Positions 1 to 64,000 of a DNA stretch of 64,000 nucleotides are shown here, one piece after another (positions within the stretch are counted from its first letter, which is position 1; the number at the start of each line of letters is the position of its first letter). The translations under genes and the position numbers were made by a program. Location of the stretch: positions 1-64,000 of the forward strand of contig JAIQDT010010113.1 in the NCBI GenBank assembly GCA_021521415.1, in the 5' to 3' direction. The notes beneath the pieces are model-generated. The model worked only from the letters and a program-made list of their open reading frames with translations. It was not told where the DNA came from and did no database searches. Source of the stretch: Bidens hawaiensis. Taxonomy: Eukaryota; Streptophyta; Magnoliopsida; Asterales; Asteraceae.

Positions 1-1178
1 CTGCCAGATACCTAGCTTCCTCTTTTTGTTCTGCCGGGCGATCCGAACATTGTTTTCTCTAGTCCTCTGCGTGTAGAGGTGTGTACTCTGGGGAAGATCC
101 CTTCCCAGCTGCTTCTCCGTCTCGGCAAAGCGCTTGGCCGCCGTCATGATGGCATCCCATGTTGATGGCATGCCATCCTTACCCGTCAGTGTGCGGATAA
201 GCTCTGGGTATTCGGCGCCCTGGATGAAAGCGGCGCGAACAAGATCTTCACTTATGTTGCCGAGACTTAGCTTTTTGGAGTTGAAGCGAGTGATGAAGTC
301 TAGTAAAGATTCATCCTCCTCTCTAACGCAGTTGAGGATCGTCCACTGTTCTTCATATATTTCCTCTGCTGGCTGAAGTGCTGGCTGAACTTGTTCTGAA
401 AGTCCGCCCAATCATAAATGTGGTGGACCGGTAAACGGTCGAACCATGCCCTGGCCGCTCCAACCAGAGTCATCTGGAACATATAACACCACGTGGGTTC
501 CGTCCAGTTACTGACGGTTGCCCCCGCAATGAATCTGTTCAAGTGGTCGTCTGGGTCGGATAGACCATCGTAAGTGCCAATGTTGGACATTTGTTTGGCA
601 CTTCTCGGGGCGATTGCTTCCGCAATGTCCCTTGCGAACTTCGACTTTCCTGCATTTGTAGCAGTTGGTCTAAAGGTTTTGGAGAAGTCACGCGGGTTTC
701 TCTCCGCATTCGTTGGTTTAAAGGCTTCCCCAAAATTCCTTTTTGGTTGGAAGTCCGTTTCCTTACGCTTCCCTTTCGCCTTATGGCGAGGGTTTGCGTC
801 GGTATCAGATTCTTCCCTCTCATCGTCTGAGTACTCGCACTCACTGTTCATATTGAGGTGTTGGCGAGTACTGCCGAATTCGTCAGCCTGTTGAACTGAA
901 CGCAAGCGTTCATCCAATTCAGCTTGGAACTCTTTCTGACGTGCCTCGGCCCACGCCTTAACTTGATCTAGTGTTTGGCGAGGGACCCTCGTTCGTTTTT
1001 CCAACTGGGCATCAGTGAACCCCAGTGGAATATTTACTGCACTTGCCCCGGCTTGGGTAACCGGGGTAGTGTTCGTAAGATTTGTATAACCGCCGGTGTT
1101 CCCCCCAGTTGCTGGGGTTGTGGTTACCGGGGTTTCTTGGTCGATTACTGGCCTTTGGACCGGAGTAACGTTAACCAT
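1..1178 (-). pseudogene. Gag of a Ty3/Gypsy-like retrotransposon, cut by window edge
   Basis: Structural capsid protein of an LTR retrotransposon; it runs off the left edge, so the C-terminus and any pol are not visible. The start codon is ATG at 1,178, about 60 nt inside a primer-binding-site-like sequence. The first half is proline/threonine-rich then charged; the segment from about 620 to 300 reads NIGTYDGLSDPDDHLNRF and YMFQMTLVGAARAWFDRLP, the classical retrotrans_gag capsid pattern. The frame ends at a stop at 300, but good Gag sequence (EEDESLLDFITRFN) continues in another minus-strand frame from about 360 to position 1, so there is a one-base frameshift near 345-365. Hence a decayed copy. 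The lineage within Gypsy cannot be assigned without RT. Confidence 0.85.
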
Positions 1179-1440
1179 TTCTTCAGAAATTTTGAAAAAA
1201 CTAAGGATTAGTTCTAGCTTTTATGCACGGATGGCGCCAATGAAGAAACACTAAGTGACCCGGGGCAGATTACGGATAATCTGGGGGTTAAGTAATGTTT
1301 CCCACGAGGATGAGGTCCAGCAGAGAAGGTTTGTTCTTCAGGGGACCTGCAAAACAGACACCGTAAGCTCGTCACTGAGAAGGGGGGGGGGGGGTTCCTC
1401 CAAAACAGACACCGTAAGTCCAAATGTTTTGGGTATTCAT
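1179..1440 (-). mobile_element. Leader, primer-binding site and probable 5' LTR end of the left-edge Gypsy element
   Basis: On the minus strand a TGGCGCC-type primer-binding site lies at about 1,235-1,219, directly after a stretch ending TTCTTCA, which would be the CA end of the 5' LTR. The DNA to the right (from about 1,237) holds two copies of CAGACACCGTAAG (near 1,357 and 1,405), a run of fourteen G (about 1,380-1,393), and then passes into AT-rich DNA near 1,440. The outer LTR end is not certain because the partner LTR is outside the window and no TSD can be matched; the LTR may be short or truncated. Confidence 0.5.
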
Positions 1441-2407
1441 ACCCGTTCGAATTTCACTATCATCCCTATATGTTACTCGATCCTTCTAATCTGTTTATTT
1501 TATTAGTCATACTGATTTTTGAAAAACAACACATCTAATAATCGATGGACTAAAAGTTTCATCAATTGGTAGGTTTGATAAAATATAGTTCATTAGCTCT
1601 CGTGGTGAAATGAACATAGTTTATGTTGTGTATTTCTTGTGAATCACAAATCATAAATTCATAATTGAATATAACTTGTCAACTTGACTCATGGAGTTTT
1701 TTTTATTTGAGCTTTCTTATATTTTGTTTGTAGACCATGTTTCATTTTTTGCATTTGATAAAATATTGAACAAAACAAATGAATTTTCTTCATTACAATT
1801 TACAAAGTTTAAATCTAAAAAAAAAAAAACATTCTATTCTATTTTGTTTTGTTTTTTCTCTTATTCCTTCTACAGATAATACCAAAACAAAAGATGACTT
1901 AAAAATTATTAATCTATGATTTTTAGGATTTTATCCACCCAGTCACTTCGCTTTCCTTATTTTTTCCATGGTCCTTTGATATGAAATTTTTATTTTCTAA
2001 GTTTGATGTGAGATGGTTATCTATATGCATAAATTTATTATTTGAAACCTTTATCAATTCATTTAATACATAAGTTGAATCCTCACTTGTGGATCAATTA
2101 TAGAGGCTTAGATTTTTCAGTGAATATTTAAGTTCGATTATTATATGTCACTTTTTGTGGATTATGACAATAAAGGATTTTAGTTAAGTTTTACGAGGTT
2201 GTCTGTTAGAATCTCGAGTTCACCCGGGTTTTCGTCCCACCGTGTGTTACGCCGAAGAATCCTGCTATTGTGGAGTTGTGGTGGCACAACGGCGGTATGG
2301 TTAGCCAAACTCCGAAGCAAATGTGAGCTCGTGAAGACAACATAGTCTAGCTATAGTGGAGAAACGTGGCTATCCAAATTTAGGGAGTGCGATGACCTAA
2401 GGCTAAG
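1441..2407. other. AT-rich intergenic stretch, no gene seen
   Basis: No supported coding region. The sequence is AT-rich to about 2,200, then changes to a more balanced composition (2,215-2,400) with no recognisable domain. I cannot assign the latter segment; it may be an old transposon remnant. Confidence 0.5.
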
Positions 2408-4334
2408 AGTAATGGGGCTTGGTTGAGCCCCATGTGAGCCAAACAAAATCTGACACGTAGACGATGATAAGGCCATGGATCAAGCCCCTCAACCAAGCCC
2501 CAGAGGGTGGTGAGCAGTGGCTTGATCTAGTTTTTTATTTATTTAATTATTTTAAATAATACATTAAATAATAATATAAAGCATTACATTAATAATAATA
2601 AAAAACATTACGTTGATACTAGTCTAATACAAGATCATCGGGTCTTCTATCCCACAAATGCTCGACCAACTCATGCCGAACGTTGCCATGTAACTCACGG
2701 CTCTTGATGATATTTATGTTGGCGAGTCGTTGTTCATTGGTGATCGTCGATTCTTGTCTTGGAATATCACCTTGGTAGTTTTGACAAATAGCTTTACCCC
2801 CGTCTTCTAGTATCATGTTATGTAGGATTATACATGTGATGACGACTTCCGTTATCTTCTCCGTTGTCCAAAATCTTATTGGATTCGTCAACATTGCCCA
2901 TCTTTTCTTTAGGACTCCAAACACCCTTTCAATATATTTCCTTGCCGATTCTTGTTTCTTCGTGAAGTACTTTCGTTTGTCAGAAACTGGAGCCGCGTAA
3001 GCTTGAACAAGTATCCCCATTCGTTGTAAATACCATCAACGAGGTAGTACCCGTGCTTGAAATGTTCTCCATTTTCAAAAAAAAAAGCTTGAGGAGGTTC
3101 TACCCCGTGATAAGGTCATCGATTATCGGTGACTGATCAATAACATTGAGGTCATTATTAGACCCGGCAACCCCAAAGAACGCATGCCAAATCCAAAGAT
3201 CATGTGACGTCGCCGCCTCAAGTACGATAGTAGGGCCGGGGTGATCACCTCGATGGAATTGACCTCGCCAAGCAGTGGGAAACATAGCCCAACCAACATG
3301 CATACAATCAAGGCTACCGAGCATCCCGGGGAAATCATGCTTTTCACCGTGCACCTCGTATATGCGTTGGATATCATACATTGTTGGTCTACGTAAGTAT
3401 CTCCGCTTGTATAGCGATATGACCCCTAAATATAATTATTAAAGTTATATAAGTTATGTAAATATTAGAAAAATATATAAACAAACGTAAAAAAAATATA
3501 TACCTCTACAAAAGTGGTTAAGAGCATCGCGTCCGGTCTTTTTAGCCATTTGTAGATACTCGTCCAACATGTCCGATCCAACACCATACGCTAGTTGTCG
3601 AAGAGCGGCGGTAATTTTTTGAGTAGCCGTGAACCCGAGCTTACCTCTAGCGTCATCCCTTTGTTGAAAATACTCAAAGTGCTCCAGCAAGTCATTTGCT
3701 AGACGCATGAATAATCGTCTAGTCATTCGAAAACGGGTTCTAAAACTATCCTCACCATATGTGGGATTGGGACTAAAATAGTGACGTATCAAAGTCTTGT
3801 TAGCGGTCTTTCGATCACGAATACGCGGTTGGCAGAACAATGGGGCTCGGGGGCGATTTTGATCTCTCAAAAAGCTTATCGTCGTTTGAACCGCTTGACA
3901 AATGAGTTCGTCTTATTCGGTAGAATAGGAAGACGAAGACGATGACGACGATGCCATTTATAAATATATAAATAGAAGTTTTGATATAGAGAATGTATGG
4001 TTTGAGTTTTTATAGAAAGTGTGGATTTGTATTTATAGGTTAAAAAAATATATTTAAAAACTCCCCTCCAACGTATATTTACCCCGCGATCACAGCCACG
4101 CCGGCCGCCCTCACCCTCACCGGAGGGGTGTAGCGGTGTTCGCGAGCCACGTAGGCGGCCGCGCCCACCCCTCACCCCCCCACCCCCCACTACCCACGGC
4201 CTAATAATCAAAGAAATTCGTTGTTACTAAAAAAATAAAAAAAATCTTTAAGACATGGGTTGTTAAATGTGGAGATATGGTGGGACGTGACTCCCTGCCA
4301 CCTCATCTATTTTAACCCCCAAAGCATTACGCTA
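2408..4334 (-). mobile_element. PIF/Harbinger-like DNA transposon, degenerate
   Basis: The element is defined by its transposase. Candidate terminal inverted repeats are GAGTAATGGGGCTTGG at the left end and, read inward from the right end, GCGTAATGCTTTGGGGG near 4,334. They share GRGTAATG and a G-rich run but are only partly alike, and the flanking triplets (TAA left, TAC right) do not form a perfect 3 bp duplication. A small hairpin of GGGGCTTGG / CCAAGCCCC repeats lies just inside the left end (2,413-2,505), and a GC-rich block at 4,081-4,200 lies inside the right end. The ends should be treated as approximate. Confidence 0.6.
2619..3960 (-). pseudogene. HARBI1/ALP1-like transposase (DDE_Tnp_4), broken
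   Basis: Transposase-type nuclease related to HARBI1 and plant ALP1-like proteins. Exon 1 ends at 3,504 with donor AGAG|GTATAT; a 78 nt intron follows and exon 2 starts at 3,425 after ATTTAG, restoring the phase. Visible motifs: RMTRRLFMRLANDL (N-terminal region), [18 protein letters not shown] (first catalytic Asp region), [12 protein letters not shown], a GYYLVDGIYNEWG segment, and RKYIERVFGVLKKRWAML (catalytic Glu region). Two one-base frameshifts, near 3,108 and 3,018, break the frame, so it is not functional as it stands. Stop at 2,619. The small intron is a normal feature of this family in plants. The N-terminal start is uncertain (about 3,870-3,960). Confidence 0.85.
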
Positions 4335-4851
4335 CTTTGAAATAGGGCGTCATCTCCCTTTTCTCGCCATTTGAATGGCGTCTGCCTCATTCTAATATCA
4401 CACACTACAATTTTTGTTCCAACCATCACAATCAACATGGTTAACTCAAATACACCAGCTACATGACAGTGACGTGACGTTTTAACTAAACAAGGTATAA
4501 CACATAGTCTAAATGTAGTTTATTTGTCGTTCCTACACATGCAATCATAATCTTGAAGAATAAAACCATGTACTACATAATGTCATTAAAGAATTCCATA
4601 TTACAAGTAATGGCATGTATGATGGTATCTTTATACTATCACAATGAGATGATATGTAAGTTTGCTTAAACGTTGAAATATGTGGTTTTGAATAGTTGAA
4701 TGCTCGTTACATCACATTCACATGTGACAACCCCTTGTCATTTTGATAAGTGGGGTGCTAGGCAGTTGGGCATACCACTAACTTCGACAACTGATGTTGA
4801 TTAATAAATATTCATTTGTGAATGGTGACACCTAGTTCACTTAGTTTGTTC

Positions 4852-4900
<49 letters not shown>

Positions 4901-6342
4901 TTATATTTATGATTTTTTAAAAGGTGAAATGTCAATTGATGGCACTACCAATGCTTTCCTAATATTTCTCTTGAAGACTTGAAATCTACTTCTTATAATG
5001 ATAATAATGTCCTAACATTCCATGTTTGATAATGATTATGCAAAAGTTAATCAACAATATTTCACTAAGATAATTTCACCATGTGATAATTAGATTCAGG
5101 AAACCAAGCACACCTACCACTATATGTATGTTCTATAATTCTTGACAAATAAGAAAAGTAGTAGCAATTACATATATCACATGTAAGAAACATGAAATTT
5201 TCCCCTTTTTAACTTATGAAATAAAGAGTGAATTGCATTTTCTGTCATTTATATTTAAACCAATATTAAACTAAAGGAATTGCATGCGGTATTCTTGAGT
5301 TTATATTTTCATACTCGTTTTGTCTAATTACGCTAACCCGATTAGCTTTTTACGTTAAATTTATCCATGTGCCACTCACGTGAAGGGCGTAATAATCATT
5401 TAGCATTCCTTTTTAAAATAATTTATTTAAAAAAAATAAAAGTTAAATATATATATAATCACCTTATCATAACCTTCGCCATTTCACTCAGAACCGTAAT
5501 ACTTTAAAGCATCCAATAATGATTAAAGATAGAACTAAACAATAACCTCACGTATCTGAAGATGAAATCAAACTAAAGGAGAGGGTTCTTATTGGAGATC
5601 AATGTCCCTTCTCGCTTGTGTCCTACTCGAGCTTAAAAAATTCATGCTAAAGCCACCTTCACTTACCACTTACGTTAAACGTTAGGATATTGTGTGTTTA
5701 TGGGAGATAATCTTCTTTCTTTGTCTTCCAAATGTCAGTCGATGCTCTTTCGTTCCATTGTTAATTAAATCTGGGTATCAAGGGGTGGCTAATGTCGTCT
5801 CAGAAACATGTTGTCTCTGCACATCAAGTAACCAAGAGGTGTGGCTACTTTTAGAGCTCCATCATCCACCCACATATGCGACACTGGTCTGACAACAACG
5901 AAACAATAAACATTGAAAAATAGAGATTAGGTCAATATCATTATCTATATCTATATCTATACTTATATATTTTCTAATTAAAAGCTACAAATATTGTCAC
6001 TTGTCATTCATACATTAAACCTCATCATTTTTTATAAATTTATAATAATAACATTTACCATTTCTAAAATTTTAAGCTTTTAAAAATAGTTAATTTAAGA
6101 TTTACTTACTTATTTTACAATTTTTAATTTTTAATTTTTAATTATATTGGTTTTTTAAAAAACGTTTATAAAAAACGTTATTCAAGAAATATATAAATAT
6201 TTAATGATATTTAAATTTAAATTTTGAACTTTACTACTTTCGCATGTTTATCAGATTTTGCTATATATAAAAACAAACTTAATACTGGTTCGTATCTTTC
6301 ATATCATAATATTCAAATCGAACATATCCTTACTATGTAAAC
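4335..6342. other. AT-rich intergenic stretch with microsatellites
   Basis: No gene is supported. An (ATT)n microsatellite lies at about 4,853-4,901 and a short (CTATAT)n run at about 5,941-5,965. The remaining DNA is AT-rich with no recognisable transposon domain. Short open frames here, such as 5,692-5,892, have no recognisable motif and no supporting context. Confidence 0.6.
4853..4901. repeat. (ATT)n microsatellite
   Basis: Perfect ATT trinucleotide tract of about 16 units. Confidence 0.95.
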
Positions 6343-7650
6343 GGGTAAAGTTAAAATACAAAGAACAACAAAAATGAGAAGAGTGAGAAGGAATCCAGTC
6401 GATTGATCTTAGATTTGAATGGTTGAGATTAATTTAATAAATAAAAATTGATGGAAAGTGCATGAATGTAATAACTCACCTTTGTTGACAATCTCTCCAC
6501 ATGGAAACCAGATGTAAATTCCTCAATTATTTTAAAATGTCCATAACTTTTTCATATGACATTATTTTAAAAAAAAAAATTCACCATAATAATAAGCGTT
6601 TTTTATCTTTAATATGAGTATCATATTGTTATATAATAATAAAAAAAATAATGATTTTTTTTTAATTGTGTTTTTTTGTTATTTATTGTGTCTTTTAGTT
6701 GAGTTTTCATATGAATCGTATTATAGATTTTGATCATTATATTTTTTCAATTAGTACACATATTAAAGACAAAAATTAAAACAAATGTTACATCATTGTG
6801 TCGTTTGTTCGTCATTAACTTTTAGTCATTGTGTAATACGTTCATTGTCTTTTATTCGGATTGACATATGACAAATTCATTTAATTTAACAAAAATAGTA
6901 TTGTGTTCATTGTATATTACGTTCAAGTTATTGTGTAATATGTTGTTTTCATTGTGTTTTACGTTTCAAGTCATTGTGTTATATATATTCACAATTGTAT
7001 CTGACGTTTTAGGTTATTGTGTTATATGTATGCGCCATTGTGTCTTACGTTTTAGGTCATTGTGTTATACGTATTCACCATTGTGTTTTACGTTTTAAGT
7101 TATTGTGTAACATGTATTAATCATTGTGTTTTATGTATATTTTTACATATAATTATTACACAACGGTGTTATTAGTATTTAAAAAAACATAATAATGAGT
7201 TGAAAGACACAATGACGAAAAAAGACACAATGATAAGCGAAAAGACACAATGTTGTGCGTAAATACACAATTACGAAAAAAGACACAATGATAAGCGAAA
7301 AGACACAATGACGAAAAAGACACAATGTTAAGCGAAAAGACACAATGGTGTGTGAAAAGACACAATAACGTGATTTTTGTTTTAAATTTTATATAACAAA
7401 AATCATACTCATGTTAAAGATAAAAAACGTTTGTTATTATGATGAATTTTTTAAAAAAAAAAATCATACGAAAAAGTTATAAACGTTCTAAAATGATGGG
7501 GGTATTAACATGTGCCTTGCATGTAAAGAGAGAAAATGTATACAATTACCTCTATATCCTTTTTCTTTTGGTCCCCACTTGACACATGTCAATTATTTAT
7601 GAATTTTCACACTTCTTATTTTTGTTACTCTTTGTAGAATAACTTAACCC
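6343..7650. mobile_element. Long-TIR DNA element with internal TTGTGT minisatellite
   Basis: The two ends are inverted copies: GGGTAAAGTTAAAATACAAA on the left matches GGGTTAAGTTATTCTACAAA read inward from the right, and similarity continues patchily for roughly 300 bp (for instance AACAAAAATGAGAAGAGTG versus AACAAAAATAAGAAGTGTG, and the CATAACTTTTTC blocks near 6,541 and 7,475). TGTAAAC flanks both ends (6,336-6,342 and 7,651-7,657), a likely 7 bp target duplication. The centre is a minisatellite of CATTGTGT-TTACGTTTTAGGT units (about 6,790-7,140), then its reverse-strand counterpart AAAAGACACAATG (7,200-7,370), so the whole is a giant imperfect palindrome. No transposase; a non-autonomous MULE-like or fold-back element. 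Confidence 0.7.
6790..7370. repeat. Inverted minisatellite of ATTGTGT / ACACAAT units
   Basis: About 20-25 bp irregular units containing CATTGTGT are repeated head to tail up to about 7,140; from about 7,200 the complementary unit GACACAATG is repeated about nine times. The halves can pair with each other. Open frames through this block are products of the repeat, not genes. Confidence 0.8.
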
Positions 7651-7911
7651 TGTAAACAATATATATATTGTCATATACATATTCTTTTAACTTTTATCGC
7701 TAACATTCTGCATAATCAGATTTTTTTAATTCTAACTAAATCAATGATAATAGGTGTATGATTAACAATTAAAGTTCCCTTATGAAGGATTCAAATAATA
7801 AATTATACCACTACGAACTAAAACATTCTCTATTTATAACTTTTTTAAGAAAGTTGATTGATAACTTGGGTTCTGGTTTTAACTTGGGTTAAAAACTGAA
7901 AACCTTTCAAA

Positions 7912-7971
<60 letters not shown>

Positions 7972-8078
7972 TTATATTAATTTTACACGGTGTACCAACA
8001 ATGTTTATGTTTATTATTTATTTTATATCGATTATCATTAGAGGCTGTATTTTTATGAATTACTCTTGTGGTAAATAG
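7651..8078. other. Intergenic stretch with (TA)n(TG)n microsatellite
   Basis: AT-rich, no gene seen. A (TA)n tract of about 23 units at 7,914-7,959 passes directly into (TG)n up to about 7,970. Confidence 0.8.
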
Positions 8079-8260
8079 TAGGGATGAGATCGGTACCATA
8101 CCGTTACCGAAATATTCGGTTTGGTACCGGCATTTAAGGTAAATTTCGGGAGATACCAGTACCGTGTCGATACCGAAACTTAAAACTTTGGTACCGAATC
8201 GATACTAACGGTACCAAATCGATATCAATTCGGTATCGATACCAGATTTGCTCATCCCTA
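8079..8260. mobile_element. hAT-like MITE made of GGTACCGA-type repeats
   Basis: Terminal inverted repeats TAGGGATGAG (left) and CTCATCCCTA (right) are exact. The flanking 8-mers GTAAATAG (8,071-8,078) and ATAAATAG (8,261-8,268) differ at one base, as expected of an old hAT-type 8 bp duplication. The 182 bp interior is a low-complexity mix of CGGTACCGA, ACCGATACC and related words. No coding capacity. Confidence 0.75.
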
Positions 8261-11200
8261 ATAAATAGATTAGTTTATATTCATGGTTATGTCGTGTGAA
8301 TAGATTTGAGGATTTCAATACTAGTTATCACCATCAAAACATTTTATTTGACAAAATCCAAGAATTCTAATTGTATGTTTGATATCTTCCAATAAACTAG
8401 AAAACTTAAGAAACAATAAACAATTAAATCCCCATGAGATCCGTGTTATGGATTTATATATACACAACTCCCTTGGTTTTGTGGTTGCGTGAGTTATAAA
8501 AAATTGGTTTGATGACCAAACAAACATGATTACAGTTTACTTTTCTTTTAACAATATAAATACTTTAAATAAGAGTATAAGTATTTGGTCGGCCAATCAC
8601 CCATGTGTACTCATATTGTAGTTGCGTATTTGGCAACTAATTAAGACATTTTTTTAAATAAAAAAATTAAAAGCAAATAAAAAAATGCTTTTAAATTTAG
8701 TTTATTTTAACACAGTTTAGTGCGTGCATTTTATCTTCAAGATAACGTCTACGACGTAGACCATGCGTAGTCAAAACTATGCACACCCGGACATTTTGCG
8801 TCATGTGGCGCCTATTCAGGTTTTAAACATTTTGAAAAAAGTGGGTGCAGTGGGAAAATGCCCCAAAAACGCCTCTTCACCCCCCCCCCCCTTCACAAAA
8901 CCCTCAAAATTTGAGCTAGCCTCACGTTATGTACAAAACGCTAAGCTCCAAAAAAAAGTCATTTCTATAAGGTAACATTTTACATAAAAAAAGTTACATA
9001 ATAGATTCTTAATATTGGATATTTTTAATAAGATAAAATGTTTACATGTAAATTAATAAAAAAAAATATAATATTTTATGTCTAGCAAGTCTTTTTAATT
9101 TTTTAACTCATTCTTAAAAACTAATCAACCACTGCATCCGGAGTTGACCATATCTATTGAAAAGTTGTAACATTCTTCTAGTAAAGAACCATGACTTCCG
9201 GTGCTAATGTAATCTATCGATAGTTTGTTGAAACTTTAAATATATATTTTCTAGAAACTAGTTCCAAAATATTTTGAATAACTGTTGTTCATTCTTTATC
9301 AAATTTATGTAAATGTATGAAAACAAGATGTAAATAAGATAAAGATAAAAACAAAAGAATGAGATGTGATTTTTTATTTTTATTTTGTTTTCATTTATTT
9401 TAAATGAGAGAGAAAATTAAAAGTGTGATTTTAATCAAATTATAGAGTAGAATATAATAGAGGGAATCTGAATGCTCTAAAACTTTTTCGCATTTGAACA
9501 TATCCTCATGGGTTTTTGATGGTAAACTTACAATAACAAGGTCCTCCTAGTGATGAAGCAACTAGGGTTTGAAAAACATTTGATTTAGTGTGTGAAATAA
9601 TCTAAAGATTATTTGAGGGGTTGTTGTGAATGGTTATGGACGTCCTAGTGGCCCTCTTATGTGGATCTATACATACATGATAAGTCAACGTCGAGTTGTC
9701 AAAAATGGTGTTGTTGAGTTATCATCTAGACGGGGCGCCACAAATTATAGGCGAATTAGACGGCTCATTTACTCCTTATATCTTTGCCCATAAGCAAATC
9801 CTTATAGGCATTGGCGGCTCTAAGGGGGAGGTATGTATGCGCTCGGCCGGGGACTTTTTTTTTCAGTGGCACAAAACTTTTTTAAAAATTCCCAATGTTA
9901 TATATATAGAATACTCAAATGCTTATAGTTCTATTTTTATAATGAGCAAACACTTTTTAAACCCACTCTTTTTTAAATTACTCAAAGACTTATATACTTG
10001 AAAAGGCTCATTATTGTAATTAGTCAATAAAAGTTAAATTAATAAATAAATGAAATGAATAGGCATGATAACAGATTAACAACAACGTCGAATTTGAAAA
10101 TCAAACACTGTAGCATATGCGGAAAGGGTTTTTTCCAAATTGTGGGCATTGAAATCTTATTTACGATTCACAATGCCCCAAGAAAGACTTAGCGGTTGGC
10201 AACGATAGCTATCGAGAATGGAATATGAGAGAGCATACACTACGAAGAGTTAATTCAACAAATTGCTATCAAGAATGTTAGGAGAGCTAGACAAATCCTC
10301 GGTTAGATACTAGCATATTCAGTATGTCATAAACTCATTCTAATACCATTATTTTGCTAATCGTTATGTTTATTGGCATTATTTAGTACGTTGAGGATTA
10401 AGAGACATATTTTTTTGGGTTCAGCCGAGGCACGTGAATTCTCAAGGTCGGCCCTACTGATAGGTTCTGAAAGAACATGACGTCTCACATTCTTTTAGAT
10501 TAGTTTTTATTTATTTAATAAATTTGAAAGTATGATGCTTTATAAATTTCTGAAAGCATCGTTGTGACGTGCTACTTTTAAAATGTGTTTTCTTGTAAAT
10601 ATCGATCAAAACCAAGTTATATGTACAAGTTATTGAAGATCAAGCTTACAAGTCGACCAAGTAGTCTTCACACAATGCATAAAGTTAAACCAAAGTACAC
10701 AGAACAATTTTTAAAGCAAATTGGCAAATTCTAGGTTTAATAGAGGAAATTCAATTTTCCTACAAGATTAATGGTTCAATATTGAACCATCCTCTATACA
10801 TATAACTATTGAGCATTTTATAAACATGTGAATATACTTATTGGTTTTTATCTTTTCCACCATTGCAACAAGTAGCTTGTTGCATTATTTGGTCATAATC
10901 TCATTTGTGCTTGAAGATCAAGATATGTGATACAAAATTAAAAGATAAGTTTATAAGCAACGCGTTTATAAATGTAAATACGATAATATTTATAGAAAAG
11001 GCGAGTAGTTTGTTAATGAACGTGATTGAAGTTTATCTTTCTTCTATATATGGGTATTTAAAAGTAAAGCGTTGTGTCAGCAATGTCGTTGCTGTCCATC
11101 ATTCAATGTGATTACTCTGGCGGTGAGAAGACTCTTCACGCATGCACCGTCAGGCGATTGTCATAGCTACGTTAAGGTCTTCTAGACACATGTAGATCTT

Positions 11201-11738
11201 ATCCCTTCCTTGTCGTTTATAAAAAAATTGATACATTATACACCCTCTAACTCTACTTCTAAGACTACTTTTTGTTCATAACATGACCGAAACCCTCACT
11301 ATTCAAGAAGACATACCCTTTCAAACACACCTAGTATAATAATGTCTTGTTTCTCATTTGATTAAATAATGTTGTGTTTGAATACATGATCATAAAATAC
11401 ATAATTTATACAATATGTCAACAACTTAACTAAATATCACCCAAAGTTTGGTAGATAAAAACTATTTGTTTAATAAGTTTACAAAAGTAGATAGAAACCA
11501 AGAAAATTCTAAAACATCTATTCACATCAGTCACATTTAAAAAATTATTAAAAAAAATATTTCTATATATAATGATAAAAACTGTATATAATAAAACTAA
11601 AAAGTAAAAGTCATACATATATACAGAATCCTTTGGCTTAGGAATAGCACCGTTCTCACTAGTAAAGCTGAACCGCGTACCCCCACCCGAGTACATATTA
11701 TTTACAACACACCTCAACCTCCATTTTTGTTCACAAAT
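8261..11738. other. AT-rich intergenic stretch upstream of the DUF1645 gene
   Basis: No gene is supported in these 3.5 kb. A possible hAT remnant lies at about 9,810-10,460: it starts CATTGGCGGCTCTAAGGGGG and ends GGTCGGCCCTACTG, ends typical of hAT derivatives, but the flanks share only ATAGG, so the call is weak. A run of cytosines lies near 8,881-8,890. The last 200 bp before the gene contain TATA-like words (for example TATATAATA near 11,585), but none can be fixed as the promoter. Confidence 0.5.
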
Positions 11739-12614
11739 ATGTTCAATTCAGTGGATTCGGTATCAATGAGTTTCACAGGAAATTCTTCTAACAACCTTGC
11801 GGATATTGCCGCAAGGGTGGTGGAAGAATTTCGCAACGAAAATGGGTTGGAAGACGAAGATGATGATATCTACAACAACCTTTATGATAACCAGGTGGAC
11901 GAGAAACCTTTTGGTGGTGGTAAGGAAAATGAAACCGAACATGCCGAAAACGATGAAGAAGCAGAGTTTGAGTTTGCTGTTGTGTGTAGAAACCCTGACT
12001 TGTTCTCATCAGTTTCGGCTGATGAGATGTTCTCCAACGGGGAGATCGTACCGCGGTATCCGCTGTTCGACCAGAGTCTGTTGCTGGATGACGAACAGCG
12101 GATACCGCGGTACAACGCGGATTCCTTACCACCGGAGGTGGTAAACACTGTGCATCCTCCAGTGGTAAGGAATCCGCTCCGGAAGCTGTTCCGTGAGGAG
12201 CGGGAAACCGCCACGTGTTCAGACCCGTACGAGTCTGAAACCCTTGACGGAGCAGCTCCCGGAACCTACTGCATCTGGAAACCGAAAGAAGAGTCGCCGG
12301 AAAAGTGCATAAAGAGCAATTCCACCGGCAACTCTTCGAAACGGTGGAAGTTTAAAAACCTTCTTCAACGGAGCAACTCCGATAGCCATATGGCCGCCGG
12401 TAAATCATCTCCGGTTGCTGATTTTGGTGCGAAGATGAAATCGGAAAAAGTGAAGAAAGTTGATAATCCGGCGAAAGTCGCCGGCGCCGATGACGACGGT
12501 GAGGTGAAACCGGTGGCCGGTGATATTAATTCAACAAGTAAAGGTGGTGGTAACGGTAACCGTCTCCGATCATATCTCCGGCAAAAACGAGATCTGATCG
12601 ACGTGAGCCGGTGA
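11739..12614 (+). CDS. DUF1645 family protein, intact single exon (291 aa)
   Basis: A plant-specific protein of unknown biochemical role; members of this family are often called stress- or growth-related, which the sequence cannot show. The first ATG in frame is at 11,739. Family-type motifs appear in the expected order: an acidic N-terminal part, EFEFAVVCRNPD (about residues 75-86), PRYPLFDQSLL (about 105-115), PLRKLFREER (about 146-155), GTYCIWKPK (about 173-181), and SKRWKFKNLLQRSNSDS (about 200-216). The C-terminal 75 residues are Lys/Gly-rich and less conserved. No signal peptide or membrane segment; probably cytosolic or nuclear. GC content and codon use are clearly higher than in the AT-rich flanks. 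Two strong inverted repeats lie inside the coding sequence (12,048-12,113 and 12,117-12,177). Confidence 0.85.
   Translation: MFNSVDSVSMSFTGNSSNNLADIAARVVEEFRNENGLEDEDDDIYNNLYDNQVDEKPFGGGKENETEHAENDEEAEFEFAVVCRNPDLFSSVSADEMFSNGEIVPRYPLFDQSLLLDDEQRIPRYNADSLPPEVVNTVHPPVVRNPLRKLFREERETATCSDPYESETLDGAAPGTYCIWKPKEESPEKCIKSNSTGNSSKRWKFKNLLQRSNSDSHMAAGKSSPVADFGAKMKSEKVKKVDNPAKVAGADDDGEVKPVAGDINSTSKGGGNGNRLRSYLRQKRDLIDVSR
12048..12113. repeat. 22 bp perfect inverted repeat inside the DUF1645 coding sequence
   Basis: The arms at 12,048-12,069 and 12,092-12,113 (each beginning or ending with GTACCGCGGTAT) are exact reverse complements, separated by 22 nt. Both arms are in the coding frame and give the related peptides PRYPL and QRIPRY. 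RNA from the plus strand would form a very stable hairpin. Confidence 0.95.
12117..12177. repeat. 16 bp perfect inverted repeat next to the first hairpin
   Basis: GCGGATTCCTTACCAC at 12,117-12,132 and its exact reverse complement at 12,162-12,177, loop 29 nt. It begins 4 nt after the preceding 22 bp hairpin ends. Confidence 0.95.
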
Positions 12615-13775
12615 ACGGATTTTGAACAGAATAACTGAATTTGCACCTGATTAAACGCGTGAGTAGGTTTAGTGTATAATAATTTGTATATACATGTATT
12701 TAATTTATTTTACTTCATTTCATTTCATTTCATTTTAATATTAATTTTGCGGGCTTGGAGTGTTTTTTTTGAAAGATTAATTAGTGTAACAATAGTTCTG
12801 ACTTGGTGGTCGGGTGACAGAGACAGAATTTGTGGTTTTGTTAAAAGAATTATTAGTGAAACAATAATTCTGACTCGGTGGTTGAGTAACAGAGACAAAG
12901 TTTGTTATGTTAAATACGTTAAGGTTTTAGGTTCGAGTTTCAGAAAGTGTGATAGAAACGACGTCGTCGCCGCCGTCGAGTTTGCCGGATTTTGTGTGGG
13001 GGTTTAAAATGGGTTTAATGAAAAGTTAAAGGGTGAAAGTGAAAATATGAAAAAGTGAAAGGGTATAAATGGAATATTGAAAAAGTAAAAGGAGTTTGAG
13101 GATAACGGGGCCTGGGGAAAAAGTGTGGGGTAGGTGTGATCACAATATATTTGTGGGGGGTAATTGTGTCCTTTTTGTGTTGGAAATTAACGAGACCTTG
13201 TTCTTTTACATACAAGATATAATTTTAATATTTAATATTAAATATAAATATTTATATTAATGTATGCATTGTCAAGTTAATTGGATTTAAGAATAAATCA
13301 AATTGGGTTTTATTATGGGAAATATTTTAATGTATGATAACGAACTTTATAACGATGACTTAAGTGGTGTACTTATATTATGAATTTGTTTCTATATATT
13401 AATTAGATTGTAACGTGTTTTGGCTATAAAACTAACATTATGTTGGTTAAGGAGACATAAAATTAATGACTATCGTTAAGTTATAATAACATATAACCAA
13501 CCAACTACATTTCTCTTGTATATTAGTGAACCAAATAGAACCATCAAATATAGGTTTTTAATTTCTGACTCTATACGCAACGTGACATGAAGTTACATAA
13601 AACTTGTGGGATTGGATTTATTCTAAGCATACTTGATCGGTTTTTTGTCAAAATCGTTAGCATATTTAGCTAAACAGTTATGTTCAAGTTGACCTCACAA
13701 GTTAACCAAGGTAACCCGTTGTTTTTATAAATTTTTAAACAAAGGTTTAAAGAGAAAGGAACATGAACGTTTATA
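12615..13775. other. 3' flank of the DUF1645 gene, with a tandem duplication
   Basis: Contains the 3'UTR and then intergenic DNA. A roughly 70 bp segment is present twice in tandem at about 12,768-12,912 (shared words ATTAGTG-AACAATA-TTCTGAC and GAGACA-A-TTTGT). No further gene is supported. Confidence 0.6.
12768..12912. repeat. Tandem duplication of about 70 bp
   Basis: Two diverged copies, the first beginning near 12,768 and the second near 12,845, both holding the sequence AACAATA(G/A)TTCTGACT(T/C)GGTGG. Confidence 0.8.
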
Positions 13776-13780
13776 CTTTA

Positions 13781-14743
13781 TGTTTTGGACAAAAATATGC
13801 TAAGGATAATGTATCCAAATCTGTTATGTGAGGTTTAGTGCTAAAATGATAACAACGAATGTATATATGAAATCTTGATGAACACAACGATAATATGAAC
13901 GAAATGGAGATAAACACCGTGATATGATTACAAGGGAAAAAACCCTTGAATACGATAATCTCACTTCGGTCAAAACTTAACAAGGTAATCTTTGATCGAA
14001 TCACTTCGGTCAAGGATCAACGAGGTAACTTTTGGTCGGATAGTGCGTGATTATAGTAATCTCTGGCACAAAAAACCCCCGGACGGTGAAAACTATCACC
14101 GTCGATTATATTGATAATAAAAGGCGCTTACAAGTGTTTGGAGATTGCGATCGATATTACAAAGAAATGCTAGTGTGTAGAGAGAATTATAAGTTCTGCT
14201 CTAGTGTGTGAAAAATACAAGTGATCCCTCTCCTAATCGATCTTAATCTCAATATATAAAAAAAGAAATAATAACTAATCCCTATTTTTAAGGAACTACT
14301 CCACTAGCTGCTCCCATAACTTTGACCACGTGCATAAAGGAGTCTTGTAGCGAAAGTTTAGGGAGACTTGGTCATACAGCCGTTAAACATAGCTCTGGAA
14401 CTCTTCAGAAGGATAATGGATCCAGACACGTCTTCAAGAATAACATATCCTCAGTACTCAGCTATTTGTGCCTCAACAAGAAGTCCTATAAATCCGCCAT
14501 ATTCCCAATATCTTCATCCATGACTTTGACCACGTGTTTGACAAGTCCAATAGTGAGATATCCGGTAGAATAAGTCTTGGAGCCGTTGTACTTATTAAAT
14601 AATAACCTACACACAAGAAACAATTGTTAATAATACCAATTGCTGAGGATCCTTGATCCTGACAGGATCTGTCTAAGGATAACTGATCCTAGAACATATG
14701 TCAGGATAACGTATCCACAGTGTCAGATTTCCGTACCCTAACA
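13781..14743 (-). repeat. 3' LTR of the Tat-like element (963 bp)
   Basis: Matches the right copy (19,978-20,568 joined to 22,519-22,891) nearly base for base over its whole length: 963 versus 964 bp after removing the nested insertion. Contains several GGATCC-, AGGAT- and GATCCT-type words. Confidence 0.95.
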
Positions 14744-16060
14744 ATTGCCCCCAAAATGGCGGTTGTGATAAGATCACAGCTGTCATTTTGCCTTTAATTT
14801 CAAACTTCCTGCAAAAACATATGAGATTTGACAAGCTAGATATAATTATCATATAACTGTAGAGTTCCCTTGAGAACTTCCCTTCAAGCTAGATATCCAA
14901 AACTTCTTATTCTCCCTGCAAATCATGAACAGCTAGTAACATCTGTTTAACCCGGGTGGACGGTTCATCTTTCATATGGTGAAATCCGGGTTAAGGGTTT
15001 GGATAAGTCTAAGTGACTTATGTTTAATAATATAAAACTTTTGACTATTTGCTTGTTATTTTGAAAGTTTGTTTGATAGAGATTTTGTTTTATTGAAAGT
15101 TTTAAGAAATAATCTTGAGTAAAAAGTTTTAGGATAGAATATCCTTGCAAAAATAATTTAAAAATCTTAAATCTTTAAGTAAAAGGGATTATAAAGATCT
15201 TAGACAAATAAAGGTAAATTGACAATCAGAAATCATACCATAAGGTCTAATTAGATCTAGGTTACCATGAGTAATGATCCTTCTGTGATCCTGGTAGAAG
15301 CAACTTAAGGATTTTGAATCCATAAGTCTTGATCTTCATAATGAACTTAGAAACTCTGTTGCAAACAACTTATAATGTTAACTGGGATTAAACCCAACAA
15401 GATGGGGACAAGCCCATAAAATAAACTTGGGACAAGCCCGTGCAACTGGGGACAAGCTCGTGTAACTGGGGACAAGCCCGTGTAACTGGGGACAAGCCCA
15501 AATACTGGGGACAAGCCCAAAATGGGGATTGGCCCAAATACGGATGTTAACTGGGGACTCGCCCAAACCGAGATTTAGCCCAAACGTGAGATAACGTGAA
15601 AACGTTATAAACTGGTGGTATGGTACGCCTACCATAAATCGTAGGATCCTCCATATTGCCGGAAACAACGAAATTGTCAGCCACTAAGTGTGTACTGGTC
15701 CCGCTGACCCGGACTATACGTCGGATAGCGTGCGCTACAGGCGATCGTAAGAAAGGTGAAAACCTTTAAACCTTAGGGGATATGACCATCGGGGGTCATA
15801 TCCAAACGTGGGCTAGGCCAAGAGAAATAGGATAATACCTCAAATGCAAAGGAGAGGTGGCCAACCTCTTGAACATCAAATGAATCATTATAATCCTGCA
15901 TGGTTATTCAAAACTTGGAAAAAATAAAGTGTTAAGAATATATTATCCTTAAATTAACAGTAATAATTCAAAAAGAATTATTGATCAGAAAGATGTTACC
16001 GATTTAAGAATCCTAGATCCTTTTTTGGATAATATATCCTCTCGGGATAATGGATCCTGA
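14744..16060 (-). other. 3' non-coding region of the Tat-like element, with tandem repeat
   Basis: Between the integrase stop and the 3' LTR. A tandem repeat of about 20 bp, GGGGACAAGCCCGTGTAACT, fills about 15,408-15,560 in roughly seven degenerating copies. The open frame across the repeat on the minus strand is a by-product. No additional protein domain is seen. Confidence 0.75.
15408..15560. repeat. Minisatellite GGGGACAAGCCC, about 20 bp unit
   Basis: Head-to-tail copies of GGGGACAAGCCC followed by a variable 5-9 nt, degenerating into GGGGATTGGCCC and GGGGACTCGCCC at the right end. Confidence 0.9.
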
Positions 16061-18370
16061 TCAGAAAAAATATTTCTTGAGGTGGATGGCATTCCATGCT
16101 CTTGGTAACCTGTTGCCTTCCATTGTGAGCAAATGATATGCCCCCTTTCCTGCTTTCGACTCAATTTGATAAGGTCCTTCCCATTTGGGCGCTAGCTTCC
16201 CATCAGCCGGATTTGTTGTGTTTTGGAAGGCTTTCCTTAACATTAGATCTCCTTCTTGAAATCTTCTGATTCTGATATTTTTGTTGTATGCCCCAGCTAC
16301 CCTTTGTTGATAAGCTGCCATTCTGATCTTTGCTAGGTCTCTGAGTTCTTCTATAGTATCCAAGTATTCAAGAAGGATTTCTTCATTGGCTTTAGGATCA
16401 CAGATGCTCGTTCTGGCCGTAGGAACCACCATTTCTGTAGGGATAACTGCTTCTGATCCAAACACCATTGAGAAGGGTGTTTGGCTTGTTGCATTCTTGG
16501 GTGTTGTTCTATCAGCCCAAAGAACATAAGGTAGCTCTTCGGCCCACTTGCCTCTCTTGGATCCTAGCTTATTCTTCAAGTTGTTGATGATGATCTTGTT
16601 GTTTGACTCTGCTTGGCCATTAGCTTGAGGATGCACTGGAGTAGAGGTAATCATTTTGATGCCCCAACTGTCACAAAAGTTAGTGGTTCTTTTCCCGATA
16701 AACTGGGAACCATTGTCACAAATAATTTCTAAAGGAACACCAAATCTAGTAATAATATTTCTTTTAATGAATGATATCACCTCTTTTTCGCGGACATGAA
16801 CAAAAGCTTCTGCTTCTATCCACTTTGAAAAGTAATCAGTCATTGCAAGCATGAATACTTTTCCTCCTGGTGCCTTAGGTAGCTTACCCACAATATCCAT
16901 GCCCCACTTCATGAAAGGCCATGATGAGGATATAGGATACATAGGTTCTGCTGGTTGATGTAGGATGTTTCCATGCTTTTGACAAGCATCACACTTCTTT
17001 GAGTACTCCATGGCGTCTCTCTTCATGGTTGGCCAGAAGTATCATGTTCTTAGAATCCTAGAAAATAATGCTCTTCCGCCTGTGTGATTGCCGCAATCTC
17101 CTTCATGAAAATCCTTGAGTACTTCTTGGATCTCAGGATCCTCAATGCATCTGAGATATGGACCTACACGAGATTTCCTATATACCATATCGTTTAACAA
17201 AATATATTGGGATACCTTGAGTTTGAAGGACTTGAGATTTTTTGTGGCTGGAATTTCTCCAGTCTGAATGTGGTTCTTGATAGGATGGATCCATGATCCT
17301 TTGTTATTTGAGGATAAAGGATCCCAGAGCATGATTTCTTTATCATTTGTTATCTCTCCAACTTCTTGTTCTCCTATCGCTGGCGAGAGAATGTGGATTA
17401 TTGGGATTTTCAAATCCTCAGGAATCTTCAGAGATGAGGATAAGTTTGCCAAGGCGTCTGCCCCAGCGTTTTCTTCCCTCAGTACATGTGTAGTACTAAA
17501 TATTTCGAAGGATTTCGATAACTTCTTCACAACATCTAAATATTTCATTAGTTTCTCACCTTTAACAGCATACGAGCCATTAAAGTGGTTAGTTATCAAT
17601 AAAGAATCTACATAAACTTGAAGATACCTGATCCTCATGCTTTTGGCTAATTGCAAACCTGCGATTAGAGCCTCGTACTCTGCTTCGTTGTTTGTTGCTT
17701 GGAATTCACAAGCTATGGATTAGGGTAATATGTCCCCCTGTGGCGATTTCAGTAGTATGCCCAATCCCGTTCCTCTTACGTTGGATGCTCCATCTGTGAA
17801 GAGGATCCACGGATCCTTGGTTACATCTAGTTGCTGAACCTCCAAGTCAGCTTCTTTCTGCATGTCACTGCTGAAATCAGCTACAAAGTCTGCGAGTGCC
17901 TGCGATTTGATAGCTGTCCTAGGCTCATACTGAATGTCGTATGCACTCAGCTTTACAACCCACTTAGCCATCCTTCCTGACAATTCTGGCTTTCTAAGAA
18001 CATTCTTAATAGGATAATTAGTTCTCAAATTAGTAGTATAAGTTTCAAAATAATGTCTTAATTTAGTAGAAGCCATAATTAAAGCAAGGATTAATTTTTC
18101 TAAATGAGAATACCTGGCTTCTGCGTCTAAAAGACTCTTACTTACATAATAAATGAGATGTTGTTCACCTTCATGGTCCTTCATAAGGACAACACTTACA
18201 ACATTTCCTGAAACGGCTAGGTAGAGATATAAGGATTCTCCATCCACATGCTTCATTAGAGCAGGAGCTGTCATGTCTGAATGTTTGAAGGCAAATGTGG
18301 ATTTTCTTCGCTTTAGGAAGGATATCATATCCTCCTCGATCTCACTTGGGATACTGGATCCTCTTGTCAT
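16061..18370 (-). pseudogene. Tat-like pol remnant: RNase H domains and integrase
   Basis: One frame from 18,370 to 16,061 interrupted by two in-frame stops, TAA at 17,720-17,722 and TGA at 17,042-17,044. Order: a short pre-RT piece (SIPSEIEEDMISFLKRR); then, after an abrupt join, the connection/RNase H region (HLIYYVSKSLLDAEARYSHLE); a second RNase H with ILFTDGASNVRGTGLGI, YVDSLLITNHFNG and HVLREENAGADALANLSS; a zinc-binding piece with CDACQKHG; and integrase with D of [11 protein letters not shown] of EIICDNGSQF and E of NGQAESNNK, so the DDE residues are present. Protease and the RT palm with its YVDD box are absent, lost by deletion rather than divergence. It ends in KKYFF and a stop. 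Confidence 0.93.
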
Positions 18371-19892
18371 CTTCTAACCGGATGAATCTGAGCGCCCCGT
18401 TCCTGACTTCATCTAGGGTCCTGCACGGAGTCATCACAAGATCATCAAAAAAAGGGGAGTCCCTCTGAAGTCCCATCTTGAATGCTTCAACAGCAGTAGC
18501 CATATCAAGATTAGGGATTTCCAGAGCTTCCCTGCCAAACCTTGTGACAAAATCCCTAAGGGATTCATCACTAGGTTGGATAACGCGGTATAAATCACTA
18601 GTTAACTTCTCAAATTTCCTACTACAGGAAAACTGACTGTTAAACAAGTTAACTAAATGAGAAAAAAAGTTAATTGAAAAGGGAGAAAGACTTAGCAGCC
18701 ATTTTAATGCTGATCCTGTCAGTGTGGATCCGAAGCCCTTGCACAAACAAGCCTCCTTGAGCCTTTTAGGAATCAGATTGATCTCCATACGCTCTCTATA
18801 TTGTGCAACGTGCTCTTCAGGATCAGTGGTCCCATCATAAGTCTTCATGTTGGGGGTTTGGAATCGCTTCGGGATTTCAGCATCACAGATAGGTGGAGCA
18901 AAACTGGATAACTTGTGGCTCCCTTCTGGTATCTTGGGAATCGGACGGACCACCCCCGGTACACTGGATATCATATCCTTCAGCTTTTGTAGTTCCTTAG
19001 CCATAGCTTGGTTGATACCTGCATACTGCATGGAACCACGGTTAGCATCTAAGGATATATGATTATAAAAGTTACCTCTTTGCTGGCCGGAGGTTGGCAT
19101 CCCGGATGAGTATCTAAGATATGAAGCGTCTGCTACAGGAGTTGGTCCACCAGAAGCGATGGTCTGAATGGGGATTATATCTCCTTCATGGACCTCGGAT
19201 GACCTTTGATGTTGAACCCCTGAGGATCCTTGATCCTGGAAGAAGGATCCTTGATTGGGGTTGAAGGATCCTAATTGAAGATACAGTCCTGAGGATCCTG
19301 GTTGAAGGATGGATGATCCTTGTTGGAAGTATGAGGATCCTTGAGTTTGCTGACCCATGGACCCTTGTTGGAGGATAGACGATCCTTGTTGAAAGTACGA
19401 GGATCCTTGAGTTTGCTGACCCATGGACCCTTGTTAAAGGATAGACGATCCTGGCTGAAACACTGAGGATCCTTGAGTCTGTTGACCCATGGACCCCTGT
19501 TGAAGGATAGATGATCCTTGTGTGAACTGAGCCATGGATCCTGGACTGGTGAAATCCAACATCCTGGGAATCAAGGGAGTCTGATCCTCCGCTGGCCTCT
19601 TAGTCTTGAGATCTTCTATCTCACGAAGGATCCTCTGGTTGGTCTTGTTCTGCTGCTCCATGTATGCTTTAACCTGCGAAAACATAGATGAAACATCACT
19701 GTTTGTATTAACTACCGGCGCAACAGCATCGGTTTTCGAGCTCTGGAAGACTGGTAATTGCGTCTTGCTTCCAGCAGCAGCAGCATGTTGTTATGCTCCC
19801 GTGATTGGCGGAGGCATCGGTGGTAAAGTTCTCGATGAGAGAGAAACCGTAGACGGCATAGTTGATGAAACAGAGGTTGATTGAGAGGCCAT
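18342..19892 (-). pseudogene. Tat-like gag with a Gln/Ser/Gly tandem-repeat region
   Basis: Capsid precursor. The ATG at 19,892 opens a frame running to a stop at 18,342, with two internal TAA codons at 19,791-19,793 and 19,434-19,436, both in positions where CAA (Gln) is expected from the surrounding Gln-rich text. Residues from about 130 to 230 are a repeat of a 22-residue unit of the type GSSYFQQGSSILQQGSMGQQ, encoded by a 66 bp DNA repeat rich in GGATCC. The C-terminal part has the retrotrans_gag pattern (TYDGTTDPEEHVAQYRERM, SALKWLLSL, SLRDFVTRFGREAL). The frame ends just as it meets the truncated pol frame; no zinc knuckle or protease follows. Confidence 0.9.
19205..19545 (-). repeat. 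66 bp tandem repeat in gag
   Basis: About four and a half units with the common words GAGGATCCTTGAG, TGCTGACCCATGGA and TTGTTGAAGGATAGA(C/T)GATCC. The unit is a multiple of three, so copy number changes preserve the frame. Confidence 0.9.
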
Positions 19893-20568
19893 TGATAGTG
19901 ATATGGGTATGAAAAATTGAAAATTGATAGGAATAATACGGATTATAGCACCAATTGCCCCACGGTGGGCGCCAAATTGTTTTGGACAAAAATCTGCTAA
20001 GGATAATGTATCCAAATCTGTTATGTGAGGTTTAGTGCTAAAATGATAACAACGAATGTATATATGAAATCTTGATGAACACAGCAATTATATGAACGAA
20101 ATGGAGATAAACACCGTGATATGATTACAAGGGAAAAAACCCTTGAATACGATAATCTCACTTCGGTCAAAACTTAACAAGGTAATCTTTGATCGAATCA
20201 CTTCGGTCAAGGATCAATGAGGTAACTTTTGGTCGGATAGTGCGTGATTATAGTAATCTCCGTCACAAAAACCCCCCGGACGGTGATAACTATCACCGTC
20301 GATTATATTGATAATAAAAGGCGCTTACAAGTGTTTGGAGATTGTGATCGATATTACAACGAAATGCTAGTGTGTAGAGAGAATTATAAGTTCTGCTCTA
20401 GTGTGTGAAAAATACAAGTGATCCCTCTCTTAATCGATCTTAATCTCAATATATAAAGAAAAGAAATAATAACTAATCCCTATTTTTAAGGAACTACTCC
20501 ACTAGCTGCTCCCATAACTTTGACCACGTGCATAAAGGAGTCTTGTAGCGAAAGTTTAGGGAGACTTG

Positions 20569-22513
20569 TGTGACATCTGACCCGATCCGACCCGACCCAG
20601 GTACCCTTTTCTCTGATCCGATCTCTTTCTTTTATGATTTAATATTTATTTTTACTTATATTTTACTTTTAATAATAATATATATTTTCCTTCCCGCCGT
20701 CCCGTCCCTCTTCTCTCTTTCCGCCTTCTTTTCCCTCTTGTCGCCGTCCCGCCCTTAAGCCTTGAACCTCTGTCCTTTGTTCCTTCCCGCCTAAGGTTGT
20801 CTGCGCAGCTCCACGCGCCAGACTCTTTACAAGGAAGCCTGCGTGAAGACCACCTGTTACTACGATACGCGAGACGAACTGTCCCCGCAGCGCGCTAAGG
20901 ATTTTAGTTCTTCCCGCGGCGCGCTATGGATACTGTTCTTCCCGCGACGCGCTAAGGAATATAGTTCTTCTCGCGACGCGCTTAGAATTGAAGTTCTTCC
21001 CGCGGCGCGCTTAGAAATATAATTCTTCCCGCGACGCGTTAAGGTTGGTTCTGTCTGCCTTCGCGCTCGCGCACTTTTGCCTTCGCGCTCGATGCCTTCT
21101 CGCGTTTAACCCTTGAGTCTTTTCTCCTGTTTAATCTAGCCGTTTGCTTTTGTGATGTCTTATCTTCTGTGCTGTTGACCTAACCTGTCTTATGTCTGAA
21201 AAGTTACTTTCGGCGCAGCATGCGCACCAACCCCATTGGTTGGCAGAAAAAGTGACTGACATTATCTTTTGGAGATCTGCTTTTTCCATGCTTGACCAGT
21301 ACCTTTATCTGAACCGCCCATGCCTTTTTACTGTTCCCTGTCAGCCTTTTTCTCTTTTTCCCTGCTACCATATCTTTTGATATCTTTTACTTTTCTGAAC
21401 TTGCTTTTGATATCTTTTGTTATCTTTTGTTTTGTCTTGTTCTGTTTGTCTTGGAATCTTTTCCCCTTTTTCTGGATTCATGTCTCCTAGGGTTTCTCTA
21501 TAAATAATAATCTTATTTTTCCTAACACATCACACACAAACACTTAATTTAACCTCCTCCTTGCCGTTGTTCTTCCTCTGCCGTCTCCTCTCTCTCTGCC
21601 TTCGTCTTCCTCTCTGTTCTGCCCTGCTTTTCCGGTAATATATATTATATATAATAATTTACTTATTAATTATGCTAACTTATAATCAAGACTTAAAACC
21701 AATCGTTAAAACAATGATCTTTAATTATAGGTTAACTTTGCTTGTTTAAAGTTGGTTCTTGCTTTATCTTACACCGCATCGTTTGTCAAGTGAGTAATCT
21801 CGTACCTAATCCCTTTTTATTTTAATGTTTTGGGATGTTCATGTGTTCGTACAAACTTAGAGTCTTAAACTTGTTTATGAACTTTAGTCGCGCAGTATCC
21901 CATGTGTTGAGGACGTAGACTTGGCTGTTTATTTGTATGTGTGGATCATTAACCGTCTTGTCGGTCTATTCCGCAGTTCTCATGGTACCATTAGATGAAC
22001 ACGGGAGAACTATCGTTTATGATTTTCTCTTTTGTTTACACATGCACAGTTTGTCTTGTTTGTGAGCTCAATTGTGAGCACTGGCAGTCTATGAATCTTA
22101 GAGTTGGTCCCGATCAGATTACACCCCTGTTGAAAACCAGACATACACATGTTGCGCGCAGATTTATTGTTATCTATGTATTAACTATTAAACTTGATTT
22201 CTCACCAACACGCAAGTGTTTGACGTTTTATTTTAACACATGTTCAGGTTTGCAGTAGTTGTTTTGGAGCTCGAGATAACCTAGGAAGTTTTCTTTATTT
22301 TGGACCTAGATTAAAATGTATCAAGACAAGTTATTGATGTTCGAATATTATGATTTATAATATATTGATTTATGATGATTATGTTATCTTATGTATACCT
22401 TGTGCGTGCGCGAATGAATGTATTTATTAAATATTGACACCCAATAGTGTCACGAGTAATGAAACAATATGTGGCGCCCCGATGTATAATCCGCCTTTGG
22501 TCGGGGTGTTACA
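20569..22513 (+). mobile_element. Solo LTR (1,945 bp) nested in the Tat-like LTR
   Basis: Starts TGTGACATCTGACCCG, ends TTGGTCGGGGTGTTACA, and is bounded by the 5 bp duplication ACTTG. There is no internal protein domain and no second copy inside, so it is the product of recombination between the two LTRs of a former full element. The end sequence is shared with the solo LTR at 27,391-30,120 (opposite strand), so both belong to related families; chromovirus-type Gypsy is my guess. It includes a CpG-rich tandem repeat at 20,885-21,044 and a TATA-like stretch (TATAAATAATAATC near 21,500) that could be the LTR promoter. Confidence 0.93.
20885..21044. repeat. 29 bp CpG-rich tandem repeat in the solo LTR
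   Basis: Five to six copies of a unit CGCG(G/A)CGCGCTAAGGA followed by an AT-rich part and GTTCTTCC. Each copy contains GCGCG, unusual against the AT-rich background. Confidence 0.92.
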
Positions 22514-22896
22514 ACTTGGTCATACAGCCGTTAAACATAGCTCTGGAACTCTTCAGAAGGATAATGGATCCAGACACGTCTTCAAGAATAACATATCCTC
22601 AGTACTCAGCTATTTGTGCCTCAACAAGAAGTCCTATAAATCCGCCATATTCCCCCTATCTTCATCCACGACTTTGACCACGTGTTTGACAAGTCCAATA
22701 GCGAGATATCCGGTAGAATAACTCTTGGGGCCATTGTACTTATTAAATAATAACCTACACACAATAAACAATTGTTAATAATACCAATTACTGAGGATCC
22801 TTGATCCTGACAGGATCTGTCTAAGGATAACTGATCCTAGAACATATGTCAGTATAACGTATCCACAGTGTCAAATTTCCGTGCCCTAACACTTTA

Positions 22897-23502
22897 TAGT
22901 TGCAAAATCTTGTCAACCGGCAAATAATTATGTTGTGTTAGTGTTCGTGTCCATGCGTCTCACAGGATGCTGATTGTATTGTGTTGTCGGGTCCTATCCA
23001 CTAACTTATGAATATACATACCATTAAAGTAGCTAATGAGTGTTCAACGAATTGAATATTCAGATTATTTAAAACTTTTTGAATCGAATTCACAATAGAT
23101 TTGAAAGTTTTTATTCAAATTCACAACCAATTTGAAATTCAATACATCCGGAGTTCGGTTCAAGGTTGGGCCATTTAAATTTTTATTTTTTTAACCGTTT
23201 TAATTTTATAGTTATTCAATTCATTTTTATTTTTACACGTACATTTTTTCTTATAAGTATTATATTACAGATGTTTAGACTCACAAACTTAGTTAATATT
23301 GGTACATGAAAGCTAGGCTCGATCTTATTTATTAAATGTAAACGCTCTCGTGTAAGTCATAACTCATAAACGACTAAGATTTGGCTTATTTAGTTATACA
23401 TTTTTCTTTCAACATAAATGTAAAACAAAAATAAGATCGTTGTCTTCGATTCATAACTATTTAATAGTAATAAAATATTAAAATCGTTTTAAGTAGGTTA
23501 GA
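22897..23502. other. Short intergenic stretch
   Basis: AT-rich DNA between the Tat-like element and the MULE-like element. No gene or clear transposon end is seen. Confidence 0.6.
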
Positions 23503-23511
23503 TTCTTTTGG

Positions 23512-24805
23512 GAGAAAATTACCTAAATAGCCCTTTTTATGAGAGAGAAATTACAAAATAGCCCGTGAGATTTCGTTTTCCCAAAATAGCCCTCGAAATC
23601 CAACTTCCACGTGAGATTAGGATATTCCCCGTGAGTTTTCGTGTACCAATCAAAATCTGCCATGTGTCAAACATCCCCACCTACCACGCAAGTTTTCATC
23701 CCAAATCTGTCTTAAACGTTATTTTTCACATCAAATCTAAACTTATGAAACCAACTTTAACGTGATGTTTCAAGCTGTTTTCGTTTCTAACGTGAGTTTT
23801 CAAAATTATATTTTTTTAAGTTTTTTTGAAATTCATCTCCAAAGATGAATTTCAAATTAATTTCGTCTTTTTTAAAAAAAAATCATACTCTTCATCTTCT
23901 TCATCTTCTTCATCAAACTCCCACCATTACCTCCGCCACCTAATGCTACTGGACACCACCCACCACCACTATGAAACTTGAGCCGAACGTTCTTCCTCCG
24001 TGGCTTCTCCACCACCTCCTCATCAGAAAAACTCACAGGCCGGAAAGCTGTCGTTCGGTATATTATTTCCTTCATTGTCTCGCCGGAATATACAAGATGA
24101 CGTGGATTGAACCGAATCTGATCTGGATTTCTTGAATCTTGGAAGGTTGTTGAAAAACATGGAACTGTGGTTTGCTTTTTGTCGGGTGAGCATTGAGGAG
24201 AGATGACATCATCTGGTTGTTTTGTGACATCACTAGGGTTTTTGGTAATGTTTGTACATAAGTTTTGGTAATTTGAGAAAATAACGGAAATGTCGTCTTC
24301 GTAATCACGTGAGATTCATTTGGTTTTCATTTCAAATTGAAAATGTTTTTTTTCAAATTCATCTTTGAAGATGAATTTCAACCTCACGAAGATGAAATTC
24401 ATTTAATATTCATCTTTGGAGATGTTAATTGAAAATCGTCTCCGATGTTGAAATTCATTTCAAATTCATCTTTGGAGATGAATTTCAAAATAACTCAAAA
24501 ATCATCTATTTTGAAAAGTCACATTGCCGATGAAAACAGCTTGAAACATCACGTTACAGTTGGTTTTCTTCATGTTATATTTGATGACAAAAATAACGCT
24601 TCGGACAGATTTGGGATGAAAAATAGCGTGGTAGATGAAAATGGAAAACACATGGCAGATTTTTATTCGTTCACGAAAACTCACGGGGAACCTCAAAAAC
24701 TCACGAAGACGGTGGATTTGGTGGGCTATTTTTAGAATTTGAAATCTCACGAGCTATATTGCTTTTTCTCTCTCTCATTAAAAGGGCTATTTAGATAATT
24801 TTCTC
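23512..24805. mobile_element. MULE-like non-autonomous element with long TIRs
   Basis: Starts GAGAAAATTACCTAAATAGC and ends in the inverted copy GCTATTTAGATAATTTTCTC; the inverted similarity continues for at least 150 bp. The 9 bp duplication TTCTTTTGG flanks it exactly (23,503-23,511 and 24,806-24,814), diagnostic for the Mutator superfamily. No transposase. The interior holds a more GC-rich segment (about 23,890-24,300) and many short palindromes of the form TTCATCTTTGGAGATGAA. Confidence 0.92.
23872..24308 (-). pseudogene. Possible captured gene fragment inside the MULE-like element
   Basis: On the minus strand about 24,075-23,872 reads MKEIIYRTTAFRPVSFSDEE, then VVEKPRRKNVRLKFHS and a Gly-rich tail. 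The composition (GC-rich, charged, non-repetitive) is unlike the rest of the element and looks like plant coding DNA picked up by the element (Pack-MULE style). I do not recognise the parent gene. The frame upstream (24,308-24,072) is different, so no intact protein can be claimed. Confidence 0.4.
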
Positions 24806-27777
24806 TTCTTTTGGAGAGTGTCCTTTGCCGTACAAAAATGTCGGCTTCTTATACTTTCACTTCTGTCAAATGATTTTTCGTGTTTAAAAAAAATGTAAAG
24901 TGATATGACCGAATGTTATTATCCTTGTATTAAATAGAACAAATTAAAATTATTATGTCTTATCATAATTTATTTAAAACTGATATATTTATATATATAT
25001 ATTTGAAAATTAAACAAGCAGTGGCGGATCCAGGAAATTTTCTCACAGGGGTCGGGAATTTTTATAGTCGGTACTAATACAACTGTCGGGTCGAATCGTG
25101 TCGGGTCGAATCGGGTCATATATATATATATATATATATATAAAGGATTACCAAACAAAATATTAGATAACAAATACATCAAAGTTGTTCTCTACGAGTT
25201 TTCATTTTTTGAAATCTAACCATTACATCATCTACTTTAACATTGATAAGCAAGTCTTTCTCAATGTAACAAATACAACTATCGCTTAAATTTTCATCAC
25301 CCATTCGATTACGCAAATCAGACTTCACATACTTCATCGCCGAAAAGGATCTTTCAACGGTTGCGGTTGCGACGGGTAATACGAGAGCTAACTTTAACAA
25401 ACGATACACCAATGCAAATGAATGGTGTTTCTTTGTTTGAACCATCAATTGAACAAGACTTGCTAAACCATTCAAGTTTTCAAATCGTTTATCTCCTTTC
25501 AAAATATCGATGTATGTCGCAAGTTCAACCGGGAGTCTTCTTTTATCACTTTCATCAAAATCATAAGGTATAACTCGACTAATTGTAATATTTTTGGAAT
25601 AGAAAATGCCCGAAAATTATCACAAGGAGTTAAACAACTCAAAGAAACAAGTAAGTCGGATGTTACCTCGTTAAAACGGTCCCCAAACTCTTGGATTTGC
25701 AAATCTAGAACCGCATTGAAGCAATCATACTCATAATAGTGGCGATTTTTCATGTTTGTCTTTTTTCTTGGCGTTAGTATGTTAATGTAGTCATCATCCA
25801 TCTTTACCTCTAGAATATCATGTTTTTCACTAAAAGAGCTAACATTCTCCACAAACTTGTTATACCCCTCCAACCTAAAGTCTTCAAGTTGCCGCTTGGT
25901 TGAAGAAACCAATGAAATCTTGTTCTTTTTTTTTTGTAGACATTGAGACAATGAGTTTGTGACGTCTAGAATATACAACATCAAGTGCAAGTAAAATACA
26001 AAGTCGTATTTTTTCATTTCCAATTGAAGTCCTTGCGCTTGGCTCATGATAGCTTTCGTCTTACCCGTTTCTTCAACATATTTAAGCACATCCATGATCA
26101 TTGGATATAAAGTAACCAAACGATCAAGTGTTTTATAGTGGGAATTCCAACGTGTATCTCCGGGCCTTGTAAGAGATAGCTCTTGATTCAACCCACTTCC
26201 GGTAACCAAGACACCTCTCAAGTGTTTTTTTTTACTTTCTCGAAGCTTACTTGTCGTTTGCTAGATGCGCAAACGACATTTGCTATAGATGCAACCATTT
26301 CAAAAAACCTCCAAATAGGCTTATGTTTATTCGCAACACCCACAACAACAAGTTGAAGTTGGTGAGCAAAACAATGTATATAAAAAGCCGAAACATTTTC
26401 TTTTAAAATTAAAGCTCTTAACCCGTTGAACTCACCCGACATATTACTTGCGCCATCATAACCTTGGCCTATAATCTTACCCAAACTAAGTCCATGTCGG
26501 CTAAATAAATCATCAATAGCGGATTTGAGAGTTAACGCCGACGTCTCCAAGACATGAACAAGCCCAATAAACCTTTCCTTAACCACCCCATATTTATCCA
26601 CATATCGAATAACCACGGACATTTGTTCCTTGTTGGATACATCACATGATTCATCAACTAACAAAGAGAAATAATCTTCACCAAGATCTTCAAAAATTTG
26701 TTTTAATACCTCTTGAGCAAAGCAATGTTAAGATCTTGTTGAATTGTTGGACTTGTCATTTGGCTATTCCCGGGTGCATTACCTAAAATAACCTTGCCAA
26801 GCTCTTCGTTTTGTTCTCCCAATAATTCTAAAACTTCCAAGAAAAGCCTTTTATTTAATGAATCTTTTGATTCATCATGACCACGAAATGGTGCCCCTAC
26901 CTTCACTAGTCTTTTTGTAACACTACTAGAAGCACCTAATCTAAGTCGATAATTGGACTTTTCCTTCTCACTCTTTTTATCAACAAAAGTTGGTAGCGAT
27001 TGATCTTGGTTAAGCAAATCTTCACCCATTTTAAAGGCTTTATTATGAAAACTATTAAAATCCCCTTGATGACTATGAACTTTATCTTGTCTCGTTAAAC
27101 CCCTCGCTAATGAAAGCTTCTTGGAGATTTCTAACTTGATCCTTGAACAAGTAGCAATGTAAGCAATAAACACGATTGTTTTTTATACTATACTCTAACC
27201 ACCCCTTAAAATTAGTATACCAGCTAACCGGAAAACGTCTTGAATCATTACCGATCATTCTATATGGAAATGCCACACTGCTTGGTTGACATGGTCCTCT
27301 TAGTAGATATGTTCTTCTTATTGCATCTCGTTGATTCACGTTATAACTAGAGATCGGTTTTCTATCGGCGGGGTCCGAAGGAAGATCATCTGTAACACCC
27401 CGACCAAAGGCGGCGGAACATGCCGGGGTGCAACGTGATTGGACAAATACACAAGACACTATTTAAAGTGACAATATTTAATCAACTCATTTATTTCATA
27501 AATCAATCAATAAACAACACATCTCGTCCACACAAACAAGTCGGATACAAGTATCAATTTATGTTGTTCGTTTTACTAATATCCTAATAGTCTTGGTAAT
27601 GTTTTCATCAAGCCCCCGGGTCAACAAAAGTCAAACCTGTAACATTTCATAAAATAAAGTTTGTCAACACAAAGGTTGGTGAGCAATTCATAAGTTTGAG
27701 CATATAAGTATATAGTAATAAAAAGCCACAAAACTAGTATACAAAACAATAAATAATAGCTATAAACTTGGATAAAA

Positions 27778-27981
27778 TAGTTATCGCTAACAAGTTAGCG
27801 ACACCCAACTATAAGGGGTTGCCAAATAGTTTAGGATTTTATAGACAGTTGCTAACACATTAGCACCACCTAGCTACAAGGGGTTGCCAAGTAGTCTATG
27901 ATTTAATAGTTATCGTTAATTGCATTACGTTAACGACACCTTGCCATGAGGGGTTGCCAAATGGTCTAGGATTTATAGTTC
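27778..27981. repeat. 65 bp tandem repeat, three copies
   Basis: Each unit carries GTTAGC/GTTAACG, a CACC motif and GGGGTTGCCAA(A/G)T followed by a GTCTAGGATTTA-like end. Confidence 0.88.
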
Positions 27982-28583
27982 CACCATCCAAAAGCGATAA
28001 ACACATAAGCAAATAAGCATGTAAGCATAGAACACCAAATCAAGCAATTATTTAGGTAAAGTATACAATCACGTTTGTGGGTTTAAGATTCAGTAAATAA
28101 AGCATTTAGTTTGATAAGTATGAAATGTCACCCCAAAACGGAAGATGGAAAAAGGGGTATGAACGTACTCACCTCGATTGATGAACTGAGAAATAAATAA
28201 ATAAATAAATGAAGCTCGAACAGTAAACGAACAGATCCGACTTGAAACGATAAACACCTTAGCTAAAATAAATAATGTAATTTATATTAATGAACTTGAA
28301 ACCATAATGAAACTATATTGGAAACATTGAACGAGGAGGTTCGGTTGTAAATCAGATTATGGTTAGTTTGTTAACGATTAGGGTCCCGTACTTAATTGAT
28401 AATTTAAATAAAAATAATAATGTTATTTTATTGGGGCTTTTAAATAACTAAACCAATATTAAATAGAAACAAGACGGGTTTTAAATCAAGAGTTCGGTTT
28501 TTATAAAAATGAATTGATAATAAAGTTTATAATAATATTATTAATGATAAAGATAGTAATGATAATAATAATTGTATAACATG

Positions 28584-28621
<38 letters not shown>
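28584..28621. repeat. (TA)n microsatellite
   Basis: About 18 uninterrupted TA units within the solo LTR; further (TAA)n tracts follow to about 29,060. Confidence 0.9.
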
Positions 28622-28627
<6 letters not shown>

Positions 28628-29329
28628 AAGATGATGATAATACATAGTAATACTACAAATTGAGAATTGTTGTTAAAACTAATAGTAGTAGTAGTAATAA
28701 TAATAAATATAATAATTATTACGTTATTGTTGAATACGTTATTAATAGATTTATAAGTTTTAATAATAATAATAATTATTATTATTATTATACTAATTAT
28801 ATGTGCCATATTAATAATAACTAATACTTAACATTTTGATAATAGTAATTAGTGATAAAAAGATATAACTCGAGTGACGACGACGTTAAATGGTAACTAG
28901 GCCCGACATGGGTTTCGGTTTACAAAAACAAGTAGATAATGTTAACAATACTAGATTTTAATAATGTTCTTTTATAATCATTATAATAAAGATAATAATA
29001 TTCATAATAATAAATATTATCTTGTTAACAATAATAATAATAATAATAATAATAAATATTATCTTGTTAACAATAATAATAATCTTTATGTATTTATGTT
29101 AATACAAATAGTTATAATAAATTTATTAAGTATAAAAAAAGAAACAATACCAAAACCGATATAGAATGAGACCCGAACCCGAGACCTCTAGTTTAATAAC
29201 TAATGTTCCAACCAACCGAACCAAGATAACAATTTGTTAAACAAACTCAAAACTAAACCCACAATTGTTAATTTACCTATTAGTTGTTCACGGGTCGTCG
29301 GAGAAAGGTTGCCAGGGACGTGCCGGAAA

Positions 29330-29800
29330 GACGAACCAAAAAGAAAGAGAGGGAGAGAGAGAAATACGAAGAGAGAGAGAGAAAGAGAGAACGGCGAGGA
29401 GAGAGGGAAAGCCGAGGAGAGAGAGAGCGCCGGAAAGATAGAGAGATGGAGAGGGCTGCGGTGCAGGCGGCGATGGTGGCCGGAGGCAGCGGCGGTGAGG
29501 GAGTTGTGGTGTTGGAGGCTCGCCGGAAAACGAAACCGAAGAGGGGAAAGAGAGGTGGTGGTAGTGCGGTGGGGAGGTAGTGGTTGGCCGGAGGTGGTGG
29601 TCTAGTGGTGGTGGTGCGTCGGCTTCTCGCCGTCAAATCAGAGCTCCGCCGGAGAACGTGAGGAGGAGAGAAGGGTGTGGCCGGAGATGGTGTTGACCGG
29701 TGTGCTCGTCGGAATTCCGAGGTGGCCGAAATCGGGTCGTCGGAATTCGGCCATGGTGGGGGTGGCGGCTGGTTAAGAGAAGAGAGGGGGAAAGTGTGAT
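29330..29800. other. Purine-rich GAGA block and GC-rich segment in the solo LTR
   Basis: A GAGA-rich purine block (29,338-29,450) precedes GGCCGGAGGTGGTGG-type GC-rich sequence. Long open frames on both strands (for example 29,234-29,605 plus and 29,636-29,280 minus) result from the skewed composition; no protein family is recognised. In an LTR, GAGA tracts may belong to the promoter or leader (inference). Confidence 0.6.
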
Positions 29801-31005
29801 AATAATTTTTAGGGTTAGGGTTTATTTTTTGTATATTTTTTTAGTTATTTACATAAAGGCCCTCTAAGTTTCAGCCATGGTTTAAAACGAGTTTAAAGAT
29901 TTCTAAATCTTATAACGAGTTTACGAAAATCATTTTAAACTCCTTATGTTTTTCTTAACGACACTATAATGTGACAAACATCGTTTTATTTATGATCGAG
30001 GTCTAAAGTATTATCATATAATAATTAAATAAAGTTCTAAAAATGTTGAGTCGGTTTAAAAAGAAAGTAAAAGTTTATAATACGAATATAACTCGAAACT
30101 CAAATTTGACGAATGTCACATCATCCAATTCAACAAACTCGGGAGTCTTAGAAGACGATCCTTGATTTCCTTTTTGTTTAAGAAATCTCTCCATTATCGG
30201 ATTCATTTTTCTTTCTTCCTATAAGATCAAAAATACAACAAACTTAGCAAGTAATCAAACTATTAACCTAAAATCACAATATTCCCCCATTTTTTAACAT
30301 AATATAAACATCATTAACCTAAAAATCTTAAAACCTAACTAAATTAGACATAAATTAAAAGTATTATGTATTTATGTTATACCTTATCTCGGAAATTGAG
30401 TCAGAGGAGGCAGAGCCCAGGTCCGGCGGTCCGCAGAGGCTGTGTCGCTGTGAGTTGGGTTGTTTGGCCGAGAGAGGCCGACGCCGATCAGAGGGACTCA
30501 GGGACAGAGGGACGAGGTCAAGGGTGTGAGGGTGTGACTGATTATGTTTGTTCTGTTCAATTGTTCTTTAGACTATTCAGTTGTTTGGAATGGCCGATCA
30601 TCAGGCGGTAAACTGGTAAAGGGTTAAAAGAAAATATTAATTTAGAATAAGATTAGGTATTGGGCTAAAAAATGAGTAGGGTTTGAGTTGGGTATTGGGC
30701 TTAAATTGGATTAGATATTAAACTAATGGGCTTATTGTTATTAATAGAAAAAATTGTTTGTATAATGTTTATATAATTATATTTATAAAGTTTTCATTGT
30801 ATTTTTTAATACGGTTAGTCTCAAAATCTCATGGGGGTCGTCTTGAAATTATACGGGGTTCGGCTTCAAAATTTCACAGGGTACGGGGTCAAAATTTTAC
30901 AGGGGTCGGTCGGGAATTTTTCGGTATATTAACACTAAAAAATTTTTTTTCACAGGGAACGGGGGACACCCCGGCCTTCTACCTATCTCCGCCCCTGTAA
31001 ACAAG

Positions 31006-31828
31006 AAGACAACAAAAGATTAGAAATTAGTTTATTAGTGTCAGTGTCATATTGATACGAATAACAACACTCACTCATCTATGTCCATTTGCTTGAAGGA
31101 TTACATGTGGAACACATACGTATATCATTATATCCTCACTCGAAGGAACAATATACGAGTACCGAGTTGAAGGTGGCTTGATGACCCCGATTACCAATGA
31201 CGAAGCCGCATATGATGAGTGCCTACACAACTCGCGGTTGGCGGATAAAGATTAAACACAACACGATAACAATGACAAGCCGTCCAGACCAATAAATTAC
31301 GATTTTTTTACCTTTTTCCGTGTATTACAATTTACGGTGTTATTTCAATGTCTTTTTTATTTTTAATGTTAAATGAAAAAGTGAACATTGAGGTATCTTT
31401 CTTTACTTTGTATTTTATATATAAAATGAAATTTTAACTTAAAACCGATATGGGATTCCAAGTTTGGACCAAACCCGATTACCAACCGGTTACAACCCGA
31501 CCCCAACCGGTTTGGATAGTGCTAGATGTTCTCGTACACAAATCAGTTCCTAACTCAATTCGGCTTGGACCAAACCGATTTTGACATATCATTGACCAAC
31601 CTGATCCGGTTTCAAAAACCAAACCGATTTGGAATCCTAAACTTATTTGTGCACCTCTACTCCTCTAGTACTATGAATGATGTGAGAGTTAAAAGGAAAC
31701 TTGAGAAAAGCCCACTAGCCCATTGATCATTTACATGATGGATTCCCCCATTTGTGACATTCTTAAAGGCCCAAAGGAAGAGAAAAGTAAAAGCCCACCG
31801 GTAAACACTCCCAGTCTAGACTCTAGAA
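31006..31828. other. Intergenic stretch between the hAT element and a MITE
   Basis: AT-rich, with several CCGGTT/AACCGG words in 31,440-31,640. No gene is supported. Confidence 0.5.
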
Positions 31829-32114
31829 TAGAGGTGTACAAAACCGTTATTTTACAAACCGAACCGGTTTGATTTTTGCATATTCAAAACCGGTTTGGGT
31901 CAAACCGGTTCAGTTTAGAAACCGCTTTAAGTATAGAAGAAGTGAAACTGACCCGGACGGGTTCGGGTCGGTTTTAAACCGGTTTAAGAAAAAAATACCA
32001 GGTTTAAAACCGTTTTGATTGTAAAATACCCAAACCGCTATACGACCCGACAGTTTGGTTTCGGTTTCGGTTTCCGGTTAACCAGTTCCGAACCAGGTTC
32101 TTTATACACCTCTA
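31829..32114. mobile_element. hAT-like MITE composed of AACCGG/CCGGTT words
   Basis: Inverted ends TAGAGGTGTACAA (left) and TTATACACCTCTA (right), one mismatch. The flanking 8-mers CTCTAGAA and GTCTAGAG share the core TCTAGA, consistent with an old 8 bp duplication. The interior is almost entirely AACCGGTTT-like repeats. It lies about 550 bp downstream of the DXR stop codon. Confidence 0.7.
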
Positions 32115-32632
32115 GTCTAGAGCAGGTAAACAATTAGTAATAAGTTAGGATAATTTCAGATGAACATCTCAATATAATGATAATCCAAACTTTAAACATT
32201 AGGCTTTAAGCATATCTATTTTCCAAACCATATATTTTGCACCTCAAATTGTCAACTACATATCCCCATGACTTATAAACCACTCAGCCAAATACCACTT
32301 GAAAACTTATTGATGTAGTTTCGACTAGCAATCAAATGGCTCAAGAACACAGTGATTTCATTCAAACGATTCAAACCGAATGATTCGGTGAACAAGCTTA
32401 AAAGCTTACAAGTTCTTTATTCAAAATAATCAACTGCCTAAACAAAAGACCTAATAACCTTATTTATAATTAAAAATAAACAGTTGGGCCGGGCCGATTT
32501 AATGGACCGGATGCTCCTGCATCACTTATACTTGATTTAAAAGAAACTGCAAATCCAGTTTCACTTGTATTAATTCATAAGCTAACACTTACATAAAATT
32601 GCAACTTTCAAAGACACATTAAAAATTTAAAC

Positions 32633-32638
32633 TTTATT
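32633..32638 (-). terminator. Candidate poly(A) signal of DXR
   Basis: AATAAA on the minus strand 27 nt downstream of the DXR stop codon. It fits a canonical near-upstream element, though the cleavage site cannot be fixed and usual 3'UTRs are longer. Confidence 0.45.
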
Positions 32639-32664
32639 ACACACTTGACACATTAACTGTATCC

Positions 32665-35600
32665 TCATACAACAGCTACCGGGGTGGTCAAACCCGCCAT
32701 TGACTGCAAGCTAGCAGCGTAATCCCGGGCCCACAAGTCATAATGTACAATTTCTTCGAGCGACGGCGCCGCCACTAATTCCGCTTGATGCTTCTCACAT
32801 GTTAACTCCACAACTTTAAATATATCCAAATACTTAATCCTGCATAATAATATCAATAATTAAACATTCATCGAGTGTCATTCAATTTATTAAAAAGAAT
32901 ACTTACTTTTCATCAATGAACATCTCAACCGCTTTCTCGTTAGCCGCACTTAGAACTCCGGTCATCGTGCCGCCAGCTCGCCCCGCAGCATACGCCAAAT
33001 CCATTGACGGGTATTTCACATTATCGGGTTCTTTGAATGTTAACGATCCCAGTCTGCATAACATTTATAATCATTAATCATAAATTCAAGTTTAAAAAAA
33101 AAAATTATTTACATACTTGCAAAGGTCGAGGCGAGGCCATGTGATTTCAGAGCAGGGTACTCTATCGGGCCAAGATAACGTATACAAAATTGGCAAACGC
33201 ATATCGGGCCAGCCTAATTGGGCCAAGACCGAAGAGTCCTGTGAAAAGTGGAAAACAGAAATGAGTTATCAACAGAGTAACGGGCCTGTGCAAAGGGTAA
33301 GATGGGAATTTTACCTGTGTTTCTACCATGGAGTGTATGATTGACTGAGGGTGAATAACGATTTCTATATTGTCATAATTGGACCCGTAAAGATAATGGG
33401 CTTCAATAACTTCAAGACCCTTATTAAAAAGTGTTGCTGAATCGACTGTGATTTTCTTCCCCATGCTCCAGTTAGGATGCTTTAACGCGTCGGCTACTTT
33501 AACGTCTTTTAGTTTTTCAACAGGTAAATCTCTATTGTAACAAAGAAAAAACTAAAATTTATTAAAAATATTTAATTCACCGAGATAACAAAAACGGGTG
33601 GTTATTATTGAGGTTGCCAAAATTTTTTTTAAAAAAAATCATGCTTTTGATACCTAAACGCACCACCAGACGCGGTTAAGATTATACGCCTCAGAGCACC
33701 TTCAGGGAAGCCTTGAATACACTGATAAAAAAAAAAGCAGGAATATTATCAGGGGTGTGCAAGGGTCGGTGTTGGGCTCCAACCGAGCCAAAAAGCGACG
33801 TTCGTTTTCAGTTTTTACAGTGGATTTGGTTTTTACGGTTTACCATTTGGGCTTAAAATTTTGGGCCTGAAACTTTTAGCCTATTTTCTTTTTATTAACT
33901 AATGATTGATTGTTATACGTTTGGACATAAAATGTTCATGATACATTTATTAATTTCTTTACTAAAAATCGATCTTTTTTTAGTTCTTTCAGTTCGGTTT
34001 CAATTGGTTCGGTTTTCGAAAACCGTTAGTTTTTGGTTCTCACAGTGGGTTCGGTTTCAGTTTCGGATTTTTTTCGTCTTACTATCTGAGTTTGATTATT
34101 TGGGCCAAAATAATGAATTTGGGCCTAAATTTTTTATTGATTAATATTTAACTGATTATTACACGCACAATTTATTAAGTTCAAACAAATTACTTAAAAT
34201 TGTTTTTTTCAGTTCGGTTCCAATCGGTTCAGTTCTTTCGCTTGACAGCAAAACAATAACCTAACTGAAAGCTCGGTTTAACTGTCAGTTTTTTATTGAG
34301 TCCAATTATGTCGATTACTCCAGTTACGGTTCGGTTATTTCGGTTTCGTGAACACCAGTAATAATCATTATCAATATTTTCAGTTATCATTAATTTCATC
34401 ATTTCATAAAGAACGATTTTATCCCGTTATATTACCTGGAATATAGCAGAATGTTCTGAATCAGCAGGAAGAATCTTAACATTATGTTTATGTGCAAGCG
34501 GAAGGACAAACGGGCCACCCGCAATCAAGGTTTCTTTATTAGCTAATGCTATGTTTTTCCCCGCTTCTATGGCAGCAACCGTAGGCTATAAGCAAATATC
34601 CAAACAATCATCTAATTATCAACGCAAAATATAAGTAAAATAAAGAGTTAAGTGCAATTTTAATACTTGTGCTTTGGCCAACTACGCAATTTTAGTACCT
34701 TTTTCATATTTTGTGCAAATGACTACCTCAGTTTAAAAAAACTAGCTATTTCAGAACTTTTTTCTAACACCGTCAATTTTGTCCGTTAAGTCAGGGGTAT
34801 TTACGTAATTTCATTATTATTTATTTTATTTCTTTTTCCCTATCATCTTCTTCACCCAACCATCCTTTACTAACCCTAAAACCCCAAACCCACTTCAATC
34901 TCACACACATTTACTCTATCCAATCCAATCCCGTTATGCAAACCCACCTTTTGCAATCTATATAAAACGAAATAAGATTGACCGGAGTCACGGCGGACGC
35001 CACCGGCGGCACCACCGGAGATGGCACCTGTTGTCCCGTCTTTGCTTTGTCACACACCACCACCGGCGGCACAACAACTTCTTCCAACTGGTGCCGTCCA
35101 ACAGTTGGCGGGAGACCCGCAGGCTTCGGTCAGCTTTGTTGCGGTGGCGACCACCGGTGGCAGCTGTTGTCCCGTTCTTCCAACTTCTTCCATCTCCGGT
35201 GGTGCCGCCGGTGGTGTCCACCGTGACTCCGGTCAATCTTATTTCGTTTTATATAGATTGCAAAAGGTGGGTTTGCATAACGGGATTGGATTGGATCGAG
35301 TAAATGTGTGTGAGATTGAAGTGGGTTTGGGGTTTTAGGGTTAGTAAAGGATGGTTGGGTGAAGAAGATGATAGGGAAAAATAAATAAAAGAATAAAATA
35401 AATAATAATAAAATTACGTAAATACCCCTAACTTAACGGACAAAATAGACGATGTTAGAAAAAAGTACTGAAATGGCTAGTTTTTTTAAACTGAGGTAGT
35501 CATTTGCAAAAAAATACAAAAAATGTACTAAAGTTGCGTAGTTGGCCAAAGAACATGTACTAAAATGGCACTTAACTCTAAAATAAAAATATTCAAACGG

Positions 35601-37524
35601 GAATCAAGCAAGATTCAAAAATATAAAAATATACCTTCAAACCAGCACAACCGACTATACCCGTAACAACAGTGACACAATCTGGATGTCGGGCAACCTA
35701 AAAAAATAAAGTACACAAATTATAAAAATGATGAAAAATATAAAATGTGAGGAAATGACGATACTGACCTCAATGATTCCTTGCTCCCCGGGAATGATTT
35801 CAGGCATGTAATCTGCATCGGCTAATGCTTCTTTAAGTTCAGCAACTAAAGATTCGTTCCGGATAGAAACTAGTTGAGGTTTGAATACCTTAACCTACAT
35901 GATGAAACACGAAAATTGTTGACTATTTGACCAAATAACGTCTTGATTTGCATGTGTGTTTATTTGCATAATCCTATGATATTACAGGTAGCGTTGTAAA
36001 TGAACCAAACGTTCGGTGAATGGTTCGTGAATGGTTCGTGAATTGTTCGCCAGGAAGTTCGTTTAGGTTCGTTCGTTTAATAAATAAACGAACACGAATA
36101 AGAAATTCCGTTTGATTAAGTCAATGAATGAGCACGAACAGAGGCTATGTTGGTTTAATTGTGTTCGTGAACGTTCGATATTATGTTCGTTTTAATGACT
36201 TCTCTAATCTTATCATATAGATTTAAGCAAAATTATTAACTATAAAATTTATGTAATAACAAATTTACATATATGTAAAAAAAAATTTAGACGTGTGTAA
36301 AAACTAATTTTCATAATTGTAATCGTAAATATTGATATAAAAAGTGATAAAACTACACTCAAATAACATTAGCATACAATTTTTTTTTTAATAAAAAAAA
36401 TCAGTTATTAAGAGTTCCTTCAAGTTCATTTCCTTAATGAACAAACACGAACAAGATATTTCATTCGGTTAGGTGTTCGTGAACCGTCTGATAAAAACTT
36501 AGCGAACAAACATGAAGAAGACCTTCGATTCGGTTCTTAAATACAGCTTCTATTCACTTTGAATTTATGTTCATTACCATTCATTTTTTTATTTTATATT
36601 TGTACAAAATTACAATACAATCACCTGTTCAGCAAGAAGTGTAACATTCGAGCCAGCAGCAAGCGCCACAACACGAAACTTATCCGGATTCTCCGCAACA
36701 ATATCAAGTGTCTACAAATCACAACCATCACACAATCAAAAAACACAACTTTATAATTATTAATATTATTATGTCCATCTTTCACTGCACACCAACTGTT
36801 TGACAAAATTCACCTGAGTCCCAATACTACCAGTCGACCCAACAATCGAAATCGGTTTCGGTCCATCCCAATTCTTCCTCCCGGGCTCCACCAACGCCGT
36901 CCCAGGCCACGCAGGCGGCGGCGGCACCGCCGCCGAACACCGGATTCTATTTCCGGCAGCAATCAAATTAACATCTTTTTTTTTCTTGAAACAAAACCAA
37001 CCTGGCAATAACCCGAAATTACACAAATTTGAAGAATTAAACACCAATTAAACAATAATTAAGAATACCCATTTCGTTTAATTGACGGGTTATGAACAAT
37101 TAAACACCAATTAAACAATAAGTAAGAATACCCATTACGTTTAATTGATGGGTTATGAACAATTAAACACCAATCAAACGATAATTAAGAATACCCATTA
37201 CGTTTAATTGATGGGCTATGAACAATTAAACACCAATCAAACGATAATTAAGAATACCCATTACGTTTAATTGATGGGTTATGAACAATTAAACACCAAT
37301 AAGCAATAACTAAGAATACCCATTACTTTCAATTGACGGGTTATGAACGATTAAACACCAATTAAACGATACTTAAGCATACCCATTACGTTTAATTGAT
37401 GGGCTATGAAGAATTAAACAGTAATTGAACACGTACCTTGGAGATTGATATGGGGGTTTTGGGTTTTGTTGAAATTGAGTAAATCTAATTTGGTTTGTGC
37501 TGAAGATAAAACATTTAGAGACAT
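32665..37524 (-). CDS. DXR: 1-deoxy-D-xylulose 5-phosphate reductoisomerase, chloroplastic (476 aa, 11 coding exons)
   Basis: Plastid enzyme that turns DXP into MEP with NADPH and a divalent metal (EC 1.1.1.267), the committed step of the MEP isoprenoid pathway. Exons (minus strand): 37,524-37,437; 37,001-36,814; 36,711-36,625; 35,894-35,769; 35,697-35,635; 34,585-34,436; 33,721-33,654; 33,531-33,315; 33,238-33,117; 33,053-32,907; 32,839-32,665. All introns are GT-AG, and the exon lengths sum to 1,431 nt without a stop. Residues 1 to about 50 look like a transit peptide, then the plant PPPPAWPG motif. NADPH loop GSTGSIGT at 84-91; metal-binding D226 and E228 in [12 protein letters not shown]275; N293, K294 and E297 in [10 protein letters not shown]; these match the known E. 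coli residues in order. Length is as in other plants. No damage is seen, so I expect a functional gene despite insertions in introns 1 and 5 and upstream. Confidence 0.97.
33755..34350. repeat. GGTTCGGTTT-type low-complexity insertion in DXR intron 6
   Basis: Starts near AGGGGTGTGCAAGGGTCGG and ends near CGGTTTCGTGAACACC. The interior is rich in TTCGGTTT and TTTGGGCC words, like the other small MITE-like units of this window. The ends are only partly inverted and no exact duplication is seen. Confidence 0.5.
34645..35578. mobile_element. Fold-back MULE-like element in DXR intron 5
   Basis: A 934 bp element flanked by the 9 bp duplication TAAAATAAA (34,636-34,644 and 35,579-35,587). The two ends begin GAGTTAAGTGC and the inverted arms run about 380 bp each (34,645 to about 35,025; 35,578 to about 35,190) with high identity, leaving a GC-rich centre of about 165 bp. 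The arms include CCACCGGCGGCACCACCGG words, so open frames appear on both strands, but they are mirror images and not genes. It makes up most of the 1,049 nt intron. Confidence 0.95.
35985..36545. repeat. GTTCG-rich MITE-like insertion in DXR intron 3
   Basis: Begins with a block of GTTCGTGAATGGTTCGTGAATTGTTCG-like repeats (written here only as the words GTTCGTGAA) and ends with the inverted counterpart TTCGATTCGGTTC. The middle is AT-rich. The boundaries are approximate. Confidence 0.45.
37034..37429. repeat. 63 bp minisatellite filling DXR intron 1
   Basis: Six full copies and a partial one of a unit beginning AATTAAACACCAAT and ending GGG(T/C)TATGAAC. The array starts about 30 nt from the intron acceptor and ends 7 nt from the donor, so almost the whole 435 nt intron is repeat. 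Units differ at a few positions (for example GACGGG versus GATGGG). Confidence 0.95.
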
Positions 37525-37601
37525 TATTGTTGTTTGAATTAAACTATGATTCATACAAATTGGAAATAGGTGAAGCACATATATGCAGCTCAAAATTGAT
37601 G

Positions 37602-37661
<60 letters not shown>

Positions 37662-37785
37662 TTTGCAATATACGTACAATTTGATTTTAATATTTATTTA
37701 ATATTTAATATATGGAGTAATATAATCGTGTGAATTTTACTAAGTTATGGTATATTATTAGTTTATTACGTGTCACGCGTTTATA
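37525..37785 (-). promoter_or_regulatory. Remaining proximal promoter/5'UTR of DXR
   Basis: Only about 260 bp separate the DXR ATG from the LINE insertion. On the minus strand there are TATA-like words near 37,700 (CCATATATTAAATA) and the (ATT)n tract in between. Which is used as a core promoter cannot be told from the sequence. Confidence 0.35.
37606..37663. repeat. (ATT)n microsatellite upstream of DXR
   Basis: About 19 ATT units, 80-140 bp upstream of the DXR start codon, so within the likely 5'UTR or core promoter. Confidence 0.95.
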
Positions 37786-37960
37786 TATCAATCAATCAAT
37801 CATTCTCAGTAAAATCCCATCGACAGCAAAGCTATAAGTAGGGTCTGGGGAGGGTGGGATGTAGGCACACCGTACCTCTATCCAAAGGAATAAAGAGGTG
37901 GCTTCCAGAGAGACCCTCGGCTCTAAGTACATGTGTATGAAGCAAAATAAAGGGAATCAA

Positions 37961-38078
37961 AGTTTAACAGTTATATAAAAACTACTACTAATTATAATAA
38001 TATTAATAATATGATCACAGTTTAACAGCTATATAAAAGCTAATAATAATTATAATAATAATAATAATAATATATGTA
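37961..38078. repeat. Direct repeat of about 57 bp in the LINE 3'UTR
   Basis: Two copies starting AGTTTAACAG(T/C)TATATAAAA and ending in ATT/AAT-rich tracts. Confidence 0.85.
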
Positions 38079-38145
38079 AGGGAAATACCATTATGGTATG
38101 TGACCTAAATAAGTTAAGTCTAAGCCCTAAGGTATTCAATTCTCT

Positions 38146-39351
38146 CTAAAAATCCTTAACTTTAATTCTACTTCTCCACGAATTCCTATCCTCGACCATG
38201 TCCTCGGAGAGGTTTAGGTCTATCAAATCATGCCTAATCCTCTCATCCCAAGTCAATTTCGGTCGTCCTCTACCCTTCCTCCCCTCTATAGTAATGTTTT
38301 CTACGGATCTAACAGAATTCGTCGTCTGTCTTCTCTTTACATGTCCAAACCATCTCAATCTCCACTCTCTTATCTTGTCTGCTATGTTCGCCACCCCTAA
38401 TCTCTCGCGAAACACAACGTTTCTTATTCGGTCTAGCCTTGTGTGCCCACACATCCAACGTAGCATTCTCATTTCTGCTACCTCCATCTTCCGCACTTGT
38501 GCCTTCTTGATGGCCCAACAATCTGTTCCATATAGCATTGCAGGTCTAACTGCCACCCTATAGAATTTTCCCTTTAGTTTAGTCGGGAAACTCTTGTCGC
38601 ACAATATACCTGTGGCTGCTTTCCATCTACACCATCCTACCTGAACTCGGTGGGTCACATCACTGTCTAATTCCCCATCGCTCTGTATAAATGATCCTAA
38701 ATACTTGAACTTCGTTACCTGCGGGACCACCTGCCCTTCAATTGTGATCTGTGCGTCTTCATTGTCGTTTATCCCACCAAAATCACAGTGGAGGTACTCC
38801 GTCTTAGATCGGCTAATTTTTAAACCTTTTGTCTCTAAGGTTGTTCGTCACTCCTCAAGCCTCATGTTTAGATCTTGTTTTTTCTCAGCAAGTAACACAA
38901 TATCGTCTGCGAACATCATGCACCACGGGAGAGTCCCCTGAATCGACTTTGATAACTCATCCAAGACTACTGCAAAAAGAAACGAGCTCAACGCTGGCCC
39001 CTGGTGAAGACCTACCTCTACAGGAAAGAAATTAGTATCCCCCACTGGCGCACGGACACTTGTTTCACTCCTGGTATACATATCCATAATTATCTCTATG
39101 TATTTCCTGGGCACTCTTCTACCCTCCAAGCACTCCCAGAGCACCTGTCGTGGCACACTGTCATAGGCCTTTTCTAGGTCAATAAACACCATATGTAGAT
39201 CACGCTTCTTATCCCTATACTTTTCCATTAATCTTCTTATAAGGTGTATTGCCTCTGTGGTGGAACGCCCCGGCATGAAGCCAAATTGGTTGACCGTAAC
39301 CTGAGTTTCTCGTCTAAGTCTAACCTCGATCACTCTTTCCCATAGCTTCAT
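38146..39351 (-). pseudogene. RTE-like LINE reverse transcriptase, partial
   Basis: Frame from 39,351 to 38,146, broken by one in-frame TGA at 38,848-38,850. Motifs: NQFGFMPGRSTTEAIHLIR, FIDLEKAYDSVPR (catalytic Asp), GLHQGPALSSFLF, FADDIVLLAEKK (catalytic FADD, where YADD is usual) and, after the stop, KFKYLGSFIQSDGE, AMLYGTDCWAIKK and RWFGHVKRR. The last block is the usual C-terminal end of plant RTE-type ORFs. The endonuclease and N-terminal RT are absent, so it is a dead copy. The stop falls where Trp (TGG) would be expected. Confidence 0.93.
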
Positions 39352-39714
39352 AGTATGACTTAGTAGTTTGATTCCTCGGTAGTTACCACATTATTGGGCG
39401 TCTCCTTTGTTCTTATAGATAGGAACTACAACGCTGCTCCTCCACTAAGTCATAGCTTCATAGTATGACTTAGTAGTTTGATTCTCCACAACATTGGGCG
39501 TCTCCTTTGTTCTTATAGATAGGAACTACAACGCTGCTCCTCCACAACATTGGGTTTCTCCTTTGTTCTTATAGATAGGAACTACAACGCTGCTCCTCCA
39601 CTAAGTCATAGCTTCATAGTATGACTTAGTAGTTTGATTCCTCGGTAGTTACCACAACATTGGACGTCTCCTTTGTTCTTATAGTTTGATTCCTTTGTTC
39701 TTATAGATAGGAAC
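39340..39714. repeat. Irregular tandem copies at the LINE 5' end
   Basis: About four unequal copies (roughly 50-110 bp) of GTCATAGCTTCATAGTATGA, TTAGTAGTTTGATTC, TCTCCTTTGTTCTTATAG and AACTACAACGCTGCTCC, in the same order with segments missing in some copies. They lie inside the target duplications, so they are part of the inserted DNA. Confidence 0.92.
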
Positions 39715-39733
39715 TACGTGTCACGCGTTTATA

Positions 39734-42700
39734 ATACGTTAAAATGTTATAATTTCCGGTTTTGATGTACTTGCTAATTGCTATAGTTATAATATAAATT
39801 TTTTTGATTTTGATGTACTGAATATAGTAATGAGTAAATGAAAGAGAAAACTAAGTAAATAATCGTGATATAGTTAAAAAGTTGTTTTAGGTTAATATGT
39901 AACTTAATTAAAAAAGAATAAAATGAAGAGTTATACCACATGTTAAAAAAGTTTTACTTCAATAATGACAAAGTAAATATTAGAAATGAATTAACACATT
40001 TTTATGTAAACTTTAATGTACATTCATGATTCATGAATAATAATATATATAATACGTTAACAATGTAATTTTACTATAATTATATAAGATACGTTAAAAA
40101 TGTCTAAAAAAATTAATTAGAAATGATATACAATGATATTATAATATAATTAAATATAATAAAATACTCGGTTTTATGAATAATAAAGCATTTAACCCAT
40201 TTGGCTCAGGTGCTCAACTAAGGCTTGTATAAATATGAAACTGTTCTCTTCTCATTCAAAAATTTTATGAAATTGTTCATGGGATTAACACCTTTTTATA
40301 AATACTATTCTTTTGTTATACAATTACAATTGATTTTGTATAATTTGTATTCATTTGTTTTTGACTAACAAACCATAAAAACACCCAAATATGAAATATC
40401 TATCATTGAGTGTGTTTGAAAGAAGCTATCCAAAAGGGTCAAATTTGGTTGTAACCTTATCATTTTAAACTTGATTGCTATAGGAAAACAAGAAAAGCTA
40501 TTAATGTGCTTTGAATGTGTAATATTTGTTTATATAATATTCAATGTGTATATGTTTTCTATAACTTGATAATCTTATTATAGGGATGGTTTTCGGCAAT
40601 GGTTTCAAAACCGGTATTTTGCTTGTACCGGATTAAGCTAAAAAATGGTACAACCGGTTGAATAGTTTACCTTATAATTTTCTATAAATGTAACTTTAAT
40701 CCAAAAATAACCCAAAACTAAATGATTCCTATAACAAAAAATAACCCAAAAGTTAATCCATATTAAAAAAATAATGCAAAAACAATCAGTTTTTAAAATA
40801 TAGTCTTAAAGTTTAAACATTTGAATGTTGATTGTTGGGTTAAAAGTAATTTTAAAACAATATATGCCGCAAATATCAGAAACTTCTCGGGCTTAAAACC
40901 GGTTTACCGGTAAAAACCGGTATTTTAGACAAAACCGCCGGTACGATGTTCTAGCAAACCGGCCAAAAATACCGGACTCAAAATACCGGCATACTGGACG
41001 AAATCCGGTTCAACCGGCCGGTTTGAAACGGTTTTTAAAACACTGTTTTCGGTACTCAAAAATAAAGATGACCGGGCGAGTAAAAATAGCTCGTTAGTGA
41101 TTCAAAATTAATTATAAAAAAAAGTAACTGTAAACTTTTTTTTATCATATTATCTTTTTATAATTCTTAAGTAATAACAGGTTTTTAGAAGTCATAAAAT
41201 TGAACACTCAACGTCTCCACTCAAGTTCTAATCAAATAAATATAATTCATCTTTATGAAAAGTTATACCAAAATAATAAATTATATGGCATTTATCATGT
41301 ATCTTAAACCAAAGATATAGCAATATAAAAATATAGTTAGTAGCAGGCATATCTAGACTATTTAAAGAAATCATGTGTGTTTAATTTCATATAAGTGATG
41401 CTGTTGTTTTATTCTGACTTTCATTAGGAAAATAAATATATGAAACACGAGAAGTCAAAAGAGGACTCTAAGATATATTTTTTTAAATATCTTTTCAAAA
41501 TAATATTTTCAAATTGAATTTGATAATGATTAATGAACAACGGGTTCATTGATTCTGAAGTTTGGTAACCAGAATCAAAAACACAAAACGAATTTAGATC
41601 ATAAGCTCGATCCTTGTAACTTTCATTAGCTCGAAAAATTACAATGCATAAACTCTCCTATTGATATAACCCACAAGCTCGGGTATATATACTAGTTTAA
41701 ACATGAAAACCTAATTAGACTAGAATAAAAACTTCTTATCATACTCAAACACTAATTAGTAAAAACATATTTAAACAATAATTAATAAATAAATTACAAC
41801 AAGTCATTTGCTGGACTTGTTCACCAAGTAATTTATTCCATGTAAACTAAGTCACGTGCTCAATTTGATAACAAGACACGCACTCATCATAGGCTCGATG
41901 AGTCGGCCCAACGGAAATTACGTCCAACAGATTCAAGATTCGGTCCGATCTTAGAACCGATTGCTTGGGAAAGGAAGAGAAAGATCAACGCCTTTTGACC
42001 AATTTCACGAGCTTTATTTGAGTTATCAACTCTCAACAATTTGTTGTTTATTAACTGACCTTGTGGCTTTGGTTAATCAGGCGTATTTGTCTCATCTGAT
42101 TTTCAAGCATCACTCATAACTATAAGATCAAACAAGTCATAAAATCAAGAAAGTGATAAAAGTATAAAGAAAACGTGACTATTTTATAGTAACGAAGATT
42201 TAGAATTTGTTAGGAATGATTTATCATTTTTATTATGACATGCATGTCAAATGTCATTATTTTTTGATCCTTGAACGTTGGGTTCTTTAGTTAATTTCTA
42301 TACTTGCATAATAATAATAGTCAACATAAAAGTTTATACACATTTATATTTCAATTCAGTATCAAACATTTTTGTAATATTATTAATGTTGGTTCATTTT
42401 TATGTTTATGTCGCGTGTTGGGTTGTTAATGCTACGCTTCGATACGTGCTTGTCTTAAAGCATCTCCTTTATATTGCCATAATAATCGAATGTCTTCTCT
42501 ATCGCTCAATCCAATCAGGGTATGGTTCATGCTACAAAAATGCATCCTTGAATATGGAAAGAATCCGTTGCATAAAAACTTACAGCTAGTAAGTAATTCA
42601 AGAATTTTGTATGTTCTCACCTTGATTGGCGTCGTTACGAATAATCTATCATCAAGAACCAAAAATATATATATAAAAAAAGATCCAAAATCAATGTAGT

Positions 42701-42833
42701 TCTTATTTTTCTTGTGGATTCATCCGATTTGGTTTAAAAAACTGAACTTCCGGTTCCGTTTTGGTTTTTGCATGTAATGAAAACCGAACCGAACTGAACG
42801 AAATTTACAGATTTTAGTTTTTAGAGCATGTTT
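39734..42833. other. AT-rich intergenic region between the LINE and KLCR
   Basis: No gene is supported. From about 40,580 to 41,050 there is a low-complexity block of ACCGGTTT words (MITE-like, boundaries not clear). From about 42,715 another such block (CCGAACCGAACTGAA) begins, into which a Tourist-like MITE is inserted. The open frame at 42,278-42,589 has no recognisable motif. Confidence 0.55.
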
Positions 42834-43300
42834 GGGATTACGTTTGAAAAATGCTTATTTGCTTATTAGTGTTTTTTCAAAAGCCAAAAATTTTAAATGT
42901 GTTTGGGAATCACAGAACACTTTCTTATTTTAGCCTTTTGAAAAGGTTAAAAAACAGTTTTTCAAAAGCCTCAAATTCTGGCTTTTCAAAATGGCTTTTT
43001 GAAAACCAATAAACCAATAAACATTTTTTAAACTCAATCCCAAACATGCTCTTAATTTAAGTAATAAGAATTTAATAAATATGTAACTCAAATATTTTAG
43101 TCCAAATTTATAATTATTATTTAGTTATTAACAAAAAAATTGGCCCGGATTCTTTATTTTCGGGATAAAAAACCAAATTTTATGGCCCAAATTTTTCAAT
43201 CTCAAATGAAAAAATTAAAAAAACCTGAAATCAAACAGTTTTTGGTTCAGTTTTAGTCCAAAACCCGACTCAAAGTGAACCAAGTATACCCCTACAATAT
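42715..43300. repeat. AACCGAACC-rich MITE-like block carrying the Tourist-like insertion
   Basis: CCGAACCGAACTGAAC-type words before 42,830 and GGTTCAGTTTTAGTCC-like words after 43,230, with the Tourist-like MITE in between. Same composition class as 8,079-8,260 and 31,829-32,114. Ends not resolved. Confidence 0.45.
42834..43051. mobile_element. Tourist-like MITE (PIF/Harbinger group)
   Basis: Exact inverted ends GAGCATGTTTGGGATT / AATCCCAAACATGCTC and TTA on both sides (42,831-42,833 and 43,052-43,054), the signature of PIF/Harbinger MITEs. 218 bp, non-coding. Confidence 0.93.
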
Positions 43301-43657
43301 GACTGTTGTTGGGCCATACTCCTTCCGGATAACACTCTTGCTTTGCAAATAAATTTGTTATATTTTGTACCAAAACCACTTAAAAGTTAACACCATAATC
43401 TCATGTAAAATTATAAACCAATGTTCTCTCTAATTAAAAAAAAACCATCATAGAAAATAATCTCATGATTGTGTATACCATAATACCATAAAAAACCATT
43501 TCATCATATACAAATAATTACAAGAATCAAAAACAACTCATTGAAACAATATAAATACAAATACACCAAACAATCAATCTTCAAAAATCAAAACCATATA
43601 ATTATGTATGTATAAACTTATATAATACATTGTCTCATGATCAAATCACCATCACCA
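43055..43657. other. 3' flank of KLCR
   Basis: AT-rich; it should include the KLCR 3'UTR (minus strand). No clear AATAAA close to the stop codon is seen, so the 3' end is not placed. Confidence 0.5.
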
Positions 43658-45860
43658 TCATACCTCAATAACATCATTGCTGGTTTTCGGTTGATCATTC
43701 GAATCAAAAAGGGTCTCTAAAGTTCTAGCTTTTCGGCTTTTAACCTTGCCCGCCTCTTTCAATAACTCCGCTAGTCGTTTTTTCTCATCCTCCACATCAA
43801 AACCCGCTGTCCCGAGCTTCTCCTCCCTAGCCTCAACTATATGTTCCAAAATCTTTATTGCATCATCCAACCTGCATAAAGATCACATTTTTTCAAGATT
43901 ATTAAATTTGAACACTATATATATATATTTTTTATACCAACATCACATATCTAATCTACCCATTATAAGATATGTGATAACCAAATAATATAAATAATAA
44001 GGAATGGTTTAGTACTTAAGTTAATAGTTAATACCTGCCAACTGCATCATAAGTGCCTGCAAGATTGCTATAAACCGCAAGCGTGTCATGGTGATACGCA
44101 CCATACTCGCCTTCCAAAACGACTCTAGCTTCTTCAAAGCATTCTATAGCTTCGTTTATGGCATACCGTTGCACGCAAGCGAGTCCCATTTGATTAAGTG
44201 CAACCCCAAAAAAACCAGATTTCTTCTCACTACTGACACGAAGCTTAAAAATCGCGTTTTTGAAAGAATCATAAGATTCCGAGTATTTTCCTAACACATA
44301 ATACATAACTCCTATTTGAGCTTCAATTCCCGCCACTGTGCTTTGCTGACCTGGCACATCGTTGTATATTTTTAGCGCTTTGTGTAGCAAGTCGAGTGCC
44401 TGGTCAACATCTTCCATAGACTCGTATATAGCCGCTATGTTAGTGAAACCGCACGCAATCTCCTCTAACGGGATGCCCGAAACAGGATTTTCGTAAATAT
44501 GAAGTGCGTTTTCGCAATAAGTTTTTGACTCTTTAAACTTCCCGGTTTTGTAACATAAATCAGCCAAACGGGCGAAAACCGAAGCAACATACGGATGGTT
44601 TTCGCCTTTTGATGATTTAAGAGACGTGAGTGCTTTCTGATACGCGAATATAGCTTCATCGTATTTAGATAATGATAAATATGTGTCACCAATGCTTAAA
44701 TCCACAAATGATACCTCGGTTTCCTGCCCGGTCGCCACCATGGTCATACTAGCCAAAACTAGATGCTCGAGTGCACCTTCGTGATCACCTTTCGACTCAT
44801 AAATAAGACCCATGAGCCGCCTATCGGCTGCTTCTTCCGCTTGCAACCCGTTCTGTAAATGGATCTCGATTGCCATTTTACAAAAGCTCTCGGCTTTATT
44901 AAAGTCGAGAGCTTGAACATAAGCTTCTGATAAATACCTACACGTTTCACCGATTCTTGGATCGGAATCACCTAAAACCTCGCGTTGCACTTCTAACCCG
45001 AGCGTGTAACACTTTAAGGAATGTTCAAGTTGACCCAACATGGAATAAGTGTCACCCAACTGCATTAGGCCCGAGAATTTAGCAAGCGCGTGATCTTGAC
45101 TTTCGTTGACCACCGGGATCTCGATAGACTGTTCAAGAATCGGTATGGCTTCATTGTACTGGCCTAAACTACAGTATATTGCTGCTGTAACATGTTTACA
45201 CATTACAATGTCTAAAGATGAATTCTTGAAACAAGATGCCGCTTGAAGAGCTAAATCAAGTGCTTTACGAGGGTTAGAGCCCGATGACATCAAATCCCGT
45301 GCTTGTTTAAGCAAATACGGCCCACGATCCGAGTCTTTATCATCAACACCCGGTTTTCTTGATTTCTTATTGGTTTTCTTGGATAAAAGATTGGATTTTT
45401 TATGAGTTTTGCTCTTCGGACTCGAGATAGAACTTACTTCTGACTCCAACCGCGACTTTGATGCTTTCACCGAGTGGGATTTCGAACTTTCTTCTTCATT
45501 TTGGTTAGAAACCTCTTCGGTTTCTTTAAGAATCTCAACTTCCTTCATCTCACCTCCAACTAAATGCCTTAACTCGGAATCGATTCTTGATTCTTCGCCA
45601 TCTGATCCATAACTTAGCCTAGACACAGACTGATCAGAACTCTGCATATCACACACATTATCATAAAGTTCTTCAATAGACGGCTCAACAACCGCCCCAG
45701 AAGCACCCGCATCACCCGGATTCGTATGAACCGCATCTGCATCCTTCGTTGACTCGGTCAACTCCAAATTCTCCTTGTTTTTCGACAAGCTCCTTTTCTC
45801 CAGCGTTTCATCAAACACCTTATCTTCAACAACTTCATCCATAGCCAATCCAGGCATCAT
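43658..45860 (-). CDS. KLCR: Kinesin light chain-related TPR protein (KLCR/CMU type), 679 aa, two coding exons
   Basis: Plant kinesin light chain-related protein; family members KLCR1-3 (CMU1-3) of Arabidopsis help anchor cortical microtubules and so guide cellulose synthase tracks (family knowledge). Exon 1 45,860-44,035 ends GGCAG|GTATTA; exon 2 43,871-43,658 starts after ATGCAG; the joint is in phase and gives DAVGRLDDAIKILEH. Start ATGATG at 45,860. Residues 1 to about 175 are acidic and low-complexity, with EELYDNVCDMQSSDQSVSRLSYGSDGEESR reduced here to its core ELYDNVCDMQSSD, a family hallmark, followed by a Lys/Ser-rich linker. From about 185 to 640 there are around ten tetratricopeptide repeats (for example AIPILEQSIEI, AESFCKMAIEI, AIFAYQKALTSLK, ALDLLHKALKIYND). 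C-terminus EKKRLAELLKEAGKVKSRKAR. No motor domain, no damage; looks functional. Confidence 0.94.
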
Positions 45861-45881
45861 TCAACTTACAAAAGAAAATAT

Positions 45882-46547
45882 CTGTCAACAATTCAACAAA
45901 CACCAAAAGCCAACATAAAGTTTATAGCTTACAAGATTTATTACCCGAAAATTGCAGCATCGGATCCGGATAAAGATTAGACATATTCAAAGATAATATA
46001 CAAACAAAAGGAGGCAAAAGAGTTCAAATTTAAATATGAAAACACATAAAGGTTAATTCCTTTAACATTCCCAATACTTTTGTATAATAATTACATAAAA
46101 AGAAAAACATTAGACCCACAAAGATTTGATCTTTTTTAAAGTAGTATCAAGCATGCACTATCTTTTAATTTTCTTTGCAAATATAAACAATTCAAGAACA
46201 CAAGAATTAAGAACAGATACTGTTACATAGACAATATAACCAAGATCTTGTGATATACAATACATTACTGCATAAACAACTAAAAGGCACAATACCCATA
46301 AGGAAAGAATCAAAATTTGATGTAAAGATTGAAACTTTGTGCAAAGTTGACTTTGAAAAAGTCAAAATATCAAGAATCTTGAAATATACAATACAATACT
46401 CAACTAACAACTAAAAGGCACAATACCCAGATGGAAAGAATCAAAATTTGATTAAAAAGATTGAAACTTTGTGCAACTTTGTGCAACTTTGTGCAAAGTT
46501 GACTTTGAAAAGGTCAAAATATCAAGAATCTTGAAAAAAGATCATAC
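45882..46547 (-). other. Probable 5'UTR intron of KLCR
   Basis: On the minus strand a good donor, TAAAG|GTATGA, ends an upstream exon at 46,548, and TTGTTGACAG ends an intron 21 nt upstream of the start codon. The 666 nt between would be a leader intron. It carries a tandem duplication (46,240-46,530). Transcript data are needed to confirm. Confidence 0.55.
46240..46530. repeat. Tandem duplication of about 140 bp in the KLCR leader intron
   Basis: Two copies sharing AACTAAAAGGCACAATACCC, GAAAGAATCAAAATTTGAT, GATTGAAACTTTGTGCAA and GTTGACTTTGAAAA. The second copy also has an internal AACTTTGTGC triplication. Confidence 0.88.
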
Positions 46548-46599
46548 CTTTAGTGATAACACATGAAGGAATATTAAAGATTGTGAGGTTTTTGAGAGA

Positions 46600-49487
46600 G
46601 TTATAATGTTATAAAGAAACAGGTGAAGAATTTATCTTTGAAGTGATTGGTGTGTTGTAGCTGTGTCAAGTTGAGGAGCCAATGAAGAAGGAAGGGTAAA
46701 ATGGAAATTATCAAAAAGATTCGAGGGTAAAATGGGAATTTTATATGTTTTTTTTTGTTAGTGCTTCAGAGGTGGAATGTCGAAAGACTTCTTTTGGTGC
46801 CAACCTCTACAATTTGTCTTGTGTGTGTTTATGGGCTTCCTAGATATAGAAGCTTCTTGCAAGTGTAATGACCTATTTGCCCTTTAGAAATTTGGATATT
46901 GTTTTAAACTTTTACTAGTGTTGTTGGGTAGAATGTTGAAAGGTAGACACAAGGTCATAGTCCACATTCAGATTACTTTGCCATGGTGCAAACAAATCTT
47001 GAAGAATATAGTACATAAGTTTGGGAGATCATCCGATTCGGTTAATGTCATAAGCGCAAACCGTCTTCATAATACCACTTGAGAAGATGTGATGCGCTCT
47101 ATTTAAGACGCAAAGATGTATAAAGTTCTGACAATCCCATATAGACTTGAGTGTAAAGATACTGACGTGACAGCTTTTTACGGTTTTATTAAACACGTTA
47201 AAAGAAATCTTTGTGATTAACAGGTAATAACATTTCATGTGAGTTGAATATGATAGATACATTCACTTGGTGGGCAATACATATTTACTTCACCTTAAAG
47301 TTCAAATCTATCTCAACCTATATGATGCCTTCAATGGAGTAGAGTTGGTAATTAAATTCCAACCTCAAAGTTTGTTTGATTTATGCAATTGGCACATTTA
47401 TGTTCACATTATCTGTCACATGAACCAGCATTTTCTTTTTAAATTATTAGTTTATTAATTTATTCTATTGTTAGTTTTTTTATATATAAAAATGACTACA
47501 AATTTTGAATTCTAAAGTGAGAGTGGTTAAACAAAAAAAGTGATTACTTTCATTTTAGTTATCTAAAGAAACGATTGACCTCTCATCACAAGAAGAATGC
47601 ACGTCTTAGTGTTTATAAAATTGTAGAAGTAGAAAAATGAAATATCATATCTATGGGTTAAGAAGAAATATGAGTCGGTTACTTATGAATTTTGTATGAC
47701 GTGTTCCTTAGGTTTTTTAAATTATTTCAACACATATAGTTTAATATACTTTATATATTATAGGCATATAAAATATCTTTATGTGCCAAGATTTGAATCA
47801 TTTTATAACATATGATATATGGTCATATCTACGCCCAAATATACAAATAACATACAAAATTATGAAAAAGAAGAAGACACTTGCATACAGGATTGCAGGT
47901 TTGAGAGTAATTACATAGGATTTACTAGGTGGTTAATAACCTACATTAGAGAATTAAATTTCAACCAACTATTGTTATATGCTACTGTTAAAAAAAACAA
48001 AAAAAAAACAACTTTTACAACAATGCACAAAAAATACGTAAAATATAGAAAAGAGAGAATTCGTTATTTTCTTCTTTCTAATACAAGTATTATATTAAAA
48101 CTAGTAAGATGCTAGAGCAAAGCAATTAGAAAACGTTATAAAGAGCCAATTAAATACAACAAAATTACACCAATTGTTCCGCTCTATAGATAAGCGATTA
48201 GGTTGGGCCGTTAATAACTGTCACTATAATTTTAAGTAGATTTTAAAGTTATTTTATGATTATATTTCATTCAAATTTTACGATAAGCAAATAGTATAAA
48301 TGCAATAGCTCCTTAAGGTTTATCAATTTAATTGAACTGATCATGTAACTCCACTATTGTTGATTTTGCGTGTATAGATCCGACATCTGAAAGGATGTCG
48401 CGTCTTTTTTACTTACCAATAACAAAAGTTATACTAAGATTACACACAAACGTCTTGTACTGTTTTTTTTACATACTAAAAGATATAAAATACAATGAGG
48501 TGGTTCGGTACAATGAAAATATCTCATAACTTTTTTCTTCTTGATTATAAATGCAAAATGTCATTGCAACGTACAACCATATCAAATCATTTTATCAATG
48601 ATTGTTACATTTAGTTAATAATAATAGACCATAGTAACTTTCTATATTTAGGCTTGATTTGAGTCATAGTATCTATGAAACTTGACATGCAGTTAATTTC
48701 ATTTAATAAACAAATTGGGCATGCATTGATTAAACAAATGCATTTTACTTGTGTGTGTGGTTTTTTTTTATACTTTATATTTTGTATTATATCACTTCAA
48801 GGTACTTTATAAGGTGTACTCAGTTTATATTTTATACTTTTTGTGATTATTCATATACTTGTAAATGAAAAAAGAGTATAATTGCTTATAAATAAATTCA
48901 AAAAGTATTTAATTTTGATATAAAAATCTTTAATGATTAATGGTTTGATTGATTGGTAGGTAAGCAATTATATTTGTTGTTCCACATTATTAATGCCTTT
49001 AAGTTTAATTTTATCCTTTCAAGTGGGTCACGAGTTATGAACCGTATTTTAGTTTGCTAGGAAAATTATAAAACAATCTTAAATAGGTTTATAGTGGTGC
49101 CTATGTAATTAAAAAAAATGTGTTTATGATAAACTGATCACAACTTTACTACAAATTAATAATACAAACTTCACGCGTGTACTACAAATTTATTATTATT
49201 CATTGACGATTTTGAGTTAATCCAAGTTATCATTCTTAGTCTCATAAAGTCATAATATATTTCTAATCATCAGTTTTAGGTATATAAGAAAACAATATCA
49301 CAATAATGTAGTATGCCAATTCTGTCTCATCTATTATACATATAACAATACAATACATTAACACTTTTTAAGTAGAATACTCATAAGAAATATTCAAAAT
49401 ACTTGTATGTAGTTATTTGTTGATTTAATGGGAGAAAAAAAATTAATTGAGAAGTTAATTACGTAAAGGTTATATTTAATTAGAGAA
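46600..49487. other. KLCR promoter region and AT-rich intergenic DNA
   Basis: The first 200 bp upstream of the candidate leader exon should contain the KLCR promoter, but no element can be fixed with confidence. The remainder is AT-rich without a recognisable gene; open frames at 47,029-47,458 and 47,819-48,115 show no domain. Confidence 0.5.
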
Positions 49488-49818
49488 AAGATGCAATACA
49501 ATAATCCTTAACGTACCTTAACGTACAAGAATACCTAGATTCACGAAATTGATCCATAAAATCACATCTCAACATCTCAGAATCATCAACACATATCCAA
49601 TTTATCATCGATTCACCGAAAAAAACATATTTGAATCGTTAATCAATCAATTTTATACTTTTTTTTTCACGAAACCTGTTTTTGAGCGTTTTATGAGCAT
49701 TTTAAATTTTGGCTGAGCGTTTTAGGTTTTCGGTTGAGCGTTTTGAGCGTTTTAGTATTTTTGCCTTTGAACGTCTCGCGTACATATCGTACGTTAAGAC
49801 ATTATTGTACAGTATCTT
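49488..49818. mobile_element. MITE-like inverted-repeat element
   Basis: Left end AAGATGCAATACAATAATCC and right end, read inward, AAGATACTGTACAATAATGT; both continue CTTAACGTAC. Inside are several GAGCGTTTT words. No target duplication could be matched. Confidence 0.5.
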
Positions 49819-49881
49819 GATCCTATATAATTAATAGTTAAGTAAAAGCTACTAAACTTTATTTAATATATCTATAATTCT

Positions 49882-50209
49882 TTTTTTTTTGAACGACCAA
49901 CTAAGTAATGTCGGGTACTCCGTACGCAGCCCCCATTGGCTAAAGGTAGCCCGAGCCGGCCACTAGTCCGGACGGACGAAGCCCCTAGCGGTCCACCTAT
50001 TGAGGGATTCACCGGATAAAACCCGACCCCAACGCCAGCCAAATGGCACGACAGCGAGGAGCCGGTAAAACCGGGTGAGATCAGGACTCGAACCCTGACA
50101 AGCCATGGTCATCTCTCATATCTCCCACATAAATTGGTGATAATGAGGTTTGAACCCCCTACCTCTCACTTGTAAAGTGAATGCTCTACCATTAAGACAT
50201 CCAATTTAA
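49882..50209 (-). mobile_element. tRNA-derived SINE with two B-box-like motifs
   Basis: Flanked by the 17 bp duplication AATATATCTATAATTCT (49,865-49,881 and 50,210-50,226). On the minus strand the 5' end is tRNA-like: an A-box-like TAATGGTAGAGCATTC (50,194-50,179) and a B box GGGTTCAAACCTC (about 50,154-50,142). About 55 nt further on there is a second B-box match, GGGTTCGAGTCCTG (about 50,096-50,083). A GC-rich body follows, then an A-rich tail (TTCAAAAAAAAAA) next to the duplication. Pol III transcription of such elements is family knowledge. Not a functional tRNA gene, because the 3' half does not fold back to an acceptor stem. Confidence 0.88.
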
Positions 50210-50226
50210 AATATATCTATAATTCT

Positions 50227-51244
50227 GATGTGCATTACTCTTTGTAAGAAAAATAAAAATTAAAATGCATTGATGCTAAAATGTGGGAAACTAGAAGGTA
50301 ACCTACTCCTTCAATGTGTAATCTTATCATCAGCATTTACCTCTTACCTGGAGAGGGTAGAATTACCTTATTGACCGTTGTAACACAATATGAATGAGAA
50401 TCAAAATATGAAAATCTTACAAATCACAAGATATCATATAGCAATAGATACTTATGATGTTTATGTTGTAGATGCGACCAAAGGATCATGTAGAATGTAA
50501 GTACAAATGAAATAAGTACAAGACGTAGTTTGAGAACTAATATTGGTTTCATGGTATAACGACCCTTGTGGAAGACGCCCCACTACAAGTGGTCTTAAGA
50601 ATACCAGTCTTAGCAATACAAAAAAGTGAGAAATCTAAGTGACAAAGTCAAAAGGGTTAAGTATGGAGGTTAGGGGTGTGCATAATTAGGTCTGGACCGA
50701 AAATACCCGACGAACCGGCCCGAAAAAGCCCGATCCCGAACTGACCCTAATTTTAGACACAAAAATTCGGTCTTTAAAAAAAAATACTCAAAACAGGTTT
50801 GGGTCGAGTCTGGTCCTTTACCCGCGAAAATCTAAAAATAACTAAAGGACCGATTTATTATTCCTAAAAAAGGCAAGCCATAAACCTAAAAATTATGCAT
50901 GTGGCTGAATGAAGTAAATAAAATCCAATTAAACTTTCTATCAAACTGCCATTGCAATATGTTTGATCAATTGAATTTTGATTCTCCATTCTATCAAAAT
51001 CAAGTTGTTACTATATAGCTATTGTTGATATCTTTGCTTCACCATATATCAAATTGAGAACTTTGATAACAAAATCAAGAATGGAGTACTTAGGGATTAC
51101 TCGTTGAGTAACCGAAGGTTAGACGTGATTTTTACAACCATCCCCATATTTTAAAAATGAATATTTTATAAATGTTTTGTCATGTTTAGTCGACCACGCA
51201 TACCACCAAGTGCAATATACATGCACGGTAATTAGTTCGATTGG
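50227..51244. other. Intergenic stretch
   Basis: No gene supported. About 50,665-50,830 has the CCGGCCCG / CCCGACG-rich start of another low-complexity MITE-like unit (GGGGTGTGCATAATTAGG), with no matching right end found. Confidence 0.5.
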
Positions 51245-51252
51245 AATGTTAG

Positions 51253-51470
51253 CAGGGGCGAAGGATAGTTGGGGCCAGGGGTGGCCCCGGCCCCCTCCGT
51301 TTTTTTACGCACTAGTGTAAATTTACCCGTTTTCGTCCGACATTTTTTATACGTAGTGTAAGTTTACCCGTTTTCAACCGAAAATTTGATCCCGGCCCCC
51401 TCCGTTTATGGTTTTTTTATGCGTATTTTCATCCGGCCCCGTTGAGATTATCGTCCAAGCTTCGCCACTG
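51253..51470. mobile_element. hAT MITE (218 bp)
   Basis: Ends CAGGGGCGAAGGATAG and, inverted, CAGTGGCGAAGCTTGG, flanked by the exact 8 bp duplication AATGTTAG (51,245-51,252 and 51,471-51,478). The interior has two diverged copies of an approximately 45 bp unit with GTGTAA(A/G)TTTACCCGTTTTC. Confidence 0.94.
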
Positions 51471-51631
51471 AATGTTAGCTCTCAACATCAATTATAAGCT
51501 TTTTTTCAGGTAAAATAAACAAATTCAAACAAAAGGATTCAGTTATAATAGAGAGACGGATAAGCGAGTAACAAGTTGTTCCGCCACCCCCTTTTGAATA
51601 GTAAATCCGATCATTACATATATACATGGGG

Positions 51632-52012
51632 CAGGGCCGTCTTTGAGGCATGGCAGGGTAGTCGACGGCCACATGCCCGACACTCCGCTAGGCCCGGAAT
51701 TTTTTTTTGAAAATTATATGTATTTTTATCAAAAAACATGTGTATAATCAATGTTTCAACACAATTACATAACCACTTGCGTAGGTTGTAGGGGGTATGA
51801 GATCTAACCAAAAGGTTGTAGGTTCTAGTCTTATTTGAGACAATTTTAAGCTTATTTTTATACAAAAGTTTTTTACACAACTTAAATCATAATCAAATAA
51901 GCTCATTTATAATTAAATTGCTTAAACCCAACAAAATGTTTCTTTTACTTAAGGCCTAAATAAAAATTGACTTTGGCCCAAAAAAAATTTCGTCTTTTCG
52001 GAACCGGCCCTG
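51632..52012. mobile_element. hAT-like MITE (381 bp)
   Basis: Ends CAGGGCCGTCTTTGAG and, inverted, CAGGGCCGGTTCCGAA; flanking 8-mers ACATGGGG (51,624-51,631) and ATATGGGG (52,013-52,020) differ at one base. Non-coding. Confidence 0.88.
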
Positions 52013-52020
52013 ATATGGGG

Positions 52021-52617
52021 ATTGAACTGTTTGCAATTAATAACCATGCGCGTCTTGAGTTAAATATTTAATAATAGAAGCATTTACATATACATCATAT
52101 GCAATTATTATTTTCATACCATAATTGGTGAAAATCGTAGTTTTTAATTATAAGCATAGTATGGAATATGTACAACTTCGTGTCATCTTATGTGAAGATT
52201 TTAACTAGATACAACTATATCCCAACCTAATACATCATAGAAGCCTTTATGTTTTCAATATATAACTATAATGTCAAAACCTTTAAATATTATGTCTAGT
52301 GACCCCAAACTATGAATTGATTGAATTCAATTACAAATGAACATGTGAGGCGTCTCAACCCCATGGCAAACCTTATAACCACAAATTTCAGTTATATACG
52401 TATACGTAAACGACGCAGTCCTTCGTATACACCTAACCAATTCATTATAACCAAACCTTCAAATACGTTCAGGTCAATGATATAACTGTAGAAAGTAAGC
52501 TCAAGGGTTAGCTATAAAAGAGTTACATTCAACCCTAGATTGTAAGGTATTAGTTTCCAAACACAGGACACAATTGTTTTAACTTTTAAAGCTAAAATAT
52601 CATTGATTTAACTCTCG
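52021..52617. other. Intergenic flank of the Copia element
   Basis: AT-rich, no gene supported. Confidence 0.55.
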
Positions 52618-52619
52618 TG

Positions 52620-53088
52620 TGTAGGTTCCCGGACGGATCTTACACGGGATATCGCTATCTACGCAGGTGCGGAATCCCTGCGTAGGTAGTTACGAGCGTA
52701 GAATACGTAAAACACGAACACACGATACAAACGAAACCACGTTATATTATAACTCAAACCACGTCTATTACAGACACTTGACACGTGAAATGATCACAAC
52801 TATCACGAACTCTAAAACGAACTATCAAAAAACCGAACTCTTAAACAGTAACCCGTAGGTTACTTAAATACACGACAACTTCGCCTCAGGCGAAGTTGTC
52901 AATAACTTCGCTCGTTGAACAAGTTCACCTAGGCGAACTTGTCAACAACTTCGCTTGTTCAACAAGTTCGCCTAAGCGAACTTGTTGACAACTTCGCTTA
53001 CATACATAAAGATAAACTTAAACACAATTACATTACAGACTCGATTACAAACGCTAGACTATGAACTACTGACATCTAGGTACCAACA
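52620..53088 (-). repeat. 3' LTR of the Copia element (about 469 bp)
   Basis: In plus orientation it begins TGTAGGTTCCCGG (or two bases earlier, TGTGTAGG) and ends GGTACCAACA next to the purine tract. The left end is inferred from the TG/CA rule only, because the partner LTR is outside the window. The middle holds a cluster of strong palindromes at 52,874-52,998. Confidence 0.75.
52874..52998. repeat. Palindrome cluster in the Copia LTR
   Basis: GACAACTTCGCC-TCA-GGCGAAGTTGTC at 52,874-52,900 (12 bp perfect arms, 3 nt loop); CAAGTTCACC/GGCGAACTTG at about 52,919-52,941 (one mismatch); CAACAAGTTCGC-CTAA-GCGAACTTGTTG at 52,960-52,987 (12 bp perfect arms). A larger TTGTCAACAA/TTGTTGACAA pair encloses the last one. 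Confidence 0.95.
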
Positions 53089-53168
53089 GACTCCCCCTTG
53101 GCAGTAGCTTCATATCTTGATCTTCATAGCTTGTGTCTTGTAATCTCTCGTCTTCTCTCTGCATCCCC

Positions 53169-55937
53169 TCAAGCATGCACTCCCTGTCTAACACATACAG
53201 AGACCAGCTTCTGGTACTTCTTAGCTTCCTCTTTCCAAGCAGGAATGTAGAAAATCTTCTTAGCATGTAGTACCTGCAAGTCAGCTTGAGACAGATTGAC
53301 TAAGTGCATAGGATCATACACCCTCATAATCTCTTGCTCATCTTCATCCTCCATGACTGCTTCAGCAGTCTCACAGTCCACGTACCACCATTTCAAATCT
53401 TTTAAGACATTCTTGGGCATCACCTTCATCGGCACTTCTTTTAAATTACGGACTGGTTTATACTTCATAACCATCCATGGTTTGCCGTCTGCCCTCATTC
53501 CTCTATCTTTATCTTCCACTAACTTCCCTTTCTGAGGCTTCAGAAGTTCAAACTTTTTATCTTTGATGGCCTCCTTCCAAACAATTTTCCCAATCATCCT
53601 CGCCATATTATCATTACTTCTGTTTATCAGCCCCAGTCTCGCTAAGTCTTTCACCTCACACTCCGGTAAGGTATTCAGGGATCTTAACATCCTCTTGAAG
53701 TACTGAATGCCGTCGTAACGTTTGATCACAAATAATCTCAACTCTTCATCGTACAACCAGCATATGATTCCTTTCTTCGACTCTGCATATCCCTTTATAT
53801 TGTACGACTTTTTGAACATCGTCGGTACTGCTGGCTTCTTCGTCTTTACAAACCACTGAGCGCAGCCTTCCTTCCAGTTAGGCTGATCTTCCCACTCAGT
53901 GTTGTCAACCTCAGCAGCTTCACATATAGTCGACTGTTCAACCACAGGGATCTCATGCTCGACATTTTCTTCAACAATCTCTCCTTCCTCTATCACATTC
54001 TCAACCACAATTTCTGCACCAATCTTTTCAATCTCACTGATTGGCAGAACATCTTCATCAAATAACACATCGTCGCTGAACATGTCATCATCAAGTTCCT
54101 TCAGCGCATCGATCACGTCATCCTCCACCATCACTACATCATCACCACCAGCCGCTTCGGTAGACTCCCCCTCAGCTGTGGAAGCCCCAAGAGCTTGAGA
54201 GGTTCTTGGCAGCTCACCACCTGCACCTTCCGGTGCATTTGGATCATCGTCTCGATCTTCTCGACGCTTGGTCCTCAACTCATCTCCTCTACAGCTCATC
54301 TCCCCATGAGATGCCAAGAACACCTTCAAGGCATCTATTATTTTCCCGTGCTCAGCCAGGAGGGATGCCTGCAGTTGATTTGCTTCCACTAGGCTTTGAA
54401 TAGTCTTTGACTGCTCAGCTACAATCCGCTCTAGTGAAGCTATCCGTTCCGAGTCAGAAGAGGGCGTGTCCGCAGGTGGTACCGTACTCGATACTCCTGC
54501 AGTAGTGGTGACCGTAGACTCAACAAATCGTGCTACTACCACCGATGGAGTAAGCGTTGGAGGTGGTAGAGACACAATTGCTGGAGCCGACGTCTGGACG
54601 GCCGTGACCGATGGAGTGTCAGCCGACGATGTAGCCACTACGGGAACAACCGTAGCGCTTGTACTCGATACCTGCACAGAGGTAGGAACAAGGGACATAC
54701 CAGACAAGGCAGGTGGAGCAAAACGTGCAAACCTTGAAGTCTCTCCGGCTCCTACACCCATACCTGTCGTTTCCCTTTGTGAGCGCTTTCTCACCAGCTG
54801 CACAACTTCTTCTTCATCATCTTCCTCATCGTCGTCGTCAACAATTCTCTTCTGCTTACCCACCGTTCTCTCATGCCTCACCATCATCCGTCTGGCCTCT
54901 TCCATCACTTCATCAAAATCAGCTTGTGGACCCGAGACTTGAATATTCTCATGTGGATCAACTCGGTCCATATCAAACAACCCTTGCCAGCCGAACATGG
55001 CGTCAAGATCAATCTCAGAAGCTGGCACAGCAGCAGATACAGCAGGCGCAGCTGATACAGCCTGGGGTGCTGCCGCCTGTTGTGGTCTTGGGTCTCTGAA
55101 CTCGTCCCCTGCCGCAGGCACATACTCCGGGTTTATAAGATACCCAAAGAGCGGAGTATGCCTGGGACGCAGCTCAGGTTTGCTTCGTGCGCTGGACGTG
55201 CGACACTGTGCAAAGATACGTTTTGTCACACTTTCAACGTATCGTATAGGGCGTCGTTGAGGCAGCGTCGGAGCCACATGATTGAAAATCATCTGTAGGA
55301 ATCGAGGATACATTGTAAACCGCTCACGCGCCACAGCCCTTCGTTGCCTGTCGATCTAGTAAAAGATCATCTGGCTGAACGAATATCTTTTATTGTAAGT
55401 CAATGCAGTCATAGCAGACTGCATTGTCGCACCCATCCCATCAGTGCCTGCCTTCCGTCCTGACATACATACGATCATGACGTGCATAAGGAAGCACCAC
55501 TGATCTAAGAGGAACCCCTTCCTCCGTTGAGTGTCTCCTAAGAGACCCGAATATCCCATCCTGAGGAACGCCCCATCACGGAATGGCGCAACAAACTCCG
55601 TTGGGTCATCCCTCGTCTCTTCACCAAACTGCAACGCCACCCGTATATGTTCAGAAGAAAACTGAACGACTTGACCGTTAACGGTGGCTCGCATAACCGG
55701 GGGCTCAACCCGGCAATCATACTCTACCGTCTGCCAAAAGTCTTCAATGTTCGGTAGCGAAATGGGCAGGGTAGTTGTTATTGCATGATAAATCCTTGAG
55801 CGCAGGAGAAAAGTAATTATCTCCCTATAATCCTCCACGTCCTTTGCATCTGGGTCAAGTGTTATGAACTGGTTATGGGCTGGAAAGAATTGTCTTTGAT
55901 CATCACCGTCATCACCTGCACCTCCAACAGCAGCCAT
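53169..55937 (-). pseudogene. Third ORF of the Copia element, one in-frame TAG
   Basis: A single minus-strand frame from ATG at 55,937 to TGA at 53,169 (about 922 codons), broken once by TAG at 55,356-55,358, where Gln (CAG) would be a one-base change. The N-terminal 200 or so residues form a compact region (NIEDFWQTVEYDC, LRMGYSGLLGD, GRKAGTDGMGATMQSAMTAL, then MYPRFLQMIFNHV after the stop). Next come an Ala/Pro-rich linker, an acidic run (DDDDEEDDEEE), Ser/Thr/Val-rich sequence, a coiled coil (IASLERIVAEQSKTIQSLVE), more acidic sequence, and a folded C-terminal part with WKEGCAQWFVKTKKP and GIQYFKRMLRSLNTLPE. No signal peptide or membrane segment is seen, so an envelope role is not supported. 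Function unknown. The spliced leader idea is described separately. Confidence 0.85.
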
Positions 55938-55975
55938 ATCTGCACTAAACGAACCAAGTTAGATAAGCGTTAAAG
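55938..55975 (-). promoter_or_regulatory. Predicted splice acceptor just upstream of the third ORF
   Basis: On the minus strand TATCTAACTTGGTTCG runs into TTTAGTGCAG, which ends at 55,940, two bases before the ATG. CTAAC is a perfect plant branch-site motif at a normal distance (about 19 nt) and the tract between is U-rich. The donor would be upstream, probably outside the window. Confidence 0.5.
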
Positions 55976-55984
55976 TGTTAGACA

Positions 55985-56760
55985 AGTTCGCTTGATCCAA
56001 CAGGAGCGAAGTTGTGATCAAACCTGTATAGGCGAAGTTAAAGGTGAGGCGAAGTTGGGAACAACTTCGCTTCATCTTTAAGTTCGTCTAATTAATTTTA
56101 AGTAAAATGTTCGGGGTGAAGTTAGTGATAACTTCGCCTCTTCACAACATCGCCTCAGGCGAAGATAAGGGTTAGGCGAAATTAAGCCTTAGGCGAAGTT
56201 ATGGATAACTTCGCCTCAGGCGAAATTAATCGTCAGGCGAAGTTGAGGATACCTTCGCCGAAACCCTAACTTCGCCTGAACTGAATCGGCGACTGTTAAG
56301 ATTCTAACAGTCGGAATCCGATGTTTCGGCAAATGTTTGACGATGAAGAACTCAAAAACACTTGATATTAAGGTTATGTGGACGAACAGTTTGTCCATGA
56401 ACACGTAATACAAGCTTGTAAATCTCGGTTTTGAAAGGTCACCGGACCGAGGTCACGAAACCGTTCAAAACGACCTATGAAAAGCATCACTGTCGATGGA
56501 TATACGATTAATCGATAACACCCACCTCGAATCTATGAACGAAACTGGGAAAAAAAAGAGTCGAGATCGAAATCGAAACAAGTTCGCCGGAAACGATATA
56601 TGTTCGCCGGAAATATCTAATAAGTTCGCTTGAAAATCTGATGAACAGTTTGACTCTTAAAATCCTTTATATAGAGGCGGAGTTATACAGGCGAAGTTAC
56701 GGATAACTTCGCCTAGGCGAAGTTATTTTCAACTTCGCCTATTCAACAACATCGCCTAAA
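55985..56760. repeat. Dispersed AACTTCGCC/GGCGAAGTT palindromes in the pol-ORF3 spacer
   Basis: Around twenty copies of TTCGCC or GGCGAA, often as AACTTCGCCT(C)AGGCGAAGTT-like pairs, at 55,985-56,290 and 56,690-56,760, with TTCGCCGGAAA variants at 56,580-56,635. Same motif as in the LTR palindrome cluster, so the spacer and LTR share a repeat family. Confidence 0.92.
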
Positions 56761-58044
56761 ATTTCAAAAATTTACCCTTAAGATTTTAACAGTTGTCCTT
56801 TAAGAAATAAACGACATGATCAATTCTAAGTAACCAGATAAACAATCATAAAACTATTTAAGTACAAAAAAACGTAAAAATATAAAGTATAAGGGATCAA
56901 ATTTCAGTCTCGGTAGGGACTGCTGTGTTTTAAAAAAGATCCGAACAGGAATCATACTAACTACGTGACTGTCACTTAGATCCGTGTTTAGCTGTATTAT
57001 GACATATAGAGACAGGTTGTAAGCAGGTATAACTTAAAGTGGTTTTCATCGTTTCTGTGATACGAGTTAGGTTCAATTAATCCTTAAAATTTAAGTGGGT
57101 AACAACTCAGAAATATTGATGCCTCCTATCTATCCTCAAAGCGTATTTGGCTTTCCCCAAGTCACCCCGAATTGACTTCGACCCATAGTGTCTGATTAAC
57201 TTGTAAGTATTCTATGTCTGGATCCCGTATTCATTCTTACTCCATGATTGAGAAGTCTCGATATCTTGAACTCTCGAATGTTACAATAACTTCATAAGTA
57301 CTATTATTATTATTATTATTATTTTTTTTTTTCAAACGTACTTATAGACTTCAGAGTAATAGGCAACTGCAAGTCCCGAATCTGGATCACTGCAGTGTCT
57401 TGAAACGCCTTCTTCACGTGAATCAGAACACTTACGGGCTCGTGTATGACTGGGTAATCACTTTTCTGCCTATCATTCGGAAAGATATACATGAAGACAC
57501 GCAAAACTCTTAAGGAGTTTCCACATAAAATCAAGTAAACTTTAATTTGTATCACATCTACTTTTACGCACCATAAAAAGTTACCATGACATACAATGAT
57601 TGTCCTAAAGCCTTTTAAGCCTAATAACTTCACTAGTTAAGCACACAAAGTTAGTATATATATCATTTTCCAAGGTTGGATCAATTTTCTGTTAAACATA
57701 GCAAAGAACTTCTTACGAAGTATTAGACTTGAAAAGTAATTTCATTTCCCTAAAAAATTTTTTGACTTCAGTCACCCCGATCACGTCAAAGTCTTCAGGT
57801 AAACGGCAATCCCGAAGATCCAATGGATCAACTGGACCGACCACATACAAGTATGTGTCCTTCTCACTAAGAATGACCGACTAATTTTCAGCGACAGAAA
57901 GAAAACACATCTTAACTGCCCCGGTCACTTTCAGTCATCTGGTTAATGGCGACCCTCATTCTCTAAGTAGAAACGAGGACCAAAACATATCCGAGTATAT
58001 GTCCATCAAACTGAGGTAACCGACTAATTTTAAGCAATAGTGAT

Positions 58045-58087
<43 letters not shown>

Positions 58088-58149
58088 GTTTCGGATATGA
58101 AGTTCGAATAAAACCTAAAATTTCGGTTCAAATAAACACAAAAACATGG
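56761..58149 (-). other. Rest of the pol-ORF3 spacer, no coding region
   Basis: Low-coding DNA with an (ATT)n/T-rich tract at 57,301-57,333 and a run of about 40 T at 58,046-58,085 (poly-A on the element's coding strand). Open frames such as 57,633-57,319 have no recognisable domain. Confidence 0.7.
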
Positions 58150-61100
58150 TTACTCGGGATTGATCATCCCGTTCAGCTCAATTAGGTTTTGAAATCTGGA
58201 TTTATCAAATGCTTTTGTAAATAAATCAGCGAAATTTTATAGCGTATCGACCTTTTCGACCTTAATCAGTTTCTTCTCAGCACAATCCCGTATGAAGTGA
58301 TGACGAATGTCAATATGTTTAGTTTTACTATGCTTCACGGGATTGTTAATTACTGAGATGGCAGCAGTGTTATCAATTAAAATAGGAGTGAGTAAGAAAT
58401 TCAGACCATAGTCGCGCAATTGTTGCTGAATCCACAAAACCTGAGAACAGCAGTTGGATGCTGCCATATATTCAGCTTCGCATGTTGAGATTGCGACTGC
58501 CGTCTGTTTCTTGCACTGCCATGAAACTAATCTTCCACCGAGAAACTGACATCCTCCTGTTGTCGACTTCCGACTCTGATTGCACCCTCCATAATCAGAA
58601 TCCGTATAAGCAACCAGTTCCACGTCTCCTCCCTTCGGGTACCACAACCCTAGCTTCGGCTTGCCTTTGAGATACCGCAAAATCCTCTTCACACCCTTCA
58701 TGTGAGATTCCTTTGGGTTTGCCTGAAAACGAGCACAAAGACAAACAGCAAACATTATATCAGGCCTAGAAGCAGTTAAATACATCAAAGAACCTATTAT
58801 AGCCCGATACTGAGTTGGGTCCACATCTGCGTCACCGTCTATTTCAGCTCCCAACTTGTGGTTGACGCAAATTGGAGTGTCAAATGGAGAAGAGTCCTCC
58901 ATCTTGAAGCGCTTGAGGACATCATGAACATATTTTGTTTGATGAATGAACATCCCATCCTTCTTTTGATCAACCTGCAATCCTAAAAAGAACGTTAGTT
59001 CACCCATAGCACTCATCTCGAATCTTTTCTTCATAACGGCCTCAAAATCCTGACACATGGAGACTCTTGATGCAGCAAATATGATGTCATCCACGTAGAC
59101 TTGAACTAGCAGGAAGTCACTTCCTTCTCTCTTCACAAACAAAGTACTGTCGATCAAACCCCTTTCAAAACCATTTTCTAGCAAGTAGTCCGATAACGTT
59201 GAATACCAGGCACGAGGTGCCTGATGTAATCCATACAGCGCCTTGCTCAACTTGTATACGTGATCAGGAAAGTCTGGGTCAGGAAAACCCGGAGGTTGCT
59301 CAACATACACAACCTCATCCACTTTCCCATTGAGGAACGCACTCTTCACGTCCAACTGAAACACTTTCATCTTCTTAAAAGCTGCAAATGCCAAAAACAA
59401 TCTTATCGCTTCCAACCTGGCCACCAGAGCGAACACTTCATTATAATCTATCCCCTCTTGCTGATTAAATCCTTTAACGACCAGCCTCGCCTTGTTTCTT
59501 ATAATAATCCCCTTTTCTTCTCTCTTGCACTTAAACACCCATTTTGTGCCTATAGCATGCACATTCCTTGGTTTTTCAACCAAAGTCCAAACTTCCATCT
59601 TCTTAAATTGAGCCAACTCTTCTTGCATGGCCTCGACCCACGAGCTGTCCTTAAGAGCCATTTGATAATTTTTCGGTTCAATCTGGCTAATAAAGCATGA
59701 GTACAAACATTCGTTCATTATACCCGTTTCCTTAATGCTTGTATAAACACAGGTGTGCTCATTCAAGCTACTTCTGGTTTGTACACCGGAGGACACATCA
59801 CCTATAACATTTTCCAAAGGGTGATCTATGTGAATTCTCGTGGTCGGCACATCACCAACATGCAAATTATCTTCTAAATTAGTAGAGAGCTCATCAATGG
59901 TTGTTTCTGGCTGAGAGTGAAAAGGATTGATAAACTCTTCTTCAGGAGAGACAGCAGGGGAAACGATAGAATTTGATGAGGAAGGTTGACAATCATCAAA
60001 TAGCTGTCTATGTGCCAAATTTTCCTCCTCATCTAGAATCATCTTCGTAGCAACACGTTCTTCTTCTTCTGTACGAACCAAATCAGGTATGTTAAAAGAC
60101 TTAAAGAGCCTATCATAGTCGAAAATCCCAGGAGGTCCGATGCTTGGTCTTGGCGATCTGTAACTCGTGATGTCGGTGTTACATACCACTTCAACCTTGC
60201 CGTTCGTTGCATTAAAGACACGCCTGTTGGGAGTCCCAACTTCATAGTCGACTAAGATTCCTTCATCGGCTGCTTCACCAAACTTTGAATGTGCCTTTAA
60301 AATTGAACACGGGGACCCGAAAGCTTCAAGTCCACACAAATTGGGCTTTCTTCCATGCATCAGCTCGTAGCATGTTTTATTCAGTCTTTTTACCGTTAAC
60401 ACTCTATTCAGGACATAGCAAGCTGTAGAAACAGCTTCAGCCCAGAACACCACCGGAAGCTTCGAATCAGCCAGCATTGTTCTGGCTCCTTCAATTAAAG
60501 TTCTATTCTTCCTTTCAGCCACTCCATTCTGTTGCGGAGTATACGGAGCGCTGAATTGGTGTTCAATCCCTCTTGACAGACAGAAGATCTCCATTTCAAA
60601 ATTTTTAAACTCAGAACCATTGTCACTTCTGATGAACTTCACTCGTTTATCCATAATGTTCTCAACTTTGGTAATCAGATTCTTCACCAGTTGAGCCGTT
60701 TCGTCCTTTGATTTCAGGAAGTATACCCACGAGTATCGTGAGTAGTCATCAGTAATCACCAAGCAATAAGTTGTACCACCTAGACTTCTTACATTCACAG
60801 GACCGAAGAGATCCATGTGAAGCAGCTCTAGTGTACTAGCAATTGAGTTTACTTTCTTGGTGAGATGGGACTTCTTGTGCTGCTTTCCCTTTTTGCACGC
60901 AAGACATTTGTCTTCAAAATTGAAACTTTTTAAGGGAACACCCAACACAAGCCCATGTCTGACAATATGGTTCAACTTCCGAAGATGAATGTGCCCCATT
61001 CTCCTGTGCCACAGTTCAGATTCCGATTTGCTTGCTTTCGTCAAAAGGCACGATTCTTCCGTTGACATTTCAGTTGAACTTAAATCCATCATATACGTAT

Positions 61101-61452
61101 TTCGATCACGTGGAGCCTTCATTACTATCCACTCTTCTGGTATTTGAAAACCAGCCTTTAACACAATCGCATCAGTCTTCATGAAGTGTACGGTATAATC
61201 TTTATCACAAATCTGCGACACACTCAGCAGATTGTGCTTAAGTTCTTCAACAAAATTCACATTTTCTAACGTCATTTTCCCGTTAGTTACCGTACCCCTT
61301 CCAGTTATTCTGCCACCACTCTCACCGGCAAAACTGACTCTTGCTCCCTGAACAGGTTTTAAATCTTGTAACAAATTCTTGTTACCAGTCATGTGCCGGG
61401 AACAGCCGCTGTCCACAACCCAAAGATTATTGGAAGCCCTGTTCAACTGTTC
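58150..61452 (-). CDS. Copia Pol: protease, integrase, reverse transcriptase, RNase H
   Basis: Polyprotein that cuts, integrates and copies the element. Domains on the minus strand: protease with WVVDSGCSRHMTGN (about 61,420-61,380); GAG-pre-integrase zinc region LWHRRMGHIHLRKLNH; integrase with D of LLHMDLFGPV (about 60,815), D of FIRSDNGSEF (about 60,620) and E of NGVAERKNRTL (about 60,520); RT with QLDVKSAFLNGK and YVDDIIFAAS (YVDD at 59,097-59,086); RNase H with YTDSDYGGC, STCEAEYMA and LIDNTAAIS. All catalytic residues are visible. There is no ATG where the frame opens; it is continuous with gag except for TAATAA at 61,476-61,471. A TAA at 58,237-58,239 cuts off the last 29 codons (NFADLFTKAF), which continue in frame to TAA at 58,150. 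Expected start through splicing or readthrough, not independent initiation. Confidence 0.93.
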
Positions 61453-61518
61453 CTGCACAAACAAAAGAGATTATTAAAATTTGGGGACCCAAGACCACTT
61501 GGTCTTGGGTCGACTAAC
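61453..61518 (-). promoter_or_regulatory. Candidate 66 nt intron joining gag to pol
   Basis: On the minus strand the donor is GATAAGAAG|GTTAGT (intron starts at 61,518) and the acceptor is TCTCTTTTGTTTGTGCAG|GAACAG (intron ends at 61,453). Both joints fall between codons, and 66 is a multiple of three, so splicing removes TAATAA (61,476-61,471) and fuses Gag to Pol in frame. The intron contains a perfect 11 bp hairpin, GACCCAAGACC-AAGT-GGTCTTGGGTC (61,511-61,486). The sequence signals are good; that splicing happens is inferred. Confidence 0.5.
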
Positions 61519-64000
61519 CTTCTTATCAGAACTCACACACCTTGACTGACCATAGTTAGCATTAGGAAAATTTTCACGAGTCCTAACAGGATACCTCCTT
61601 GGAGACTGATAGTGAGGCCAACCAAACTGACGAACATTAAGAGAATTAAAAGAATTATAGCAGTTGGTTTGGTTATTAGTAGTGTTAAAACGAGATGTGT
61701 TTCTTTGAAAACCGGTATTATATCTCAAATTTGAATGGTTTTCATTTTTAACATTTAAACGATTACTAAAAACCTTAGTCTCAGTTTTCGAGGGCCTCAC
61801 CTCTCTGAAACGCTGCTTCAGAGGGCAATCAGCAACAAGGTGCCCTGTTTGATTACATCTAAAACAACATCTATATTCAGCTTTCTTTTCAGCAGATGTT
61901 TTAGATGTGGAGGCAGTATTACCACCCGTACGTCTCACATAAGGTGGGACATATGGGTTGAGTGGAGTACTCTTTTGAGTTGATTTAACCTTTTCTCCAC
62001 TAGTGGGTAATACTTCCTTCTCTTTTGTCTTACCCGACTCGGATGACTTATCCGAATCAGATGAGACTGGACTTGAAATTTTAATTTTTGAGACAGGCGA
62101 ACTTGTTTCGCCTTTACTAACTTCCGGTACTTTACCAGTTTCCTTAGCAGTACCTGTCTGATCAGCTACAAAATTAACAGATTCATGAACACTAGGATTG
62201 AAAGTATAATTATGGTTATATGGTGGTGGAACCTCATGGTAACCAATTCCTCCCCTCTTAGGTGAGGAACCTTGATCACTGACGAGGTGATCAAGAATAG
62301 CAGAGGAATTCCGGAATTGCTCCAGTTTCCTATTTAGTTCCACCACTTTTACCTGGTGATCAGCAATCTGCTTTTCTTTCTCAGCAATTAACTTGGTTTT
62401 CTCTTCTAAAACCTCGTAGCTTAGATCGATCACATCAATTTTTTCAGCTAATTTTGTTTTTAAACTTTTAACGTCCTTTTCACACGCTTTAATTTTTATT
62501 CTATAATTATTTTCTCTTGTCTTTGTAAAATGATGATCTTCTTTCAAGGTTTTAAATTCGGCATCCAATTTAACATACTGATCAGTAATTGTTGCAAGCT
62601 GTTCAGACAAGTTCTCACACTTAGTACAGATAGGTTTAGTACATACCTCGGTGTTCTGATCATCAGCAATGAAGGCTTTTTCATTTTCAGCAGCTTTCAC
62701 ACATTCTTCAGCTGCAACCTTCGCCATGTGAGCTTGCTCAAAGAGTTCTCCAGAGAACATATTCCAATTGTATTCACCAGCATCAGACATCATGGCTCTA
62801 TTCCCATTGTTATTTCCACTTTGCTGTGTAGTCCTCCCCTGACTACGTTCTACCCGTGCATTAGTGCACTCTTTTGCAAAGTGTCCATTCTGTTGGCAAT
62901 TGTAACACCTCACCCTTGACTTGTCAAATCCTGGCTTTCCACCTACGAACTTTCTGCCAGTCTTCTTCATGAAACGCTTCACTCTTCTGACTATCATCGC
63001 CATCTGCCACTGCAGATCCATCTCCTCCAGATCATCAGGATCGATCTGGTCATAGTCTTCTTCCAAAACAGCAGGGTCCACAATCTTCCCTTGTATGTAG
63101 TTCTCGTAAGAAGCAATAAAAGATGCATAGACTGCAAACTGCTCTTCAGCAGATTTGACACTCATTGGCATCTTGGAATAGTTATTGCTTAAAGCACTGG
63201 GAGAGAAACTACTTGTGGATGCTTGAGGTTTCGAAGCACTTGATCCTCCAGCAACGAAGCAAACATCACCGTTCATGTTTACAGACACATTTCCTTCATG
63301 AGAAGAGTCAGAACCTGACTCTCCTTTGGAGTAGTAAGCAGCAGATTCAGACTTCGAACTAGAGCCTGAGTTAACTTTGGCACCATACATACTAGGGTCT
63401 TGAACCTGATCCGTTGGTGTTTCTTTACGAACCATATTAAGCTCAAAGGTTCTGAGCTTGTTTACTGCTGTCTCCAAGTCAAAATTAGGAAAGTCTTTGT
63501 CTTCCCTCATTAGAACAGTATACATTTCCCACTTCGGTGGGAGAGCATCGAGAAGCTTCTCAACTATTTCCTCATCTCTGTAAGCAATTGAATAGTTGTT
63601 CAGCTCTGTCATTAGATGATAGTATCGGGTGATAATATCATCGAGCGATTCGTTCTTCAAATACTTGAAAACAGAGAACTGGGTTTTTAACAGTTTAATC
63701 TTCGAGGCACGAATACCCACGTTCCCTTCGAATCTATTCTCAAGAGCATCCCAAAGCTCTCGTGCAGAAGTGTACTTCCTGAATGTATGGAGAACCTCTT
63801 GAGGAAGAGCCATAGTAATTGCAGCATGGGCCTTGCTCTCGGCCTCATACATTTTCTTCTCTTCTTCCTCCATCTTGCTGTACTTCTTAACCACATCACG
63901 ACCTTCGTACTCCATTGTCGGTGGGATATATCCATCCTGGATGCACACCCACATCTTTGCATCCTGGTATTTAATATACTGAATGAATCTATCCTTCCAC
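61474..64000 (-). CDS. Copia Gag with two zinc knuckles and a coiled coil, N-terminus outside the window
   Basis: Capsid/nucleocapsid protein. The frame is open to the right edge (…DRFIQYIKYQDAKMWVCIQDG), so the first part is missing and the Met at 63,954 is internal. The N-terminal half is the UBN2-type Copia Gag (HTFRKYTSARELWDALENRF; KNESLDDIITRYYHLMTELN). Zinc knuckle 1, CYNCQQNGHFAKEC, is at about 62,910-62,866. Then a predicted coiled coil (CENLSEQLATITDQYVKLDAE to QVKVVELNRKLEQF, about 62,620-62,320), a Ser/Lys-rich region, and zinc knuckle 2, CFRCNQTGHLVADC, at about 61,868-61,825. It ends WSWVPKF and TAATAA. No frameshift or internal stop. The WVPK motif before the stop is common in Copia elements with a continuous gag-pol frame (family knowledge). 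Confidence 0.92.
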   Translation of the reverse strand, partial: WKDRFIQYIKYQDAKMWVCIQDGYIPPTMEYEGRDVVKKYSKMEEEEKKMYEAESKAHAAITMALPQEVLHTFRKYTSARELWDALENRFEGNVGIRASKIKLLKTQFSVFKYLKNESLDDIITRYYHLMTELNNYSIAYRDEEIVEKLLDALPPKWEMYTVLMREDKDFPNFDLETAVNKLRTFELNMVRKETPTDQVQDPSMYGAKVNSGSSSKSESAAYYSKGESGSDSSHEGNVSVNMNGDVCFVAGGSSASKPQASTSSFSPSALSNNYSKMPMSVKSAEEQFAVYASFIASYENYIQGKIVDPAVLEEDYDQIDPDDLEEMDLQWQMAMIVRRVKRFMKKTGRKFVGGKPGFDKSRVRCYNCQQNGHFAKECTNARVERSQGRTTQQSGNNNGNRAMMSDAGEYNWNMFSGELFEQAHMAKVAAEECVKAAENEKAFIADDQNTEVCTKPICTKCENLSEQLATITDQYVKLDAEFKTLKEDHHFTKTRENNYRIKIKACEKDVKSLKTKLAEKIDVIDLSYEVLEEKTKLIAEKEKQIADHQVKVVELNRKLEQFRNSSAILDHLVSDQGSSPKRGGIGYHEVPPPYNHNYTFNPSVHESVNFVADQTGTAKETGKVPEVSKGETSSPVSKIKISSPVSSDSDKSSESGKTKEKEVLPTSGEKVKSTQKSTPLNPYVPPYVRRTGGNTASTSKTSAEKKAEYRCCFRCNQTGHLVADCPLKQRFREVRPSKTETKVFSNRLNVKNENHSNLRYNTGFQRNTSRFNTTNNQTNCYNSFNSLNVRQFGWPHYQSPRRYPVRTRENFPNANYGQSRCVSSDKKVSRPKTKWSWVPKF

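Follow-up and report, generated by a model that had tools for sequence, protein, structure and literature searches.

The Sirevirus-like Copia element described here very probably expresses Pol by alternative splicing, from a distal donor that follows GAG within gag to a YAG/G acceptor upstream of the protease (the slash marks a splice joint throughout). In the window, by which we mean the whole 64,000-nt stretch of Bidens hawaiensis DNA analysed, the proposed alternative (retained) intron lies at 61453..62646 on the minus strand. It is 1194 nt long and runs from GTATGT to TGCAG, and we propose it from its sites, its phase and the intronless relatives found in families B and C. This interval also encodes the C-terminal extension of Gag and contains the gag stop codons and a hairpin. 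The sequences show that these sites are present and in phase 0, that they occupy comparable positions in several lineages, and that exactly joined copies exist in two related families. The preliminary description of this region had proposed instead a 66-nt mini-intron (61453..61518). Its 3' splice site at 61453 stands, but it chose the wrong donor and therefore the wrong intron. Its underlying logic, in which unspliced RNA gives Gag and spliced RNA gives Gag-Pol, does appear to hold, as far as can be judged from DNA.

The best protein hits indicate that the 3.47-Gb genome containing the window is that of a plant, probably of the Asteraceae. On its sequence features, the element is a Sirevirus-like Copia on the minus strand. 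The Pfam order Pol_BBD, gag_pre-integrs, rve, RVT_2, with integrase before reverse transcriptase, places it in Ty1/copia, and the much enlarged gag with CCHC knuckles and the hairpin at the gag/pol boundary are both Sirevirus traits. The gag ORF (61474-63999, minus strand) encodes 841 aa and is open at its 5' end, which is the end of the window; it contains a Retrotran_gag_2 domain and two CCHC knuckles. The first knuckle (CYNCQQNGHFAKEC, 62866..62907) is in exon 1 and the second (61825..61866) is inside the proposed intron, as are the tandem gag stop codons TAATAA (61471-61476). The pol ORF as listed (58237-61464, minus strand) includes Pol_BBD, integrase and reverse transcriptase domains, with the proposed exon 2 beginning at 61452. 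The codons beyond its end at 58237-58239 resemble, by eye, a conserved RNase H tail, and this copy looks interrupted. Elsewhere in the window, 13781-14743 and 19978-22891 contain direct repeats (590 and 378 bp, 97-98% identical), which suggest LTRs or the nested insertion of another element, and self-comparison revealed a tandem array at 37030-37431 whose period is about 63 bp.

The hairpin (61486..61511, minus strand) has an 11-bp stem and a 4-nt loop, resembles the reported Sirevirus gag/pol stem and encodes the RPKTKWSWV region of Gag. A 91-nt fold around it in the window has a free energy of -27.5 kcal/mol (z -2.9), with two of 200 shuffles as low. When the window was compared with the related lineages L064 and L062, 0, 0 and 6 of 200 shuffles, respectively, folded as well. 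Families B and C have a hairpin at the same place by eye. Rfam gave no match at gathering score in 57000-64000, and Gag residues 640-841 matched none of 318 candidates in the protein database at an E value of 0.001. One scan of IMG/VR found no relative and the other found three distant ones at 26-32%; a plasmid scan returned three records at 29-32%. A first scan of genome contigs gave no match and a second gave 10 loci, including the plant-like L062, L063 and L064. These three plant-type Copia elements (NZ_VCHY01000042.1, 46 and 52) are filed under the bacterium Labilibacter sediminis CG51 and are probably assembly contamination.

The 3' splice site (TTGTTTGTGCAG/G, 61452..61464, minus strand) is shared between lineages. 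A YAG/G is found 13 codons before the protease Asp in all five lineages read as DNA (the window's subfamily W, families B and C, L062 and L064). For families B and C, 30 of 150 scored matches were compared as loci, together with 12 further places. The acceptor is CAG/G at 22 of 22 B loci and at 55 of 55 W loci, the latter count being mostly fixed by the search pattern and including some places twice; in family C, 16 of 17 loci have TAG/G and the remaining locus lacks the intron. That TAG, which abuts exon 2, reads as a stop in the pol frame and yet would be usable as a 3' splice site. It recalls the 'conserved UAG' that passages of one review place in the pol frame of a Sirevirus subset (PMC5009743), which lies 10 nt past the gag stop there and 17 nt past it here, by eye. 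When homologous proteins were grouped into 38 clusters, 28 clusters had a GNN-coded residue directly after the acceptor, compared with 4-13 at positions 2-10, although many of these proteins are gene models and the predictors' preference for AG/G inflates position 1; position 13, mostly a conserved Val, is also GNN-rich (24/38). In P0037 and P0115, two families known only as proteins, the same Q-GNN step lies 11-12 residues ahead of the Asp. On this sequence evidence, the acceptor at 61453 is real and general, and the donor of the mini-intron is not general.

The layout given in the preliminary description was confirmed: a 66-nt minus-strand segment, AAG/GTTAGT..TAATAA..TTTGTGCAG/GAACAG, has both joints between codons (exon ..GATAAGAAG/GTTAGT at 61519/61518, and TTTGTGCAG/GAACAG at 61453/61452). 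With a donor scoring matrix, the mini-donor scores 9.6, the best value in the interval 45-260 nt upstream of the acceptor. Of the 144 other GTs in the window's gag, a single one outscores it, and this GT is 1.13 kb further upstream, at the distal donor GAG/GTATGT (62641..62649, minus strand; exon GAG at 62647-62649), which has the top score of 10.2.

Cut at 62646, the distal donor is in phase 0, lies 261 nt after the start of the first knuckle and is preceded by ..EKAFIADDQNTE. Of the 36 W copies that extend far enough upstream, 33 keep GAG/GTATGT and two more have AAG/GTATGT. In family B, the donor is GTATGT, GTAAGT or GTATGC and is 270-288 nt from the knuckle start in three copies; four of 12 copies are without GAG/GTATGT, two of these having GTAAGT and one GTATGC. 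L064 has GTATGT at 282 nt, after ..FAFMVTNNPQVTE, and family C has GTAAAT or GTAAAA at 363 nt. The GTACGT of L062, at 357 nt, is only similarly placed. Distal donors are in phase 0 in all lineages read; the exception is the degraded copy L117, whose donor is not in phase with the frame of the knuckle. The distal donor is also the top scorer in the window, L080, L064, L062, L114 and L116, and second or tied in L073, L088 and L115. Gene models from Helianthus lend weak support to distal splicing. Seven of 120 homologous proteins are Helianthus models in which an ..AFMA.. peptide is joined to pol near the acceptor, with joins 125-181 residues after a knuckle, a greater distance than in the lineages whose DNA was read; models of Arctium, Smallanthus, Centaurea and Tanacetum use other donors.

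Genomic copies that lack the proposed intron were also found. The exact pattern GAG/GRACAGTTGAACAGGGC, in which GAG adjoins exon 2 of W and B, matched 16 places and its control none. With 140 bases read at each place, nine proved to be exact exon-exon joins (L122, L123, L124, L126, L128, L130, L131, L132 and L135), and the other seven are unspliced, with changes in the acceptor (L120, L121, L125, L127, L129, L133 and L134). The nine joins read ..DQL(S/T)E/EQLN.., with L132 reading ND(stop)LSE/EQLN and so carrying a stop codon in its exon 1. At each join, the reading covered about 27 bases of exon 2, the first 17 of which match the window's open pol frame. In the family C copy L111, ..GCATCACACCTTGATGAG is directly followed by GGTTAGTCTGGAAGG; its relative L115 has, at this join point, 1749 nt (GTAAAA..ATGTAG) that are absent from L111. 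The two are 97.1% identical up to GATGAG and 96.6% identical from GGT on. L111 is not itself a working gene because its second exon-2 codon is an in-frame TAG, and neither is L132. Comparison of the two flanks fetched for L111 (L118 and L119, G000:C373) gave no match that would mark its LTRs.

The nine joins are B-like and L111 belongs to C; the exact patterns found no intronless copy belonging to W, the subfamily of the window. By eye, exon 1 of L123 is nearly that of the intron-bearing L088 and exon 1 of L124 resembles that of L080, and more than one intron-loss event is thus likely. Some of the nine share exon-1 sequence, and may represent one amplified intronless lineage. Judged from these copies, precise GT-AG loss in two families would be the mark expected from reverse transcription of spliced RNA. 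The Ogre-like trait, in which intron removal joins a polyprotein frame, is found here at the DNA level, phase 0 to phase 0 (..QLSE/EQLN..).

The relative frame of gag and pol was another point of the preliminary description, which placed both in one frame. This is the case in the window and in copies with a 66-nt segment, and fails in those with 65 nt, where pol is in a frame other than that of gag. A search pattern in which both segment ends were fixed matched 193 copies, against none when it was reversed as a control; among the 100 that were listed, the segment measures 66 nt in 66 and 65 nt in 34. As this pattern contains the donor and the acceptor, it cannot gauge their conservation. A homopolymer sequencing error was considered as the origin of the 65-nt form and rejected, because the form goes together with substitutions close by (G at two columns in 21 of 22 copies versus 2 of 28), although a tree of one pol flank from 38 copies gave six changes of the 65/66 label instead of one clade. 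Selection and linkage were examined in 50 distinct copies, 22 with 65 nt and 28 with 66 nt. For polymorphisms present in at least three copies, the ratio of nonsynonymous to synonymous changes, relative to neutral, was about 0.09 in pol of the 65-nt form (4 and 15 changes) and 0.11 in pol of the 66-nt form (11 and 33), and 0.24 in gag of both forms. For singletons, the values at 65 and 66 nt were 0.43 and 0.40 in pol and 0.52 and 0.68 in gag. The numbers in these comparisons are small, and some changes may predate the split or be shared by recombination. Purifying selection on pol appears similar in the two lineages, and pol seems to be maintained whether or not it is in the frame of gag, which argues against readthrough and for a mechanism that is independent of frame.

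How well do other explanations account for these observations? Use of the 66-nt mini-intron, at least in subfamily W, is quite unlikely. Its strong local donor and acceptor are in phase 0 and present in W, and its joints fall between codons at 65 or 66 nt alike. However, when copies of other families were compared, the acceptor was conserved across families and the mini-donor was not kept in phase in sister family B. There, in the copies examined by eye, the GT closest to the hairpin falls in phase 2, and 22 listed junctions hold no phase-0 local donor. The mini-donor was not seen in family C; L064 has weak local donors only, and L062 has none of note. The segment also contains a stable hairpin. 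Furthermore, an exact pattern found no place in 3.47 Gb where the two mini-exon ends lie within 28 nt of each other, although the flanks of 45 of the 50 distinct copies would have matched it. A length of 66 nt is very short for a plant intron, and the minimum length of plant introns is reportedly the subject of work by Goodall and Filipowicz in 1990. Stop-codon readthrough or programmed frameshifting at the end of gag is the least credible reading, and we regard it as extremely unlikely. Pol does follow TAATAA in frame in 66-nt copies, but there are two tandem stops, no canonical slippery heptamer is apparent by eye, and the gag:pol frame differs between 66-nt and 65-nt copies under similar selection on pol, as it also does in L062 and L064.

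Translational bypass, internal initiation or reinitiation around the hairpin, as proposed in 2003, would make splicing incidental, and we consider it quite unlikely. It would need no fixed frame, the hairpin is at the boundary in several lineages, and in some pol ORFs an ATG lies close by (L062, P0059 and P0074). Such a mechanism does not, however, predict a YAG/G, a phase-0 distal donor or intronless copies; the W and C copies read have no in-frame ATG from the acceptor to the protease motif, and in family C a TAG directly precedes exon 2. The conserved acceptor in the families read could also serve a donor in the leader to give a Pol-only mRNA, as in foamy viruses, whose Pol is reported, in the relevant part of one paper, to come from a spliced RNA (PMC2194720). 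We hold this to be very unlikely, as 10 of 10 intronless copies use a donor inside gag, though the patterns are blind to leader joins that do not end in GAG.

For alternative splicing from the distal donor, we propose the following scheme. The unspliced RNA would be both the genome and the mRNA for the long Gag, whose translation would end at the stops beside the hairpin. Part of the RNA would be spliced from the phase-0 donor, some 70-110 codons past the end of the first zinc knuckle, to the phase-0 YAG/G acceptor, removing the C-terminal extension of Gag, the stops and the hairpin. Capsid and first knuckle would thereby be fused in frame to protease-integrase-reverse transcriptase-RNase H, which is the layout of ordinary one-ORF Copia elements. 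The stretch missing from the intronless copies would be the trace left by RNA splicing; the window's own family would splice in the same way, and its spliced RNA would yield a functional Gag-Pol. Retention of the intron may set the Gag:Pol ratio, and the hairpin or Gag may tune retention. More speculatively, the hairpin may limit splicing or act on the unspliced RNA.

The wider significance of this proposal lies in the Sireviruses, which are reported to make up about 21% of the maize nuclear genome (PMC3599292). A 2016 review, citing a 2003 survey, counts their gag-pol layout, in the part that deals with it, among the puzzles awaiting resolution (PMC5009743). We think it fairly likely that, across the Sireviruses as a group, a retained intron encodes the expanded C-terminal region of Gag, that splicing restores the ancestral one-ORF Copia Gag-Pol, that a 3' splice site accounts for both the 'conserved UAG' and the variable gag:pol frames as side effects, and that one-ORF sublineages arise from intronless copies. 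The Gag region that characterises the group would then be recast as dual-use, coding in one RNA and intron in the other. Such an intron could explain why some descriptions give Sireviruses one ORF and others give them two in different frames, and with a specific intron and named sites, existing long-read RNA data could answer the puzzle of Pol translation.

In comparison with known systems, the element shares with Sireviruses the long gag with CCHC, the varying gag and pol frames and the 11-bp stem with a 4-nt loop at the end of gag, as described in parts of two papers (PMC5009743, PMC2829016). According to the same passages, the inverted repeat at their gag/pol boundary led to the proposal of bypass or internal entry (Gao et al., 2003; PMC2829016, PMC5009743), whereas we read the same boundary as the 3' end of an intron. 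Some Sireviruses are described, in one of these sources, with a single gag-pol ORF (PMC2829016), and therefore not every member needs the intron. In Tca2 of Candida, another Ty1/copia element, splicing of the stop out of the gag-pol RNA was considered and judged unlikely by the authors; the idea is the same as ours, and the section concerned reports no spliced copies (PMC2194720). Our search of open-licence papers turned up no report of a gag/pol intron as proposed here. The preliminary description had contrasted the logic of this element with that of copia and BARE, and this contrast is sound for BARE1 and EVADE (both Ty1/copia), where splicing is described, in the parts of the papers concerned, as balancing Gag and Pol with a spliced RNA that is Gag-only (PMC3735527, PMC12786077, PMC8892269), while here the spliced frame would continue into Pol. 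The opposite logic is not new for retroelements. In the Ty3/gypsy element Ogre, removal of a partially spliced intron is reported, in the relevant passages, to join the ORFs so that the whole polyprotein is translated (PMC6317226), and splicing out a region between ORFs to give a polyprotein is the likeness between the two. Ogre has the gypsy domain order, whereas the element here has the Copia order and is not a Ty3/gypsy Ogre element; its proposed intron separates gag from the protease region and codes for a portion of Gag. By analogy, this would be the logic of Ogre, the reverse of that of BARE1 and EVADE, operating in a Copia group for which translational recoding had been proposed.
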